Origin: Streptococcus sanguinis
Lineage (GTDB): Bacteria > Bacillota > Bacilli > Lactobacillales > Streptococcaceae
Length of the DNA stretch: 64,000 nucleotides
Direction of reading: 5' to 3'
NCBI RefSeq assembly: GCF_900475275.1
Contig: NZ_LS483364.1
Location: 1,178,001 to 1,242,000 of the forward strand
Shown here: piece by piece, positions 1-64,000 of the stretch
Position numbering within the stretch: position 1 is the first letter of the stretch
Layout: each line of letters starts with the position of its first letter
Position numbers and translations under genes: made by a program
The notes under the pieces: generated by a model
The model's input: the letters and a program-made list of their open reading frames with translations, nothing else
Told to the model about the DNA's origin: nothing
The model's database searches: none

Positions 1-356
1 TTATAGGCTTGTACTGCTGTCCAAACATCTACCTTTTTCTCGCTGGCTAACTCTAGGTTATCAGACAGGGTCTGGACGCCCTGGCGAATACTTTCTTTGT
101 TGTCCGTGATGGCATTGGTCTGACCAGTCGCGCTTTCACTGGACTGCATGACATCAGTGTCTTTTCCCTTGGTCTCTGTATAAATCATGGCCAGTACCAA
201 TTCTTCATTGGCCGCTGTATCCTGCTCGTCCAGCACTTCTCTGACTAAGCTCTGATACTTCATGACCTGCTTGACATCATGATGAACCTGATAAATCTTG
301 TAGCAGGCAAAGAGCACGAAAAGGACTAAAATCAGTCTTCTTAGAAATTTAAACAT
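1..356 (-). CDS. PvaA-like lysozyme-family protein (3' end lies outside the window)
   Basis: The gene starts with ATG at 356 and runs off the left edge, so only the N-terminal ~118 residues are visible. It opens with basic residues and one hydrophobic segment (about residues 4-18), then a helical stretch and the motif MIYTETKG, which looks like the catalytic Glu region of the soluble-lytic/lysozyme-like fold of the pneumococcal PvaA family. The expected role is peptidoglycan cleavage outside the membrane, anchored by the N-terminal helix. The stop of the upstream nucleoid protein gene shares a base with this ATG (TAATG), so the two are translationally coupled. The family call rests on the motif and on gene order, which I recall as glyA, nucleoid protein, pvaA in pneumococcus. 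Confidence 0.7.
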
Positions 357-1330
357 TATTTATTTTGGATATCCTCGATGTTCTTAATCAAAATAGAATA
401 GGTCCCGTTGTCGTTCTGTATAAATTCTACAGACTCTGCGTCCTGATAGACATTATTAGGAACGATGAGCTCAATTCCATTTGAAAGGGAGAGTTTCTGA
501 TTTTCGAACTTCTTCTTCTGGCGGCTGCTGTCAATCTCATCAAACTTGACTGGCTCAGGAATAGATTCCTTGACTTGGTCAATAAAGGTAAGTCGGGCAG
601 TCAGATTGCTATCAAAAAGATCATCGGCCAGTTTCTCAGGCGACAGTTCGTCATTTTCTTCCAGATTTTTGAAAATACTGGATTTGACCTTGGATTGGAA
701 CTGAAAATCGTCTTTGTTAAAACTTTCAGCAACTTTTTGAGCAGTCTTTTCAAGTGCTTTGATTGATTTCTTGGCTGAGATTGTCGGATTGACCTGCAAG
801 AGATTGTCTGACATATAATTGAGAAAGGCACCGTTATACTTGATGCGCTTTTCAATCAGATGGTACTTGCGAGATTTGAGATTGATGACCAAAGCCTCGT
901 CTGCCCCCGTACCAAAGCCAGGCAGATTGTTCTGCGTCAGTTTGATGGGATTGTCAACCTCACCACCTGAGTGAGTAAGTGTTTCCCGCAGAGCAATCCG
1001 CAGAAAAGCAAAGTGCTCCACACCTTCTTTGTCAAACTGGACAAAAATCAGATCGTTGGTTTTCTGGTTTTCACTGACAGAAAACTCCTCCTGCCAGAGC
1101 TTGGCCACTGTCACTGATGTTTCCAATAGGTCGTCTGAAAGCTGGGCTAAAAAGACGTTTTCAGGATCGAAAACACCTGTTTTAGCATCGTCAGAATAAA
1201 CCCTCTCAATCTTCTTGCGCAGGTATTCTTCAATCTTAGGAGTAATGTTGAGAAACTTATCTGCCAGCAGCAGTTCGGTATCAGCTGGGCTGAATTGATG
1301 AATAATTGCTTTTTTTACGTAAATATCCAT
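356..1330 (-). CDS. Nucleoid-associated protein, NdpA/YejK-like
   Basis: A soluble 324-residue protein beginning [13 protein letters not shown], typical of the 37-kDa nucleoid-associated family (NdpA/YejK) as found in streptococci. Members bind DNA; the physiological role in Gram-positives is poorly defined. There is no signal peptide or membrane segment. The stop codon overlaps the start of the PvaA-like gene by one base, and the upstream glyA stop is one base away, so glyA, this gene and the PvaA-like gene form a tight operon. Conserved gene order supports the call more than any single motif. Confidence 0.8.
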
Positions 1331-1331
1331 C

Positions 1332-2594
1332 TTAGTTCAAGCCCTCATAGAGCGGAAAAGCGTCCGTTAGTTCGCGAACTTCCGCCCGCACTTGATTCAG
1401 CACTGCTTCGTTTTCAGCGTTTTCCAGAGCCTTGATAATAAGCTCGGCTACCTTGATACTTTCTGTTACACCAAAGCCTCGAGCTGCAATGGCTGCTGTA
1501 CCGATACGAATCCCGCTAGTCTTAAATGGTGACAAAGTCTCGTAAGGGATGGAGTTTTTATTAAGCGTGATATTAACCTCATCCAAGAGATTTTGCGCTA
1601 CTTTCCCATTTTCTACAACTTTAGTGACATCAACCAAGAAAAGATGATTTTCAGTACCGTCAGAAATCACACGGAACTTATCATGCTGACGGAAGACTTG
1701 GGCCATAGCTTGGGCATTATCCAAAATCTGCTGGGCATAAACCTTGAAAGCTGGGTCAAGCACTTCTTTAAATGCAACTGCTTTGGCTGCAATGACATGC
1801 TCCAATGGTCCGCCTTGAATTCCTGGGAAGATAGCTGAGTTGATCTTCTTAGCCAATTCTTCATCATTTGTCAAGATCAAGCCGCCGCGAGGGCCACGCA
1901 AGGTCTTGTGGGTCGTCGTGGTTGTGATATCCGCATAAGGCACAGGGCTAGGATGGAGGCCAGCAGCAACCAAACCAGCGATGTGAGCCATATCTACCAT
2001 AAGCTTGGCACCCACTGCATCAGCGATTTCACGGAATTTTGAAAAGTCGATGATGTGAGAATAGGCTGAAGCCCCTGCCACAATCAGCTTAGGCTGAACT
2101 TCTTTGGCTTGCTGGAGGATAGCATCAAAGTCCAGTAATTCTGTTTCGGGATCTACGCTATAAGATACAAAATTATAGGTTTGCCCAGAGAAGCTGACTG
2201 ATGCACCGTGTGTCAAATGACCACCTGCAGACAAATCCATACCCATAACTGTATCACCTGGCTCAATCAAAGCCATATAAGCTGCACAATTTGCCTGACT
2301 GCCTGAGTGAGGTTGTACATTGGCAAACTTGGCACCAAAGATTTCCTTGGCGCGTTCAATTGCCAGACTCTCAATCACATCCACTACATCTGTCCCACCA
2401 TAGTAACGGCGACCTGGGTAGCCCTCAGCGTACTTATTTGTCAAAATAGAACCTTGAGCAGCCATGACAGCTTTTGAAACGACGTTTTCTGAAGCAATCA
2501 GCTCAATGTTATGTTGCTGACGTTCTTCTTCTTTAGCAACTGCTTCCCAAATCTCTGGGTCAAATGCTTTGTAGTCTTCTTGGTCAAAAATCAT
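1332..2594 (-). CDS. glyA: Serine hydroxymethyltransferase
   Basis: A 420-residue PLP enzyme that interconverts serine plus tetrahydrofolate with glycine plus methylene-tetrahydrofolate in the cytoplasm. The PLP lysine is K230 in [15 protein letters not shown], preceded by the DMAHIAG motif (H203). The N-terminal ELIASEN and YPGRRYYGG motifs are intact. Length is normal for the family. It supplies one-carbon units used by thyA and the folate cycle, both also encoded in this window. It lies 47 bases downstream of tsaC and probably belongs to the same transcript from tdk or prfA. Confidence 0.97.
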
Positions 2595-2641
2595 AAGGTG
2601 TCTCCCTTCTTTTGCGAAAATAGGACCTTAGGTCCTAAAAG

Positions 2642-3232
2642 TTAAAATTTTATATCATTTACTTGGGCGAGAATATCCTCGCGAGTGATTGCCCCTTGGC
2701 GTAAAATAAGAGCCTTTTCTCCAGACAAGTCTAGAATAGTTGAATCCTGACCTGTCAAAGATGCATCATCTTCTACACCTGAGATCTCTTCTTGAAAATC
2801 CATCATAATCTGCTGGAAAGAAGTTCCACTAGCTTTTCCAGAAAGATTGGCGGATGGACCAATCAAGGGACCGTACTTCCGAATCAAGTCCAGGGTAACT
2901 GGATGATTAGGAATCCGAAAACCCACGGTTTCCATAGCTGAGTTTATCCAAGCTGGCACTCGGTCATTGGCCTGGAGGATAATAGTCAGCGGCCCAGGCA
3001 GAAATGTTTGATAGAGTTTATCCAGATAACTGGGCTGGTTCTTGGAAAAAGCATATATTTCTTCCAAGCTAGCAACATTGAGATTAAGAGCCTTGTCACG
3101 AGGTCTTCGTTTTAATTCGTAGACTCGCTCAACTGCCTCTTCATTCAAAGCCTGGGCAAAGAGGCCATACACTGTTTCCGTGGGCAGGACAACTGCTCCG
3201 CCTGCTGCCAGAGTCTTTTCTATCTTATCCAT
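2642..3232 (-). CDS. tsaC: Threonylcarbamoyl-AMP synthase (Sua5/YwlC/YrdC family)
   Basis: Makes threonylcarbamoyl-AMP from threonine, bicarbonate and ATP for the t6A37 tRNA modification. The YrdC-type signatures LPTETVYGL, KRRPRDKALNLNV and IGPSANLSGKASGTS are all present. I place the start at ATG 3232 (MDKIEKTL), which has GGTGG upstream and overlaps the prmC stop by 8 bases; a longer in-frame start at 3262 would lie deep in prmC. The protein is then 196 residues, the short form lacking the Sua5 C-terminal domain. The tight overlap with prmC suggests coupled translation of two factors that act on the translation machinery. Confidence 0.92.
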   Translation of the reverse strand: MDKIEKTLAAGGAVVLPTETVYGLFAQALNEEAVERVYELKRRPRDKALNLNVASLEEIYAFSKNQPSYLDKLYQTFLPGPLTIILQANDRVPAWINSAMETVGFRIPNHPVTLDLIRKYGPLIGPSANLSGKASGTSFQQIMMDFQEEISGVEDDASLTGQDSTILDLSGEKALILRQGAITREDILAQVNDIKF

Positions 3233-4055
3233 TGTCAACCGCCACCATTCTATCTTTGCCAAATTGATCTTTCAAGACTCGGATTCGTTTTTGAGGAAAA
3301 GATTTTTTCAATAACTCCCTGACACCGTCTCCTTGCTTGTATCCAATTTCCAGATAGATTTTTCCTTTATCTGTCAGATAGTCCCCTGCTTGCTCAGCTA
3401 TTTTCCGATAGACGGCATAGCCATCTTCCTCAGCAAAGAGGGCCATGTGAGGTTCTGAGGTCAAAACATTAAGTCCAACCTCATCCTTATCCGCTTCAGA
3501 AATATAGGGCGGGTTAGAGACGATAATGTCAAATTTTCCACTAATAGCATCCAAGCAATTAGATTGGACAAAAGTAAGGTTAAGTCCGCAGGACTGAGCG
3601 TTTTCTGCTGCCAAGGCAAGAGCATCGCCAGAGAGATCAGATGCAGTAATCTGCCAGTCTGAACGGCTGTTTGCCAGTGCCAGAGCAATGGCTCCGCTAC
3701 CCGTTCCGATATCCAAGACAGACTGAGAACTTTCGGGATTTTCTGACAAAATCAGCTCCACCAGCTCCTCCGTCTCAGGCCTTGGAATCAACACACGCTC
3801 ATCAACCTTGAGACTCAAACCTAGAAAGTCACTGCTGCCAATGATATACTGAGCCGGCTTATGGGCAAGCAGCTGCTCTTGAATTGCTTTTAGCTGTTTA
3901 CGGTCTTCCTGGCTGACTTCTGTCCGAAGTTTGAGAACAAAGTCGGTAAAGGAGAGCTTATTGAGAGCTCGATAAACGAAAGACAGGCTTTCTGCTTCTT
4001 CTCCCGCTGCTACTAACTCCTGCTCTAGCTCCGCCAAATATTGAGCCAATGTCAT
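3225..4055 (-). CDS. prmC: Release factor glutamine methyltransferase
   Basis: An S-adenosylmethionine-dependent enzyme that N5-methylates the glutamine of the GGQ motif in RF1 and RF2. The SAM-binding motif VLDIGTGSGAIAL lies at about residues 113-125 and the catalytic NPPY at 181-184. An N-terminal helical domain precedes them, as usual for HemK/PrmC. Its substrate RF1 (prfA) is encoded immediately upstream and their stop and start share one base (TAATG), the common prfA-prmC arrangement. Confidence 0.96.
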   Translation of the reverse strand: MTLAQYLAELEQELVAAGEEAESLSFVYRALNKLSFTDFVLKLRTEVSQEDRKQLKAIQEQLLAHKPAQYIIGSSDFLGLSLKVDERVLIPRPETEELVELILSENPESSQSVLDIGTGSGAIALALANSRSDWQITASDLSGDALALAAENAQSCGLNLTFVQSNCLDAISGKFDIIVSNPPYISEADKDEVGLNVLTSEPHMALFAEEDGYAVYRKIAEQAGDYLTDKGKIYLEIGYKQGDGVRELLKKSFPQKRIRVLKDQFGKDRMVAVDNG

Positions 4056-5134
4056 TATTTATTCAGCTCTTCTAGTTTTTGCGTTTGGTCATAGAGAACC
4101 AGAGCGTCAACGACTTCATCCAGTTTGCCAGCTAAAATCGTGTCCAGCTTTTGCAAGGTCAAGCCGATACGGTGATCTGTCACTCGATTTTGCGGAAAAT
4201 TATAGGTGCGAATCCGCTCTGAGCGATCACCTGTACCAATTGTGGACTTGCGCTCTGCATCCTGCTCATCTTGAGCTATTTGAGCAAAGTGGTCTGCTAC
4301 ACGAGCTCGGATGATTTTCATAGCCTTATCCCGGTTCTTCTGCTGAGTACGCTCTTCCTGCATTTCAACCTTGATATTGGTAGGCAGATGGACGATACGA
4401 ACAGCAGTTGCAACCTTATTGACGTTCTGTCCGCCAGCACCAGATGCATGGTAGATGTCAATACGAAGATCTTTAGGATCAATGTCGTATTCTACTTCTT
4501 CGATTTCTGGCATCACCAAGACAGTTGCTGTTGAGGTGTGAACGCGACCTTGGCTTTCGGTTACAGGAACCCGCTGTACGCGGTGAGCGCCAGATTCATA
4601 CTTAAGCTTTGAGTAGACCGACTGACCTGAGACCATAGCGACCACTTCCTTGATCCCGCCTACACCATTATAAGAGGCCTCCATGACTTCGAAGCGCCAG
4701 CCTTGGCTTTCAGCATATTTTTGATACATCTGCAAGAGGTCTCCTGCAAACAACTGCGCCTCGTCTCCTCCTGCAGCCCCGCGGATTTCAAGGATAATAT
4801 TCTTATCATCGTTTGGATCCTTCGGTAAAAGGAGGATTTTTAGTTTTTCCTCGTATTCCTCTTTTTCAGCCTTGGCATCTTTAAGCTCTTGCTTAGCCAT
4901 TTCTTCCAAGTCAGCATCACCAGAGGCGTCTTTTATCATTTCTTCAGCGTCTGTGATGTTTTGCAGGACTTTTTTATACTCGCGGTATGCCGTCACTGTA
5001 TCTCGGGTGCTGGCTTCTTCCTTAGAAAGATCCATAAAACGCTTGGTATCGCTGACCACATCTGGGTCGCTTAGGAGTTCACCAAGCTCTTCGTAGCGAT
5101 CTTCAACCGCTTGTAACTGTTCATAGATGTTCAT
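4055..5134 (-). CDS. prfA: Peptide chain release factor 1
   Basis: RF1 reads UAA and UAG stop codons on the ribosome. The 359-residue protein carries the codon-recognition motif PVT (190-192), typical of RF1 rather than RF2, and the peptidyl-tRNA hydrolysis motif GGQ at 234-236 inside [10 protein letters not shown]. Domain order (N-terminal coiled coil, codon-reading domain, GGQ domain, C-terminal helices) and length are normal. It follows tdk by 35 bases and is coupled to prmC downstream. Confidence 0.97.
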
Positions 5135-5169
5135 AGATTTTTCATCATCTCCTTTTTTCTATCGTTGGA

Positions 5170-5742
5170 TTACTTAATATCGGGGTTAAAATAGTGCTTT
5201 CGGCAGACTGAGATATAGGTCTCGTGGCCGCCAATTTTAATCTGCTCTCCGTCATAAACCGGCTTTCCGTTATCAGTCCGTAAAACCATGGTAGCCTTAC
5301 GAGAGCAATATTGACAAATCGTTTTAATCTCCTCAATCTTGTCAGCCAAGAGCAAGAGGTGCTTGGAGCCTTCAAAAAGTTCATTGCGAAAATCGTTCTT
5401 CAGACCAAAAGCCATAACCGGAACATCCAGCTCATCCACCACTCTAGCCAAATCATAGACATGATGGCGTTTCAAGAACTGAGCCTCATCAATCAAAACG
5501 CAATAAGGTTTTTCAGGCAGTTGCTGGATATAGCCAAAAATATCCGTCTGGTCTTCAATAGCCAGAGCATTCCGCTTCATGCCGATACGACTAGAAACAA
5601 CGCCGAAACCATCGCGGGTATCAACAGCCGAGGTCATGATAACTACGCTCTTGCCTTGTTCTTCGTAATTGTGGGCGACTTTTAAAATCTCAATGGTCTT
5701 GCCCGAATTCATCGTGCCATATTTGTAGTATAACTGAGCCAT
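5170..5742 (-). CDS. tdk: Thymidine kinase (type II)
   Basis: Phosphorylates thymidine with ATP for pyrimidine salvage. The P-loop GTMNSGKT is at residues 9-16, the Walker B-like VLIDEAQFL in the middle, and a zinc-binding CxxC...CxxH set (CQYC, CRKH) near the C terminus, the standard type II layout. The length of 190 residues is typical. It appears to be the first gene of the tdk-prfA-prmC-tsaC-glyA run and is divergent from the tautomerase gene at 5866, with both promoters inside the 123-base gap. Confidence 0.96.
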
Positions 5743-5865
5743 AATTTAAATCTTTGCTAATTCACTATCTCCATTTTTACTTCACATTATTTTACCATAA
5801 TTCACTACTCTTTAAAACCTCATTTATGATAAAATAATGATAAAGAAATAAAGGAGGCAGAAAAT

Positions 5866-6048
5866 ATGCCATTTGTTAGAATTGATTTATTTGAAGGACG
5901 CACTCTAGAGCAGAAAAAAGCTCTTGCCAAGGAAGTAACTGAAGCCGTTGTCAGAAATACTGGCGCACCTCAGTCTGCTGTCCATGTCATCATTAACGAC
6001 ATGCCAGAAGGAACCTACTTCCCACAAGGTCAAATGCGGGAAAAATAA
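5866..6048 (+). CDS. 4-oxalocrotonate tautomerase family protein
   Basis: A 60-residue tautomerase-superfamily subunit. Pro2, the catalytic base after Met removal, is present (MPFVRIDLFEGR), as is the family pattern EQKKALAKEVTEAV. The ribosome site AAAGGAGG sits 8 bases before the ATG. These small enzymes assemble as hexamers and tautomerise 2-hydroxymuconate-like enols; the physiological substrate in streptococci is unknown. It is monocistronic, divergent from tdk, and ends at a hairpin shared with the convergent E2 gene. Confidence 0.88.
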   Translation: MPFVRIDLFEGRTLEQKKALAKEVTEAVVRNTGAPQSAVHVIINDMPEGTYFPQGQMREK

Positions 6049-6054
6049 AAAAGA

Positions 6055-6096
6055 AAAGCCAGCAGTTTATAGGCATATACACTGCCGGCCTTTTTC
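6055..6096. terminator. Bidirectional terminator between the tautomerase and E2 genes
   Basis: GCCAGCAGT and ACTGCCGGC form a 9-bp stem with one mismatch, flanked by A-runs on the left and T-runs on the right, so it can work for both converging genes. Confidence 0.7.
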
Positions 6097-6135
6097 TTTA
6101 TCATCCAGGAATGAAATTCATTATTCATTCATTTA

Positions 6136-7395
6136 TCAGAAAACCAAGTCGTAAGGAGACTCCAACTTGTCCGCTAGACTGGCTAAGAATTCCGCTGCGG
6201 GCTGACCATCTACGACTTGATGGTCAAAAGTCAAGCTGAGCGGCAGGAATTTCTGCTCGTAGACCTGTCCTTGGCTGTCAAGAGCCAGCGCCGTTTGCAG
6301 GGCACCAACTCCTAAAATCGCCACTTCTGGAGTATTTAGGATAGGTGTGAAATATTCAACCCCTGCTGCCCCGAGATTGGTAATACTGAAGGTTGAACCT
6401 GAGTAAAGAGCTGGATCTAAAGTGCCTTTACGAGCTTGGGTGGCCTCTGTTTTGATAGCTAAGCCCAAGTCAGCCAGCGTTAGCTTATCCACATGACGAA
6501 TGACTGGCACCACCAGACCATCACTAAGCGCAGTCGCAATACCGATATGAATATCTTCTACTTCCTGATACTGACCATTGAAATACCAAGCGTTGAGCTG
6601 AGGGTGATCTTTCAACGCCTTGGCAACTGCCTTTGTCAGCAGAGTCGTGATGCTGATTTCGCCATTTTCTAGAGGAGAAGCCACCTTATCTTTCATATCC
6701 TGTCTAAAGGTCATCAGCTTGCTGATATCCACCTTACGGTGCAAGGTCACCTGAGCCGATGTCTGGAGACTGGTCATCATCCGCTCTGCAATAGTCTTGC
6801 GTATGCCTGTCAATCCTGCGCCATAGTCAGCCTGACTAGTCGGCTGAAGGACTGCAGAGCTATTTTCAGGTGTTTGGCTTGGAAGCGCCTCTGGTTTATG
6901 ATTCTCTACATCCCGTCGGGTAATGCGGCCCTTGCCTCCCGTTCCTGAAATCATGGAAATATCATATCCTTTTTCCTTAGCAATCTTGCGGGCAAGAGGA
7001 GTGATGAAAATACGTCCCTGTTCACTGTTTCCGGCTGAGTTGGAACTTGCTGCGGCAGTTTTTTCTGCTAGTCCAACCCTTGCATCAACTACCCCCTTTT
7101 CACTTTCTGATTTATTCGCAGAGACTTCTTCCGTCTCCATACCTGGAATAGATTCTCCCGCTTCACCAATCCATGCAATTACTTTCTTGCACGGGACAGT
7201 ATCGCCCGCCTGACTGATAATTTTTAAAATCACTCCTGCGCTTGGCGCCTCTACATCGCTGGTCAATTTTTCAGAACTGATTTCCAAGACAGGCTGACCA
7301 GCAGCTACGGTGTCGCCTTCCTTGACCAGCCAGTTATTTATCAGACCTTCGGTCATTGTTAAGCCTAGCTTAGGCATTACAATTTCTGTAGCCAT
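6136..7395 (-). CDS. acoC: Dihydrolipoamide acetyltransferase (E2) of acetoin/pyruvate dehydrogenase
   Basis: The acyltransferase core of a 2-oxo-acid-type dehydrogenase complex: it carries acetyl on lipoyl-lysine and passes it to CoA. Residues 1-76 form one lipoyl domain with the lipoylated lysine in ISSEKLTSD. A peripheral-subunit-binding domain follows (about 130-165, TPLARKIAKEKGYD), then the catalytic domain ending in HQVVDGQPAAEFL, the HxxxDG active-site motif. It is the last gene of lpd-E1alpha-E1beta-E2. Whether the complex uses acetoin or pyruvate cannot be settled from sequence; streptococcal loci of this type are annotated both ways. Confidence 0.88.
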   Translation of the reverse strand: MATEIVMPKLGLTMTEGLINNWLVKEGDTVAAGQPVLEISSEKLTSDVEAPSAGVILKIISQAGDTVPCKKVIAWIGEAGESIPGMETEEVSANKSESEKGVVDARVGLAEKTAAASSNSAGNSEQGRIFITPLARKIAKEKGYDISMISGTGGKGRITRRDVENHKPEALPSQTPENSSAVLQPTSQADYGAGLTGIRKTIAERMMTSLQTSAQVTLHRKVDISKLMTFRQDMKDKVASPLENGEISITTLLTKAVAKALKDHPQLNAWYFNGQYQEVEDIHIGIATALSDGLVVPVIRHVDKLTLADLGLAIKTEATQARKGTLDPALYSGSTFSITNLGAAGVEYFTPILNTPEVAILGVGALQTALALDSQGQVYEQKFLPLSLTFDHQVVDGQPAAEFLASLADKLESPYDLVF

Positions 7396-7408
7396 ACTTG
7401 CCTCCCTT

Positions 7409-8440
7409 CTATCTCTTCAGATCGTCAATCAATTCTGCAGCAACAGTCAGAACCTTATCAGCATTAGGGATATAGAGCTGTTCCAAATTCACCGCAAATG
7501 GTACCGGCACATTTGGCGCGCAGACGCATTTCACTGGGCCGTCTAGATAGTCAAAGCATTTGTCTGTCACAGCTGCTGCAATATCCGTCGCGGTGTTATT
7601 GTGAGGGTTGGATTCATCAACGATAATCAACCGTCCAGTTTTCTTAACTGATTCAAAGACAGTCTCCTCATCCCAAGGAGCTACCGTTCTCAAGTCAATG
7701 ACTTCAACCGAAATACCATCTTTTTCCAAGCGATCCGCTACTTCATAAGCTACATAAAGCATCTTACCGATAGTAACGATAGTGAGGTCTGTTCCTTCAC
7801 GGCGGACAGCAGCCTTCCCAATTGGAACTGTATAATATTCTTCTGGTACCTCTCCCTTGATACCATAGAGAGTCTTATCTTCTGAATAAATCACGATATT
7901 GTCGTCTTCAATGGAAGCCAGCAGTAACCCTTTAGCATCATACGGAGTTGCTGGAACAACTACCTTTATACCAGGAATAGATCCAAAGAGACCGTAATAT
8001 GAACCCGAGTGTTGAGCTGCAGCCGAAGCTCCTGCCCCATGCATGGTCCGCATTGTCATCGGAACCTTGGCCTTACCGCCAAACATATAGCGCATTTTTG
8101 AGCCTTGCCCCAGAATGGCGTCAAAGCAGAAACCGATAAAGTCATTGAACATCAGCTCCGGTACTGGCCGCAAGCCAGTTAGGGCCATTCCAACAGATGC
8201 TGACACGTATCCGTGCTCAGAAATCGGAGTATCAATCACCCGCTCTCGGCCATATTTTGGCATAAGCCCTTTGGTTACACCCATTACACCGCCCCAAGCA
8301 TCTTCGTTTTCTTCTTCCAAGTGCTTGATTGTTACACCGCCAGCAATATCTTCTCCCAGAAGGATTACGGTGTCATCTTTTGCCATTGCCTGATCCAGCG
8401 CTTCATTGATTGCTTTCATAAATAACAGTTGTCTAGCCAT
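7409..8440 (-). CDS. acoB: Acetoin/pyruvate dehydrogenase E1 component, beta subunit
   Basis: Together with E1 alpha forms the thiamine-diphosphate decarboxylating component. The 343-residue protein has the transketolase-like pyrimidine-binding motif (ILLGEDIAGGV; RVIDTPISEHG) and the C-terminal transketolase domain (VEVIDLRTVAPWD; VDESNPHNN). It lies 18 bases downstream of E1 alpha and 13 bases upstream of E2, so the operon is tightly packed. Length and motifs look intact. Confidence 0.9.
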   Translation of the reverse strand: MARQLLFMKAINEALDQAMAKDDTVILLGEDIAGGVTIKHLEEENEDAWGGVMGVTKGLMPKYGRERVIDTPISEHGYVSASVGMALTGLRPVPELMFNDFIGFCFDAILGQGSKMRYMFGGKAKVPMTMRTMHGAGASAAAQHSGSYYGLFGSIPGIKVVVPATPYDAKGLLLASIEDDNIVIYSEDKTLYGIKGEVPEEYYTVPIGKAAVRREGTDLTIVTIGKMLYVAYEVADRLEKDGISVEVIDLRTVAPWDEETVFESVKKTGRLIIVDESNPHNNTATDIAAAVTDKCFDYLDGPVKCVCAPNVPVPFAVNLEQLYIPNADKVLTVAAELIDDLKR

Positions 8441-8458
8441 TTGTTCAACCTCCTTCTA

Positions 8459-9532
8459 TCAATCAGCAAATACATCTTCCAGCAGAGACTCGGAACGAGG
8501 AATCGGACTGTCTTGAGCAAATTTGATAGCTTCTTCCACATCCTTTCGAGACTCCTCTAATATGGCATCAAGTTCCTCTTCAGTCAAGAGGCCATGCTCG
8601 ATAGCGTAGTCACGGAAGACGTCCAGAGCATCCACATCAGCCCAGTCTTTTTCTTCACCTTCCAAAGCCTTATACTTCTGCTCATCCCCTTCAAAGTGAC
8701 CATGATCGCGATATGTTACAGCTTCAATTAAGGTAGGCCCTTCACCTCTACGAGCCCGCTCTACAGCTTCCTTGGCTACTTGGTAGACAGCGAATAAATC
8801 CTTACCATTAACCCGAACGCCGGGCATATTATAAGCAGCCGCTCTCTCAGCAATGGTGCCAGACGCTGAAGAATACCATTGCGGTGTCGATTCTGCAAAG
8901 AAGTTGTTTTCATTGACAAAGATAACTGGCAGTTTCCAAATTGATGCCATATTGAGACATTCGTGGAAATTCCCTTCATTGGCCGCACCATCACCGAAGA
9001 AGCAGACAGCTACACTGTCGGTTTTCAAGTACTTGTTGCGCATTGCTGCACCGGTAGCTAGACCAAAGCCTCCACCAACCATACCATTGGCACCGAGGAT
9101 TCCCTTGTCCAAGTCAGCGATGTGCATAGATCCGCCTTTTCCTTTTCCAAGCCCAGTCTCCTTGCCAAAAATTTCTGCCATCATTCCCTTTAAATCACCG
9201 CCCTTAGCAACACAGTGACCGTGTCCCCGGTGAGTACTGGTAATATAGTCCTGGTCTGTCAGATTGGCACAGACACCAGTAGCAATCGCTTCCTCTCCAG
9301 CATAAAGGTGAACAAAGCCAGGAATCTGTCCTGCAGCAAAGAAACGCCGTGTATTTTCCTCAAAATTTCGGATATCCCACATGGTTTTATACATGGTCTT
9401 AGCTTTTTCTTTGGAAATCTGCTCCACCTCAACTTCGGTAGCATCATGGACTTTTAAATCGACTAGCTCTGATACAGCACTTTGGTTTCTTGTTTTGGTC
9501 AATCGTTGTGGTAAATCTTTATAATTTGACAT
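8459..9532 (-). CDS. acoA: Acetoin/pyruvate dehydrogenase E1 component, alpha subunit
   Basis: The thiamine-diphosphate-binding half of E1. The ThDP motif runs from GDGAANEGNFHE to FVNENN, and the phosphorylation-loop region YRDHGHFEGD is conserved. The first ~35 residues (MSNYKDLPQRLTKTRNQ) extend beyond the core. It starts 15 bases after the lpd stop. The alpha/beta split E1 with lpd first matches the acetoin-dehydrogenase-like cluster of S. sanguinis and its relatives. Confidence 0.9.
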   Translation of the reverse strand: MSNYKDLPQRLTKTRNQSAVSELVDLKVHDATEVEVEQISKEKAKTMYKTMWDIRNFEENTRRFFAAGQIPGFVHLYAGEEAIATGVCANLTDQDYITSTHRGHGHCVAKGGDLKGMMAEIFGKETGLGKGKGGSMHIADLDKGILGANGMVGGGFGLATGAAMRNKYLKTDSVAVCFFGDGAANEGNFHECLNMASIWKLPVIFVNENNFFAESTPQWYSSASGTIAERAAAYNMPGVRVNGKDLFAVYQVAKEAVERARRGEGPTLIEAVTYRDHGHFEGDEQKYKALEGEEKDWADVDALDVFRDYAIEHGLLTEEELDAILEESRKDVEEAIKFAQDSPIPRSESLLEDVFAD

Positions 9533-9547
9533 ATTTTTACCTCCTCA

Positions 9548-10888
9548 TTAATCGTCCTGAACGAGTCTTTTTGCGACTTCTTGTATTAGTTCTGATGTGG
9601 TCGGATGAGCAAAAACCGTTTCAAGAACTTGATCCAGCGTTGCTTCAGCCTGCCTCAGCAAAATCAAATTCTGCAGAAGATCTGTACCGTTCGGACCGAC
9701 GATGACAGCACCTAGTAGAAGATGGTATTGCTTTTCTGAGATTAGCTTGACATAGCCCTCCGTCTCACCTATAGCGATAGCCCGCCCATTATAAGAGAAA
9801 GGCAGCTGCTCGACCAGAACATCATAGCCCGCCTTCTCAGCCTCTTCCTTGCTGAGACCAAAAGAAGCCACTTCAGGATTGGTGTAGAGTGAACGGGGAA
9901 CACCCAGCGGATCAACTGCTTCTTCAGCTCTCCGGCAGATAGCTTTTACAGCCTTTATCCCTTCTGCACTAGCTACGTGAGCCAACATATAAGATTCCAA
10001 GAGATCACCGATAGCATAAACATGCTCTTTGGATGTTTCGTAGTATTGATCTACCTTGACAAAATTCCGTTCTGTCAAGGCTAAACCCATATCCTTGGCT
10101 AGCTCTAGGTTTGGTTTGCGGCCAGTAGCGACTAAAAGATGGTCGAAAGCAACCTGCTCGTTCTCAAGTAAGACAGAACTAGCAGTTACTTCCTTTATCT
10201 GCGCTCCCTGATAAATCATCACCCCCATTTTCTTTAGTTTCTTTTGAATCACATGTCGCGCTTCAGCTTCTTCGGTCAAAAGAATTTCCGGCGCAACCTC
10301 AATAACAGTGACCTCAACACCTAGAGGAGACATAGCGAAAGCTAGCTCAATTGCGATAACGCCACCTCCGATAATGACCAACTTCTCAGGAAGCTCCCTC
10401 AAGTCAAAAAACGTATCCGTCGTTAGATAGTCAACCTGTTCCAATCCCTTGATAGGAGGCACAAAAGGATAACTGCCAGTAGCCAAAATCACATCTTTGC
10501 CACTGATTTCTTTACCATTGACGGAGAAAGTTCGGTCTTTGACAAACTTGGCCTGCCCTTGGATATATTCAATACCTAAAGACTTAAAGCTAGCATGAAT
10601 TCCAGATTGCAAACTGGCAATAACCTGATTCTTTCGGTCTACCAATTTCTCAAAATCAATCCTTTCAAGCTTGCTCTCAATGCCATAACGCCTAGCTTCC
10701 GCCATTGTCAGCAACCAATGACCGTGCTGGAGATAAGCCTTAGACGGTATACATCCTACATTCAGGCAGGTTCCGCCGATAGACTTCTTTTCTACCACGG
10801 CCACCTTCTTACCCAAACGAGCTGCTTCTTCAGCAGCCACATAACCGCCCGGTCCAGCACCGATAATCAAAACATCATAAACAGACAA
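9548..10888 (-). CDS. lpd: Dihydrolipoamide dehydrogenase (E3), TTG start
   Basis: Reoxidises dihydrolipoamide on E2 and passes electrons through FAD to NAD+. The FAD motif GAGPGG, the redox disulfide GGTCLNVGC, the NAD motif GGGVIAIE and the C-terminal HPTTSE catalytic segment are present. There is no fused lipoyl domain. I choose TTG at 10888 (then SVYDVLIIG) because a perfect AGGAGG lies 6 bases upstream; an in-frame TTG at 10933 has no ribosome site and adds residues unlike the family. The protein is then 446 residues. It is the first gene of the operon, downstream of the cre-like site near 11071. Confidence 0.9.
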   Translation of the reverse strand: MSVYDVLIIGAGPGGYVAAEEAARLGKKVAVVEKKSIGGTCLNVGCIPSKAYLQHGHWLLTMAEARRYGIESKLERIDFEKLVDRKNQVIASLQSGIHASFKSLGIEYIQGQAKFVKDRTFSVNGKEISGKDVILATGSYPFVPPIKGLEQVDYLTTDTFFDLRELPEKLVIIGGGVIAIELAFAMSPLGVEVTVIEVAPEILLTEEAEARHVIQKKLKKMGVMIYQGAQIKEVTASSVLLENEQVAFDHLLVATGRKPNLELAKDMGLALTERNFVKVDQYYETSKEHVYAIGDLLESYMLAHVASAEGIKAVKAICRRAEEAVDPLGVPRSLYTNPEVASFGLSKEEAEKAGYDVLVEQLPFSYNGRAIAIGETEGYVKLISEKQYHLLLGAVIVGPNGTDLLQNLILLRQAEATLDQVLETVFAHPTTSELIQEVAKRLVQDD

Positions 10889-11068
10889 AGCAGGCCTCCT
10901 TTCATAAAATGCAAAGGGTGCTTCAACAATCAAAATGATTGCTGTCGGCTATAGATACAAAAAACATCTCATTATTTATTCATATACCTAAGACTCATCT
11001 CGAAATCTTAAGATACAGTCTGCTCTGAAAAAGATAAACCTCCTTTCTTCATTTTCTTCGTCTACACA

Positions 11069-11084
11069 TAGTAAGCGCTTACTT
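11069..11084. promoter_or_regulatory. cre-like CcpA site upstream of the lpd-E1-E2 operon
   Basis: A 14-bp perfect palindrome AGTAAGCGCTTACT sits just after the Clp stop and about 180 bases before lpd. It differs at one position from the CcpA consensus WTGNAANCGNWNNCW. I infer carbon catabolite control of the dehydrogenase operon. Confidence 0.6.
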
Positions 11085-11096
11085 TTTAGAGGGAAC

Positions 11097-13340
11097 TTAT
11101 ACCAAATAATTAAAATCCAGTTGCCTATCCTTCAAACTGACTTGAACTGTCAGTTCAGTTGTTTCCTTATTTTCAACCAAATAACGAGCCAAAGGCGTTT
11201 CTAGATAGCGCATAATGCTTCTTTGAATAGGACGAGCACCAAACTCCGGCTGGTAGCCATTCTGGGCTAAAAAAGCGTAAACTTCTTCGCTCAGATGAAG
11301 CTGAATCTTCTGATGTTTCAACCTTTCCTGAAGTTGATGAACCATAATTTTTACGATATTGATCATATCTTCTGCCGTCAGCGGATTGAAAATAACTGTC
11401 TCATCAATCCGATTTAAAAATTCTGGTCGAAAACTATGCTGCAACAGGGACAGAACTTCTTCCTGCGTTTCAGCAGTCAGTCCCTGTTCATTTTTGAGAC
11501 TTTCCAAAATCTGCTGGGAGCCAATATTGCTTGTCATAATCAAAATAGTATTTTTAAAGTCAATAGTACGCCCTTTCGAATCTGTCAAGCGTCCCTCGTC
11601 CAAGACTTGCAGCAGGGTGTTAAATACATCCGGATGGGCTTTCTCAATCTCATCCAGCAAGACAATCGAATAAAGCCTTCTACGAACAGCTTCTGTCAGC
11701 TGTCCTCCCTCTTCAAATCCTACGTAGCCTGGTGGCGGACCAACTAAACGAGCCACGGCATGTTTTTCCATGTATTCAGACATATCCAGTCGGACCATTT
11801 CCAACTCATTGCCAAACAGTCGCTCAGCAAGGGCTTTTGCCAGAGCAGTCTTCCCGACTCCAGTAGGCCCCAGAAAGATGAATGAACCAATAGGACGCTT
11901 TGGATTTTGAATTCCAGCTCTCGAGCGTAAAATGGCCTCCGAAACCTTTTGAACAGCTTGGTCTTGTCCTACAATTCTCTGGCGCAGGAGCTTGTCTAGA
12001 TTTAGCAGGTGTTCGCGCTCATTGTCCATGATTCCCTGCACTTTGATTCCCGTTATGCGCTCTACGATACTGGCTATATCCTCACGACTGACGTCTGGCT
12101 GATTAGTTCCCGATTGAGCTAGCTGGATTTTCTTGACAGCACAAGCCTCATCAATCAAGTCCAGTGCCTTATCAGGCAAATAACGATCTGACAGATAACG
12201 AATTGAAAGACTAATCGCTGCCTGCAGAGCTTCGTCCGTCAGCCTAACTCCGTGAAAGTCCTGATAATTCTCTCGCAGTCCTTGCAGAATTGTCAATGCC
12301 TTATCTTGATCAGGCTCCTCAATGCGAATGCGCTGGAAGCGCCCCTCCAAAGCTTGATCTAGCTCGAAGCTTTCTCGATAGGCAGCAAAAGTCGTTGTGC
12401 CGATGATATTAATCTGTCCCTGAGCCAAGAGCGGCTTTAAAAGATTACCTGCATCAAGAGAGCCCTCTGTCCGACCTGCTGTCACGATTTGGTGGATATC
12501 CTCAATATAAAGAATAATCTTCCTCTTAGCAGCCAGCACCTCATCCAAAACAGCCTTGAAGCGCTCTTCAAACTCTCCTCTATATTTAGTCCCGGCAATC
12601 AGTCCGCCTAGATTTAACTTAAAAACTTCCTTGCCCAGTAAATATTCTGGAACATCATCAGCAAGCAGTCTACCAACAAACCCCTCCATTACTTTGGATT
12701 TTCCAACACCTGGAAAGCCTATGAGAATGGCATTGCTCTTGTCTTTTCTGGAAAGGACACGGATAATATCATTGATTTCCTCTTGGCAGCCTATCACCTT
12801 CCTACCGGACTGGTCTGCCAACCACTGATTAAAGTTAGTTGCATATTTGCTCAGGGCTTGATAGCGACTCTCCTGACTGGAAGAGACTGCTCGTTTGCCT
12901 TGACGAACCTTATTCAACTTTTTCGCAACCAGTTCCTTATCAATCCCAGTCTGCTTTAAAAAAACAGTTATCGGATTCCTTTGCTGATGAAATAGACTGA
13001 GAATCAGGTGTTCTACTGTTACCACCTCATCTCTCAGTTCCGCCCTCTCAGCCTCCGCATCATCTAAAAGATTCTTGAGACGCTGACTATACTGACGGCC
13101 AAAGCGATTTGCGTCCGTATGCGAAAACACAGGAATTTTATCTAGTTCCTGATTGATGACGCTGATAAATTCATTAATATCAAGGTCCAAACCGGTATAG
13201 AATTCCAAGGCAAAAGCTTGAGGCTGGGTCAGCACTGTCCAAACATGCGGAATGTCCACTTGATAATTGTGTTTTTGAATAGCTAATTCCTTTGCAGCAT
13301 TTAGTACTTCTTGCAAAAGATGGGTATAGTGTTCAGTCAT
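11097..13340 (-). CDS. Clp-family double AAA+ ATPase without middle domain
   Basis: A 747-residue Hsp100 protein with a Clp N domain (about 1-145) and two AAA+ modules. Walker A motifs are GFPGVGKS (208-215) and GPTGVGKT (491-498); the D2 Walker B is LLDE (561-564). The first Walker B reads LYIEDIH (E280-D281) where the family has DE. The D1-D2 linker (about 405-450) is too short to hold a ClpB coiled-coil or even a ClpC-type middle domain. Between SNIGS and FRPEFLNR there is no visible IGF/LGF ClpP-docking tripeptide, so it may unfold or disaggregate without ClpP. It lies directly upstream of the dehydrogenase operon. I cannot assign it to clpB, clpC, clpE or clpL. Confidence 0.85.
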
Positions 13341-13476
13341 ATAGTTCCCTCGCTTTTCTACTGAAAACCAAAGACAACTGCAAACAATATTTTAAAATTT
13401 AACCTATTTAAACAAAAACTTAACTCGATAATCTTATGTCTATTATATCATTTTCACAATCAATATACTAGAAAAT

Positions 13477-13492
13477 ATGTAAGCGTTTTACC
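13477..13492. promoter_or_regulatory. Weak cre-like site upstream of the Clp ATPase
   Basis: ATGTAAGCGTTTTACC matches the CcpA consensus except at two right-end positions, as if one extra T had been inserted. A TATAAT lies closer to the gene, at 13441-13446 on the minus strand. Confidence 0.35.
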
Positions 13493-13567
13493 GCTTTAAT
13501 CTAATTTTAATAAAACTTTGTGAAAAAAATAACACTGACTTATCCTAAAAGAACAAGCCAGCGATCT

Positions 13568-14911
13568 TTAAGTTATGATATTTTTAGCCAAACGATTAAG
13601 CCGCCACTGAAAAAGAATGCCGCTCATCACCAAGCTGGCAATGAGGCCGATCCAATATCCATAAGGGCCTAAACTAGTATAGTAATCTAAGAAGAGTCCC
13701 AGGGGAAGCGAAACTCCCCAATAAGCAATCAGACCCAAGTAAAACGGCACCTGAGTATCCTTATAGCCCCGAAGAATGCCCTGCAAAGGAGCCGCAAAAG
13801 TATCTGCCAACTGGAAAAAGAGGCTGTAGGTCAGAAAAACAGATGTCATACGTATAAACTCGGTATCCGAACCATAGAGTGCAGCCACTCGGTCTCGTAA
13901 GATATAGAGAAAGAGAAAGGTAAATCCAGCAATTCCCAAAGCCGTCAGCCGCCCAAGTTTACAGAATTTCTTAACATCGTCAGGACGATTGGCTCCAATT
14001 TCATAAGAAACAATGATGGACATTGAGGTTGAAATGCTCATAGGAAAGGCATACATTAAGTTTGAAAAATTCATGGCCGCCTGATGGCTGGCAATGATTA
14101 AAGATGAAAATTTAGCCATGACCAGGCCAACAACCGAGAAAATCACGACTTCAGCAAAAACCGTTCCTCCGATAGGCAGTCCAAGTCGAATGCCTTCGAT
14201 TAAGCCCTTTTTCTCTAACGGTCGAATCTTCAATAGCTCATAGGATTGGACTTTTGGATGTTTGACTGCTACTAACAAGGATATGAGGAGCAAAACCCAA
14301 TAAGCCAAAGAAGTCCCAAGTCCAGCTCCGGCTCCACCCATTTCTGGAAATCCAAATGCTCCGTATATTAGGGCATAATTGAAAGAGCCATTCAAGGGCA
14401 AGAGTAAGAGCATGAGATACATGGAAAGCTTAGTCAACCCTAGAGCATCAAACAGAGAACGGATGGTGCTAAAGAGCAAAAGAGGAATAATACCAAGCGC
14501 CAGATACCAAAGATAGTTCTTAGCTACTTCTTCTACTAAAGGCTCTAGTCCAAGGTGAGACAAAACCAGAGGAGCACCCACAAATACCAAGGCAAATAAA
14601 ATTAGCGATAACCCTAAAGAAAGATAAATAAACTGATAGAAATCAGCAGCAATTTTTTCTTTTTTGCCCTGTCCTAAATGATGCCCGATTATGGGTACTA
14701 AGGCCGAAACAATCCCTATCAGCAGGTCGAAAAATGGAATCCAAAGACTAGTTGCCATGGAAACACCAGCCAGATGCAAGGTGTCATACTGACCAGTCAT
14801 GGTCGTATCAACAAATGAAGCTGAAAAATTGGCCAGTTGGTAGATCAAAATCGGCAAAAAAATAGAAATAAAGAGCCGCATCCGCTGCTGTAAATTATGA
14901 GTTTGGTGCAT
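13568..14911 (-). CDS. MATE-family multidrug/cation efflux protein
   Basis: A 447-residue integral membrane protein with about 12 hydrophobic helices in two similar halves, and MATE-like segments such as ASFVDTTMTGQY near the N terminus and ANRPDDVKKF in the middle. These antiporters export cationic drugs against Na+ or H+. The gene stands alone: 227 bases separate it from the Clp gene and 115 from xpt. The substrate cannot be predicted. Confidence 0.88.
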   Translation of the reverse strand: MHQTHNLQQRMRLFISIFLPILIYQLANFSASFVDTTMTGQYDTLHLAGVSMATSLWIPFFDLLIGIVSALVPIIGHHLGQGKKEKIAADFYQFIYLSLGLSLILFALVFVGAPLVLSHLGLEPLVEEVAKNYLWYLALGIIPLLLFSTIRSLFDALGLTKLSMYLMLLLLPLNGSFNYALIYGAFGFPEMGGAGAGLGTSLAYWVLLLISLLVAVKHPKVQSYELLKIRPLEKKGLIEGIRLGLPIGGTVFAEVVIFSVVGLVMAKFSSLIIASHQAAMNFSNLMYAFPMSISTSMSIIVSYEIGANRPDDVKKFCKLGRLTALGIAGFTFLFLYILRDRVAALYGSDTEFIRMTSVFLTYSLFFQLADTFAAPLQGILRGYKDTQVPFYLGLIAYWGVSLPLGLFLDYYTSLGPYGYWIGLIASLVMSGILFQWRLNRLAKNIIT

Positions 14912-15026
14912 AGAAATCCCTCAAAAACTTTTTCTACCCAAGTAAAATCAACGAGCTTAAATTTTTAAAATATCAACTATCTTTACTATACTATAAGCCA
15001 GACAGATAGTCAAAAGGAAAAGGAAA

Positions 15027-15608
15027 TCATATATCTGCTTCAGCAAATACAACTTGCCCCTTCTCAAACCCTGCTATTCGCGCCAAAGAAAGGACACGAT
15101 AGCCAGCAGTTTCCAAAAGTTGACGGCCATCCTGAAACGATTTTTCAATGACAATACCAACTGCCTCAACCTGGGCTCCTGCTTGCTCAATAATGGTAAT
15201 CAATCCCTTGGCGGCCTGACCATTAGCTAAAAAATCGTCAATAATCAGCACCTTATCGTCAGAGTTGAGAAATTTCCCAGCAATCGAAACAGTCGAAGTC
15301 ACTTGCTTGGTAAAAGAATAAACTTCAGCCGTCAAAATTCCTTCTGTCATCGTGATGTTTTTGGCCTTCTTAGCGAAAATCATTGGTAGACCCAGTGCAT
15401 CCGCTACGAAGACCGCCGGAGCAATGCCAGAGGCCTCAATGGTCACTACCTTGGTAATTCCTGCGTCCTTTACCGCCTCCGCAAAGACCTGGCCAATCTC
15501 TTTCATCAATGAAAAATCAACCTGATGAGTCAGGAAAGAGTCAACTTTCAAGATATTTTCACCTAACACTTGTCCATCTCTAAGAATCCGTTCTTCTAAT
15601 TTTTTCAT
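15027..15608 (-). CDS. xpt: Xanthine phosphoribosyltransferase
   Basis: Converts xanthine and PRPP to XMP for purine salvage. The PRPP-binding loop [17 protein letters not shown] and the flap [12 protein letters not shown] are typical of Xpt. I choose ATG 15608 (MKKLEERIL) because AAGGAGG lies 4 bases upstream; the in-frame start at 15635 would add nine residues. The result is 193 residues, the usual length. It follows tatA but is separated from it by a hairpin. No purine riboswitch fits in the short gap and no pbuX follows. Confidence 0.94.
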
Positions 15609-15649
15609 TCGTCCTCCTTCCTTTCCAAAATCCATCTTGATTCTAGCAG

Positions 15650-15673
15650 AAAAACACGGCTATCCGTGCTTTT
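15650..15673 (-). terminator. Hairpin after tatA
   Basis: CACGG-ATAG-CCGTG followed by TTTTT on the minus strand, directly after the tatA stop. It leaves only about 40 bases for an xpt promoter, so read-through into xpt is possible. Confidence 0.6.
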
Positions 15674-15676
15674 CCT

Positions 15677-15865
15677 TTACTCTTTTTCATTTTTATTCTC
15701 GGTCTTTTCTTCTTCTCCAGCATGATTGACTGCTTTTTTGAATTCTGAAAACATTTTACCGATAGATTGCCCCAGTTCGGGCAGGCGTTTTGGTCCGAAA
15801 ATAAGCAGGGCGCCCAGAACAATAATGATTACCCCAGGTACTCCGATGTCTTTTAAAAGTCCCAT
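15677..15865 (-). CDS. tatA: Twin-arginine translocase subunit TatA
   Basis: A 62-residue single-span protein. The transmembrane helix (about 8-21) is followed by the FGPKRLPELG hinge and the amphipathic helix, then a charged tail rich in Glu and Lys. It forms the translocation channel with TatC. No TatB is present, as in minimal Gram-positive systems. The start overlaps the tatC stop by one base. The only visible Tat substrate in the window is EfeB. Confidence 0.95.
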   Translation of the reverse strand: MGLLKDIGVPGVIIIVLGALLIFGPKRLPELGQSIGKMFSEFKKAVNHAGEEEKTENKNEKE

Positions 15866-16581
15866 TAATTTCTCCTCGTTGATTTTCTTTGATAAATGAT
15901 GCGACTAAGCAGGATGCTGGCTTCATAGAGCAAAATCAAAGGCACTGTCATAGACAAGTCGCTGATAAAGTCGGCCGGTGTCAGGACAACAGCTAAAACC
16001 AGCAAAATGAAGTAAGCGTATCGTCTATATTTTACCAAAAATTTTGGATTGAGCAAACCGATAGAAGTCAGAAAGGACACCAGAACTGGCAACTCAAAAA
16101 GACAGGCAATCGGAATAGTGGTATGAAAGACGAAACTAAGATAATTCTGCGCTGTCAATCGAGTCTCAAAGAGGCCCTCACCCAGCGACAGCAAAACCTG
16201 CAAAATAGCCGGAGTCACAAAGTAAAAGCCGAAAGCCAGCCCCAGAACAAAACAGAGAAAGGTAGCCGGGATATAAGCGAAAACAGCCCGAGCTTCATTG
16301 GCTCGCAAAGCCGGTCGGACAAACTCCCAGACTTGATAAACAAGAAATGGCAAGGTCAGGGAAAAAGCGACCAGACTAGCCAGACTGATATAAATCCAAA
16401 GGATATCATCCGGCCCCAGCACCAGCAGCTTATTCTCAAAATTACTAGTCAGCCATCGATAAATATCAGCCGAAAAGAGCAAGCTAACCAGAAAAACCAC
16501 GAAAAAACAAGCCAATACCGCTAGAAAACGCCGTCTGAACTCTGTCAAATGCTCAATAATAGTCTGTTCTTTCTTATCCAT
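15865..16581 (-). CDS. tatC: Twin-arginine translocase subunit TatC
   Basis: The six-helix receptor that recognises RR signal peptides. The N-terminal cytoplasmic motif IIEHLTEFRRR and the conserved Pro/Glu-rich first periplasmic loop are visible. I prefer ATG 16581 (MDKKEQ), one base past the efeU stop (TAG-C-ATG); the longer frame to 16617 overlaps efeU and begins with unrelated residues. The protein is then 238 residues. It is co-transcribed with efeUOB, which suggests this Tat system mainly serves EfeB. Confidence 0.94.
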   Translation of the reverse strand: MDKKEQTIIEHLTEFRRRFLAVLACFFVVFLVSLLFSADIYRWLTSNFENKLLVLGPDDILWIYISLASLVAFSLTLPFLVYQVWEFVRPALRANEARAVFAYIPATFLCFVLGLAFGFYFVTPAILQVLLSLGEGLFETRLTAQNYLSFVFHTTIPIACLFELPVLVSFLTSIGLLNPKFLVKYRRYAYFILLVLAVVLTPADFISDLSMTVPLILLYEASILLSRIIYQRKSTRRN

Positions 16582-16582
16582 G

Positions 16583-18274
16583 CTACTGCTCACTTCTCTG
16601 ATTTTTAAAGCTAACATAGACCACCAGCAGGATAAAGAGCGCCTGACTAACTACCACTTCTATGCTTGGATAAATCCCCATCCAGTCTACTGTCACAAAA
16701 CCATTGATTAAGTGAGTCGGTAGGATATTAGTCAGCTGAAGGGCATGGATGCTGACGCCCAGCATTTTAAAGGCCAAGACATAGATTAGCCAGGTCAGCC
16801 AGAAGAAAATGCTGTGTGGTTTGAGAAGACCAGACGCCTTGCTCATGATAAAGGCCAGCAAGACCAAGACTAGAACAGCCAAGCCGATTCCCAAAAGGAA
16901 ATCAGTCATTGTGATGCGCGGTAGAATTCCCGCATAAAAGAGGATGGTCTCAGCCCCTTCACGGAAAACAGCCAGAAAGCTAAGAGCAAACATGGAAATA
17001 AAACTGCCTGTGGCTGTTACAGCCTTCATTTGGTTTTCCATAAAGTCATTCCATTTTTTGATAGATGCCTTGCTGTGCAGCCAGATACCAACCAATATCA
17101 TCATAGCGACAGCGAAAATTCCCACTGCACCTTCGATAATTTCACGATTGGATCCGGAAGCAACTGCCGGGAAAAGAAACTGCAGCAAAGCTGCAATCAC
17201 AGCACTGGCTAGAACTCCGCTTGCTGCGCCGGCATAAACCCATTTGAGTCCTTTTTTCATCTTTGAAGCTTTCAGAGTCGTTATCAAAGCCATGACAATC
17301 AAGAGCGCTTCTACACCCTCACGTAGCAAAATCAGCATAGCATCAAAAAAATGATAAGAAGCTGTTGTGTCAATCTGTGACAGCTCACTAATCAAGGATT
17401 CTAGCTGCTTTTGATACTTCTCTTCGCTACCCTTGACCATAATAACAGGCGTCTGACTCTCTACCTTGGTATAAAGCGAAGGATTATTGACACTGACATC
17501 TCCTTCTATCGTTGGCCAAATGGTGATGAACTCTTTCATCTTAGCAGCGGCCTTTTTATCATCTCCGCTTTGGAAGAGACTCAAAGCCTCCTCTAGCAGC
17601 TTAATCCCATCTTTCAGCGTCAGATTGCCAGCAGCTTCTTGGACTTTCTCGCCTTTGACAAAATGATCAATGGCGGTTTTCAAATCATCAAAAGAAGACT
17701 GAATCATATCAAAGTCAGTAGGCTCCGTCTCGATGGCGCTGCGCAGGAATGAAATGGCTGTTTCCACCTTGCCGTAATGGGCTGTGCTGTTGTCTCGCAC
17801 CACGCTTTCATTGGTAGTCCAGGTGCTATTCATCTTCTTGTATGCTTCTCGTGTCTCTTCTAAATCCTTAGCGCTAATGGCCTTTTGTAGATTTTCAAAT
17901 TTTGGCTCTAGCTTACTGAGAAGCTTCTTTTTCTCGGCCTCTAAGTCGACTGGATTCTGCTCTTTCTCAAATTTCAAGAGGGCCGAAGAGATCTGTGTCA
18001 GCTTCTCCTCCGTCACCTGACCCGATAAGTCTAGTACCTTGCTTACCTCTTGTCCCGCTGCAGAGTCGTGATTAGCCACCCTATCAAACTCAGTCTTGAT
18101 TTCTCTGACTAACTGCTTGGCTTTTTCCTGGTCCTTCTGCTTGACCGCAGTGCTGGCATCAGTGATTTTGACGAATAAACTGCTGTAGCTCTCGTCCGCT
18201 AAAACCGGCTTAGCTAAAACAACTAGCAAGAGACCCAATATCAACAGACTTTTATTCAAATAATTTTTGACCAA
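16583..18274 (-). CDS. efeU: FTR1-family iron permease with extracellular helical domain
   Basis: The iron-translocating subunit of EfeUOB. A signal peptide (about 1-26) precedes a ~280-residue Lys/Glu-rich extracytoplasmic domain, then about seven membrane helices. The two REXXE ferric-binding motifs are REGVE (318-322) and REGAE (438-442). The fused N-terminal domain makes it longer (563 residues) than E. coli EfeU. It overlaps efeB upstream by 23 bases, with tatC one base downstream. Confidence 0.93.
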   Translation of the reverse strand: MVKNYLNKSLLILGLLLVVLAKPVLADESYSSLFVKITDASTAVKQKDQEKAKQLVREIKTEFDRVANHDSAAGQEVSKVLDLSGQVTEEKLTQISSALLKFEKEQNPVDLEAEKKKLLSKLEPKFENLQKAISAKDLEETREAYKKMNSTWTTNESVVRDNSTAHYGKVETAISFLRSAIETEPTDFDMIQSSFDDLKTAIDHFVKGEKVQEAAGNLTLKDGIKLLEEALSLFQSGDDKKAAAKMKEFITIWPTIEGDVSVNNPSLYTKVESQTPVIMVKGSEEKYQKQLESLISELSQIDTTASYHFFDAMLILLREGVEALLIVMALITTLKASKMKKGLKWVYAGAASGVLASAVIAALLQFLFPAVASGSNREIIEGAVGIFAVAMMILVGIWLHSKASIKKWNDFMENQMKAVTATGSFISMFALSFLAVFREGAETILFYAGILPRITMTDFLLGIGLAVLVLVLLAFIMSKASGLLKPHSIFFWLTWLIYVLAFKMLGVSIHALQLTNILPTHLINGFVTVDWMGIYPSIEVVVSQALFILLVVYVSFKNQRSEQ

Positions 18275-19460
18275 GGTACTCTCCTTTTTTCACTCCACCA
18301 AAGCAAGCAAACAAACCACTACCGATATGCGTGACGTATTCATTCATCTTATCTTGAGCGCCTAGATTAGTTAGAACTTTGACAAAGCTGTCTGGATCTT
18401 TCTGGAAGGAAAGAAAGAGTAAGCCTGTGTCAAATTGACCAGTACTTTCATCAATCCCATCTGAATAAGAATAAGACCGGCGATATATAGGCTTATCAAC
18501 CTCCTTGGCCAAACGGACATGTGAATCCTCTGGCAGCAAGTCTAAGTCAACCTCGTCAAACTCGTCTTTCTTGCCAAAAGGCGCTCCGCTTTCCTTATAG
18601 CGGCCAAAAGTGTTTTCCTGCTCCTGCAGATTGGTCCGGTCCCAGGTCTCAAGGAACATCTGTATTCGGCGGACAGCCATGTAAGAGCCGCCCTGCATCC
18701 AGTCCTTGCTGTCGCACCAAATGACCTTGTCAAAATCTTTTTCCTTGGTCACATTGGCCGTGCCGTCCTTAAATCCAAAGAGATTACGAGGCGTTGACAT
18801 CCGGTCTCCGATAGCTGCAAAGCCTGATTGACTCCACTTCATAGTGATGGCATTTCTGCCCTTGCGGACCAGATTGCGGACCGCATGAAAGGCCACCTGC
18901 TCATCATCTGCACAGGCTTGAATGACAATATCGCCACCAGTATATTTTTCTTTGAGCTGCTCCTTTGGAAATGGCGGCAAATCCCGAAAAGCCTTAGGTC
19001 GTTTGTCTGACAAGCTCATTTTTTTCAGAAAAGAGGCTGAGACACCGAAGGTCAAGGTCAGTCGATAAGGGTTGAGACCGACAGTTTCTCCAGTATCCGT
19101 TGGCGGCAAAAGAGCATTGGAATTATCTTTTTTGACCAATTCTCCATCTACCAACTTCTCGCTATAGGCTGTCCAGTCCTTAAAGAGCTGGATAATGGCT
19201 TCCCTATCTGTCGTATGCAAATCCAACACAACAAAGTAGATATTCTTCTGCATTGGAGTTGTGATCCCCGCCTGATGCTCCCCGTAAAAGCTGATTTCTT
19301 CCTCACCGTCAGCGAATTTCTTATCTTCCTTGGCCTGATTAGCGAAAAAAGCAGATGCACCAGAGACACCCAGTGCAAGACCAGCGCCTCCAATCCCTGC
19401 TTTTTTAAGAAATTCACGACGATCCATCTTTTTATTAAACCATTTTTCGTCGTTTGTCAT
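18252..19460 (-). CDS. efeB: DyP-type heme peroxidase, Tat-exported
   Basis: A heme-dependent peroxidase exported folded, working with EfeO and EfeU in iron or heme-iron acquisition at low pH. The twin-arginine signal MDRREFLKKAG (RR at 14-15) is followed by a Gly/Ala-rich hydrophobic stretch. The catalytic motif GFKDGTANV and the C-terminal HIGSGLFACFGG segment are present. Length (402) fits the EfeB class. It starts 4 bases after the efeO stop. Export with its cofactor explains the adjacent tatAC. Confidence 0.94.
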   Translation of the reverse strand: MTNDEKWFNKKMDRREFLKKAGIGGAGLALGVSGASAFFANQAKEDKKFADGEEEISFYGEHQAGITTPMQKNIYFVVLDLHTTDREAIIQLFKDWTAYSEKLVDGELVKKDNSNALLPPTDTGETVGLNPYRLTLTFGVSASFLKKMSLSDKRPKAFRDLPPFPKEQLKEKYTGGDIVIQACADDEQVAFHAVRNLVRKGRNAITMKWSQSGFAAIGDRMSTPRNLFGFKDGTANVTKEKDFDKVIWCDSKDWMQGGSYMAVRRIQMFLETWDRTNLQEQENTFGRYKESGAPFGKKDEFDEVDLDLLPEDSHVRLAKEVDKPIYRRSYSYSDGIDESTGQFDTGLLFLSFQKDPDSFVKVLTNLGAQDKMNEYVTHIGSGLFACFGGVKKGEYLGQKLFE

Positions 19461-19464
19461 ATGA

Positions 19465-20337
19465 TTACTCCCCGTTTAGAATGACTCCCATTTGTGAAAG
19501 AGGCTCACCCAGTTTGGTCACTGCTTCTGCCAACTCTTTGGTGTCTTCCTTTGTCAATTCTGTATAGAGCTTGTAGTTTTCCGAGTCAGTCATGTGCTTG
19601 TCTAAAAGACCATTGACGTTTTTAAACTCAAGTTCCAGGGTCTTGACAAGTTTCTCGTCCTTATCCTTAATCAATGGCTTAAAGAGCTCAAAAATCTTTT
19701 CTGCTCCTTCAATATTCGCACGGAAATCATAGAGATCTGTATGGGAGAATACTTCTTCTTCACCTGTAATCTTGCTGGTCGCTACTTCATTGAGCAAGTC
19801 AACAGCACCTGTCAGCATCATATCCGGTGTCACTTCAACCGTTGCGATTTTAGCTTTTAGCTCCTTTATATCATTGACCAGCTGATCAGCATAGCTTTCA
19901 GTTCCCTTGGTTGTGTTTTGCTCCCATATGATTTTTTCAATACGGTGGAAACCAGACCAACCTTCTTCGGTCTTGTTTTCGTCCACATAGTCGACCAAGC
20001 GGAAGTCAATTTTAACATCTGATTCACCAAAGCTCTCAGCAATCGGCTCCGAGCGCTCGTAGGCCATACGGATAAGCGGATATTGCTTTTTAGCCTCATC
20101 AAGCTTGCCTTCTTTAAGGGTATCACGAAACTTCTCCGTATCTGTCAGGAGCTGATCGATTTGTCCTTGGACAAACTTTTTATAATCCGCTGTCGCCTTG
20201 TCCAATTCTTTCTGATTGACAGCTGTTTGGCTGCTGGATGCTTGACTGCTTGAGCCAGTCTTGTTTGAAGAGTTGTTGGCTGCACAGCCAGTCAGTAAAA
20301 TTGCCGTTGAAAATAGGACGATGCCAAGTTTTTTCAT
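19465..20337 (-). CDS. efeO: EfeO/EfeM-type imelysin lipoprotein
   Basis: A surface lipoprotein thought to bind iron for the EfeU permease. The signal peptide ends in the lipobox LLTGC (Cys18), followed by a Ser/Asn/Gln linker and a helical imelysin (M75-like) domain with the GFHRIEKIIWE motif. There is no N-terminal cupredoxin domain, so it is the short EfeM type (290 residues). It is the first gene of efeO-efeB-efeU-tatC-tatA and has its own strong promoter. Confidence 0.92.
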   Translation of the reverse strand: MKKLGIVLFSTAILLTGCAANNSSNKTGSSSQASSSQTAVNQKELDKATADYKKFVQGQIDQLLTDTEKFRDTLKEGKLDEAKKQYPLIRMAYERSEPIAESFGESDVKIDFRLVDYVDENKTEEGWSGFHRIEKIIWEQNTTKGTESYADQLVNDIKELKAKIATVEVTPDMMLTGAVDLLNEVATSKITGEEEVFSHTDLYDFRANIEGAEKIFELFKPLIKDKDEKLVKTLELEFKNVNGLLDKHMTDSENYKLYTELTKEDTKELAEAVTKLGEPLSQMGVILNGE

Positions 20338-20383
20338 GGTGACTCCTTTGTTTTCTCTCCTAGATAGAGATTATTTCCTGTAA

Positions 20384-20412
20384 ATTATACCAGTTTTTTT
20401 CTCATATTTCAA
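20384..20412 (-). promoter_or_regulatory. efeO promoter
   Basis: TTGAAA (20407-20412) and TATAAT (20384-20389) are 17 bases apart, with an extended -10 TGG. It lies about 50 bases upstream of the efeO start. Confidence 0.8.
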
Positions 20413-20413
20413 G

Positions 20414-20430
20414 AAATTGTCTGACAATTT
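20414..20430. promoter_or_regulatory. 8-1-8 palindromic operator at the efe promoter
   Basis: AAATTGTCTGACAATTT is a perfect palindrome ending one base before the -35 box. Its core TTGTCTGACAA fits the FadR-type GntR consensus TNGTNNNACNA better than a Fur or MntR box. The regulator is unknown. Confidence 0.6.
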
Positions 20431-20455
20431 AATCAAAAACTATATATTTTAACTA

Positions 20456-22012
20456 TTAAAGCAGCTCTTCTTTGACTTTCCCAATCTCCGTCTTTTTCAG
20501 CACCAAGTAAATCGTATCCCCCAGATAGAGGCACGTGCTGCCATTGACCGTTTGAGTCTTCCCCTTGTGGACATTCATGGTAATCAGGACCCCATCAGGC
20601 AAGTTTAGCTCATGTACCTGCCGACCAGCAATCTTTTCAGAAACAGGGATTTCAATTAAAGTCGTATCTCCTTTGTCCTCGATACTGTCTGGCAACATTT
20701 TTTCCAGCATGGCTTCATAGACCGGCGCTCCTTTTAGCAGATCCATGATGATGTAAGCTGTCAGAGTGACCAGTCCCAGTGGCATGAGATTGCTAATATC
20801 CCCGACCATCTCTGTGACCAGAATCATGGCTGTCAGTGGTGCCTTGGAAATGGCGCCAAAATAACCACTCATGCCCAGAATAATGAAAATCGGAAATTGT
20901 TCCTGAGAAATCAAACCAAGCTGCAGACAGACCGCCCCCATTGCTCCACCAAGGAGTGAACCCAGAGCTAGGATAGGCAGGAAAATACCACCTGGTAAGC
21001 CACTGCCATAACTCATCATACTCCAGACAAAACGCAGAGCAAAAAACAAGAGCAAGGTTCCCACAGTATAATGACTAGCGGTCAAAGATAAAATCAACTG
21101 ATTGCCCCCGCCCAGCAAGTGAGGCAAGAAATAACCAATTGGAAGAATCAAGACAAAGGCCAGAATAGGATAGTAAGCTTCTGAAATCCTAAACAACCGA
21201 CCCAAAAACTGATAGACTAGCTGAATATTCAAAATAACTTTCTCATAAATAAAGCCTGACAAGCCCAGCAGCAAGCCCATGACTAGGTAGATCCAATACT
21301 GCTCCAGCCTCATGACCTGGATATTATCCGGCATGTCCAGCACTGGTGTCAGTCCAAACATGGAGAGTGAGACAAAGTTAGCAACTAGACTGGCCGCCAG
21401 CGTAGAGACCCAGAAAAAGCGTGAAAAATGACGGTAAACTTCTTCTACTACGAATAGCAAACCTGCGATTGGTGCATTAAAAGCTGCTGCTAAGCCTGCC
21501 GCCGCACCACTAGCAATGAGCGCTCTCTCCTCAGCAGAACTCAAATTCAGAAATTTAGAGACGCCTTTGCCACTCATGGCGCCTAGCTGAATACTTGGCC
21601 CTTCTCGCCCCAACATCAGACCGCTGGCAATGGCTAAAATCCCTAAAACAAACTTCTTCCAGAGAACACTCCACCAAGAAAGCGACATCAGGCCTTTCAG
21701 TTCTGCTTCAACCTGCGGAATACCTGACCCCTTGATATTCTTCTCCAACTTTACCAAGCGGTCATTGAGCAAGACGATGAAAGCATAAATTAACACCACG
21801 GCCAGTAACCAAAGCATAGACTGCTGACTCCTATGGTAGACATCCTGCACTAAGTGAAAGATTTTTTCAATCAGAAAGCGAAAAACGCCCACTACCAGTC
21901 CAGCAAAAATCCCAACTAAAACACCTCGTAAAACCTGGGAAATAATCGAATGAGTTGCGAAATTAAATTCTCTCTTGATGTCGTCCTCATGTGAGCTAGC
22001 TTCTTTTGCCAT
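20456..22012 (-). CDS. ClC-family chloride channel/antiporter with RCK-C domain
   Basis: An integral membrane protein with the ClC pore motifs GSGIP and GREGPSIQLG and about ten to twelve helices, followed by a cytoplasmic TrkA-C/RCK-C-like domain (last ~75 residues, IPVSEKIAGRQVHELNL). Such proteins exchange chloride or fluoride for protons. I take ATG 22012 (MAKEASSHED), with AGAGGAG about 8 bases upstream, over the TTG at 22018. It stands between the efe operon and nox with its own gaps. Ion selectivity cannot be told from sequence alone. Confidence 0.88.
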   Translation of the reverse strand: MAKEASSHEDDIKREFNFATHSIISQVLRGVLVGIFAGLVVGVFRFLIEKIFHLVQDVYHRSQQSMLWLLAVVLIYAFIVLLNDRLVKLEKNIKGSGIPQVEAELKGLMSLSWWSVLWKKFVLGILAIASGLMLGREGPSIQLGAMSGKGVSKFLNLSSAEERALIASGAAAGLAAAFNAPIAGLLFVVEEVYRHFSRFFWVSTLAASLVANFVSLSMFGLTPVLDMPDNIQVMRLEQYWIYLVMGLLLGLSGFIYEKVILNIQLVYQFLGRLFRISEAYYPILAFVLILPIGYFLPHLLGGGNQLILSLTASHYTVGTLLLFFALRFVWSMMSYGSGLPGGIFLPILALGSLLGGAMGAVCLQLGLISQEQFPIFIILGMSGYFGAISKAPLTAMILVTEMVGDISNLMPLGLVTLTAYIIMDLLKGAPVYEAMLEKMLPDSIEDKGDTTLIEIPVSEKIAGRQVHELNLPDGVLITMNVHKGKTQTVNGSTCLYLGDTIYLVLKKTEIGKVKEELL

Positions 22013-22123
22013 TCCCAATCTCCTCTAAATATTTACTTTACCACTATTCTAGCACAAAGCAGACCTGATAAACAGACGAAAAATAAATTTCTTCTTTCAG
22101 TTTTCTTTTTTAAGGCTCTATAC

Positions 22124-22150
22124 AAAAAAGTCTAGGAATTGTCCCAGACT
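22124..22150 (-). terminator. nox terminator
   Basis: A 9-bp stem AGTCTGGGA/TCCTAGACT with one G-U pair, loop CAAT and a run of six T on the minus strand, just after the nox stop. Confidence 0.8.
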
Positions 22151-22161
22151 TACTTATTTTC

Positions 22162-23538
22162 TTATTTAGCGCGCAAAGCTGCTTGAGTGATGTAGTTGTA
22201 CGGTTTGTTGAAGTGTGGCAGGAAGAAGAGATCCAGCAAGGCTAATTTATCAATTGTAACCTTTTCCTGAATGGCCAATGAGAACATGTGAATACCCATA
22301 GACATATCTTCTCTAGAAACCATCTGAGCTCCAAGAACTACACGTGTATCCTTATCATAGACAATCTTAATTGTTACATCATGATGCTCAACCTTTTCAA
22401 GGAAGGTTGGTTTTTGAGTATCTTTAAACTCAACTACAGCTGGGCTGTAACCAAAGCGTTTAGCTTTTTCTTCTGTCAGACCAGTTGAAACCATCTTCAG
22501 ACCAAAGATTTCGATACCGTTAGAACCTTGAACACCGTTAGACTCCAATTCATGACCGCAAGCATTATGAGCTGCTACGATACCAGAGCGCAGGGCGTTA
22601 GAAGCCAAAGCAATGTAATTTATATCATTGATAGAGTTATCGTAAACAGTCGCACAATCACCAATTGCATAAACATCTTTGATGCTAGTTTCTTGCTTCT
22701 TATCTACCAAGAAAGCACCATTGCGGAATGTTTCCAGCTTGCCGGCACCAAGACCAGTGTTTGGACGGAAGCCAACTGCTAAGACAACCATATCTACATC
22801 ATAGCTAGCCTTATCTGTTACAATGCGTTCTACCTTGCTTTCACCCTCAATAGCCTGAACAGTTTGACCGAAGGCTAATTGAACACCATTATCTTCAAGG
22901 TTTTGACGCATCATATCAGACAAGTCGTGGTCATAATAACCAGCCAAGCAAGTATCCACAACGTCAATCAGAATCACTTCTTTACCAAGGCGTTTGAAGG
23001 CTTCTGCCAACTCAACCCCAATGTAACCAGCACCTACTACTGCCACACGTTCGATATGTTTGCTCTTGTCTTGCAATTTCTCGATAACATCTGCAGCATT
23101 TTGATACAATTTTACGAACTGCAGATTTTCCAAGGTTGACTTAAATTCGCGGCTGTTAGGATCCAGCTCAGCACCTTTAATCGGAGGCAGAATTGGCTGA
23201 GAACCTGTTGCTAAAATTAATTTGTCATAAGACTCTACATGCTCTTTGCCATCAACAATAGCTGTAACTTTTTTCGCATCATAATCAATTGACTCAACTG
23301 GTGAATTCATATAAACTTTTGCGCCTTTTGCTTCAAAAGTTTCTTTATCTGCATAAAAAAGTCCATCTGGCTTGCTGATTTGCTGTCCAATCCAAAGGGC
23401 CATTCCGCATGCCAAGAATGAAATGTTTGAGTTTTGGTCAAAAATAACTACTTCGTTTTCTGCACCATAATTGTCCAACATTGTATTAATACACGCTGTA
23501 CCTGCGTGGTTTGCACCAACTACAACGATTTTACTCAT
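22162..23538 (-). CDS. nox: H2O-forming NADH oxidase
   Basis: A flavoprotein that reduces O2 to water with NADH, regenerating NAD+ in aerobic growth. The FAD motif VVVGANHAG, the redox-active Cys44 in FLACGMALW and the NADH motif [10 protein letters not shown] are in place. Length (458) is standard. It is monocistronic between two terminators/promoters and divergent from apbE. A perfect cre covers the -35 region, which suggests CcpA control. Confidence 0.93.
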
Positions 23539-23575
23539 AAGAATAGTCCTACCTTAATTTATAATTTACTAGACC

Positions 23576-23604
23576 AGTATATCATCTCCTGTGAGCGTTT
23601 ACAA
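23576..23604 (-). promoter_or_regulatory. nox promoter
   Basis: TTGTAA (23599-23604) and TATACT (23576-23581) are spaced by 17 bases, with TGA before the -10. Confidence 0.75.
23590..23604. promoter_or_regulatory. cre (CcpA) site over the nox -35 box
   Basis: TTGTAAACGCTCACA on the minus strand matches every fixed position of WTGNAANCGNWNNCW. Overlap with the -35 implies repression when CcpA is bound, though only binding data can show this. Confidence 0.7.
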
Positions 23605-23729
23605 GAAATTTGCTCGATATTTTCAAAAATTCTTATCCTGCCTAAAAAGCTATACTACCGCTGTCTCATCGCTTCGAAAATACAGCTTTGTGTGAAAGTT
23701 AATTTTCTGAAAATATAACAATTTTAAGA

Positions 23730-23758
23730 TTGTGAAACCGGTATCTTTTTGATATAAT
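23730..23758 (+). promoter_or_regulatory. apbE promoter
   Basis: TTGTGA (23730-23735) and TATAAT (23753-23758), 17 bases apart with an extended TGA, about 40 bases before the GTG start. Confidence 0.75.
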
Positions 23759-23796
23759 AAGGTCAGAGAGGTTAATTTTAGAAAGGTTGTGATAAT

Positions 23797-24732
23797 GTGG
23801 ACTTTGCTTCTCGCTCGCTTCATTTGATGGGAAGTACAATTTGTCTCTCTCTCTATCATGAGCGAGCGGAAATACTCTTAGATGAGGCTGTCCAACTGCT
23901 TCATGTCTATAAAAATCGCTTCAGTGCCAATGATGAAGACTCTGAACTTATGAGTATCAATCATCTGGCAGGAATTGAAAGCATCTCAGTTCATCCAGAG
24001 CTTTTTGAGCTGATTGAGCTGGGGAAATATCACAGCCAAGCAGAAGGCAGCCACTTAAATATCACGATTGGCCCTCTCGTCCAGACCTGGCGGATAGGAT
24101 TTTCAGACGCCCGTCTCCCAAGTAGGGAGGAGATTCAGCAAGCTCTAAGTCTGACCGACCCAAACTTGCTTGAGTTGAATCCAGAAGATTGTAGTGTCTT
24201 TTTGACTAAGAAAGGCATGAAGCTGGATTTAGGTGCCTTGGCTAAAGGCTATATCGCTGATAAGATTAAAGACTATTTGCTGAGTCAGGGAGTGACCTCT
24301 GCTCTTATCAATCTTGGTGGCAATGTCCTGACAATTGGGCATAATGCAGTCAGCCAGCGTGCCTGGCGAATTGGTATCCAAAATCCCAAGCAGCCTCGCG
24401 GCAATCACTCAGCTATACTAGCGGTCACCAATCAGTCAGTGGTCACATCAGGAATCTACGAGCGAACCCTTACAGTTGAAGGGCAGAACTACCATCACAT
24501 TCTGGATCGCAAAACAGGTTATCCTATCGAAAATCAATTGGCTAGTCTGACCATTGTTTCAGACAAGTCGGTAGATGGCGAAATTTGGACAACTCGCCTA
24601 TTTGGTGAAAGTCCGACATCAATTCTGTCCCAGATTGAACAGCAGACAGGGATCGAAGCATTGATTATCACCCAAGACGATCAGATCTTCTGTAGCTCAG
24701 GACTTTTAGAGCAGATAATTCCTGCTTCTTAA
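23797..24732 (+). CDS. apbE: FAD:protein FMN transferase, cytoplasmic form
   Basis: Transfers FMN from FAD to a Ser/Thr of acceptor proteins through a phosphoester bond, using Mg2+. Family motifs are MGSTICL (11-17), LDLGALAKGY (about 143-152), INLGGN (171-176) and HHILDRKTGYP (233-243). There is no lipobox, signal peptide or membrane helix, so this copy should act in the cytosol. The start is GTG at 23797. It is the first gene of a plus-strand cluster; the protein two genes downstream carries two candidate acceptor motifs in its tail. Confidence 0.92.
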   Translation: MDFASRSLHLMGSTICLSLYHERAEILLDEAVQLLHVYKNRFSANDEDSELMSINHLAGIESISVHPELFELIELGKYHSQAEGSHLNITIGPLVQTWRIGFSDARLPSREEIQQALSLTDPNLLELNPEDCSVFLTKKGMKLDLGALAKGYIADKIKDYLLSQGVTSALINLGGNVLTIGHNAVSQRAWRIGIQNPKQPRGNHSAILAVTNQSVVTSGIYERTLTVEGQNYHHILDRKTGYPIENQLASLTIVSDKSVDGEIWTTRLFGESPTSILSQIEQQTGIEALIITQDDQIFCSSGLLEQIIPAS

Positions 24733-24889
24733 TTATTTGCTACCTCACTATGCGGTAACTCTGTCGCTCTAGCTTTTATAACTAATGCCCATTTAAAAAC
24801 GCCCTCTCTTTCTTCTGGTTTTTACCTGCCTCAAGAAAAATAAATGTACACATGAGGGCTCTGTATCTTAATTTCAGAAAGGAAATTTT

Positions 24890-25495
24890 ATGTTAAAACT
24901 TATTGCAATTGTTGGAACAAATTCTAAACGTTCTACAAACCGGCAACTTCTTCAATATATGTCTAAGCACTTTGCTGATAAGGCTGAAATCGAGCTGGTA
25001 GAGATTAAAGATATCCCAATGTTTAATAAACCTGCTGACAGAAACGTGCCTGAGTTGGTATCAGAAATTGCCCAAAAAATCGATGCAGCAGACGGAGTAC
25101 TCATTGGAACACCTGAGTACGACCACTCAATCCCGGCTGTGCTCATGAACGCCCTAGCTTGGCTTTCTTATGGTATTTATCCACTGCTGAACAAGCCAGT
25201 CATGATCACTGGTGCTTCTTATGGTACACTTGGCTCCTCTCGTGCCCAGTTGCAGCTCCGTCAAATTTTGAACGCTCCAGAAATCAAGGCAACTGTTCTT
25301 CCAGATGAGTTCTTGCTTTCGCATTCTCTTCAAGCTTTTGACCAAAGCGGAGACTTGGTAGATCTTGACGTTGTCAAAAAGTTAGATGCTATCTTTGATG
25401 ACTTCCGTATCTTTGTCAAAATCACTGAAAAATTGCGCAACGCACAAGAATTGCTTCGCAAAGATGCTGAAGAATTTAACTGGGAAAAATTGTAA
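24890..25495 (+). CDS. NADPH-dependent FMN reductase-like flavoprotein
   Basis: A 201-residue flavodoxin-fold protein of the FMN_red family. It has the phosphate-loop region GTNSKRSTNRQLL (9-21) and the family motif GTPEYDHSIPAVLMNAL, followed by MITGASYGTLGSSRAQ. It should bind FMN and take electrons from NAD(P)H. It lacks the PAS domain and tail of its neighbour. A clear AAAGGAAA ribosome site precedes the ATG. It lies 157 bases after apbE and 17 bases before the next gene, so the two reductases are one transcript. Confidence 0.88.
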   Translation: MLKLIAIVGTNSKRSTNRQLLQYMSKHFADKAEIELVEIKDIPMFNKPADRNVPELVSEIAQKIDAADGVLIGTPEYDHSIPAVLMNALAWLSYGIYPLLNKPVMITGASYGTLGSSRAQLQLRQILNAPEIKATVLPDEFLLSHSLQAFDQSGDLVDLDVVKKLDAIFDDFRIFVKITEKLRNAQELLRKDAEEFNWEKL

Positions 25496-25512
25496 GATAG
25501 GAGACCGAAAGA

Positions 25513-26757
25513 ATGAAATTTGTTGGAATTGTAGGATCAAACTACGAACAGTCATACAACCGAAAATTATTGGAATTCATCCGCCGTCAATTCAAAATTA
25601 AATTTGAATTGGAAGTCTTAGAAATCGATGAAGTCCCAATGTTTAACCAAGATGAAAAATGGGATGAAAGCTTCCAATTGCGTTATTTGTATAACAAAAT
25701 CACACGTGCAGACGGTGTCATTATCGCAACCCCTGAGCACAATCATACTATCAGTGCTCCTTTGAAGAGTGTCTTAGAATGGCTCTCTTATGAGGTTCAT
25801 CCTTTCGAAAACAAGCCTGTCATGATTGTCGGTGCATCATACTACGATCAAGGAACTTCTCGTGCTCAAGTTCACCTGCGTAAAATCCTAGACGCTCCTG
25901 GTGTCAATGCTTACACCCTTCCAGGCAACGAGTTCTTGCTGGGCAAAGCCAAGGAAGCTTTTGACAATGATGGCAATATCACCAACGAAGGAACTGTGAA
26001 TTTCCTTGAAACATGCTTAGATAACTTTATCAAATATGTAGAGGTCGTTTCAAAATTGAAAAAACCAAAACCAATTGAACCTGAAGATTTAGACTGCGGA
26101 AAACCAATCGCTACGACAATTACAGAAGTTGATCCAGATGATCCAGAATGGGTAGAAAAGGTCGCTGAAATCACTGGCGCTGTTTCAGGCGATACTTATG
26201 TCAAACTTGACCATGGTATCTTGACAGTTAACCAGATTGACATGTTCTTGAAGGCTATGCCGTTTGAATTGACATACGCTGACGATAACAACCAATTCCT
26301 TTACTACAACAACGCCCACCAAGACCCAGACACCATGTTTGCCAAACGTGTGCCACCTCAATCAGGTAGCCGCATGTCAACTGTTCACGGCTCTCTTCCA
26401 CCAGCTCGGATGAAGAATGTAGAGTGGGTTATCGGAACACTTCGCAACGGAAACCAAGAATACGTACGTACAATCGTCCCAGGTTCACCTGCAGGCGTTA
26501 TCAATACCCACAACTACCAAGCTATGTACTATCCTGACGGATCATACGCAGGAATCAATGAAATCGTCTTTAATTTCCAACCATGGCTTGACTGGTACTT
26601 AAAAGAAACTGGTCAACGTTTGGTTGGAGGCAGCGGACAATTTGCTCCTGCCGGAGGTCATGGAGACGCAGACGCTACTTCTGGTGCTTCTGATGCTGGA
26701 GGCGATGGAGGTCATGGAGACGGAGGAGCCGATGCGACATCAGGTGCTAGCGCTTAA
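25513..26757 (+). CDS. FMN reductase fused to a PAS-like domain and a flavinylation-motif tail
   Basis: A 414-residue three-part protein. Residues 1-180 are an FMN_red domain (IVGSNYEQSYNRKLL; ATPEHNHTISAPLKS; GASYYDQGTSRAQ). Residues about 232-366 resemble the PAS domain found in DUF438-type proteins (MPFELTYADDNNQFLYY; NFQPWLDWYLKETGQ). Residues 372-414 are a Gly/Asp/Ala tail with two copies of DATSGAS (387-393 and 407-413), each preceded by GGHGD. The repeated motif fits the ApbE acceptor pattern, with the predicted FMN sites at Ser393 and Ser413. There is no signal peptide. Cotranscription with a plain FMN reductase and proximity to apbE support a flavin relay. The function is inferred and the substrate unknown. 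Confidence 0.88.
   Translation: MKFVGIVGSNYEQSYNRKLLEFIRRQFKIKFELEVLEIDEVPMFNQDEKWDESFQLRYLYNKITRADGVIIATPEHNHTISAPLKSVLEWLSYEVHPFENKPVMIVGASYYDQGTSRAQVHLRKILDAPGVNAYTLPGNEFLLGKAKEAFDNDGNITNEGTVNFLETCLDNFIKYVEVVSKLKKPKPIEPEDLDCGKPIATTITEVDPDDPEWVEKVAEITGAVSGDTYVKLDHGILTVNQIDMFLKAMPFELTYADDNNQFLYYNNAHQDPDTMFAKRVPPQSGSRMSTVHGSLPPARMKNVEWVIGTLRNGNQEYVRTIVPGSPAGVINTHNYQAMYYPDGSYAGINEIVFNFQPWLDWYLKETGQRLVGGSGQFAPAGGHGDADATSGASDAGGDGGHGDGGADATSGASA
26671..26751 (+). other. Two predicted ApbE flavinylation sites in the reductase tail
   Basis: DATSGAS is encoded at 26671-26691 and again at 26731-26751. Both fit D-[GA]-x-[ST]-G-A-[ST], where the last Ser/Thr receives FMN in known ApbE targets. Modification here is a prediction. 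Confidence 0.65.
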
Positions 26758-26771
26758 TTACCTTTCAAACT

Positions 26772-26804
26772 AAAAAGAATGGATGATAAGTCCATTCTTT
26801 TTTG
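26772..26804. terminator. Bidirectional terminator between the flavin cluster and tlpA
   Basis: AAAGAATGGA-TGATAAG-TCCATTCTTT with flanking A and T runs gives a 10-bp perfect stem usable by both converging transcripts. Confidence 0.85.
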
Positions 26805-26806
26805 CT

Positions 26807-27382
26807 TTATTTCATTTCTTTGAAAGCTGCTTCTGCATCAGCATTACTGATAGCGCCAAACTGGATTTTACCGATTTTCCCTTGACTGTCAATGAGGATT
26901 TCAGTTGGGATGCTACGAATCTGATAGGCTTGGAAAATTTCTCCCGAAGTGTCAAATAGAACTGGTACATCTTTATAACCTTGTTCTTGAAACCATTTTG
27001 GGAATTCCTCGGCAGATTTCTCTCCTTGGAGACCTGGTGCTACAACTGTCAAGATTTCGAAATCACGGTCCGTTTTACCAGCTAACTCGACCAATTCTGG
27101 CATACTCTTCTTACAAGGTCCGCACCAAGAAGCCCAGAATTTTAGATAAACCTTCTTGCCTTTATAGTCAGAAAGTTTGACAGTTTTTCCATCCATAGAC
27201 TGCAAAGTAAAGTCGGGAGCCTTTTGACCGACAGCTGCTTGGGTGACTGTACTTGTCTGAACAGCCTCACTAGACGAGCTGCTGGTTGTGGGCATAGTCA
27301 TAGGCTTATCCTCCTGCTCCGAGCAGGCCGCCAAAAAGGCTACAGCTGACACAGTTGCTAATAACGTAACGAATTTTTTCAT
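26807..27382 (-). CDS. TlpA-like thioredoxin lipoprotein
   Basis: An extracytoplasmic thiol-disulfide reductase. The lipobox FLAAC (Cys20) is followed by a Ser/Thr-rich linker and a thioredoxin fold with the active site WCGPC. The match is to the pneumococcal Etrx surface thioredoxins, which take electrons from CcdA and reduce MsrAB. It lies 14 bases downstream of ccdA and ends the transcript at the shared terminator. A paralogue with CSIC lies at 31947. Confidence 0.9.
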   Translation of the reverse strand: MKKFVTLLATVSAVAFLAACSEQEDKPMTMPTTSSSSSEAVQTSTVTQAAVGQKAPDFTLQSMDGKTVKLSDYKGKKVYLKFWASWCGPCKKSMPELVELAGKTDRDFEILTVVAPGLQGEKSAEEFPKWFQEQGYKDVPVLFDTSGEIFQAYQIRSIPTEILIDSQGKIGKIQFGAISNADAEAAFKEMK

Positions 27383-27396
27383 ATTTCTTTCTCCTT

Positions 27397-28104
27397 TTAT
27401 CCAAAAAGTCCAGACAGGGCGTTGAGCTGTCCTAGCATCAGCAGAATTCCCATCAGAATAATCAGGGCTCCACCGATTTTCTTCATCAGGCCCATATAAG
27501 GCTTGATTTTATTAAAATACTGCATAACAAAGCTAGACGCCAAAGCTAAGATTAGGAAAGGTAGGGCCATTCCTAAGGTGTAAATCAAGGTCAAAATTGC
27601 TCCCTGAAATGCACCATTCCCACCCGAAGCTGCTAAGGCTAAAACTGAGCTGAGAATCGGACCGATGCAAGGAGTCCAACCAAAACTAAAGGTAATCCCT
27701 AGTAAGAAAGCAGACCAAAAATGATGCTTCTGACCGTTCTTTTTGAAAGTCAAACTCTTTTGAATCTGTAATTGGCGAATGTTAATAAGCTCCATTTGAT
27801 GCAGACCCAGCAAAATGATGAGGCCGCCCATCACATAACGAAAGGTCGAACTGTAAATAATAGTTCCTAAAAATCCAGCCCCAAAACCTAGCAAAAAAAA
27901 GACTGTTGAGATACCCGCAATGAAAAAGAGTGTTCTAACCATTCCCTGCCAAGCAAGCTCTCGGCCGAATACTTTCAGGGTCTTGACCTCCTTGTCATCC
28001 AATAAAATGCCAATATAAACCGGCAATAAGGGAAAAATACAAGGGGAAAAGAAGGACAAAATACCCGCTAAAAAAACTGAAACAAAAAATAAAGGTGACT
28101 CCAT
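27397..28104 (-). CDS. ccdA: CcdA-type cytochrome c biogenesis/thiol transporter (copy 1)
   Basis: A 235-residue, six-helix membrane protein that moves electrons from cytosolic thioredoxin to extracytoplasmic thioredoxins. The two essential Cys-Pro segments are FFSPCIFPLLP and GWTPCIGPILS. No cytochrome c genes are nearby, so the role is thiol supply to the lipoprotein encoded just downstream. It is very similar throughout to copy 2 at 32929. Confidence 0.9.
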   Translation of the reverse strand: MESPLFFVSVFLAGILSFFSPCIFPLLPVYIGILLDDKEVKTLKVFGRELAWQGMVRTLFFIAGISTVFFLLGFGAGFLGTIIYSSTFRYVMGGLIILLGLHQMELINIRQLQIQKSLTFKKNGQKHHFWSAFLLGITFSFGWTPCIGPILSSVLALAASGGNGAFQGAILTLIYTLGMALPFLILALASSFVMQYFNKIKPYMGLMKKIGGALIILMGILLMLGQLNALSGLFG

Positions 28105-28137
28105 TTACTCTCCTCTAACTCCTTACCTAGGATATTC

Positions 28138-28161
28138 ATTCATTTATCATTATAAATGAAT
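28138..28161. promoter_or_regulatory. 10-4-10 palindrome over the ccdA copy 1 promoter
   Basis: ATTCATTTAT and ATAAATGAAT form perfect arms around a CATT loop. The repeat covers the likely -10 TATAAT (28149-28154), with a TTGTGA (28174-28179) 19 bases away. It looks like an operator. Half of it resembles a PerR/Fur box but the other half does not. Confidence 0.5.
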
Positions 28162-28273
28162 CTTATGGATTTTTCACAAATCCGCTACGGTAATTTTCTG
28201 GTAAACATAATGTGACTAGGAAAATAGAAAAATTCGCTTGATGAACAGCAAAACTAGTGCATTTTTTTCAAAC

Positions 28274-28304
28274 AGTAAAAAGCTGGAGAAAATTCTACCG
28301 GCTT
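28274..28304 (-). terminator. Likely terminator after the YesM-type kinase
   Basis: AAGCCGG and CCAGCTT pair with one mismatch around an A/T-rich loop, followed by TTTT on the minus strand. Confidence 0.45.
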
Positions 28305-28327
28305 GAATATTTTAAAACTTAATAGAC

Positions 28328-30031
28328 CTAATCATCTGTAACTAGCGGTAAATAAAGACTAATCCGAGTGAATTTATCTGGTTCAGAATCGATTTCCATA
28401 TGGTAGTCGTCTCCGAACTGCAATCTTAAGCGTTGATCAACATTTTTCAGACCGACACCACCTAAGCGAGGGAGAGTCATATCCGTAGAGTCGCGGAGTT
28501 CAAAACCACGGCCGTTATCATGGATAGACAATATCAGCTGCTCCTCTTTTGCTGCCGCAGTAACACGAATCATGCCCTGTCTGTTAATTTCCTTGATTCC
28601 ATGGTAGATGGCATTTTCAACCAAAGGCTGAAGTACCAGCTTGGGTAGTTTATAATCAGCTAGAGATTCATCCTCTTCAATCTCATATTGGAGCTTGTCA
28701 CCATAGCGCTGCTTCTGGATAAAAAGATACTGACGAACGTGGTCAATCTCATCTTTGAGAGAAATCTGTTCATGCCCTTGATTGAGTGCCAAGCGGAAAT
28801 ATTGAGCGAGTGATTTTGTTACCTCAACAACACGTTTGCTGTCATTAAACTCAGCCATCCAGACAATCGTATCCAAGGTATTATAAAGGAAATGGGGGTT
28901 GATTTGAGCTGAGAGAGCTCGGAGCTCATAGCGGCGGACATTTTGTTCTTCAGTCTTAACAGCTTCCATTAGCTGTTCGATTTGATCCAGCATTTTATTG
29001 AACTGCTGAGCCAAGTCAACCAACTCTGGAGAACCTTTAGCTTCTGCTCGCAGATTTGAGTCACCTGCCCCAATCTTCAGAATGACAGCCTGCAGATTCT
29101 GAAGAGGCTTAATCCACAAACGCAGAACAAACCAAATACCAGTCAAGCACAGCAGAAGTGCTAAAACACCCATTCCCACAAAAGAATAAAGCATCTGTGA
29201 CTGAAGCATCTGTAATTGCTCTAATGAGGCGACGCCAATTAAAGTCCAATCACTATCTGGAATGTCAATCTGATAGACAAATGCCTGCTTCTGGTCTGCG
29301 TAACCATCCTTGACCGAGATATAGGACTGCATAGCTTTCATTTCCTGACTGGAGGAGTAAACACTTTTCTTAGGATGATAGACAAATTCATGCTGGCTAT
29401 TGACAATAAAACTAAAGCCCTTCTTTCCTAGCTGAAGCCGATCCAAATAGGCTTTGAGACTATTGTAGCCAATATCCAAACGTAAAACACCGAGATTCTG
29501 CCCTGCTTCATCCACTACTTCCTGAGTGACTGAAATAACCCACTTCTCCTTCTCTGATGATAGAGATTCCTTGCGAGCAGGGGTCAAGACAGGCATGGCT
29601 TTGGTATGAACAGCTTCCTGATACCATTTTTCATTCATCATATCAGAGGAAGTCTGCATACTGATTTGAGAATCTGTCGAGACCACGCGCCCGTCCTTGG
29701 TAACCAATACTGCCGACACCAAATCCGGATCTGTCTCAATAATGGTTTTCATCAAAGCCTGTACTGACGTTTCGCTGCTTTCTTGATTCTGAGCAAACTT
29801 CCGAATCGTTTCTTCCTTGCTCAGTGTGGAGGTGGTTTGTTTTAATTTTTGCAAATAAGAAGCAATGAACTGCCCGCTTTGCTCCATACTATTGCGCGTC
29901 GTCCGCTCTGTCAGCTGCCGAATAGTCCCCGAGCTAGTCTGATAGTAAAGACTCCCAACAAATCCCAAGAGTAAAAGAACCAGCAGAAAAATATAGACAA
30001 TCAACTGGATAAGAAGCGGATATCGTTTCAT
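28328..30031 (-). CDS. YesM-type sensor histidine kinase (TCS09-like)
   Basis: A 567-residue membrane kinase with one N-terminal helix, a large extracellular sensor of Cache type (about 35-275), a second helix, a HAMP domain and the His_kinase/HATPase pair. The phospho-acceptor motif is QINPHFLYNTLD. It overlaps its response regulator by four bases (ATGA). The pair follows ccdA-thioredoxin-msrAB, as TCS09 does in pneumococcus as I recall it. The ligand is unknown. Confidence 0.9.
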   Translation of the reverse strand: MKRYPLLIQLIVYIFLLVLLLLGFVGSLYYQTSSGTIRQLTERTTRNSMEQSGQFIASYLQKLKQTTSTLSKEETIRKFAQNQESSETSVQALMKTIIETDPDLVSAVLVTKDGRVVSTDSQISMQTSSDMMNEKWYQEAVHTKAMPVLTPARKESLSSEKEKWVISVTQEVVDEAGQNLGVLRLDIGYNSLKAYLDRLQLGKKGFSFIVNSQHEFVYHPKKSVYSSSQEMKAMQSYISVKDGYADQKQAFVYQIDIPDSDWTLIGVASLEQLQMLQSQMLYSFVGMGVLALLLCLTGIWFVLRLWIKPLQNLQAVILKIGAGDSNLRAEAKGSPELVDLAQQFNKMLDQIEQLMEAVKTEEQNVRRYELRALSAQINPHFLYNTLDTIVWMAEFNDSKRVVEVTKSLAQYFRLALNQGHEQISLKDEIDHVRQYLFIQKQRYGDKLQYEIEEDESLADYKLPKLVLQPLVENAIYHGIKEINRQGMIRVTAAAKEEQLILSIHDNGRGFELRDSTDMTLPRLGGVGLKNVDQRLRLQFGDDYHMEIDSEPDKFTRISLYLPLVTDD

Positions 30032-30762
30032 TTCCCCTCTCCTTTTTTAAACTGCCGAGGTGTCAGCCCAACCACCTGCTTGAAGCGCTGAGAAAAATAG
30101 TTCATATCTTCAAAACCTACCTGCTCTGCTATTTCATAAATCTTCAAATCTGTAGTCAGGAGTAAGAGTTTTGCTTTTTTCATCCGCTCTTGGATCAGAT
30201 AATCTTGAAAGGGCAAGCCTAGTTCTTTTTTGATAAGAACACTTAGGTAGGACGGACTAAACCCTAATTGGAAAGCCAAACTTTTCAGGCTTAATTCTGA
30301 ATCAGCTAGACGCGCATGAATCGCCTCTTCCAACTCAGAGCGCTGCCCCTGATCGACCAAGTTTTGAATCTGGGCTTTTTTGCGTTCTTTATCAAGCTTG
30401 GTCTGCACCTTGGCCAACATTTCCTCAACATTATCTTTGGAAAATGGCTTGAGAAGATAGTCATCTGCGCCTAGTTTAATGGCGGTCCGAGCATAGTCAA
30501 AATCATCATAGCCCGTCAGAAAAACGATATGGCACTTAGGAGCCTGGTCCCTGACTAGCTTGGCCAGTTCGAGGCCGTTCATCTGTGGCATGTTGATGTC
30601 GGTCAGCAGGATATCAGCAGGATTTTCCTGAAATTTCTGCCAAGCTTCTCTTCCATTTTCAGCCTGGGCAATGACTTGCATGCCAAACTGTTCATAGTCT
30701 ACCAAGGACGCAATCCCCTGTCTTACCAGATACTCATCCTCTACAATCATAATTGAATACAC
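30028..30762 (-). CDS. YesN-type response regulator with AraC output domain
   Basis: Residues 1-120 form a receiver domain (MIVEDE acidic pocket, LTDINMPQ phospho-Asp, LLKPF lysine); the last ~100 residues are an AraC helix-turn-helix domain (GFEDMNYFSQRFKQVVGLTP). I choose GTG 30762 because AAGGAG lies 9 bases upstream; the start at 30810 would precede the promoter -10. This gives 244 residues. It is expressed with the downstream kinase and probably regulates carbohydrate or colonisation genes, as for TCS09. Confidence 0.9.
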   Translation of the reverse strand: MYSIMIVEDEYLVRQGIASLVDYEQFGMQVIAQAENGREAWQKFQENPADILLTDINMPQMNGLELAKLVRDQAPKCHIVFLTGYDDFDYARTAIKLGADDYLLKPFSKDNVEEMLAKVQTKLDKERKKAQIQNLVDQGQRSELEEAIHARLADSELSLKSLAFQLGFSPSYLSVLIKKELGLPFQDYLIQERMKKAKLLLLTTDLKIYEIAEQVGFEDMNYFSQRFKQVVGLTPRQFKKGEGK

Positions 30763-30792
30763 CAGATTCAACTCCTTATTTTTACTGGATTT

Positions 30793-30801
30793 ATTATAGC
30801 A
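30793..30801 (-). promoter_or_regulatory. Extended -10 promoter of the YesN-YesM pair
   Basis: TGC-TATAAT with no good -35. It lies inside the gap after msrAB, so the two-component genes can be expressed apart from msrAB. Confidence 0.5.
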
Positions 30802-30821
30802 AATTTTCAATCAAAATGCTC

Positions 30822-31931
30822 TTAAACATAATCCAAAAGATAACCGTAGCCCTTCTCCTCCATTTCAGCTTTGGGAATGAACTTGATTGACAAACTATTA
30901 ATACAATAGCGTAAGCCGCCCTTGTCCTTAGGACCGTCTGTGAAAACATGGCCCAGATGTGAATTTCCAACCCGACTGCGAACTTCTGTTCGAGTCATAT
31001 TGAAGCTCTTATCTTCTTTGTAAGTCGCAACATCTGGACTGATAGGACGTGTGAAACTCGGCCAACCGCAGCCTGAGTCAAACTTATCCTTTGATGAAAA
31101 GAGTGGCTCTCCTGTCACCACATCCACATAGATACCAGCATCGAACTTATCCCAGTAGCGGTTAGAAAAGGCCCGCTCTGTGTCATTCTTTTGTGTGACT
31201 GCGTATTCTTCAGGAGAGAGCTTAGCCTTAATCTCTTCATCGCTAGGCTTAGGATAGCGACTAGCTTCAATAACAGGGTAGGCAGCTTGATTGACATCGA
31301 TATGGCAATATCCATTAGGATTCTTTTTTAGGTAATCCTGATGATAATCTTCTGCCTTGATAAAGTTTTTTAGAGCTTCTTTTTCGACGGCCAAAGGCTT
31401 ATCATATTTCTTAGCAACCTCATCAAAGACCTGGTTAATAGTCTCAAGATCAGCTTCATCCTTATAATAAACACCTGTCCGGTACTGAGTACCCTGATCA
31501 TTTCCCTGCTTGTTTTTAGAAGTTGGATCAATGATGCGGAAATAATGCAGCAGAATTTCTTTGAGAGAGATTTTTTTGGCATTGTAAGTAATGTGAACAG
31601 TCTCAGCGTGACCAGTTTGAGAGACCAATTCATACTTGGTCGTGTCGCCCTTACCATTTGCATAGCCGGACTCAGCATCAATGACACCCGGCACGCGAGA
31701 AAAGTACTCTTCTACTCCCCAGAAACAGCCGCCTGCCAGATAAATCTCCCGCTTATCTTCTTCCTTGACATCTTCTTGCTTTTGTTGGGATACAGCTTCT
31801 GTCTTGCTCATAGAGGCTTTCTTGATCTGCTCAGGAGAAGATTGCTTACCATTACCCACAATCACATAGACCAGTCCAAAGCAGACAAGCAAGCCAAGCA
31901 GAACCAGAAGAATCTTCCATTTTCCTTCCAT
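30822..31931 (-). CDS. msrAB: Membrane-anchored methionine sulfoxide reductase MsrAB
   Basis: Repairs oxidised methionine in surface proteins. One N-terminal helix (about 6-26) anchors it outside. The MsrA domain has catalytic Cys69 in [11 protein letters not shown] and acts on the S epimer. The MsrB domain has Cys343 in RYCINS and a further conserved Cys288 in [11 protein letters not shown] and acts on the R epimer. Reducing power should come from the thioredoxin lipoprotein encoded just upstream and from CcdA. Full-length at 369 residues. Confidence 0.95.
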
Positions 31932-31946
31932 GTTTATTGCTCCTTT

Positions 31947-32510
31947 TTACTTGATTTCTTTCAATGTTTTCTCAATATCTTCCTTGCTCATGTAGCCAAT
32001 ATGCGTCTTGGCAAGAGAACCATCACTGCCTACGAAAAGAGCAGATGGATAGGATCGAATACCATATTCTTTCAGCAATTCTCCCTTGGTGTCCATGAGA
32101 ACTGGGAAGTCTTTGTAATCCAAAGACTTGTACCATTCCTTGAAATCATCAGCAGACTTTTCTCCATTAAAAGTCGGAGACACCACCGACAGGACAACAT
32201 AATCTTTTCCTGACTGCTCCTTAGCCAAATCATTAGTATCACCAAGAGTGGATAGACATATAGAGCACCAAGAAGCCCAAAACTTTAGGTATACTTTCTT
32301 GCCTTTGAAATCAGACAGCTTGTAGGTCTTGCCGTCCACTCCTTGCAGACTAAAGTCCTTAGCCATCTTGGTAGATTTCCCAGAATCAGCTTTTGTTTGC
32401 ATATTGCTTTTATCACTTTTAGAAAGTTCCGAGTTCATCTTCTGATTTGAACAGGCTCCCAAAAAGCCGACACAAAGCAGACTGATAGTCAATATTGATA
32501 ACTTCTTCAT
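31947..32510 (-). CDS. Surface thioredoxin lipoprotein (Etrx-like, CSIC active site)
   Basis: Lipobox GFLGAC, a charged linker, then a TlpA/thioredoxin domain with the active site WCSIC. I start at ATG 32510 (MKKLSIL), with AAAGGAA upstream, not at 32528. The protein is 187 residues. It lies 15 bases before msrAB and is the obvious electron donor to it. The CSIC dipeptide differs from the CGPC of the paralogue at 26807, suggesting a different redox potential or partner. Confidence 0.9.
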   Translation of the reverse strand: MKKLSILTISLLCVGFLGACSNQKMNSELSKSDKSNMQTKADSGKSTKMAKDFSLQGVDGKTYKLSDFKGKKVYLKFWASWCSICLSTLGDTNDLAKEQSGKDYVVLSVVSPTFNGEKSADDFKEWYKSLDYKDFPVLMDTKGELLKEYGIRSYPSALFVGSDGSLAKTHIGYMSKEDIEKTLKEIK

Positions 32511-32580
32511 CGTTTTCTTTCCTTTCAAAATAAGGAGAAAGCCGACAAAACTGACGACTTTCTTTCCTATGGTGGAATTC

Positions 32581-32901
32581 TTATTTGTCAGATGACATTT
32601 CGGATGAATCTTTCATGTCATCCTTCATGCTTGAATCGCTTGATTTCATATCATCTTTCATATCAGACTTATTGTCAGACATCATAGAAGAATCCTTCAT
32701 ATCATCCTTTTTCATTTTATCATCAGACATGCTGGAGTCTTTCATATCCTCCTTCTTCATGTCGTCTTTTTTCATATCGTCTTTCTTCATCATACTGCTG
32801 TCATCCGTCTTCTTCATATCAGAATCTGATTTTTGATTAGAGCAGGCAGCTAGGACAAAGATACTAAGTGCAGCGATTGTAAGTGTAGTGATTTTTTTCA
32901 T
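32581..32901 (-). CDS. Met/Lys/Asp-rich MXKDX-repeat lipoprotein
   Basis: A 106-residue lipoprotein with lipobox VLAAC (Cys20). The mature 87 residues are almost only Met, Lys, Asp and Ser in short repeats of the type M-K-K-D-D and M-K-D-S-S, with 16 Met and no aromatic residue. This matches the family known as pentapeptide MXKDX repeat proteins, whose function is not established. It is likely disordered. It sits between ccdA copy 2 and the thioredoxin gene, upstream of msrAB. I infer a methionine sink for oxidants or a metal ligand at the cell surface; neither is proven. Confidence 0.85.
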   Translation of the reverse strand: MKKITTLTIAALSIFVLAACSNQKSDSDMKKTDDSSMMKKDDMKKDDMKKEDMKDSSMSDDKMKKDDMKDSSMMSDNKSDMKDDMKSSDSSMKDDMKDSSEMSSDK

Positions 32902-32928
32902 GATGTGTCTCCTTTAATTATATAATTT

Positions 32929-33639
32929 TTATCCAAATAATGATGCTAAAACGTTTAGATTTCCAAGCATTAGCAAAATTCCCATGAGAATGATGAGTGC
33001 TCCGCCGATTTTCTTAAGCGTTCCCATATAAGGTTTGAGTTTTGCAAAGCGCTTTACTACCCAGCCAGAAGCCATAGCCATAGCTAGAAAAGGAAGGGCT
33101 AATCCCAATGTATAAACCAACATAAGCAAGCCTCCCTGAAGAGCGCCGTTACCGCCAGAAGCTGCAATTGCTAAAACAGAACTCAGAACAGGTCCTACAC
33201 AGGGCGTCCAACCAAAGCTAAAGGTGATACCTAAGAGAAAGGCGTTAAGGAAATCACTTCTTTTACTATTCTTTTTAAGTTGGATGCTCTTTTGCTTTTG
33301 CAGTTGCTGGATATTAATGATTCCCATCTGATGGATTCCCAGTAGAATGACAATCCCACCAAGAACGTAGCGAAACCAAGGGGCATAGAGGACTTGCCCC
33401 AAAGCACCAGCTCCATAGCCCAAAACTAAGAATACAGTTGATAAGCCAGCTATAAAGCAGAGAGTCTTAGCTAGACCATACCAGGAAACGTCTCTTCCCA
33501 TAAACCGAACCGTTTTCGGCTGATCCGAATCCAGCAAAATCCCCACATAGACTGGCATAAGTGGTAAAATACAGGGCGAGAAAAAAGATAGAATCCCCGC
33601 CAGAAAAACAGAAATAAAGAACAAAAAACTTGTTGCCAT
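32929..33639 (-). CDS. ccdA: CcdA-type thiol transporter (copy 2)
   Basis: A six-helix membrane protein of 236 residues with the Cys-Pro segments FFSPCILPLMP and GWTPCVGPVLS. It should pass electrons from cytosolic thioredoxin to the surface thioredoxin encoded two genes downstream, which then recycles MsrAB. It is the first gene of the ccdA-MXKDX-thioredoxin-msrAB operon and lies downstream of the SaeRS/SptRS-like system. Confidence 0.9.
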   Translation of the reverse strand: MATSFLFFISVFLAGILSFFSPCILPLMPVYVGILLDSDQPKTVRFMGRDVSWYGLAKTLCFIAGLSTVFLVLGYGAGALGQVLYAPWFRYVLGGIVILLGIHQMGIINIQQLQKQKSIQLKKNSKRSDFLNAFLLGITFSFGWTPCVGPVLSSVLAIAASGGNGALQGGLLMLVYTLGLALPFLAMAMASGWVVKRFAKLKPYMGTLKKIGGALIILMGILLMLGNLNVLASLFG

Positions 33640-33687
33640 TTCAAAAACCTCTCTATCAATTTCTGACTCTAGTATAAAATAAAAATC

Positions 33688-33712
33688 CCCCTAAAAATAG
33701 GGAGATAGATTT
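33688..33712 (-). terminator. Possible terminator after the SptS-like kinase
   Basis: TCCCTA-TTTT-TAGGGGGA followed by TTTTTAT on the minus strand. It separates the kinase from ccdA copy 2. Confidence 0.5.
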
Positions 33713-33781
33713 GAAAAAACTTGAATTTGATGTTATCTTTGCTAAATCAAGAGTTAAAAATGTTTATCACTTATTGTGGAT

Positions 33782-34816
33782 TTATGTTAAGTTGAGAGTA
33801 AATGTAAAAGTGCTTCCTAGGCCATACTGGCTTTCGACCGTTATTTCCCCACCCAGCTGATGAGCCAACTCACGTGCAATAGCAAGGCCCAGACCATGCC
33901 CACCTGTCTTCATATTTCGAGAAGTTTCCACACGGTAAAGGCGTTTAAAAATCTTATCCAAATTCTCAGGAGAAATACCCCGTCCCTCATCCTTCACACT
34001 GATTGTCAAGATTTGCTCAGTTAACTGAGCCACGATCTCAATTTTAGTCCCAGGGTCGGAGTATTTAAAGGCATTATTTAGCAAGTTGAGCAAAATACGG
34101 GAAAGTTTATCGTAATGGCTCTTAATTTTCGCTGACTCGGGAGACACTTGAATGTAGATATCCCGCTCCTCCCGCTCAATCAATAGTTGAAATTCACTCA
34201 TGACCTCAATCAATAGCTGGTCTAGAAAGACTATTTCAGCTTCTCCATCTGATTCTATTTGAGGCTGGGCATTAAGAGTCAAAATATCCAATTCTTCCAC
34301 CAATTTATTCAAACGCTCTGTCTGACGGCTAATCGTGGTCAAGTAATGAATCTGCTCCTCTTCTTCAATCACTCCATCTAAAATCCCCTCCACAGTCGCC
34401 TGAATAGAGGTAATGGGAGTTTTAATATCGTGAGAAAGCTGGGCAATCATCATTCCTTTTTCTCGTTCACTTTCATCAAGCGACTCAAACGTTTCTTGCA
34501 AATTATGCGACATATCGTTAAAAGCCTGACCCAACTCTTGAAATTCGATAGGGCCCTTGGAGTCAATCTCTGTACTAAAATCCTTGTCAGCAATATTCTG
34601 AGCCTGTTTTTTCAAATGCCGAAGGGAAGAAAATACTGGCGATAAAAGAAAGAGACTGACTGCCGCTCCTATAAAACTAGCAATCAATGTCATTCCAACT
34701 AGGAAATAAATCTCACTTTTTACAATCAACATTCGCTGGACTGCCCAGAAAACGAGTAAAATCGTTAGTAGGCTAGAAATTAGGTACCCTACTAGAATGT
34801 AACTTTTTAATTTCAT
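33782..34816 (-). CDS. sptS: SaeS/SptS-like sensor histidine kinase
   Basis: A 344-residue kinase with two N-terminal helices and almost no extracellular loop, a HAMP domain, HisKA with [12 protein letters not shown] and an HATPase domain ending [19 protein letters not shown]. The small loop and the [12 protein letters not shown] segment resemble S. aureus SaeS and its streptococcal relatives (SptS). The start overlaps the stop of the restored response regulator frame (AATGA). The kinase is intact although the regulator gene is frameshifted. Confidence 0.85.
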
Positions 34817-35510
34817 TTTCCACCTCGTGATCTTTCCATTTTATACCCAAGACCCCAGACAGTTTTGATGGCAGGAGTGTTTGAACTGGCATACTTGGTC
34901 AATTCCTGTCTCAGAGCATGGATATGAACATTAAGTGTATTGGTATCATCTACGAAGTCTTCCTGCCACACCTTCTCGTAAAGCTCCGTCTTTGAAAAAC
35001 TCTCTCAGGATTACTAGCTAAAATCCAAAGCAGTTCAAAGGACTTCACTGTTAATTCCAACAAACACTCCCCGATACGAGCCTCATGAACCACATGATTC
35101 ATCATCAAGTCACCGAGCTCAATTTGTTCGATCTCACCTCCACGATGAAGTCGGCGCAAAATATTATTGACTCTTAGAACTAGCTCGCGTGGACTAAAAG
35201 GTTTGGCTATAAAATCATCTGCTCCTAAGCTCAACCCGTAAATTTTGTCTTGCTCGCTGGTCTTAGCCGTTGTAAAAAGAAAAGGTTGATCAGGTACTAT
35301 ATACTGAACCTCACTGATAAAGTCATAGCCGTCCATATTTGGCATCATAATATCCGTGATGATCAGGTCAACAGATTTCTTTCTGAAAAGCTCTAATCCC
35401 TCCACGCCATCTCGAGCCACTAAAACTTGGTAGCCAGCCTGCACAAGATAGCGCTTTTTGATATCCAGAATATCAATCTCATCATCAACAAGTAAAATTG
35501 TCTTTCCCAT
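34813..35510 (-). pseudogene. sptR: SaeR/SptR-like response regulator, frameshifted
   Basis: The receiver domain (LLVDDEIDILDIKKRY, DIIMMPN-type Asp loop, ADDFIAKPFSPREL) and the first half of the OmpR-type winged helix read from ATG 35510, with GAGGAG 8 bases upstream. At the T5 run 34995-34999 (minus strand) the frame breaks and stops at 34950. Adding one base there restores [10 protein letters not shown] to [10 protein letters not shown] and a stop overlapping the kinase start, giving 232 residues, the normal length. As it stands the protein lacks its recognition helix. It could be a real loss, a phase-variable tract or a sequencing error. Confidence 0.85.
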
Positions 35511-35531
35511 TGCCAATCTCCTCATAAAAAC

Positions 35532-35559
35532 AGTGTTATACTGGCTTTAGTATAACACT
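35532..35559. repeat. 11-6-11 inverted repeat between the SSURE protein and sptR
   Basis: AGTGTTATACT and AGTATAACACT form perfect arms around a six-base loop, with T5 after it on the minus strand. It could terminate the surface protein transcript or be an operator for sptR; its arms contain -10-like TATACT. Confidence 0.55.
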
Positions 35560-35593
35560 ATTTTTAGTAATTTTTAAATAATTTGAACCTTAC

Positions 35594-37222
35594 TTAATCT
35601 TTTTGTTTTTCTTTCAAACCTAGAAAGCCAAGAATTCCTGCCAAGGCTAGCCCGAAGAAACCAATTGTTGCTGTAGAAGTCTGGGCTTCACCAGTTTTTG
35701 GTAACGAAGGCTTATCATTTTTTTTCACCATATCTGCCATCGGATTAGAAGTGGGATGTTTCTCCTTCAGATCAGCTATACGGTGATCCATTTCCTTCAA
35801 ACCCATAGCTGTACTCATAGAATCTGTTGTAGAAGGTTTCACATTCATTTGTTCTTGTTGATATGGTTGTGCAGCCATTTCTTTTCCACGAAGCTGAATC
35901 GTTACTTGACGAGTTGCGATAAGATTAGTCAAATCTGGTTTACCATCTTTAGCACCATAGACTTTGACAGTCGCTTGGTAAGCATGAGTGCCATTGATGC
36001 GAAGTTGGTCAAGAAGGGCTTGTCCGTCTTTACCTGTAGTATTGCCGTTCAAATCCACTTCGTAGAAGTATTGACCTTTTGCCAAGCCTTCAAGCGGCAA
36101 TAGAGTAGGATTTTTAGCCGAACCATTATCTGACCAAGGAGCCTTGTCAGAAGATTTGAGTAAGAGGCGAGTCAACATACCATCTCCACCGAAAGCTTCA
36201 TACGGAATAACTTGATTAACACCTGCCAAGAATGGACCAGGAACGTTTGCCTTTTCTAAATAGCTAGCTGGAACATCAATATGGTCTTTAATATTTTTGG
36301 TGACTGAGTCTTTGACTGATTCTTTTGAAACAAGGCCATTTAAACTAACAGTTACATTTTTTGTTGCTACAAGATTGGTCGAATCTGGTTTACCATCTTT
36401 AGCACCATAGACTTTGACAGTCGCTTGGTAATCATGAGTGCCATTAATACGAAGTTGGTCAAGAAGGGCTTGCCCGTCTTTACCTGTAGTATTGCCGTTC
36501 AAATCCACTTCGTAGAAGTATTGACCTTTTGCCAAGCCTTCAAGCGGCAATAGAGCAGGATTTTTAGCCGAACCATTATCTGACCATAGGGCTTTGTCTG
36601 AGGCTTTTAACAAGAGGCGAGTCAACATGCCGTCTCCACCGAAAGCTTCATACGGAATAACTTGATTAACACCTGCTAAGAATGGACCAGGAACGTTTGC
36701 TTTTTCTAAGTAGCTGGCAGGAACGTCTACTGAGTCCTTAGTATTTTCTTCAACTCCTTTTCTAACTTCATCTGGAGTCGTTACCGATTGAGAAGTAGCC
36801 GCTTCACGATCTTGGTTTGAAACTTCAACAAGAGTTGCCTCCGGTTTAGCTTCTTCTTTTTGATTGCTAACTTCTGCCATAGTCTGTTCTTCTTTTGGTT
36901 TTACCACTTCTTCCTTAGGAGCTAGGCTAGACTTATCTAGAGAAATAGTTTCATCAACCTCTTCCTTAGGAGCTGACTGATTTGCAGATAGAGCAGAATC
37001 CATTTCTTCTTTTAAAGCTGTCTCTGGCAACTTATTCTTTTCTAATAATGACGAATCTTCTTGAAGAACTTTAGTAGGAGTTGAGGTGAGATCATCCGCA
37101 TGTACGGTATTTGGTTGACCAACTAGCAAAAAGAAACCACTGGCAACAACAACGGAAGCCACACCCACGCTTAAACGACGAATTGACCAGCGGGTATATT
37201 TTTGATTTGAATTGAATTTCAT
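35594..37222 (-). CDS. LPxTG surface protein with two SSURE repeats
   Basis: A 542-residue cell-wall protein. The YSIRK-type signal (WSIRRLSVGVASV) leads to cleavage near HADD, a Glu/Lys-rich stalk follows (about 45-160), then two ~136-residue SSURE repeats (161-296 and 311-445), a linker, and the sorting signal LPKTG (507-511) with membrane helix and basic tail. SSURE repeats bind fibronectin in pneumococcal PavB, so adhesion to host matrix is expected. The two repeats differ at only a few positions. It is monocistronic, with a SaeR-type box at its promoter. Confidence 0.9.
   Translation of the reverse strand: MKFNSNQKYTRWSIRRLSVGVASVVVASGFFLLVGQPNTVHADDLTSTPTKVLQEDSSLLEKNKLPETALKEEMDSALSANQSAPKEEVDETISLDKSSLAPKEEVVKPKEEQTMAEVSNQKEEAKPEATLVEVSNQDREAATSQSVTTPDEVRKGVEENTKDSVDVPASYLEKANVPGPFLAGVNQVIPYEAFGGDGMLTRLLLKASDKALWSDNGSAKNPALLPLEGLAKGQYFYEVDLNGNTTGKDGQALLDQLRINGTHDYQATVKVYGAKDGKPDSTNLVATKNVTVSLNGLVSKESVKDSVTKNIKDHIDVPASYLEKANVPGPFLAGVNQVIPYEAFGGDGMLTRLLLKSSDKAPWSDNGSAKNPTLLPLEGLAKGQYFYEVDLNGNTTGKDGQALLDQLRINGTHAYQATVKVYGAKDGKPDLTNLIATRQVTIQLRGKEMAAQPYQQEQMNVKPSTTDSMSTAMGLKEMDHRIADLKEKHPTSNPMADMVKKNDKPSLPKTGEAQTSTATIGFFGLALAGILGFLGLKEKQKD
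35888..36742 (-). repeat. Two near-identical ~405-bp SSURE coding repeats
   Basis: Copy 1 is 36335-36742 and copy 2 is 35888-36292, offset by 450 bases. Long stretches, such as the part encoding GPFLAGVNQVIPYEAFGG, are the same in both, which favours recombination between copies. Confidence 0.85.
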
Positions 37223-37253
37223 AAGATTCTCCTTTAGGTTTTTTTATGACTTT

Positions 37254-37295
37254 AGTATAATCTCCTAAGATTAAAAATGGTTAAGAAAAAGTTAA
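37254..37295 (-). promoter_or_regulatory. SSURE protein promoter with SaeR-type direct repeat
   Basis: The -10 is TATACT (37254-37259). The -35 position holds no consensus. Instead an exact GTTAA-N6-GTTAA direct repeat lies at 37280-37295 (plus-strand sense), overlapping the -35 zone. This is the S. aureus SaeR consensus; a SaeR-like system is encoded next door. The same DNA also forms a 10-7-10 inverted repeat (37281-37307). Confidence 0.55.
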
Positions 37296-37403
37296 AATTT
37301 TTCTTAAATCTATCTTATAAAATGATTATATTGTCATATTGATCACAAAAAAACAGCTTGAATTCCTTCGCCATAAATTCCCTACTATAATTGACAATGA
37401 GTC

Positions 37404-37430
37404 AAAAAAATCCACCACATTGTGGCGGAT
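37404..37430 (-). terminator. brnQ terminator
   Basis: ATCCGCCACA-ATGTGGTGGAT folds into a stem, followed by seven T on the minus strand, directly after the brnQ stop. Confidence 0.85.
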
Positions 37431-37438
37431 GTCATCTA

Positions 37439-38767
37439 TTAGCTTTCAATCTCGAAACGCTCACTCTTCTGCTTGTTTGGCAAAAAGAGAGAAAGCAGGA
37501 TTCCAACTAGAGCTGGCACCAACCAAGGCAGGGAAGCCTGAGCAAATGGAAGGGCATTTACCTTATCACTTACCCAAGCGATATGGAACTGCTGCCCAAG
37601 AATGCTCGCAAAGGAAATCAAAGTCACTGCTGCCACCGTCAATTGCATACCGATTTTGGACAGTGGCAAGAATTTATTGACAATGACAATCAGAACGATA
37701 ACAATGGTAATTGGATAGAGAATTTGCAAGACTGGAACAGAATATTGAATAATAGCATTGAGCCCAAGATTGGCAATCACAAACCCAATCAAAGTAAAGA
37801 CTGTTGCGTACACTTTATAAGATAGCTTAGGGAAAGTTTTATGAAAGAATTCCCCAGTCGATACAATAAGTCCTGCTGTTGTTGTGAAGCAAGTCACAGT
37901 AACCATAGCTGCAAGGAAAATCTGTGCTGTAGGTCCAAAGATAGCCTGTGTCGCCTGCGATAGGACATAAACACCTGGATTGCCTTTGGCAATAATCTCA
38001 GCTGGAACTGGGAAATGATTGCCTAGAAAAGCCAAACCGATATACATGGCGCTAAAGCCCAGCGCTACCATCAAACCAACAACCCAGATGGTTGAAATAT
38101 ATTCCTTTTTATTCTTGAAACCAAGCTGGTTAAGAGTTGTTACAGCAATTACGCTGAAAGCCACGGAAGCCAAGGCATCCAAAGTATTATAACCTTCCAA
38201 GAACCCTTGCCCAAAAGCTGACGCAGAATAAGCTTGCGAAGCCTGCTGATGTGTCGTTGTTCCGTATTTCAAAGCTCCTAGAATGACTAAGATAATAATC
38301 AAAACTGCAAAGACAGGCGTCAGAATACGTCCAATCCGATCCAAAATCTTAGATGGATTCAAAGAAATCAGATAAGCCGCCGCAAAGTAAAGTGTCGTGA
38401 AAACAATCAATCCGATACCTGTCATATTTTTAGACAGCATAGGAGAGATACCAACTTCATAGGCCACCGTCGCAGTCCGTGGGATAGCAAAAAAGGGTCC
38501 GATTGACAGATACAAGGCTACAAGATAGACAATAGCGAACCAAGGCGCAATCTTCTGAGAAATCTCGTGGATATAGCCCTTAGGATTGAGAGTTCCGATA
38601 ATCAAAGTCAGCACAGCAAGCCCAACCCCAGACAGGACAAATCCTGCAATAGCTGACCAAAAATGCTGGCCAGATAATGTTCCAAGTGAAGGCGGGAAAA
38701 TCAAGTTTCCGGCACCGAAAAATATTCCAAATAAGAGCAAGCCTGTCAAAGCACCTTTTTTAATCAC
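37439..38767 (-). CDS. brnQ: Branched-chain amino acid transporter (LIVCS family)
   Basis: A 442-residue permease with about 12 membrane helices that imports Leu, Ile and Val with Na+ or H+. The N-terminal motif FGAGNLIFPPSLG is typical of BrnQ. The start is GTG 38767, with AAAGGAG 6 bases upstream. It is monocistronic, with its own promoter and terminator. Confidence 0.93.
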   Translation of the reverse strand: MIKKGALTGLLLFGIFFGAGNLIFPPSLGTLSGQHFWSAIAGFVLSGVGLAVLTLIIGTLNPKGYIHEISQKIAPWFAIVYLVALYLSIGPFFAIPRTATVAYEVGISPMLSKNMTGIGLIVFTTLYFAAAYLISLNPSKILDRIGRILTPVFAVLIIILVILGALKYGTTTHQQASQAYSASAFGQGFLEGYNTLDALASVAFSVIAVTTLNQLGFKNKKEYISTIWVVGLMVALGFSAMYIGLAFLGNHFPVPAEIIAKGNPGVYVLSQATQAIFGPTAQIFLAAMVTVTCFTTTAGLIVSTGEFFHKTFPKLSYKVYATVFTLIGFVIANLGLNAIIQYSVPVLQILYPITIVIVLIVIVNKFLPLSKIGMQLTVAAVTLISFASILGQQFHIAWVSDKVNALPFAQASLPWLVPALVGILLSLFLPNKQKSERFEIES

Positions 38768-38800
38768 GGGAATCTCCTTTAAATTTTTTCATGCTTTATC

Positions 38801-38829
38801 ATTATATACGGAAATAGCCCGCTCCGCAA
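38801..38829 (-). promoter_or_regulatory. brnQ promoter
   Basis: TTGCGG (38824-38829) and TATAAT (38801-38806), 17 bases apart, about 34 bases before the GTG. Confidence 0.7.
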
Positions 38830-39105
38830 GGCTTTTAACTTTTCACGGTAAGTTGGTTTAAAAAACGAAATAAATCGAAATATTTTTGAAGATTTTTAGC
38901 AAATTCCTGACTTATCCACAGATTTAAGGCTTATTTTAAAGTAAGATAAATAAATTTGTTTTAAATCGCATAATTTACCAACCTCTCTTTATTTTTTTTG
39001 ATGGTTCACTTTCTTTAAACAGATATACTCAACTATTGCTGAATGCGAGAAAAATACAATATTGTCCTTCCTGATCCAAAACAAAATAAAAGAGATTTTT
39101 CATAG
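38830..39105. other. A/T-rich intergenic stretch upstream of brnQ
   Basis: Part of a 400-base gap between brnQ and the acetyltransferase. Besides the brnQ promoter and the terminator on its far side I see only an 11-codon frame on the minus strand (38936-38971, MRFKTNLFILL) with AGAGAGG upstream. No RNA gene or mobile element is recognisable. Confidence 0.4.
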
Positions 39106-39139
39106 TAAAAAGGTTGAGATAGGAAGTCTCAACCTTTTA
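39106..39139. terminator. Strong hairpin after the acetyltransferase gene
   Basis: AAAAGGTTGAGA-TAGGAAG-TCTCAACCTTTT gives a 12-bp perfect stem with T runs on both strands. Confidence 0.9.
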
Positions 39140-39167
39140 AAAATGGCTATAAATCATTTAGCATTCT

Positions 39168-39722
39168 TTACACATCGCTAAATCTTCGGTACTTAATTTC
39201 GAATTCAAAGAAGTTCTTCTCTTGTAGCATATGGAAAATATCTCGATAAGCCTCCTCATCAAAATGATGTCCTAAATACAGGATTTCAAAGCTTAATCCT
39301 TCATATTCCAGAAAGGCATTAGTCGTTTGGAAGCCATTACGCTTATAGAAGTCCATACGCGCTTGACGTTGCTCTAGATTGTCACATTCTTCATCGACAC
39401 GTTCCACCTCTAGAACCATGGTTTTTTGATAAAACTCTGTCAGCTTATGAATAATCTCTCCCCCATAGCCATGGCTGCGAAGGTGCGGCATAATCGCAAA
39501 GAAGCTGACATAGAACATTTTTTCGTTATAAACTGCAAAAGCAAAACCAACAAATTCGTCCTCATTGTAGAAGGCAAAGAAATGAGACCGTTCATCATTG
39601 GTATAGCGGAGAAATTCGCTGATAGGTACCCTTTCCTCTATAGGAAAAGCCTCGCGGTTTAAAGCCTCAACCTTATCCAAATCGGGAAATTCTGCTGTAA
39701 TAATTTGACTAGTTAAAGACAT
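39168..39722 (-). CDS. GNAT-family N-acetyltransferase
   Basis: A 184-residue protein with the GNAT acetyl-CoA fold: FVGFAFAVYNEKMFYVSFFA strands followed by the motif A-like LRSHGYGGEIIHKL, and a C-terminal YKRNGFQTTNAF motif. The substrate cannot be told. It lies 55 bases downstream of the ABC transporter operon and ends at a strong terminator, so it may be the last gene of that transcript. Confidence 0.8.
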   Translation of the reverse strand: MSLTSQIITAEFPDLDKVEALNREAFPIEERVPISEFLRYTNDERSHFFAFYNEDEFVGFAFAVYNEKMFYVSFFAIMPHLRSHGYGGEIIHKLTEFYQKTMVLEVERVDEECDNLEQRQARMDFYKRNGFQTTNAFLEYEGLSFEILYLGHHFDEEAYRDIFHMLQEKNFFEFEIKYRRFSDV

Positions 39723-39777
39723 TGCTACCTCACTTTGCTTATATTCTAGCAGTTGTCAAAAAATATAGCAAGCATTA

Positions 39778-41556
39778 TCAGGCTTCTTCTGCTTTTTTAG
39801 AAAATTGGCTCTGATAAAGGTCATAATAAAATCCTTTATCAGCCAATAGGCTCTCATGATTGCCTTGTTCGATAATCTGACCATCCTTGAGCACCAAAAT
39901 CTTATCCGCTTCCTGAATGGTCGATAGTCGGTGAGCAATGACAAAACTAGTCCTGCCCTGCATGAGTGTTTTCATAGCCTTCTGAATCAAGAGCTCCAGC
40001 CGTGTATCGACAGATGAGGTCGCTTCATCCAAAATCAGAATCTTAGGATTGGCCAAAAGAGCCCTCGCAATCGTAAGTAACTGCTTCTGCCCCAGCGAGA
40101 TATTGCTGGATTCTTGATTCATTTCCATATTGTAGCCGCCTGGTAGGGTTCGGATAAAGCGGTCCACATTAGCTGCCTTGGCCGCTTCTACAATTTCTTC
40201 ATCAGTGGCTTGCAGATTGCCAAAGCGAAGATTTTCCTTGATGGTGCCTTCATAAAGCCAGACATCCTGTAGCACCATACCGAACTGTTTACGGTAATCC
40301 TGACGGGACAGATGTCGTATGTCATGCCCATCAACTGTAATCGCACCTCTAGTTACATCGTAGAAACGCATGAGCAAGTTAATCAGCGTGGTTTTACCAG
40401 CACCAGTCGGACCTACAATAGCCACCATTTCTCCAGGTTTGACTTCCAGATTGAAATTCCGAATGAGCGGCTTGTCTGCTACATACTGGAAGTTCACATC
40501 CTTGAAGCTAACCTGACCTGTCAGATCTTGATCCAGCTTTTCTGTCTCATCATTGACTTCGTCTGCTTCATCCAGCACTTGGAAAATTCGGTCCAAAGAA
40601 GACTTGGCACTCTGCAGCTGACCAGCCAGCTGAGTCAGGTTTTGAATGGGCTGGTTAATCTGCCAGACATACTGAACAAATGCCTGCATATTCCCGACTG
40701 TCAAGCGCCCAGCAATAACCTGAAGACCGCCCAGCAGAGCCAGCAAGAGATAGGTCAGATCTGAAATAACATTCAAAACAGGCATCATCAAACCAGAGAT
40801 AAAGCTGGCTTTAAAACCTACTTTCTGCAGTTTTTGCGTAATTTGTCGAAAATCCTCCTGCGAACTTTCTTCTCTGACATAGAGCTTCAAGATATTAAAA
40901 CCAGTCAAATTCTCCTGAACAAAGCCATTCATAGCTCCCAGTGCATCTGCCTGCTGTTTAAAGTACGGCTGGGATTTCTTCACGATAAAGCGAGCACTAA
41001 GGTAGGTAATTGGAATCGAAACTACCACAATGATACCTAACTGCAGATTAAGCACCAATACCATGAAGATGACCAAGATTAGAGTAAAGACTGCGTTGAT
41101 AACCTGCAGAAAGGACTGCTGCAAGGCATTGGAAACAGCTTCGACATCGCTGGTAAAACGCCCCAGCAAGTCACCAAACTGGTGCTTATCAAAGTAAGAA
41201 ACGGGAATACGATTAATCTTATGACTAAGTTCATCTCGCAAGTCACGAATGGTAGCCTGCACTGCATTGGTCATAAAGTAATTAGAATAGTAAGAACCGA
41301 TTTCATAAAAAATCGCCCGCACAAAATACAAGACCATAACCCAGCCAACATAGGACACATTAATCTGGGCACCAGCCACACCTTTAGCCATATCCAGTAA
41401 ATTATTTGTCAGTTCAGTAATGGCTAGACCTAAGACAAAGGGCTCGACGACACTCATAACGACGCTGAGGTTTTTGAGGAAAATCGCAAAGGCGACTGCA
41501 AATTTATAAACTTTTAGGTAGCTCCATAAACGAGCAAAAGTAGATGTGTTTTTCAT
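39778..41556 (-). CDS. ABC exporter half-transporter, catalytic-site subunit
   Basis: A 592-residue type IV exporter subunit: six membrane helices (about 1-320), then an ATPase domain. Walker A is GPTGAGKTT and Walker B ILILDEATS has the catalytic Glu. The signature is degenerate (ISLGQ in place of LSGGQ). Paired with the subunit encoded just upstream it should form a heterodimer with one working and one degenerate ATP site, like PatAB or TM287/288. The substrate is unknown; drugs or peptides are usual. Confidence 0.88.
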   Translation of the reverse strand: MKNTSTFARLWSYLKVYKFAVAFAIFLKNLSVVMSVVEPFVLGLAITELTNNLLDMAKGVAGAQINVSYVGWVMVLYFVRAIFYEIGSYYSNYFMTNAVQATIRDLRDELSHKINRIPVSYFDKHQFGDLLGRFTSDVEAVSNALQQSFLQVINAVFTLILVIFMVLVLNLQLGIIVVVSIPITYLSARFIVKKSQPYFKQQADALGAMNGFVQENLTGFNILKLYVREESSQEDFRQITQKLQKVGFKASFISGLMMPVLNVISDLTYLLLALLGGLQVIAGRLTVGNMQAFVQYVWQINQPIQNLTQLAGQLQSAKSSLDRIFQVLDEADEVNDETEKLDQDLTGQVSFKDVNFQYVADKPLIRNFNLEVKPGEMVAIVGPTGAGKTTLINLLMRFYDVTRGAITVDGHDIRHLSRQDYRKQFGMVLQDVWLYEGTIKENLRFGNLQATDEEIVEAAKAANVDRFIRTLPGGYNMEMNQESSNISLGQKQLLTIARALLANPKILILDEATSSVDTRLELLIQKAMKTLMQGRTSFVIAHRLSTIQEADKILVLKDGQIIEQGNHESLLADKGFYYDLYQSQFSKKAEEA

Positions 41557-41569
41557 ATCAGTCTCCTTT

Positions 41570-43306
41570 CTATTTCTCTGTCCAAGCTTGATTTTTCAGC
41601 TGCGAATCCGCAATCTCACGATAGATATCATTGGTTTCCATCAGCTCTTCATGCTTCCCGCGTCCAACGATTTCACCCTGATCCAGAACAATAATTTGGT
41701 CAGCATCCATGATGGTTCCCACCCGCTGGGCTACAATCAGCACCGTTGCCTGACCTGTCACTTCCTTGAGGCGACGACGAAGCACCGCATCTGTCTTATA
41801 ATCCAGAGCAGAAAAAGAGTCATCAAAGATATAAATATCCGGCTTTTTGACCACCGCGCGAGCGATAGAGAGCCGCTGCTTCTGCCCTCCGGATAGATTG
41901 CTGCCTCCCTCGGCCAGATGAGTCTCAAAACGCTCTTCCCGACTCTCGATGAAGTCCTTGGCTTGAGCCACCTCAGCTGCCTGACTCAGCTCTTCTTGGC
42001 TGGCTTCTTCCTTTCCATAGCGCAGGTTTGCTGCGATAGTTCCGGTAAATAGCAGAGCCTTCTGCGGAATAAAGCCAATCTTCTGACGCAAAGCTTTCAG
42101 ATTGTACTCACGGACGTCCACACCGTCCACTAAAATCTTACCTAGTGTTACATCGTAAAAGCGCGGAATCAGCTGCACCAGTGTAGACTTACCAGAACCA
42201 GTTGAACCGATAAAGGCAATAGTCTCACCCGGTTTAGCCTTGAAGGAAATATTATGCAGTACAGGACTCTCCGTCTCACCTGGATAAGCGAAGGTTACAT
42301 TGTCAAACTCCAGATAACCCTGCGTATCTGTCTCGGTTACACCATCTTCATTAGGATTGATGGAAATGGGCATGTCCATGACTTCCTTGAGCCGCTGGCT
42401 CGATACCGCTGTCCGAGGATACATAGTAAAGAGATTGGCCAAGAAGAGGAAGGACAGCAGGGCGTGAAAGCTGTATTCGATAAAGGCAACAAGATTTCCG
42501 ATTTCAAGACTTCCATCCCGCAAAGGATCTAGGGCAAACCAGACAATGGCCACAATCATCGCAATAATAATCTGCACAAAGAGTGGCTCTGTCAGACCGG
42601 TCAGCTTAAAGAGCTTATTGGAGTTTTGCGCATAGACCTCATTTTCATCAGAAAAACGCTTCTCTTGAAATTCTTCTCTTGCAAAAGCTCGAATAACGCG
42701 TAGACCAGTCAGATTTTCCCTTACATACTGATTAATCTTATCAAGAGTCTTCTGCTGCTTTTCAGACAAGGGCTTGGTTTTAACCGCTACATAAATGACC
42801 ACGACAGCCAAGAAAGGCACTGAAACAGCTACAATCCAGGCCAGAGACGGACTGGTCAGAAAAATCATGAGAATACTGGACAGCATCATCATGGGAGTAA
42901 TGACACCCATTTTCAGAGTTTGCTCTGCAAACTGCATAAGAACAAAAGCATCCGAGGTCAAGCGCGTGACTAAAGAGGATACACCGATTTGCTCATACTC
43001 ATGATGAGAATACTCTTGCAGCTTAGCATAGAGATCATTGCGCATGTCCTGCACCATGGTCGTCGTTAGCTTCCCAGCCGCATAAGCCAAAACAATTCGC
43101 CCCAGCACTCCTAAGATAATAACGCCAAACATCACCCAAGCCCAGAAAAAGAGCCGATCTGTCTGCTTAGGATTGATTCCCTCATCAATCATCCGAGCCA
43201 GTACCGTTGGCAACCCTAGATTGACAATCACAAAAAAGATTGCCGCAACAAAGTCCAAGACCAGCCACTTAGGATATCTCTTCAAATAAGACCAAATGTA
43301 TAACAT
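41570..43306 (-). CDS. ABC exporter half-transporter, degenerate-site subunit
   Basis: A 578-residue partner with six membrane helices and an ATPase domain. Walker A is GSTGSGKST and the signature LSGGQ is intact, but Walker B ends in FDD (IYIFDDSFSALD) where the catalytic residue is normally Glu. The consensus site is thus built from this signature and the partner's Walker B. The AAGGAGG ribosome site is strong. It is the first gene of the operon; the partner starts 14 bases downstream. Confidence 0.88.
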   Translation of the reverse strand: MLYIWSYLKRYPKWLVLDFVAAIFFVIVNLGLPTVLARMIDEGINPKQTDRLFFWAWVMFGVIILGVLGRIVLAYAAGKLTTTMVQDMRNDLYAKLQEYSHHEYEQIGVSSLVTRLTSDAFVLMQFAEQTLKMGVITPMMMLSSILMIFLTSPSLAWIVAVSVPFLAVVVIYVAVKTKPLSEKQQKTLDKINQYVRENLTGLRVIRAFAREEFQEKRFSDENEVYAQNSNKLFKLTGLTEPLFVQIIIAMIVAIVWFALDPLRDGSLEIGNLVAFIEYSFHALLSFLFLANLFTMYPRTAVSSQRLKEVMDMPISINPNEDGVTETDTQGYLEFDNVTFAYPGETESPVLHNISFKAKPGETIAFIGSTGSGKSTLVQLIPRFYDVTLGKILVDGVDVREYNLKALRQKIGFIPQKALLFTGTIAANLRYGKEEASQEELSQAAEVAQAKDFIESREERFETHLAEGGSNLSGGQKQRLSIARAVVKKPDIYIFDDSFSALDYKTDAVLRRRLKEVTGQATVLIVAQRVGTIMDADQIIVLDQGEIVGRGKHEELMETNDIYREIADSQLKNQAWTEK

Positions 43307-43373
43307 AAGTCCTCCTTCACTATCTATTCAAAAATAACTCACTCTAAAGCACCCTAGTGCTTTCTAAACACAG

Positions 43374-43400
43374 AAAAGAGCGCGCAAATGCACGCTTTAA
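43374..43400 (-). terminator. Likely terminator after iga
   Basis: AGCGTGC-ATTT-GCGCGCT followed by CTTTTC on the minus strand, about 85 bases after the iga stop. A second hairpin AAAGCAC-TAGG-GTGCTTT lies at about 43345-43363. Confidence 0.5.
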
Positions 43401-43485
43401 TACAAATATTATAACAAAAATATGAAGTAGGGTAAAGGTCATTTCAGACTTGGAACTTTGCAGACTATTTGACAGTTCAAACCAA

Positions 43486-46400
43486 TCACTTCTGGTTTTC
43501 AAAGATTGATGTTCTGAAATCATTGGTTTGATCGAGGTAAGCTTTGAAGACTGCTTTTTTAAGCTTATGGACAGCACTGTTATATTCTGGTTTATAGCCG
43601 CTCCAAGAATACCAATTATCATTTGCATCTTTGAGTACGGCTTCATCCATCAATGCCTGCAACTCTCCCACGGTACTTATAGTCTTAGTAGCATAACTTG
43701 TCCATGGTTGTCTCGTATCATCAAATGTGACCTTATTCAAGCTGTCGAACTTGTTTTTACGTTCTTCATACATAGCTTTCTTAAACTCTGTCCAATTATT
43801 AAACTGACCATTGAAGACCTTGCGTAAAACCAAGTCATCAGTTACCAGACCTCTGGTCTTACCATAGATACTGATTGTTTTCCCGTTTTGCTTAGCATCA
43901 TCTTCATACTGATTAGAGATATAAGGGACCATGCCTTCTTTGAAGCCCTTGGCTGCCAGAAGTTCATAAGCCATACGCCGTCCCATAAGATCTCCAGGCG
44001 TTCCTTTTTCACTGCTTAATGCCGAATAAATAGGAGAGAAAAGCTTAATCGTATGGTAGCCATTTCTTTCTACGTCACCATTTTTGTACTCACGCGCTGA
44101 AAGAATATCATTTTCAATGAGACTGTCGAATGAGTTTAATTTTTGCGCATCCGCCATTGTAATATTTTTTATCACATTCGTTGCGTAAACATCATTCCCA
44201 TCCGCATCTCGGACATATTTATTCTCAATCTTCCTCAGAGCATTCACTTTCTGCACATCAGACAGATGATTCACGATTGACATTCCTTCTAGATATTCCA
44301 ACATATAAATGACGTCAAACATGTTATGAACATAGTTTTTCAGATCATCCGCGTTTTGGAAACGTTTAGTTGGATCCAAGACTTGCAAACGAGATTTTTC
44401 TGTCGCATCATTCTTGTCATATTTGAGAATTGAGTTGACCGTGATTGTCGCATCATCTGGATGATCCGGTGCTTGCAACAAGCCCTTGGCGAAGAATTCA
44501 GGACCAAGTCCGCTTCTTCTTCCATATCCGCCTAAATAGATCTCATTATCAGAATCATGCGTCATTTCATGGGTATAGGTAATGGCTCCGTCCTTGTCCA
44601 GCATCCGATAGCCCATGTAGTAAACACTATCACCAGTAGCATAGGCACCATGCTTATTGTGTACAACCTTGTTTCCAACCGGTCCAAAGAAATACTTCAT
44701 AGCTGGATTAGAACTGTCAAATTGCGCCTCCGCTGTAGCCTTGCCGACAGTAGTATCATCTCCAAACTTATAGGCGTCATAGACCAAGATATTTCGATAG
44801 AGCTTTTCACGGCTCTGCTCGTCTAATATTCTATACCAATAATCATAATGGTCGCGTTGACGTTTTGCGGTTTCTTGGGCATTATCCTCAACAAACTTAT
44901 TGAGTTCTGCTCCTGCTCTATGCTCATTATTTCTATATCTGTCATAGGCACCAAAACCCAGACTGGATATAGTCGAGATGACAAAGACAGATCTTTCAGG
45001 CATTGTCAGCAAAGGTAGGACCATATTTCGGTATTTCCAAGTGTCGCTAGTAATTCGATCATATACCCCGATAGAATACTTGCTGCCAACCTGCTCTTGT
45101 TTGACCCTCACCTCATCAATAGCTGATTTTTCTTCAACGATATAAGCCTTGGTTTGCTCTTTGAACCATTGATTATTTGTTTTGTTTGGTAAAAATACTT
45201 CTCGGTAATTGGCAAGCGTGCTGAACAAATCTTGTGATGCATTATTGTTTGCTAAGCTGATGCTATAGGCATCTACGTTGTTCTTGGCCAGAAGATTGTT
45301 ATAGCCAGATTTACCTAATTCAATGATCGTGTCTAGTGGTGATACGTTGCCCTTACCAAAGAAATCCATGTGGTACATGACTAAGTCTTTGATATTCACG
45401 TCACCATAGTTAAAGTTGTACCAGCGCTCTAAATAGGTCAAACCTAGAAGCAAGGCTTCCTTGTTGCGTTTGATTTTATCAACGACATAACCATTAATCG
45501 TTTGATTTTCGCTGGCAATGACTGCATCGGCAGACAAAAGTTTTTCCAGTGTATTTGCTAGATTTTCCTTGGTTTTAGCAAACTGCTCTTCTAAGTATAA
45601 TTCCGTTAATGAAACTCCTGAAGAAATACCTAGGGTGTTTCTGATAGCCTCTGACTGATAATCGACCGCTCTCAAATCAGGCAAAACTTCATTGATGATT
45701 GAACTATGACTATGCAAGAATTGATTTGGCGTATAGATGAGACCTGTATCTCCCACACGGTATTCAGCTACCTTACTAAAGTCAGATTGGTAGGTGAGAT
45801 CTAGCTTTTCAGATGAATGATCTTTATAATGAATCAAGAGCTTATTAGCTGCCTCTTTATGCGAAGCGATATCTGTAATCACTTGATTATCCTTCATCAT
45901 GACTGCAGATAAGATTTCTTTTTCATACAAGGCGCTATCTTCTTTTACTAGATTACCGTATTTGACAATGGTTGCCTTATTATAAAACGGCAGTAGTTTT
46001 TCTATATTCTTATATGCTAAAGCTCGACTGGCTTGATAGCCTTCAACCTTAGAAAAATCGCTTTCTTTATTAGTTCTAGTCAGTAAGGTTTCAACAGTCG
46101 GTACAGCAAGAGAGTTGATTTCAGATTTCTTACTTGCGATTTGAGAAGCATCAAGGATTGTTCCTCTCTCTTCGAGAGATTCCTTGGTGACAACTTCATC
46201 TTTCTCAAGAGCCACTTTGTAGACTCTGTTATCTTTGTTGCTATATGAGTCAGTTATCCTCATCCCTTGATAGTGATAGCCACTAATCGCATTCCCGTTC
46301 ATAACGTTGACATCACTAAGAATATTATGCAATCTTCCAGCATGTCTTTCTTCGCTAGAATCTCTATCCCACAAGTAGCCAGCCACACCAGCAACGCTTC

Positions 46401-49050
46401 CAAAGCGTTTCACATTATTAATGTTGCCCTCGGCATAACTATTGCTGATAAGCGCATCTTTCTCGACAAGACCTGCAAGACCGCCGACAGTTTGGTTTGT
46501 GCTATCCGCATTTGACGAGATGGTAATCGTAGCTTTTGATTTGTCGACCAGTGCATTGATGCCAGTCAGTTGACCTACTAATCCTCCGATATTGTATGGA
46601 GACCTCGTTTCATAGGAGTTGACAATTCTTCCCTTGAAACTGCTGTTCGTAATCTTAGAATTATCAGCCTTCCACACCAAGCCACCAATGCCACGTTCAC
46701 CAGCCAGAACACCGTCTACATGGACATTGTTAATCCTTGTTGCATTATTCGCTTCATTTGCAAGGGCTCCAATATCAGTTTTCCCTGAGATATTTACATC
46801 TTTAAGAGCCAGATTTTCTACAGTAGCAGCGCTTAACGTATCAAATAAAGGCTTCTTCAAATTATAAATAGCATAATTTTTTCCGTCTTTGCTGCCAAAG
46901 AGCTTACCAGTAAATCTACCCTTTATATAACTGCTAGCGCCATTTTCTAGTTCGACCTCGTTGGCATTCAGACTAGCACCTAAATAATAGGTTCCACTGA
47001 GATCGTTATTTATAGCTTGAACCAAGTTACTAAAGGAAGTAAAGTTTGTGACTTCTCTCTCTGCCTTTTTAGCTAGATAGAAAGTAAAATTGTCCTCGTA
47101 CTTATTGTCAACGTCCTGTTTTAATTTTTCAGCACTTGCTGTAATTTTATAAACCGGCTGGCCATCTTTCGTGCTATCGACTATTGAAGAAATCGGCAAG
47201 AAGACATCTTTAAATTTAGATGATTTCACCTTCACAAAATAATTCTCTTGATTGGTTGGAATGGCATCCAGAGAAACGTGCTGTTTGTATTTTCCATCAG
47301 TTAGACTATACAATTCCACATCAGATACATTTCTTAACTCGATATTCTTTTCTGGTCCTTGCTTCTGCTCTTTTGGCTCTTGAGCTTTTTCAGCAGGATT
47401 TTCCGCTTCTGGCGCTGCTGGTTCGATGTTTCCAGTATACTCTTGCGGAGGTTCTACCTGCTCAGGCTCAACAATCGCTCCTGCTTGAGATCCTGTGTAT
47501 TCAGGTAAAGAAGGCACTTGCTCAGGTTCAACGATTGCTCCTGCTTGAACATCTGTATACTCTAGCAATGGAGTAACTTGTTCGGGTGCTACTACTGCAC
47601 CGGATTGAACTCCTGTATATTCAGGTAATGGAGTAACTTGCTCAGGTTCGACTATGGCCCCTGATTGGACGCCTGTATACTCCGGCAACGGAGTCACTTG
47701 TGCAGGTTCAACAATCGCACCGGCATGCGTTCCTGTGTATTCAGATAAAGGCGTCATTTGCTCAGATTCGACTATTGCACCAGATTGAACACCAGTGTAT
47801 TCAGGCAATGAAGTCACTTGCTCAGGTTCGACTATCGCACCAGATTGAACACCTCCAATCTCCGGTTCAATTTGTTCAGGCTCAATGATGGCTCCAGATA
47901 ATGTACCTGTATACTCAGGTAAGGAAGCGACCTGCTCAGGCTCAACGATTGCACCGGATTGGACGCCTGTATACTCTGGTAAGGGAGCGACTTGCTCGGG
48001 TGCCACCAAGTTAGAAGCTACTGGTTTGTCGCTAGGCGCGTCAAGTTTTTTAGTACCTTTTTCCACTATTTTAGGAGACGCTTCCTCTATTTTTGTCGAA
48101 AGAACTTCCCTAGAAACTTCCGCATTATCTACCGTAAAAATTCGGACGGCTTCGATTTTACGGCCTGGTTTGCCTTCTTGTTTTACTCTTACAGTACCTT
48201 CAGCTAAATCCGGATTTTCTTGTATCTGTTCTTCATAGGCTATCTCAGTTTCAACGGCCTCTTCTTTGTATAATAGTTCAGGCTTAGCTACTCGGCCAGA
48301 CAAGACTTCATCTTGAGGCTCAATTGTATTGACGCCAAGCGTTTGATTTTTCAGCCCATTCTTATCAAAAGAAACTGAATAATCTAGTTTCCTATTTTGG
48401 TTTAAAGTTTCTTTATCCAGATTAGCATTCTGCTGATTGTCAAGAATCTTATTGTCTAATAATTTTTTAATTGATTCATCTTTTATGTAGCCAAGGTAAG
48501 TATAGCCCGAAATTTCACCTGGTAACGGCAGACTTTCCCCAGCCGACACTTGATATTCGGCATTATACTGCAGCAAGATCCCATTTTCCAGTGCATCTAC
48601 GGATAGTATCAATCCTCCTCCGACACCAGCACCCACAAAAACAGTCAGTAGGAACTTGCTTTGAACCTTTCTTTTTGACACAACAAAAACAACCAATCCT
48701 ATCGTCGTAAATAGCCCAGTCGTCATCATAGTATTGGAATTGTTATTATCGCCTGTATTCGGTAAGGTTTTTGCTCCAGAATTTGAGTTTAACCTGTAGA
48801 CAAGATAGTAAGTCTCCTCGTTGCCTTCTGACATTTTAGGAAATCCACTTACAATCAACTCCTTTTCTTGCGGAGTTATTTCAGTATCTGTCACGTATTT
48901 ATAGTGTACATTCAACTTTTCCTGTGCTTGGACAGAGTCAACCCCAACGATAGAAACAAAAAACAAACTAGAAATAGCAGCCGAAATAAGCCCGACAGCT
49001 AATTTCCTAAAAGCAAACCGAGTTTGCTTCTCCCCAAAAAACTTTTTCAT
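43486..49050 (-). CDS. iga: IgA1-specific zinc metalloprotease (M26), N-terminally wall-anchored
   Basis: A 1854-residue surface protease that cleaves human IgA1 in the hinge. A YSIRK-like signal (RFAFRKLAVGLISA) is followed early by LPNTG (96-100) and two hydrophobic segments (about 111-150), the inverted anchor order typical of M26 proteases. Then come a G5-like domain (about 220-345), ten 20-residue repeats (about 349-546), and the catalytic region with HEMTH (1494-1498) and Glu1518 as third zinc ligand. I prefer IgA1 protease to ZmpB/C because of HEMTHDSD and GGYGRRSGLGPEFFAKG, but ZmpA-like paralogues are close. A ribosome site AAAGGG precedes the ATG. Confidence 0.88.
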   Translation of the reverse strand: MKKFFGEKQTRFAFRKLAVGLISAAISSLFFVSIVGVDSVQAQEKLNVHYKYVTDTEITPQEKELIVSGFPKMSEGNEETYYLVYRLNSNSGAKTLPNTGDNNNSNTMMTTGLFTTIGLVVFVVSKRKVQSKFLLTVFVGAGVGGGLILSVDALENGILLQYNAEYQVSAGESLPLPGEISGYTYLGYIKDESIKKLLDNKILDNQQNANLDKETLNQNRKLDYSVSFDKNGLKNQTLGVNTIEPQDEVLSGRVAKPELLYKEEAVETEIAYEEQIQENPDLAEGTVRVKQEGKPGRKIEAVRIFTVDNAEVSREVLSTKIEEASPKIVEKGTKKLDAPSDKPVASNLVAPEQVAPLPEYTGVQSGAIVEPEQVASLPEYTGTLSGAIIEPEQIEPEIGGVQSGAIVEPEQVTSLPEYTGVQSGAIVESEQMTPLSEYTGTHAGAIVEPAQVTPLPEYTGVQSGAIVEPEQVTPLPEYTGVQSGAVVAPEQVTPLLEYTDVQAGAIVEPEQVPSLPEYTGSQAGAIVEPEQVEPPQEYTGNIEPAAPEAENPAEKAQEPKEQKQGPEKNIELRNVSDVELYSLTDGKYKQHVSLDAIPTNQENYFVKVKSSKFKDVFLPISSIVDSTKDGQPVYKITASAEKLKQDVDNKYEDNFTFYLAKKAEREVTNFTSFSNLVQAINNDLSGTYYLGASLNANEVELENGASSYIKGRFTGKLFGSKDGKNYAIYNLKKPLFDTLSAATVENLALKDVNISGKTDIGALANEANNATRINNVHVDGVLAGERGIGGLVWKADNSKITNSSFKGRIVNSYETRSPYNIGGLVGQLTGINALVDKSKATITISSNADSTNQTVGGLAGLVEKDALISNSYAEGNINNVKRFGSVAGVAGYLWDRDSSEERHAGRLHNILSDVNVMNGNAISGYHYQGMRITDSYSNKDNRVYKVALEKDEVVTKESLEERGTILDASQIASKKSEINSLAVPTVETLLTRTNKESDFSKVEGYQASRALAYKNIEKLLPFYNKATIVKYGNLVKEDSALYEKEILSAVMMKDNQVITDIASHKEAANKLLIHYKDHSSEKLDLTYQSDFSKVAEYRVGDTGLIYTPNQFLHSHSSIINEVLPDLRAVDYQSEAIRNTLGISSGVSLTELYLEEQFAKTKENLANTLEKLLSADAVIASENQTINGYVVDKIKRNKEALLLGLTYLERWYNFNYGDVNIKDLVMYHMDFFGKGNVSPLDTIIELGKSGYNNLLAKNNVDAYSISLANNNASQDLFSTLANYREVFLPNKTNNQWFKEQTKAYIVEEKSAIDEVRVKQEQVGSKYSIGVYDRITSDTWKYRNMVLPLLTMPERSVFVISTISSLGFGAYDRYRNNEHRAGAELNKFVEDNAQETAKRQRDHYDYWYRILDEQSREKLYRNILVYDAYKFGDDTTVGKATAEAQFDSSNPAMKYFFGPVGNKVVHNKHGAYATGDSVYYMGYRMLDKDGAITYTHEMTHDSDNEIYLGGYGRRSGLGPEFFAKGLLQAPDHPDDATITVNSILKYDKNDATEKSRLQVLDPTKRFQNADDLKNYVHNMFDVIYMLEYLEGMSIVNHLSDVQKVNALRKIENKYVRDADGNDVYATNVIKNITMADAQKLNSFDSLIENDILSAREYKNGDVERNGYHTIKLFSPIYSALSSEKGTPGDLMGRRMAYELLAAKGFKEGMVPYISNQYEDDAKQNGKTISIYGKTRGLVTDDLVLRKVFNGQFNNWTEFKKAMYEERKNKFDSLNKVTFDDTRQPWTSYATKTISTVGELQALMDEAVLKDANDNWYSWSGYKPEYNSAVHKLKKAVFKAYLDQTNDFRTSIFENQK
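47413..48006 (-). repeat. Ten tandem 60-bp repeats inside iga
   Basis: Each unit encodes about 20 residues of the form EPEQV-x-x-LPEYTGVQSGAIV. The third unit is 18 residues. Unit sequences drift at the positions before LPEY and after YTG. Copy number probably varies between strains. Confidence 0.9.
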
Positions 49051-49065
49051 AAAATCCCTTTCAAA

Positions 49066-49134
49066 TTATTCTAAAAAGAATAATAAATCCTTTAACCAGA
49101 GAATGAGCAACAGTAAGCCATTGCATTCATTCAT
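49066..49134 (-). CDS. Possible 22-codon leader ORF before iga
   Basis: ATG 49134 follows AGGGGG by six bases and reads MNECNGLLLLILWLKDLLFF plus two more residues to TAA at 49066, ending 15 bases before the iga ATG. It is hydrophobic, like a short membrane peptide. A seven-codon frame (49172-49195, MNKIKVI) with AGGAG lies just upstream. Neither can be shown to be translated from sequence alone. Confidence 0.35.
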   Translation of the reverse strand: MNECNGLLLLILWLKDLLFFLE

Positions 49135-49226
49135 CTGAATCCCCCTAACAAAAATCTCCTAATCTACAATCTCATATAACTTTTATTTTATTCATAATAT
49201 CTCCTAAATCGCAATAATCTGTCTAA

Positions 49227-49235
49227 ATTATATCA
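49227..49235 (-). promoter_or_regulatory. Extended -10 promoter of iga
   Basis: TGA-TATAAT lies about 180 bases upstream of iga without a good -35, leaving a long 5' leader. Confidence 0.5.
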
Positions 49236-49285
49236 TAGAATCCTATTTTTGGTTAGCGTTTTAACATAAAAATGATTTTTGGATA

Positions 49286-49313
49286 CAAAAAAACCAAGTC
49301 TTTCGACTTGGTT
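49286..49313. terminator. rplJL terminator
   Basis: AACCAAGTC-GAAA-GACTTGGTT with a GAAA tetraloop and a run of T on the minus strand after rplL. Confidence 0.9.
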
Positions 49314-49336
49314 GATTTCTATGATTGGAAACTCTA

Positions 49337-49705
49337 TTATTTAAGAGTAACTGAAGCTCCAGCTTCTTCCAATTTAGCTTTAAGTTCTTCAGCTTCTGCT
49401 GCAGCAACGCCTTCTTTGATAACGTTTGGTGCACCATCAACAAGTTCTTTAGCTTCTTTAAGGCCAAGACCAGTGATTTCACGTACAACTTTGATAACGC
49501 CGACTTTCTTGTCGCCAGCAGCAGTCAATTCGATATCGAATGAATCTTTAGCAGCAGCAGCTTCACCAGCGCCAGCAGCAGCTACAGCTACAGGAGCAGC
49601 TGCAGTTACACCAAATTCTTCTTCGATAGCTTTTACAAGGTCGTTCAATTCAAGGATTGAAGCTTCTTTAATTTCAGCAATAATGTTTTCAATGTTCAAT
49701 GCCAT
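49337..49705 (-). CDS. rplL: 50S ribosomal protein L7/L12
   Basis: Forms the flexible stalk that recruits translation factors. The N-terminal dimerisation helix, the Ala/Gly-rich hinge and the C-terminal [17 protein letters not shown] domain are present. I start at ATG 49705 (MALNIENI), with TGGAGG 9 bases upstream; this gives 122 residues, the usual length. It follows rplJ in the standard pair. Confidence 0.97.
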
Positions 49706-49777
49706 TGTTATTTCCTCCAAATAATTTTTAAATTTATAATATTTTTTCGTAGCTAGGCTACGCTGCGTAGCTTAAGA

Positions 49778-50278
49778 TTAAGCTGCGTCTTCTTTGTTGT
49801 CTGCAACTGCTTTGACAGCAAGTGCAACGTTGCGAACTGGCGCTTGAAGTACAGAAAGGAGCATAGAAAGAAGTCCTTCGCGGTTTGGAAGAGTTGCAAG
49901 TGCAAGAATCTCTTCTTTTGATGCGACAGCGCCTTCAATTGCACCACCTTTGATTTCAAGTGCATCAGCGTTCTTAGCAAAGTCGTTCAAGATTTTCGCT
50001 GGAGCAACAACATCTTCGTTAGAAAATGCTACTGCAGATGGTCCAACAAAAACAGATGCCAGGTCTTCAAGTCCAGCTTTTTCAGCTGCACGACGCAAGA
50101 TTGAGTTTTTGATAACTTTGTACTCAACTTCGCTTCCACGAAGCTCACGACGAAGAACTGTATCTTGCTCAACAGTCAAACCACGAGCGTCAACAACGAC
50201 GATAGATGCAGCAGCTTTCATTTTCTCAGCAACTGCGTCAACCAGTTCCGCTTTTTTAGCAATAATAGCTTCACTCAT
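49778..50278 (-). CDS. rplJ: 50S ribosomal protein L10
   Basis: Anchors the L7/L12 dimers to the ribosome. The 166-residue protein opens with [19 protein letters not shown] and has the [10 protein letters not shown] motif and the C-terminal helix that binds L12. The ribosome site is GGAGG. The long 5' leader contains the conserved L10-binding structure, so the operon is expected to be autoregulated. Confidence 0.97.
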
Positions 50279-50299
50279 TTAGTGTTTCACCTCCGTAAT

Positions 50300-50447
50300 T
50301 ATTTTGCTTGGGGATTTTTCCAAAAGAAAAACGCGCCCAAACCTAGACACGAAAGTACAATACGCTTCTTTTTACATGATACGTTTTGTCCTCGGTAGGA
50401 TCTTTATGAGTCGAGCTCCCCTACTGTCTTAGGCAGTTTTTTCAAAC
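50300..50447 (-). promoter_or_regulatory. Ribosomal protein L10 leader
   Basis: The transcribed leader of rplJ includes the hairpin ACTGCCTAAGACAGT and the segment GATCCTACCGAGGAC seen in L10 leaders of Firmicutes, where L10-L12 binding represses the operon. The exact ends are estimated. Confidence 0.75.
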
Positions 50448-50455
50448 CATTGATA

Positions 50456-50484
50456 ATTATAGCAAAAGAAAAAAAAGATTGCAA
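50456..50484 (-). promoter_or_regulatory. rplJL promoter
   Basis: TTGCAA (50479-50484) and TATAAT (50456-50461) with 17-base spacing and an extended TGC. Confidence 0.8.
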
Positions 50485-50503
50485 GCTTTTTATACAATCT
50501 TTT
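50467..50503 (-). terminator. Terminator of the 50562 gene overlapping the rplJ promoter
   Basis: AAAAAGATTG and CAATCTTTTT arms with a 13-base loop and eight T. The stem includes the rplJ -35 box. Confidence 0.6.
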
Positions 50504-50561
50504 TAAATTTAGTCATTATTTTCTGCAAATTTCTTACTTGACTAATATCTACTTCTTTCCC

Positions 50562-51191
50562 TTAGTCGTATGTTTCGAGTTCAATATAATCAAAGTTCTC
50601 TCTTATATAATCAAATAAGGCGTCTTTATGAGCTTTCTGATTCATTCCAATAAACTTTCGCAACTCATCTGTCCGGAGTTCAGATTCACTGCCATCAAGG
50701 TACCATGCAGAAAAATGAACTCGTCTTACCTCACGAAAACGGGAAAGACGAAAAACAGACGCCTTCATAAATGCACCTATCTTAGAGCATTCTGGTAGGT
50801 AGGCAATATCAAATGTCCTGTAACAAATGAGATGATCGCCATAAACCAAAACTTGCAAATCTTTGTCAAGGTAGTCCGCATCGTTGAGATAGTCCCAGCT
50901 ATCTTCAAGCTCAGGGTAACAACCTCTCAATTCCTGAATATTGCTGTTTAACAGAAGATTATTTTTTATCATTCTATAGATAGACTCGACTAAACTCATA
51001 TGGATCCAAATAAAGAAAAGAATAAACATAAAATTATCACGAATCATATCTAGCCAAAATGATAATCCTTCTTTTAATGTATAATAAATAAAACTACACG
51101 AATATAAACCAAAGAAGATAGCACTTATTACTGGACCAATCATCATCAAAATTCTAGCTTTTAGCGGCGAAAACTTAATCCTTTTTCCCAT
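50562..51191 (-). CDS. Unrecognised membrane protein, 209 residues
   Basis: I do not recognise the family. Two N-terminal hydrophobic helices (about 13-35 and 48-66) are followed by a ~130-residue cytoplasmic part rich in charged and aromatic residues, with segments such as GDHLICYRTFDIAYLPECSKI. The basic N terminus suggests both ends are inside. It lies upstream of the ribosomal operon, separated by a terminator, and 106 bases after another small membrane protein gene. Confidence 0.7.
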   Translation of the reverse strand: MGKRIKFSPLKARILMMIGPVISAIFFGLYSCSFIYYTLKEGLSFWLDMIRDNFMFILFFIWIHMSLVESIYRMIKNNLLLNSNIQELRGCYPELEDSWDYLNDADYLDKDLQVLVYGDHLICYRTFDIAYLPECSKIGAFMKASVFRLSRFREVRRVHFSAWYLDGSESELRTDELRKFIGMNQKAHKDALFDYIRENFDYIELETYD

Positions 51192-51297
51192 TTCCCTCAG
51201 CTCCTCCTAAACTCAATTCTTTATCTCCTTTTATATAGCATTCCTCCTTTTGTGTATGTAACTTTGTTTATCATAGAAAAAATTTATTTCAGTAGTT

Positions 51298-51639
51298 TTA
51301 TGGCATATTAGGAAAAGTCTTCTTAAGCAGATTTCTGCTTTCTTCATCGGCAGGCAGCCAGCCATCATTGAAAACACGATCTTTTATCCAAAAACGATTA
51401 TAGAAAAAAGTCCAAAAGAAATTAAAGGCTGTTCCAGTTGGCTTTAACAAATCTTCTGGAATGAAAAGCACAGCAATAACAAGCAAAGCGCAGAAAGAAC
51501 CTAAAATAATACCAAAGTATTTCCAGTCTTTTCGAAAAAGTGGTACAAAAAAACTAAATAGTAACGTTGTAATAGAGTAGGATGGTGACAAGGTTTTGAC
51601 TTTGCTTCCATCTGGTGACTGAATAGTGATCTTATTCAT
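51298..51639 (-). CDS. Small membrane protein, 113 residues, unknown
   Basis: I start at ATG 51639 (MNKITIQSPDG), with AAAGGAG 6 bases upstream; the frame extends to 51702 without a better signal. After an N-terminal polar piece come two hydrophobic segments (LLFSFFVPLF; IILGSFCALLVIAVLF) and a C-terminal FFYNRFWIKDRVFNDGWLP motif. The layout recalls small proteins of the DUF2628/HrgC kind, which are of unknown role. Confidence in the family is low. Confidence 0.65.
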   Translation of the reverse strand: MNKITIQSPDGSKVKTLSPSYSITTLLFSFFVPLFRKDWKYFGIILGSFCALLVIAVLFIPEDLLKPTGTAFNFFWTFFYNRFWIKDRVFNDGWLPADEESRNLLKKTFPNMP

Positions 51640-51851
51640 AACATCTCCTTTTGATTGCATAATATACCAAATTAATTTAACAAACTTTGATATATCTGTC
51701 AACTTTTTTGCTTAGATATTAGAGATTGATAGCCGACGAACATAAAAAAAGAGACTAGAAAGTTAGTCAAAGATCGTACTAGAGAACTGAATGGAATTGA
51801 CTTCTTTGTTTGAATTAGACCTTTGAAGTGTAAAATCCAAATATTTTTTCA

Positions 51852-51876
51852 AAAAAATACAGCCCTAAGGCTGCAT
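51852..51876 (-). terminator. Terminator after the formate/nitrite transporter
   Basis: GCAGCC-TTA-GGGCTGT followed by seven T on the minus strand. Confidence 0.85.
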
Positions 51877-51877
51877 T

Positions 51878-52675
51878 CTAATCTACGTAATTTTCTTCCT
51901 TCTTATTAAACCAAGCGTATGGCAAACCTATGAGTAGACCACCACCGATGAGATTACCGATAAAGGTTACGCCCCAGTGGCGTAGGATATTTCCAATACC
52001 AAAATTTTGCACTTCCGCTGCTGCTGAGCTGAATTTCACGATAGCAAAGGAAGCAAAGTTGGCTGCCAAGTGTTCGTTAGTCAGGAATACAAACATATAA
52101 ATGGCTGATATAACTAAGAAAAGCTTAGCTGTACTATCCTTGACCAGAACGAAGGAAAGAATAGCGATATTAACAAAGATATTGGCCAAGACTCCCTCGA
52201 GCAGAATCAGCTCATTTGATCGAGCAAGCTTCATCTGCACAACACCAGAAATGAAACTATCTTTGCTAAGTCCCGCATAAGCAGCCGAGTTAGCAAAGAG
52301 CCAGCCGGCAATCAAGGCGCCAATCAGATTGAAAAAGGTACAATAAAGCAAAATCATCAAGGCTTTTTTCCAGTCAATCTTCTTCAAAAAGGTACCAGCA
52401 GTCAGAAACATCATGTTGGAAGTCACTAACTCTGCATTTAGAAAGACAATGTAAGCCAATCCCCAAGCAAAGATGAAAGGAAAGAGAAAACGCCCAGTTC
52501 CTGGAACAATCTTATTCGTCAAATCTGCCGCAATAGCTCCAGCACCAGTACTAAAGGTTAGGAAAGCTCCGGCAAAGATGGAACGAACAGCGTACTTGGC
52601 CTTGCTTGTATCAAACAAAGCTTCTTTCTTGCGGCAAGCTGCTTCAATTTTAGGGATAAATGTCGATTCAGGCAT
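51878..52675 (-). CDS. Formate/nitrite transporter (FNT) family channel
   Basis: A 265-residue pentameric-channel subunit with six helices. The FNT signature near ILRHWGVTFIGNLIGGG and the N-terminal FAGAFLTFSTGAGAIAAD loop are visible. In a fermenting streptococcus the likely cargo is formate from pyruvate formate-lyase, though nitrite or hydrosulfide transport cannot be excluded. It is monocistronic, with a cre-like site at the promoter. Confidence 0.88.
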   Translation of the reverse strand: MPESTFIPKIEAACRKKEALFDTSKAKYAVRSIFAGAFLTFSTGAGAIAADLTNKIVPGTGRFLFPFIFAWGLAYIVFLNAELVTSNMMFLTAGTFLKKIDWKKALMILLYCTFFNLIGALIAGWLFANSAAYAGLSKDSFISGVVQMKLARSNELILLEGVLANIFVNIAILSFVLVKDSTAKLFLVISAIYMFVFLTNEHLAANFASFAIVKFSSAAAEVQNFGIGNILRHWGVTFIGNLIGGGLLIGLPYAWFNKKEENYVD

Positions 52676-52707
52676 AAAAAATTCTCCTATTAATTTAAAC
52701 TATGTAT

Positions 52708-52746
52708 AGTATATCACAAAGTTCTTTCTTTTGATAGCGTTTTCGA
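52708..52746 (-). promoter_or_regulatory. FNT gene promoter with cre-like site
   Basis: The -10 is TATACT (52708-52713). TCGAAAACGCTATCA (52732-52746, minus) matches the CcpA consensus at all but one position and covers the -35 zone. Confidence 0.5.
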
Positions 52747-52765
52747 GAACCTTTTTAAATTTTCT

Positions 52766-52795
52766 AAAAAAGGATTGAAAATCTATTTTCAACCC
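52766..52795 (-). terminator. mmuM terminator
   Basis: GGGTTGAAAA-TAGA-TTTTCAATCC followed by TTTTTT. The stem starts inside the mmuM stop codon. Confidence 0.75.
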
Positions 52796-53736
52796 TTAAA
52801 TCCTTTTGATAACTGAGCAATATCTTCTGGCTGTGTTCGGCAGCAACCACCAAAAAGACGCACTCCTTGCTCTTGCCAAAGTTTACTATTTTCCAGCAAG
52901 CTCCGCTCCTGCTCTGGATCGTCATGCCAAGTCTTGGTCAAGCCATTATAAGTTTCGCCAGAGTTTGGATAGGTCAGAAAAGGTTTGTTGCACACTTGTC
53001 CAAGCCCATCTAATAATGGAGCAATTAAATGTGGAGCTGTACAGTTAAAACCAACTGACAAGACTTGTGGGCTTTCTTGAGCCAAGTTTCCTAATTCCTC
53101 AATCTTAGTGCCATCTGATATAGCATTCTCCGACTGGGCGACAAAGGACAAATAAGCCTCAGCTTGCGGAAATTCCTCAGCTAAAAGTCGGAGGATTGCT
53201 GCCGCTTCTGCCCCATTTGGAATCGTTTCAATAGCTAACAAGTCACTCCCAGCTTCCAATAAAGCTTGGATACGCGGACGGTGGAAATCTCGAAATTCTT
53301 CCTCACTCAGCTGGTAGTCTCCCGTATACTCGGAACCATCAGCTAAATAGGCAGCATAAGGCCCTACCGAGCCTGCAACCAGAGGATAAGGTCTCTGTTT
53401 CTGCTCTTCTGGAGATAAGACTTGCCAGGTATTTTCGATTGCCTTCCGTGCTAAGAAGACTGTCTCTTTTAAAAGATTATAAGCCTTTTCAGTAGTTAGT
53501 CCTGCCTCTATAAATGCTGGAATGCTAGCCTGATAACTGGACGTAGTGATGATGTCACTGCCAGCTCTTACATAGCTTTCATGCATATCTTGAATAATCT
53601 GAGGCTGGTCTAATAGGTATTGAGCGGACCAAAGCTTACCAGATACATCATAACCCAGGCTTTCCAACTCTGTACCTAAGGCTCCATCTAAAATAATAAT
53701 TTCTTGCTTGTCAAGCAAATCTTTAAATTTTCCCAT
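52789..53736 (-). CDS. mmuM: Homocysteine S-methyltransferase
   Basis: Transfers a methyl group from S-methylmethionine (or SAM) to homocysteine to give methionine. The 315-residue TIM-barrel protein has the zinc-binding Cys motifs GFNC (about 228) and GGCC (near residue 298), and ILDGALGTELE at the N terminus. It is coupled to an amino-acid permease gene 9 bases upstream, the usual mmuP-mmuM pair for using plant S-methylmethionine. Confidence 0.92.
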   Translation of the reverse strand: MGKFKDLLDKQEIIILDGALGTELESLGYDVSGKLWSAQYLLDQPQIIQDMHESYVRAGSDIITTSSYQASIPAFIEAGLTTEKAYNLLKETVFLARKAIENTWQVLSPEEQKQRPYPLVAGSVGPYAAYLADGSEYTGDYQLSEEEFRDFHRPRIQALLEAGSDLLAIETIPNGAEAAAILRLLAEEFPQAEAYLSFVAQSENAISDGTKIEELGNLAQESPQVLSVGFNCTAPHLIAPLLDGLGQVCNKPFLTYPNSGETYNGLTKTWHDDPEQERSLLENSKLWQEQGVRLFGGCCRTQPEDIAQLSKGFKG

Positions 53737-53745
53737 GAAATACTC

Positions 53746-55152
53746 CTAAAATCTACGATGACGAAGGAAATAATATAGATAGCAAAGACCAACAAAAGGT
53801 AGGCCAAAATAAAGTCCTGCTCTTTGCGACTTATCCCAAGCAATTCCAACGACAGATAGAACCAAAAGAACTATCGTAATGTAAGGCAAGAAAGGACTAA
53901 AGGGAGTTTTGAAAGCTAGTTCCTCTTCCCGATGTTCTTTCAGCCATTGTTTGCGGAAACGAATTTGAGCAATGGGAATAGACAACCAAACAACTACTAC
54001 CGCAAAACCAGCAATCGAAACCAGAGCTAGGAAAACTGTGTCTGCTGCGTAAAAACTTGCAAAAAGTGATAAAGCAGCACCTAACATAGATAATAAGAGA
54101 GCTCTCATTGGTACGCCATGACGATTAATTTTTACAACCTTTCGGCTAATCATTCCTTCATTTGCCAAAGACCATAGCATACGACTGGAAGCATATAGCC
54201 CAGAATTTCCCGCTGATAGAATAGCTGTTAAGATAACAAAATTCATGATATCCGCTGCATAAGGTAGACCAATCTTATCAAATACTGTTACGAAAGGAGC
54301 CTGTGTCACTCCTGCTTCCTTGACTGGTAACAGAGCAGCTAGAACAATGATTGTCAAAACAAAGAAAATTACCAAACGACCAATCGTTGTTTTAATAGCT
54401 TTAGGCACCGCTTCTGTCGGATTATCCGTTTCTCCTGCTGCAATACCAATGAGTTCTGTACCTGAAAAGGCGTAGTTAACTGCCAGCATAATAGACAAAA
54501 GCGCTGTCCAGCTTTTAGGAAAAGCTCCATGAGCTGTCAAATTGCTGAAGAAAGGCGCGTTTTGATGGTGACTCATAGGAATCAGACCAAATATCGCACC
54601 AATTCCCAAGATAATAAAGACAATAATCGTAATTACCTTGATACTTGAAAAGTAGAATTCTGCTTCTGCAAACAATCTAACACTAAGAGCGTTCATCCCA
54701 AAAATTACAGCTGCAAAAAAAGCCGCAAAAAACCAAGCTGGAACACTAGGAAACCATCGTTGCATCAGCATACCTGCACCCAAGAACTCTGTTCCTAAAG
54801 CCACCGTCCAACAAAGCCAATAGAGCCAAGCAACCGCAAAACCTGTTCCCGGACTAATAAACTTTGTTGCATAAGTATGGAAGGAACCCGTCACTGGCAT
54901 GGCAACAGCAAGCTCTCCTAAAGAAAGCATAACCAAATAAACCACCACTGCACCAATTAGATAAGACAAGACGGCCCCCAAAGGTCCTGCCTGAGCAATC
55001 GTATAACCAGAACTGATAAAAAGACCTGTCCCAATAACACCGCCAAGCGACAGCATAAAGAGATGCCTGCTCGTCATTTTACGCTGAAATTCACCTTCAT
55101 TCTCAAAGTTGTGGTTTTGAGAATGTTCATGTTTTGAATCTTTTTTAGCCAT
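53746..55152 (-). CDS. mmuP: S-methylmethionine/amino acid permease
   Basis: A 468-residue APC-superfamily permease with 12 predicted helices and the motif [24 protein letters not shown] near the N terminus (first 20 residues of it match the amino-acid permease signature). The S-methylmethionine call comes from the tight link to mmuM. The N-terminal HEHSQNHN stretch is His-rich and cytoplasmic. Confidence 0.85.
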
Positions 55153-55253
55153 GATACTTCCTTTATTTTTTTGCTATTTACCTATTGTATCATAAAGGAA
55201 AGTAAGGAATCATATATATTTTTTATTTGGGTTATAAAGAAAACCTATATACT

Positions 55254-55277
55254 AAAAAAGAGGTCTCCCTCTTTTTT
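55254..55277 (-). terminator. Terminator after the glucosaminidase gene
   Basis: AAAAAAGAGG-GAGA-CCTCTTTTTT on the minus strand, 11 bases after the stop. Confidence 0.85.
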
Positions 55278-55287
55278 GTTGTCTTCA

Positions 55288-55986
55288 TTAAAATCTATTC
55301 GCCCAAGCAGTATCGACATCCAAGATATCTTGAGTAGTGTATTGCTGACGATAAGGATTGTAAACGATATAGCCAGCTCCAGACTCATAGAGTGGTGAAT
55401 CAAAGCGAGTCAGATCGTATTTTTCAATAATATAATTCAATTTAGCATTATAGCTAGTATCTGTCGCATAGACACCAGTCAGGGCAGCTGTTGCATCCTG
55501 ATAGGTTGGTGCATTGCTCTTCCAAGCACCTGCAAAATGCCCTTGCTTGAGTACAGCAACATAGTCTTGCAGAGACTCTACATAGCTAGGATATGAACGG
55601 AAACTATCGTTGATGGTATAAGCATTTCCCTCTCCATCATCTTCCCAAGTCTCCATATTAGCAGACTGACCGTCGTAGTGACCTTTGATACCGAAAAGGT
55701 TATAATGAGGTTCACCGGACAGACCAGACTGTCCTGAGCCACTTTCTAAAATAGCCTGTGCAATCATAACAGAGGCATAAAGATCATTATCCTGTCCCAA
55801 CTGACGCGCTGGCTCACCGATTTGTGAAATGAAATAGTCTGTTTGATTCATAGGCTGCTGGTCGCTATTATTGGCACTAGCAGGATTAATATGCTTTGCC
55901 AAGACGAAGCCAACAGCAATTGTCGTTGTCATTGCAAGTAAAGCTGAAAGGATTCTCTTACCTTTTTTTGAAATTCTCTTCTTCAC
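55288..55986 (-). CDS. Exported glucosaminidase (peptidoglycan hydrolase)
   Basis: A 232-residue protein with a basic N terminus and one helix (about 10-29) followed by a GH73-type glucosaminidase domain: the catalytic Glu lies in AQAILESGSGQSGLS, followed by PHYNLFGIKG and the YxDATAALTGVYATD region. It should cut between GlcNAc and MurNAc in the wall. No choline- or LysM-type wall-binding repeats are present. It is monocistronic. Confidence 0.9.
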   Translation of the reverse strand: MKKRISKKGKRILSALLAMTTTIAVGFVLAKHINPASANNSDQQPMNQTDYFISQIGEPARQLGQDNDLYASVMIAQAILESGSGQSGLSGEPHYNLFGIKGHYDGQSANMETWEDDGEGNAYTINDSFRSYPSYVESLQDYVAVLKQGHFAGAWKSNAPTYQDATAALTGVYATDTSYNAKLNYIIEKYDLTRFDSPLYESGAGYIVYNPYRQQYTTQDILDVDTAWANRF

Positions 55987-56090
55987 AGTACTTCTCCTGA
56001 ATAAGATGTTAATGATACCATTGTAACATACTAAAGATTAAAAAAACACTATTGATAATTTACAAATATATGACATTTTTCGTTTTATTT

Positions 56091-56122
56091 CAAAAAATCC
56101 AACTCGTTTTTTGAGTTGGATT
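56091..56122 (-). terminator. ysxC operon terminator
   Basis: ATCCAACTC-AAAAAAC-GAGTTGGAT followed by TTTTTTG on the minus strand. Confidence 0.9.
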
Positions 56123-56134
56123 TAATTCGTATTA

Positions 56135-56722
56135 TTAAATTTTTGACAAAATCGCGTCCCAAGAAGCATCTAAGCCATCCTTGGTGACAGAGGAAAAAAG
56201 AATGAAATCATCATTTTTGTCAAAGTCCAGTTTTTTCTTAATAGCTGACTCGTGCTTATTCCATTTTCCGCGAGGGATTTTATCAGCTTTGGTCGCTACT
56301 AGAATGACTGGAATGTCATAATATTTCAGAAATTCATACATCTGCACATCATCTGCACTCGGATCATGACGAAGATCAACAAGGCTGACAACCGCTCTGA
56401 GATTTTCACGACTGGTCAGATACTCCTCAATCATCCGGCCCCATTTTTCACGCTCTTTTTTGGAAACACGGGCATAGCCATAGCCTGGCACATCTACAAA
56501 ACGCAGCTTGTTATCAATGTTGAAAAAGTTTAGCAGCTGAGTTTTTCCAGGTTTTCCAGAAGTTCGCGCTAAATTCTTGCGATTAAGCAGTGTATTGATG
56601 AAGCTGGACTTTCCAACGTTGGAGCGGCCGGCTAAGGCAATCTCTGGAATATCGTCTTGAGGGTAATGCGATTTATTGGCTGCGCTCAGCAAAATCTCAG
56701 CATTGTGTGTATTGATTTCCAT
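56135..56722 (-). CDS. ysxC: Ribosome biogenesis GTPase YsxC/EngB
   Basis: An essential GTPase for 50S assembly. G1 is [10 protein letters not shown]3 DVPGYG and G4 TKAD, with the switch region [16 protein letters not shown] take ATG 56722 ([10 protein letters not shown]), preceded by GAGGTG, giving 195 residues. It is 10 bases downstream of clpX; the clpX-ysxC pair is conserved in Firmicutes. Confidence 0.96.
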
Positions 56723-56732
56723 AAGCACCTCG

Positions 56733-57962
56733 TTAGGCAGTTTCTAGAATAGGCTTATCTGTTCCATCAACTGCTTCTTTGGTAATGCGGACAAGCTTGA
56801 CATTTTCCTGACTTGGAACTTCAAACATGACATCCATCATAGTTTCTTCGATGATAGAACGAAGACCGCGAGCACCTGTTTTACGTTCAATCGCTTTATT
56901 GGCAATCTCCTGCAGAGCATCCTCATCAAATTCAAGCTTAACATCATCATAAGATAGAAGTGCCTGATACTGCTTAATAAGGGCGTTTCTAGGCTCTTTC
57001 AAAATCCGAACCAAATCATCAACTGTTAGTTGCTCCAGAGCAGCAAAAACAGGCAAACGGCCGATTAACTCAGGGATAATACCAAACTTTTGGACATCTT
57101 CTGAGACGATTTCCTGCATATAGGATCCATCTTCGTCAATCGCTCGATTATTCTGACCGAAACCAATGATTTTCTCACCCAGACGCTGTTTTACGATTTC
57201 TTCTATACCGTCAAAGGCACCGCCAACAATGAAGAGAATATTCTTGGTATCAACCTGAATCATTTCCTGCTGCGGATGCTTGCGTCCACCCTGCGGCGGT
57301 ACACTAGCTACTGTTCCTTCGATAATCTTCAGCAGAGCTTGCTGAACTCCTTCGCCTGAAACATCACGAGTAATTGAGACGTTCTCACCTTTCTTGGCAA
57401 TCTTGTCAATCTCATCAACATAGATAATGCCGCGTTCTGCACGTTCAATATTAAAGTCAGCTGCCTGCAAAAGCTTGAGGAGAATATTTTCCACATCTTC
57501 CCCGACATAACCAGCTTCAGTCAGAGCTGTTGCGTCAGCAATGGCAAAAGGCACATTGAGACTGCGAGCAAGAGTCTGCGCCAGGAAGGTCTTACCTGAC
57601 CCGGTCGGGCCAATCATCAAAATATTTGACTTTTGCAGTTCCACATCTTCTTCTTCTCGGCTGTCGTGGTAGTTAATACGTTTGTAGTGATTATAGACCG
57701 CTACTGCTAAGGCACGCTTAGCTCGGTCTTGCCCGATAACATAGTGGTTCAAGATATTAAGCAGCTCCTGAGGTTTTGGTACCTCAGACAGATCTGCCAG
57801 CACTTCCTCGGCTAGCTCTTCACGGATGATTTCCTGCGCCAGTTCCACACATTCATTACAGATAAAGGCATTGTTACCAGCGATAATCTTCTGTACCTCA
57901 TCTTGGTTCTTCCCACAGAAAGAACAAAAAACCATCATATCATCATTACGACTTGTAGGCAT
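56733..57962 (-). CDS. clpX: ATP-dependent Clp protease ATP-binding subunit ClpX
   Basis: The unfoldase that feeds ClpP. An N-terminal zinc domain (CSFC...CNEC) is followed by one AAA+ module with Walker A GPTGSGKT, Walker B YVDEIDKI, and the ClpP-binding IGF loop in KIIGFGQ. Length (409) is normal. It is downstream of folA and the 56-residue membrane protein gene. Confidence 0.97.
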
Positions 57963-58013
57963 TGTTTACTCCAATTCTAAAATTCTAAATCTATTTATTT
58001 TCTTTCGTACATG

Positions 58014-58184
58014 TTAAAAAAGTGTCATATAAAAAGCATGAATGGAATTTACCAAGTTTGTAAAAGCATTCAGCAAAAATAAAGCTGCCAGTCCAAACCG
58101 CTTTTTCCGAAAGGTTTGAACGGCACAAATAAGACAAATGACACATAAAAAGGCCGTAAAAAAACCAAAAATACTACGTTCCAT
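58014..58184 (-). CDS. Small membrane protein between folA and clpX
   Basis: A 56-residue protein reading MERSIFGFFTAFLCVICLIC at the N terminus, with two hydrophobic segments separated by TFRKKRFG. GGAAGG lies 10 bases before the ATG. The folA stop is 2 bases upstream and clpX starts 51 bases downstream, so it is in the same transcript. A small gene occupies the same place in pneumococcus, as I recall it. Function unknown. Confidence 0.75.
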   Translation of the reverse strand: MERSIFGFFTAFLCVICLICAVQTFRKKRFGLAALFLLNAFTNLVNSIHAFYMTLF

Positions 58185-58186
58185 TC

Positions 58187-58699
58187 TTACGAGTCCTTCC
58201 TTTGGTATCTTTTTATAGTGAAATCATAAGGATTCTTTTCATCTTTGGCATGAAATTCACTGCTAACTTCCTGATAAGGAGCCCAGTCAAATGTATCAGG
58301 GAAATAGGTATCTCCTTCAAGTTTAGCAGCAATCTGAGTCTGAATCAATTCTTCTAAATACGGCTCAAAAGCTCTGATAATTTGCGCTCCGCCGATAATA
58401 TACAAGTTTCTATCTTGCTTTTGGTACCAATCCAAAACATCTTCCACATTGTTGAACAGTAAGACATTTTCATTGTCAACTTGGTAGTTCTTGTCCTTGC
58501 TCAAAATCAGGCTGATTCGATTTGGCAAAACGCGACGCTGCAGGCCATCAAAGGTCACTCGGCCCATCAAAATAGCATGTCCAGTCGTCGTTGCCTTAAA
58601 ATGCTGCAATTCTGCGGGGAGATGCCAAGGCATGACCTTGTCCTTTCCAATCAGACCATCCTCTGCCTGAGCCCAAATGGCAATAATCTTCTTTGTCAT
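58187..58699 (-). CDS. folA: Dihydrofolate reductase
   Basis: Reduces dihydrofolate to tetrahydrofolate with NADPH; the target of trimethoprim. The active-site stretch [17 protein letters not shown] and the [18 protein letters not shown] cofactor region are standard. The 170-residue length is normal. It is downstream of thyA (122-base gap) and is followed directly by the small membrane gene and clpX. Confidence 0.95.
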
Positions 58700-58821
58700 C
58701 CTTTTATCCTTTGTATTAGTAACTCTATTCTATCAAATTTGCTGTAAAAAGGCATGTTTAAAGTATGATTCCAGCAGAACTTTTGCAGAGGTTGGCAGTT
58801 CTCTTACATTTATCAAAATCG

Positions 58822-59661
58822 TTAAATAGCCAAATCAAACTTCAGCTGAGGTTTTACTGGATCATAGTCCAGCAAGACAAAATCTTCTGCTTTGATATCA
58901 AAGAAATTGGTCCCATCCGGCACATTTAAAAGGAGTCGAGGTTGGCAGTCGCTAGGTTCCCGACGCAACAACTCTTCTGCCTGCTCGAACTGGTTGTCAT
59001 AGATGTGCAAGTTATTGATAAAGTAAAAGAACTTGCCAATTTTCCAGCCGAAATGCTTGGCAATCATCATCTGCAGAGCAACGTACTGCATAGCATTGAT
59101 GTGGTGAGCAACCAACATATCATTTGACCGCTGAGTCAGAGTCGCATCCAGATAAATGTCTCCATCTACACGACGAACGTCAAACATGGTTTGAAAAGCG
59201 CATGGAAGCAGGCCGTCTGTTTCTTCAAAAGCTTCATAATCCCAGAGAGAGATGATATTGCGACGGTTCCAAGGATTGGCTTCCAGCTGTTGGAGGATTT
59301 TATTGATAATATCGTGCTTCTTGACAACAGCTCCGTAGCGCTGCCCGATAGTACCCGTATCGCCAACTTCCCAATCATTCCAGTAGTGAACATTATACTT
59401 GTCGTTGAGCAGTTCCAAGCTATTAGACTGGTCTTGATAGATCCAAAGGACTTCCTTGATGGCAGACTTGATGGCAATAGGGCGCAGAGTCGTGATTGGG
59501 AATTCTCCCTTGCTCAAATCATATTCAGCAAAAGAACCAGTGATATATTTGGAGTTGGCCACATTTCCATCCTTGTAGCGCGGACGAGCATTTTCAGAAA
59601 AAACACCTTGCTCCATAATTTTTTTAATATTCTCTTTGAAAATCATATCTGCTAGCGTCAT
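58822..59661 (-). CDS. thyA: Thymidylate synthase
   Basis: Makes dTMP from dUMP with methylene-tetrahydrofolate, producing the dihydrofolate used by FolA. The catalytic Cys is in [10 protein letters not shown], followed by the dUMP-binding [17 protein letters not shown]. The 279-residue protein is full-length. Confidence 0.96.
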
Positions 59662-59709
59662 GATTTCTCCTTCGTTCAGTGAGCTTTTTCTAGTATAGCA
59701 AATTTTCTA

Positions 59710-59743
59710 TAAAAATTCTCCTACAGACCTTTCTGCAGGAGAA
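59710..59743 (-). terminator. glcK terminator
   Basis: TTCTCCTGCAGA and CTGTAGGAGAA arms with a short loop, followed by TTTTTAT on the minus strand. Confidence 0.85.
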
Positions 59744-59765
59744 CAAATGAAGCATACTTGTTGAA

Positions 59766-60725
59766 TTATTGTAAAACCAATGAAGCTGCCCCGATAACAC
59801 CGGCATCATTTCCAAGAGTAGCCAAGGCTAACTTGGTTGAAGTACGAACCTGCGGGAAGCTATTCTCTTCATAAACCTTGCGTACGCCATCAAGTAAGAA
59901 ATCACCCGCAGCTGATACGCCACCTCCGATAACGATTGTAGATGGGTTGAGGATAGAGCCGATATTAGCACAGGCAATTCCTAGATAGCGAGCAAAATTG
60001 CGATAGACAATCAGAGCTAGCTCATCGCCTTCTTTCGCTAAGTCAAAGACAACCTTTGCATTAACATCTTCACCATTGTCAATCAGTTTTTTCAGCTCAG
60101 CATCACCAGCATACTCATCAGCATAGCGACGAGTCAGATTAACAATACCAGTCGCGGATGCAACCGTCTCTAGGCAGCCTTTCTTGCCGCAGGTACACAG
60201 AATCGGCTGATCGAAGTCAACAGTGATGTGACCCAACTCCCCTGCTGCTCCAGCAAGTCCGTGCAAGAGCTTGCCTTCTGCAACAATTCCTCCGCCAACA
60301 CCTGTACCCAGTGTCATAAAGACTACATCAGGCTGGTTTTCTCCAGCACCCATCCAGCGTTCACCCAAAGCGGCAACGTTAGCGTCGTTGTCAATATAGA
60401 AAGGAATCCCAGTCGCTTTTTCAATCTTATCCTTGACCGGCTGCAGGGTCTTCCAATTGAGATTGTAAGCACCTATAACAGTCCCTTTCTCACGGTCAAC
60501 TACTCCTGGTGAGCCCATACCAATCCCGATAAAATCCTCTGCTGAAAGCTGAAGCAAGTCCAAACGATGCAGGATCGACTCAATCATATCATCTACGATG
60601 TGGCTGCCTTCGTCCAAAATATTGGTTTTAATGGACCATTTTTCTTGAATTTCGCCCTCTGAAGTCAAAATAGCAAACTTAATAGATGTTCCACCAAGGT
60701 CAATTCCGATTATTTTTTTCGACAT
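59766..60725 (-). CDS. glcK: Glucokinase (ROK family)
   Basis: Phosphorylates glucose with ATP for glycolysis. The N-terminal phosphate loop is IGIDLGGTSIKFA and the ROK zinc motif is CTCGKKGCLE, with the sugar-binding segment GAAGELGHITVD before it. No DNA-binding domain is fused, so it is a kinase and not a ROK repressor. 319 residues, monocistronic. Confidence 0.94.
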   Translation of the reverse strand: MSKKIIGIDLGGTSIKFAILTSEGEIQEKWSIKTNILDEGSHIVDDMIESILHRLDLLQLSAEDFIGIGMGSPGVVDREKGTVIGAYNLNWKTLQPVKDKIEKATGIPFYIDNDANVAALGERWMGAGENQPDVVFMTLGTGVGGGIVAEGKLLHGLAGAAGELGHITVDFDQPILCTCGKKGCLETVASATGIVNLTRRYADEYAGDAELKKLIDNGEDVNAKVVFDLAKEGDELALIVYRNFARYLGIACANIGSILNPSTIVIGGGVSAAGDFLLDGVRKVYEENSFPQVRTSTKLALATLGNDAGVIGAASLVLQ

Positions 60726-60837
60726 GATGTTCTCCTCTGTGTTTTATTTATCATCATTATATCAGATTTTTTCAGTAAGGAAAAGGTTTGCATAAAGAAA
60801 AGTGAAAATCGAATTTTTCTTTATTCCCAAAGTAAAC

Positions 60838-61248
60838 TCACAAGTCTTTTGTATAATAATATCTTTCACCAGTATAGGGGTATTCTTTCAACGCGAACAC
60901 TTCTGTATAGCCGTGCTTTTTATAAAATTCCGGCGCTTGAAACTGATACGTATCTACAAATGAATATTTGCATTTCCTTTCTCTGGCTTCTTGTTCAGCC
61001 CTACACAGTATTTCTGAGCCTATACCTTGCCCTCGTAAATCTTCGCTCACATACAAATATTCAATCTCCAGCCAATTACCAAAAGTTTCGGCCGCCATAC
61101 CAGCCAGCAGATTTCCTTGTTCGTCTTCTACATAGATGTTAAGAGGCTCACTTTTGGAGGGCTCTCTCTTAGAGCGATTGTAGGATCTGATTAAATTTCC
61201 CAATTCTTGTGTCTTCTTCGAATCGGTATTTTCCAATCTTAGTTTCAT
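60838..61248 (-). CDS. GNAT-family N-acetyltransferase
   Basis: A 136-residue single-domain GNAT protein. The acetyl-CoA loop is SEDLRGQGIGSEIL (motif A) and the C-terminal strand EFYKKHGYTEVFAL. The substrate is unknown. It lies downstream of the ABC-F/membrane protein genes with a 71-base gap. Confidence 0.82.
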   Translation of the reverse strand: MKLRLENTDSKKTQELGNLIRSYNRSKREPSKSEPLNIYVEDEQGNLLAGMAAETFGNWLEIEYLYVSEDLRGQGIGSEILCRAEQEARERKCKYSFVDTYQFQAPEFYKKHGYTEVFALKEYPYTGERYYYTKDL

Positions 61249-61319
61249 AGATGCCTCCGTTCCATCTTTAAAGGTTTTAGATTTACAGTTTACGAAACTG
61301 TTCGGACTATATCTTCACC

Positions 61320-61907
61320 TTAAATATCCTTCTGACTTGCTCGCCATTGATTATGGTAATCCATCATCGTTTCATAAATATATTTTGGTTTCTCTTTTTT
61401 CAATAACATAAGAGTAATTTCTAACGGTTCAGGAATACCAAACTTATATTTTTTGTTTTTTCTAGAAGCAAGCCTACTTCTCTTCAAAACCGCAGGATCC
61501 ACTGAATGAAAACAAATCGTCAAAATATGACTCTTATTGAATAATTGATATTTTGCATAATGTCGAATACGTTCAATTCTATAGTCTATCCTCTGGATTT
61601 CTCCCCAACTATGAAACGAAACTTCTCTAAAAAGAAGAGGTCTAAAGTAAAATCCCTGTTCAGTCAGACGTAAAAAACGTTTATCTCTAAACAAACAAAT
61701 CCATACTAAAATAGAGGAAAAATCAAAAACAATTGTACCTATCACTAAAAACATTTTTTCAACCACAGAAATATTGGAGTCGAATAATAGGTATCCGTTT
61801 TTAGATGGTAATACAAGAACTGTAGTCATAAAGACAGCAAGAGCGCTCGCCGATATAGCTAAAATGAATATCTTCAACCAGCTCTGCCTAAACACTACTT
61901 CTTTCAT
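61320..61907 (-). CDS. Unrecognised membrane protein, 195 residues
   Basis: Two hydrophobic helices (about 12-32 and 48-70) are followed by a ~125-residue cytoplasmic domain beginning FRDKRFLRLTEQGFYFRPLLF, which has the look of a PH-like bacterial domain (strands then a basic patch). The start overlaps the ABC-F stop by four bases (ATGA), implying coupled translation. Function unknown. Confidence 0.7.
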   Translation of the reverse strand: MKEVVFRQSWLKIFILAISASALAVFMTTVLVLPSKNGYLLFDSNISVVEKMFLVIGTIVFDFSSILVWICLFRDKRFLRLTEQGFYFRPLLFREVSFHSWGEIQRIDYRIERIRHYAKYQLFNKSHILTICFHSVDPAVLKRSRLASRKNKKYKFGIPEPLEITLMLLKKEKPKYIYETMMDYHNQWRASQKDI

Positions 61908-63772
61908 CCATCTAAACCACTCAGGTATTCATAGCGCTCGTATTTTTCCAGCAGTTTCTCGTTCTGCTCATCCAGTTCTTGCTGAAGTTGAGACAGGCGA
62001 GTAAAGTCAGATCCATTCTCCTGCATAGCCGCTTCAATCTCAGAAATCCGCTCCTCAAGCGCCTCGATATCGGCCTCAATGGACTCCCACTCCTGCTTTT
62101 CAAAGTAGCTCATACGCTTTTTCTCCTCGCGCACTTTGGCCGATTTTTCCTTTTCCGACTTTTGAGAAATAGCAGAGCTTTCTGCTAGAAAGGCTTTTTC
62201 ATCCAAGTAATCCGTGTAATTACCGAAAATTTCTCTAATACCCCCATCTTCAAAAGCCAAAATCTTGCTGGCTACCTTGTCTAGGAAATAACGGTCGTGG
62301 CTGACTGTAATGACTGGACCTGCAAAGCCTTGCAGAAAATTCTCCAAGACTGTCAGAGTCGCAATATCCAAATCATTGGTCGGCTCGTCAAGAAGCAAGA
62401 CATTCGGCTTTTCCAAAAGAAGCTTGAGCAGATAAAGTCGCTTTTTCTCTCCGCCAGAAAGCTTTTCGATTAAAGTCCCATGAGTAGAACGAGGAAAAAG
62501 AAACTGCTCCAAGAGTTCTGCAATGGAAGTCGTCCCGCTGCCTATCTTGACCTCCTCGGCCACTTCTTGCAGGTAATTGATGACCCGCTTAGACTCATCC
62601 AAGCCTTCGATCTGCTGAGAGAAATAGGCGACTCGGACTGTCTCTCCGATAATGAGCTGACCAGCCTGAGGCCGAAGTTTACCGACAATCAGATTGAGCA
62701 AGGTTGACTTGCCGACACCGTTATCTCCGACAATCCCAATACGGTCCTTGTTCTGAATCAAAAGACTGAACTGAGAGAGAATAGGCTTCTGATCATAAGC
62801 AAAGTCTACATTTTGAAACTCAATGACTTTCTTACCGATACGACTGGTTTCAAAGTTCATTTCCAGATTACTGTCAGTCGTCTGACCGACCAAATCCTTC
62901 TTGAGGTCATGGAAACGATTGATACGAGCCTGTTGCTTGGTTGCCCGAGCCTGAGGCTGCCGCCGCATCCAGGATAGCTCCTGCTTGTACAGCTGCTGTT
63001 TCTTATGAAGCAAGGCCGCATCCCGCTCATCTTGCTCCGCCTTGAGACGGACATAGTCTTGATAATTTCCTTGGTATTCAATCAAGCGACCGCCATCCAG
63101 CTCAAAAATCCGAGTTGAAATATTATCCAAGAAATAGCGGTCGTGGGTGATGAAAAGGACGGTCTTCTTTGAATTTTTCAAGAAATGCGTCAGCCATTCA
63201 ATGGTATCAATGTCTAGGTGGTTAGTCGGCTCATCCAGTAAGAGCAAATCTGCATCACCTAAGAGAACCTGGGCCAGCTGAACTCGACGACGAAGACCTC
63301 CTGATAACTGACCGACCTTAAGCGACAGATTTGTCAGACCAAGCTTGGACAGGACCGTCTTGACCTGGCTTTCGATTTCCCAAGCATGGAGCGAGTCCAT
63401 CTCGGCCATAACCGCTTCTAGCCTAGACTGTTGACTTTCATCATAAGCCGTCAGGAGCAGCTCATACTCTCGAATCAACTGCATTTCCCGTAAATCACTA
63501 GACAAAACAGTGTCAAGCACCGTCTGCTCCTCATCAAAATCAGGCTCCTGAGTCAGATAAGCAATCTTATAGCCTGTCTTAGCAGAAAAAGGGCTGACAT
63601 CCCCGTCAAAGCCCGACTTGCCCGACAAGACATCCAGCAGCGTTGTCTTTCCAGTTCCATTGACACCAATCAGACCAATCCGGTCTAGGTCATGAATGAT
63701 AAAGGAAATATCCCGAAAAACAGTCTTATCTCCTACTGATTTGGTTAGCTTGTCAACGATAAAATCGCTCAT
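61904..63772 (-). CDS. ABC-F ATPase, Uup-like
   Basis: A soluble 622-residue protein with two ABC ATPase domains and no membrane segment. Walker A motifs are GVNGTGKTT and GDNGVGKST, with LSGG signatures in both halves (LSGGLRRR, LSGGEKKR) and the inter-domain P-site linker (KKQQLYKQELSWMRRQPQAR). A C-terminal coiled coil (about 545-620) resembles Uup. ABC-F proteins act on the ribosome; this one is more likely a housekeeping factor than an antibiotic resistance protein. It overlaps cca upstream by four bases. Confidence 0.9.
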   Translation of the reverse strand: MSDFIVDKLTKSVGDKTVFRDISFIIHDLDRIGLIGVNGTGKTTLLDVLSGKSGFDGDVSPFSAKTGYKIAYLTQEPDFDEEQTVLDTVLSSDLREMQLIREYELLLTAYDESQQSRLEAVMAEMDSLHAWEIESQVKTVLSKLGLTNLSLKVGQLSGGLRRRVQLAQVLLGDADLLLLDEPTNHLDIDTIEWLTHFLKNSKKTVLFITHDRYFLDNISTRIFELDGGRLIEYQGNYQDYVRLKAEQDERDAALLHKKQQLYKQELSWMRRQPQARATKQQARINRFHDLKKDLVGQTTDSNLEMNFETSRIGKKVIEFQNVDFAYDQKPILSQFSLLIQNKDRIGIVGDNGVGKSTLLNLIVGKLRPQAGQLIIGETVRVAYFSQQIEGLDESKRVINYLQEVAEEVKIGSGTTSIAELLEQFLFPRSTHGTLIEKLSGGEKKRLYLLKLLLEKPNVLLLDEPTNDLDIATLTVLENFLQGFAGPVITVSHDRYFLDKVASKILAFEDGGIREIFGNYTDYLDEKAFLAESSAISQKSEKEKSAKVREEKKRMSYFEKQEWESIEADIEALEERISEIEAAMQENGSDFTRLSQLQQELDEQNEKLLEKYERYEYLSGLDG

Positions 63773-64000
63773 TTTTTCTCCTTGATATAGGCGTAAATAG
63801 CCTCTAAGTCATTAGGCAAATGGCCATCTACAATAGCGTATTCCAACTCTTTCAGAATTTGGCCCAGTTTTGGTCCTGGCTCAAAGTCAAACTCCCGCAT
63901 CAGCATGCCACCATTGACCACCATTTCCTGCTTGTTATGAATAGTCAGACTGGTGTCAATATTCTGAATAGCAGAGAAATCCACTGCCAAACCTTGCGCC
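63769..64000 (-). CDS. cca: CCA tRNA nucleotidyltransferase, C-terminal end (5' end lies outside)
   Basis: The visible ~76 codons end in LPNDLEAIYAYIKEKK and contain GPKLGQILKELEYAIVDG, the C-terminal motif of class II CCA-adding enzymes. The stop overlaps the ABC-F start (ATGA). The gene runs off the right edge of the window. Confidence 0.8.
   Translation of the reverse strand, partial: AQGLAVDFSAIQNIDTSLTIHNKQEMVVNGGMLMREFDFEPGPKLGQILKELEYAIVDGHLPNDLEAIYAYIKEKK

Follow-up and report, generated by a model that had tools for sequence, protein, structure and literature searches.

Within the window, by which we mean the whole 64,000-nucleotide stretch of DNA analyzed from the oral bacterium Streptococcus sanguinis, a gene for an FAD:protein FMN transferase (apbE) is followed by two genes for FMN_red proteins, the second of which encodes a C-terminal tail with two copies of the motif DATSGAS. 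The locus raises the questions of whether this tail is what the ApbE modifies and what a covalently bound FMN would do there. We lean towards the reading that the operon product is an NADH-dependent flavin oxidoreductase, soluble and cytosolic, that belongs to the FRedA/FRedB type, with a PAS domain fused to its B subunit and FMN attached covalently to that same subunit.

Organization of the Locus

The three open reading frames lie in a row on the plus strand (Table 1). The two FMN_red genes, presumably cotranscribed as the earlier note had taken them to be, are separated by 17 nucleotides, but 157 nucleotides separate apbE from the first of them. Two weak terminator-like matches lie near the 3' end of apbE (five were found in the region scanned, compared with 3.1 expected from shuffles). 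The promoter-like element ahead of apbE is one of nine such sites in the scanned region, where shuffles gave an expectation of 6.6. Two cre-like sites were recognized by their match to the cre consensus. RegPrecise predicts cre for nox, the divergent neighbor of apbE (mentioned in PMC6904348), and nox is the neighbor in 73 of 80 named streptococcal loci. A Rex operator near the apbE promoter was rejected as every site had at least five mismatches.

Table 1. Features of the apbE locus, in positions of the window.
Feature	Position	Strand	Basis
nox, H2O-forming NADH oxidase, divergent neighbor	22162..23538	-	NCBIfam NF046103, 759.6 bits
Second cre-like site, exact match, nearer nox	23590-23603		consensus match
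Promoter-like TTGTGA-17-TATAAT, TG before -10, ahead of apbE	23730..23758	+	10/12 matches
cre-like site overlapping apbE promoter, 1 mismatch	23733..23746	+	consensus match
apbE, FAD:protein FMN transferase, 311 aa, GTG start	23797..24732	+	Pfam ApbE
Bare FMN_red, FRedA-like partner subunit, 201 aa, without flavinylation motif	24890..25495	+	Pfam FMN_red, PDB relatives, tree
FMN_red-PAS_10-tail protein, FRedB-like, 414 aa	25513..26757	+	Pfam, AF2 model, fold matches
FMN_red domain of tailed protein, residues 1-181	25513..26055	+	Pfam FMN_red
PAS_10 domain, residues 229-356	26197..26580	+	Pfam, Foldseek, conservation
Gly/His/Asp/Ala-rich tail, residues 367-414	26611..26754	+	model, conservation
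Flavinylation motif 1, DATSGAS, residues 387-393, presumed acceptor Ser393	26671..26691	+
Flavinylation motif 2, DATSGAS, residues 407-413, presumed acceptor Ser413	26731..26751	+
Terminator-like hairpin, 13 pairs, 3' of FMN_red-PAS gene	26772..26802	+

The ApbE of the Locus

The apbE product matches the ApbE family over the full profile (PF02424, positions 1-266, 4.1e-79, 266.3 bits compared with a cut-off of 25.6), and its closest PDB relative is the FAD:protein FMN transferase 7esa (236 bits). A genome-wide profile search identified it as the only PF02424 match. Neither a lipobox nor a hydrophobic N-terminus was found in it, and none of 42 locus-linked ApbEs has a lipobox, compared with 24 of 31 unlinked ApbEs, findings that uphold the proposal that this ApbE has no export signal and is hence cytosolic.

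The catalytic residues of FmnB are Ser257, His273 and Asp301 (PMC12052999). The serine and histidine are kept in the locus ApbE, which has a glutamate at the Asp301 position (spacing +16 and +44 from the serine). The same glutamate is present in 40 of the 47 locus-linked ApbEs of L132-L189 (seven were unreadable, and five of the 40 were read by eye) and in all 78 ApbEs of the named streptococcal loci; 27 of the 31 unlinked ApbEs have aspartate there (four unreadable, six of the 27 by eye). By its sequence, the locus ApbE belongs to a group of predicted cytosolic ApbEs with Glu where FmnB has Asp301. The replacement of the triad aspartate by a conserved glutamate in this group was counted against our main reading.

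The Two FMN_red Proteins and the PAS Domain

The bare FMN_red protein (PF03358, 5.7e-36, 119 bits compared with a cut-off of 24) has ChrR/YieF (3svl) and FerB (3u7r) as PDB relatives. In the tailed protein the FMN_red domain (1.8e-34, 123.8 bits, same cut-off) is followed by a PAS_10 domain (PF13596, 7.4e-21, 75.2 bits compared with 22.1), and the AF2 model of the whole has a pLDDT of 81.5. The PAS match was taken from Foldseek (2qkp, E 2.1e-11, TMt 0.84) together with the sequence, because the VIA-align fold match spans mainly residues 1-184. Two PAS histidines are highly conserved, His292 in 73 of 73 proteins and His333 in 70 of 73.

In Lactobacillus johnsonii, the unfused FRedA and FRedB form an NADH-specific heterodimer that gives H2O2 and has two solvent-exposed FMN sites at its interface; the FRedA pocket has Thr9 and Asp75, and that of FRedB has Ser9 and Gln75 (PMC4500961). 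Comparison by eye with this published description matched Thr10 and the Asp of the bare protein to the FRedA residues, and Ser9 of the tailed protein to that of FRedB. Asn77 of the tailed protein differs from Gln75 of FRedB, a point against our main reading. On these signatures and the tree described below, the first FMN_red most likely serves as subunit A (FRedA) in a heterodimer. The earlier note had drawn an electron chain through the locus. Its course from NADH to an FMN_red flavin and on to the tethered flavin is still the most economical reading, but the first FMN_red would not be a separate step in it.

In an unrooted tree of the window and 25 hand-picked loci of the 51 PAS-type loci (the partner from L144, with an ORF of more than 240 aa, was left out), a single branch (support 100/90) separated the bare partners from the flavin-bearing FMN_reds, and the pair whose second protein is HcrB-like was represented on each side. 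A joint duplication of the two FMN_reds can be read from this tree but is not proved by it, because the tree is unrooted. Rooting with the other FMN_reds of the genome was rejected, the outgroup branches being 9-10 changes per column. The HcrB-like rows of the tree are not one clade, and L186 falls apart from the others.

PAS domains bind small ligands, and in the tree the streptococcal pairs of an FMN_red and an FMN_red-FMN_bind-FAD_binding_2 protein are close to the PAS type. This make-up comes from Pfam on two of six streptococcal HcrB-like proteins, and we take it to be that of HcrB itself. Like this related HcrA/HcrB-type pair, the S. sanguinis system could be a reductase of an organic acceptor (enoate-like), in which case the PAS domain would bind that acceptor. 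A precedent exists in HcrAB of L. plantarum, which reduces hydroxycinnamates (PMC10295242). We consider such a function quite improbable here, as FMN_bind and FAD_binding_2 were absent from the tailed protein in a Pfam scan with E up to 1, the genome search found no FMN_bind substrate for ApbE elsewhere, and the PAS fold shows no recognizable substrate-reducing site.

The Tail and Its Predicted Flavinylation Motifs

The PAS-like domain and the two exact DATSGAS copies ending in Ser393 and Ser413, as the earlier note had described them, were all found, and both copies fit the pattern D-x-x-[ST]-G-A-[ST], which makes the tail a credible candidate ApbE acceptor. The two copies differ synonymously in five of seven codons and non-synonymously in none. 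Shuffling this tail gave two strict motifs at a frequency of 1e-5, and the tails of 51 relatives contain 90 strict motifs compared with a shuffled mean of 0.31 and a maximum of 3 in 2000. A genome-wide search with a DNA pattern for D[GA]x[ST]GA[ST] found four places (two in the backward control). Two of the four are this tail and the others are not the motif, one ending in a TGN codon (by eye) and the other reading DANTGAR. Residues 375-414 are disordered in the AF2 model (pLDDT < 50). The motif columns of the tail are conserved at 81-82% and the linkers at 15-19%; the tail is therefore under selection. The loose motif D..[ST][GSA]A[ST] is present in 50 of 51 diverse loci and the strict motif in 40, and none of 52 partner FMN_reds has a motif. 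When two Lactococcus FMN_reds were co-expressed with ApbE in E. coli, their C-terminal tails became flavinylated, and mutating the site abolished the modification (Huang et al. 2024, PMC11334425). Together, these data point to the PAS-fused FRedB as a likely multi-site substrate of the Glu-type cytosolic ApbE.

The number of motifs varies from one to four per protein across relatives, with seven to nine loose-motif sites in triple-PAS proteins; this variation fits no fixed stoichiometry and counts against our main reading. Two motifs are found most often (in 72 of 80 named streptococcal loci). In three genomes of one genus (L232-L234) the PAS-plus-motif linker is repeated three times, so that extra motifs accompany extra PAS copies. 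There is also a stand-alone PAS protein with a tail motif (L228), and an ApbE-holding genome, G225, has a two-PAS protein without any motif (L229).

These numbers bear on what a covalent FMN would be for. One alternative is that it would stay in the FMN_red pocket or pockets as a non-dissociable prosthetic group, with no separate carrier, and that two motifs would fill the two pockets of the heterodimer. Huang et al. read the Lactococcus FMN_red in this manner, their modelled tail lying near the flavin site, and the L. johnsonii enzyme has low affinity for FMN (Kd 2 uM) and is incompletely loaded with it after purification (PMC4500961). Two pockets agree with the commonest motif number, but not with one to four motifs in relatives or seven to nine in triple-PAS proteins, nor with motifs that rise with the PAS copies or occur on a stand-alone PAS protein. 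We regard this alternative as credible but rather unlikely.

The joint repetition of PAS domains and motif linkers would suit a redox sensor: FMN on the tail would dock in the PAS domain, and its redox state would control whether the heterodimer assembles or is active, placing NADH oxidation under oxygen control. The separate LjPAS of L. johnsonii slows the appearance of active FRedA/B, and lack of oxygen represses the LjPAS gene (PMC4500961), and an ApbE-tethered FMN in an engineered LOV protein keeps its photocycle (PMC10722498). However, the tailed protein has no output domain, AF2 gives the tail no position, and L229 shows that two PAS domains can occur without a motif. A photoactive cysteine in the PAS core is the hallmark of LOV photoreceptors, which use it in light sensing (PMC10722498). 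The translation has no cysteine in residues 229-356, and LOV-type photochemistry was therefore rejected. We consider a sensor unlikely, and less so than the organic-acceptor reductase discussed above.

Linkage and Distribution

Across 395 Lactobacillales genomes, which are related and not independent, ApbE is present in all 175 with an FMN_red-PAS protein and in 178 of the 220 others. The E-value proxy used to call the former overlooks proteins with several PAS domains, so that G177, G394 and G427 were placed among the 220; all three have ApbE. The fetched locus contained apbE in 78 of 80 named streptococcal loci, and five of 12 further Streptococcaceae loci had none in the fetched stretch. 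The domain search across Lactobacillales that had been suggested beforehand returned, besides the motif tails, apbE in 36 of 40 order-wide fetched loci, the remaining four having a short ApbE elsewhere. A tail-less homologue with a linked apbE, which would have spoken against the proposal, was looked for and not found in the sample: the six tail-less FRedA/B pairs examined had no apbE in the 5.5-6 kb fetched, and three of their six genomes are not among the ApbE-positive ones. The system is present in 80 of 96 sampled streptococci and in many other members of the order, those with names including Enterococcus, Vagococcus and Ligilactobacillus.

A Proposed Model for a Tethered Flavin

In the reading that we favor, the neighboring ApbE would transfer FMN from FAD to Ser393 and Ser413, as suggested by the motif, the linkage and the experiments on relatives. 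By homology with L. johnsonii, the bare FMN_red and the FMN_red domain of the tailed protein would form a heterodimer with two solvent-exposed interface FMN sites, at which NADH would reduce the flavins. The tethered FMN, at an estimated local concentration of 1-23 mM (Gaussian chain, own assumptions), could replace the free FMN that is the substrate of the L. johnsonii enzyme (Km 20 uM; PMC4500961) and carry electrons onward to O2 or another acceptor. The PAS domain may dock the tethered flavin or a ligand and tune assembly or electron exit. Against this reading, the chemistry itself does not require the tail, since FRedA/B of L. johnsonii is active with neither a tail nor a PAS fusion nor covalent flavin.

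The sole hint of an acceptor is O2, from L. johnsonii. Mutants SSA_1114 to SSA_1126 kept H2O2-mediated competition ("data not shown", PMC4862721), so the operon would not be the main H2O2 source; by gene order these mutants include the three genes (numbering inferred).

We also speculate, tentatively, that such proteins, with two sites here and seven to nine loose-motif sites in the triple-PAS ones, form an array of covalent flavins in the cytosol, in which PAS domains alternate with flavinylated linkers. Fed by the FMN_red heterodimer and made by a dedicated Glu-type cytosolic ApbE, the array would act as a tethered electron store and conduit, each PAS docking tethered flavins. If this speculation is correct, the array would be a soluble intracellular multi-flavin electron relay, whereas multi-flavinylated proteins have been described in extracytosolic settings.

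Comparison with Known Systems

An FMN_red-PAS protein with two acceptor sites had seemed unfamiliar to the earlier note. Its parts are not: FMN_red-PAS fusions have been in print since 2015, with Lp2732 and EF1227 among the homologues and fusion partners in Figure 1 of PMC4500961, and flavinylated FMN_red tails are published (PMC11334425). The combination, however, seems undescribed. No description of a tailed PAS fusion as an ApbE substrate was found in a literature search and the available text of PMC11334425, PMC12052999, PMC8238504 and PMC4500961, no publication was found naming at least two of the SP_1470-1472 / SPD_1298-1301 tags, and the DUF438/PAS_10 papers listed (20 of 157) gave nothing useful. 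What appears to be new is that the FRedA/FRedB-PAS and ApbE-FMN_red-tail systems, known separately from other lactic acid bacteria, are one; new also is that the PAS-plus-tail module can repeat up to three times. This connects work on those NADH:flavin reductases of lactic acid bacteria that are PAS-linked and form H2O2 with work on ApbE flavinylation, and it suggests that protein flavinylation occurs widely in the cytosol, served there by a separate group of ApbEs. The sole ApbE of the genome gains a likely substrate, whose function is testable in most streptococci and many other Lactobacillales, and the tail-less proteins, those with one to four sites and those with repeated PAS-tail modules form a natural series for asking what role a tethered flavin plays in an oxidoreductase.

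The S. sanguinis system resembles FRedA/FRedB of L. johnsonii in its adjacent FMN_red pair, ChrR/FerB-like fold, A and B pocket signatures (by eye) and PAS partner. In L. johnsonii the PAS protein is separate and the FMN non-covalent (PMC4500961, the available text of which does not contain "ApbE"), whereas here the PAS is fused and accompanied by an ApbE-motif tail and a neighboring apbE. The FMN_reds of Lactococcus lactis and Lactococcus taiwanensis share the C-terminal extension with one or two ApbE motifs and the associated apbE, but neither a PAS domain nor a second FMN_red is mentioned for them in the available text of PMC11334425, where "PAS domain" has no occurrence; the short Lactococcus-type relatives L187 and L189 likewise have neither. 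HcrA/HcrB is similarly a bare FMN_red with a larger FMN_red-containing protein (PMC10295242), but the larger protein of that type has FMN_bind and FAD_binding_2 and an organic acceptor in place of PAS and tail. Lastly, the cytoplasmic ApbE of Klebsiella acts with a soluble fumarate reductase (cited in PMC12052999), and the locus ApbE would be like it in modifying a cytosolic flavoenzyme without having a signal of its own, and differ from it in the substrate protein.

Tail motifs of the FMN_red-PAS protein

The two motifs that the earlier note had observed in the tail of the window FMN_red-PAS protein are real, conserved as blocks and linked to ApbE. Between the two DATSGAS copies, five of the seven codons are not identical, every difference being synonymous, and a search of the DNA of the source genome for D[GA]x[ST]GA[ST] returned only these two as true motifs. 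Mean top-residue frequency in the alignment was 0.81-0.82 for the two motif blocks and 0.15-0.19 for the flanking linkers, compared with 0.82 for FMN_red (residues 1-150) and 0.74 for PAS.

The occurrence of the motifs is beyond chance. Across a diverse set of 51 loci (L132-L182, one per genome), 90 strict motifs, D..[ST]GA[ST], were observed versus 0.31 expected from shuffled tails, with none in 11 tails, one in 8, two in 18, three in 10 and four in 4. The loose form, D-x-x-[ST]-[GSA]-A-[ST], was missing from a single one of these loci, L169, which has DAGASAS-like repeats. The tails of L141, L143, L146, L149, L151, L153, L159, L165 and L171 carry D-x-x-[ST]-S-A-[ST] and lack the strict SGA[ST]. 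Most of the 80 streptococcal loci had two strict motifs (72 loci; one in 4, three in 3), and the only one with none, L098, carries DATASAS and DATSSAS. Among 246 FMN_red-PAS proteins chosen from 360 by length and PAS string, 245 had at least one loose and 216 at least one strict motif; the sole motif-less protein ends within a motif-like stretch. None of 52 bare FMN_red partners had a flavinylation motif.

Distribution and linkage to apbE

The FMN_red-PAS protein was found in 86 of 147 Streptococcaceae genomes: 80 of the 96 Streptococcus genomes, the gene being interrupted in G138 and carrying an internal stop in G139, and two other genera, with five full-length matches and one partial (G070). 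The two overlapping ORFs of G138 represent an interrupted copy or a sequencing error. ApbE was present in all 86 of these genomes versus 51 of the 61 others; the source genome has one ApbE and no FMN_bind domain. In the Lactobacillales survey, with E up to 1e-89 as a proxy for a full-length FMN_red-PAS protein, 175 of 395 genomes were positive, and ApbE was found in 175/175 of these versus 178/220 others (Fisher p 3e-12, which overstates the association because the genomes are related).

The apbE gene lay inside the fetched locus in 78/80 streptococcal, 36/40 order-wide and 7/12 further Streptococcaceae loci, and was downstream or not co-directional in L138, L162, L165 and L168. All 40 order-wide genomes had an ApbE, the four without a linked copy having a short one (308-318 aa frame) elsewhere, and the five Streptococcaceae genomes without linked apbE had two to four ApbEs apiece.

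A group of linked ApbEs

The locus-linked ApbE is likely cytosolic. None of 42 had a lipobox, and their maximum N-terminal hydrophobicity was at most 1.67; among 31 unlinked ApbEs, the best-scoring ones of the genome surveys, 24 had a lipobox and all had a maximum of at least 1.81. Some exported ApbEs (L214, L215) have a flavinylation-like motif (DVTTGAS, DTVSGAS) between the signal region and the ApbE core, with E-variants in L196 and L202, and look as if self-flavinylated.

The closest aligned structure for the window ApbE was 7esa (236 bits), an FAD:protein FMN transferase with FmnB spacing. Using the triad numbers of PMC12052999, Ser257 and His273 are retained and the Asp301 position is Glu (DGD to DGE, within GEIWTTRLF). 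By partly visual reading, Glu occupied this position in 40 of 47 linked ApbEs of L132-L189 (the other 7 unreadable), in 78/78 linked streptococcal ApbEs and in 3/3 of the genus with triple-PAS proteins, and Asp in 27 of 31 unlinked ApbEs (4 unreadable). Since the ApbEs of two short Lactococcus-type neighbours (L187, L189) likewise have Glu, the Glu form is probably active, provided that the published Lactococcus ApbEs are of the same kind.

PAS-tail modules

PAS and the motif tail mostly occur jointly. Three genomes of a single genus (L232-L234) encode a protein of ~890 aa in which three PAS repeats come after FMN_red. Linkers with motifs lie between the repeats (seven to nine motifs of the loose form), and the gene adjoins those of a bare FMN_red and ApbE. 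In P0267 and P0275, proteins of 711-712 aa, the PAS domain occurs twice, with motif linkers, and a third copy is there in part. One genome encodes a stand-alone 207-aa PAS protein with the tail DAVSGAS (L228); no FRedB-like protein was found there, the one FMN_red match being weak. Six genomes with a pair like FRedA/FRedB of L. johnsonii and no PAS fusion had neither motif nor linked apbE, and three of them (G184, G266, G315) were outside the ApbE-positive set. The exceptions were L229 (405 aa; two PAS_10-like domains, zero flavinylation motifs), encoded in a genome with ApbE, and lone tail-less FMN_reds with ApbE in the genome and none in the locus (L230, L231).

Coordinates of individual features
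Feature	Locus	Position	Strand
Triple-PAS FMN_red gene	L232	2497-5145	
Triple-PAS FMN_red gene	L233	3317-6001	
Triple-PAS FMN_red gene	L234	2607-5270	
Stand-alone PAS protein	L228	2354-2977	
Motif-less PAS_10-like protein	L229	1622-2839	
FMN_red-PAS gene of G138, two overlapping ORFs	L183	4014-4556, 4528-5259	
Iron uptake genes near nox	window	16583-20337	minus

Regulation and neighbourhood

Between apbE and the divergent nox, a search with the general cre consensus gave two cre-like sites, and one of them overlaps the promoter of apbE. Of 73 intergenic regions between divergent nox and apbE, 71 had at least one such site (no more than one mismatch), with an exact match in 64, compared with 2.2% when the window region was shuffled. 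The nox gene, SSA_1127, is among the predicted CcpA operons undetected in the expression data of PMC6904348. The iron uptake genes near nox are EfeU-like, Dyp-type peroxidase (Tat signal) and EfeO.

History of the FMN_red pair

Some Streptococcaceae have a second pair, a bare FMN_red adjoining a protein of ~750-830 aa, which was FMN_red-FMN_bind-FAD_binding_2 by Pfam in the two examined (L184, L191). We take HcrB to have this domain make-up. The pair matches L. plantarum HcrA/HcrB in architecture (PMC10295242). An unrooted tree of 71 FMN_red domains split, with support of 100/90, into a side with all 31 bare partners and a side with all 40 flavin-bearing domains (26 PAS type, 6 HcrB-like, 8 short-tail); an earlier tree with outgroups was unusable and discarded. 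Based on this split, the pair is probably old, and one bare member and one with covalent flavin seem to have been passed on jointly, with varied downstream modules.

Proposed mechanism and comparison with known systems

Domains, motif conservation, linkage, probable compartment, pair phylogeny and module repetition are established here, and the heterodimer, H2O2-forming NADH oxidase activity, PAS effect and tail flavinylation have been demonstrated in relatives. Valladares et al. (2015) purified FRedA/FRedB, for which FMN binding and activity require the heterodimer (PMC4500961). The enzyme has two FMN sites (Kd 2 uM), is NADH-specific with an FMN Km of 20 uM, and yields 0.56 H2O2 per NADH, with no quinone reduction seen in the experiments described there; LjPAS, a separate PAS protein, slows assembly of the active enzyme (PMC4500961). 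By eye, the window bare FMN_red shares the FRedA pocket residues (Thr9 and Asp75 in PMC4500961) as Thr10 and the Asp of PEYD, and the tailed protein shares Ser9 of FRedB but has Asn77 instead of Gln75.

The earlier note's reading of the tail as an ApbE acceptor is plausible, as two Lactococcus FMN_reds with C-terminal motifs were flavinylated when co-expressed with cognate apbE, dependent on the site Ser/Thr (Huang et al. 2024; PMC11334425). We propose that Ser393 and Ser413 of the window tail would carry FMN and that this tethered FMN may act as substrate or carrier. A Gaussian-chain estimate, for which persistence length and distances were assumed, would put its local concentration at ~1-23 mM, far above the 20 uM Km of the L. 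johnsonii enzyme. The PAS domain may dock the tethered FMN or a ligand, and the electron acceptor may be O2. With nox as SSA_1127 and the iron-transport lipoprotein as SSA_1129, the three window genes should be SSA_1126 to SSA_1124; mutants SSA_1114 to SSA_1126 were stated to have kept H2O2-mediated competition (mutans; data not shown there; PMC4862721).

PAS-FMN reductase fusions in other species were already noted in PMC4500961, where a figure names Lp2732 and EF1227; "ApbE" does not occur in its text. EF1225, two genes ahead of EF1227 by number, is called ApbE in PMC7074142, which fits the gene order of the window. Of the FMN_red-PAS protein with acceptor motifs, unfamiliar to the earlier note, both halves had been published (PMC4500961, PMC11334425). 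In the literature searched, the combined system appears new, as do the ApbE group that belongs to it and the repeated PAS-flavin modules.
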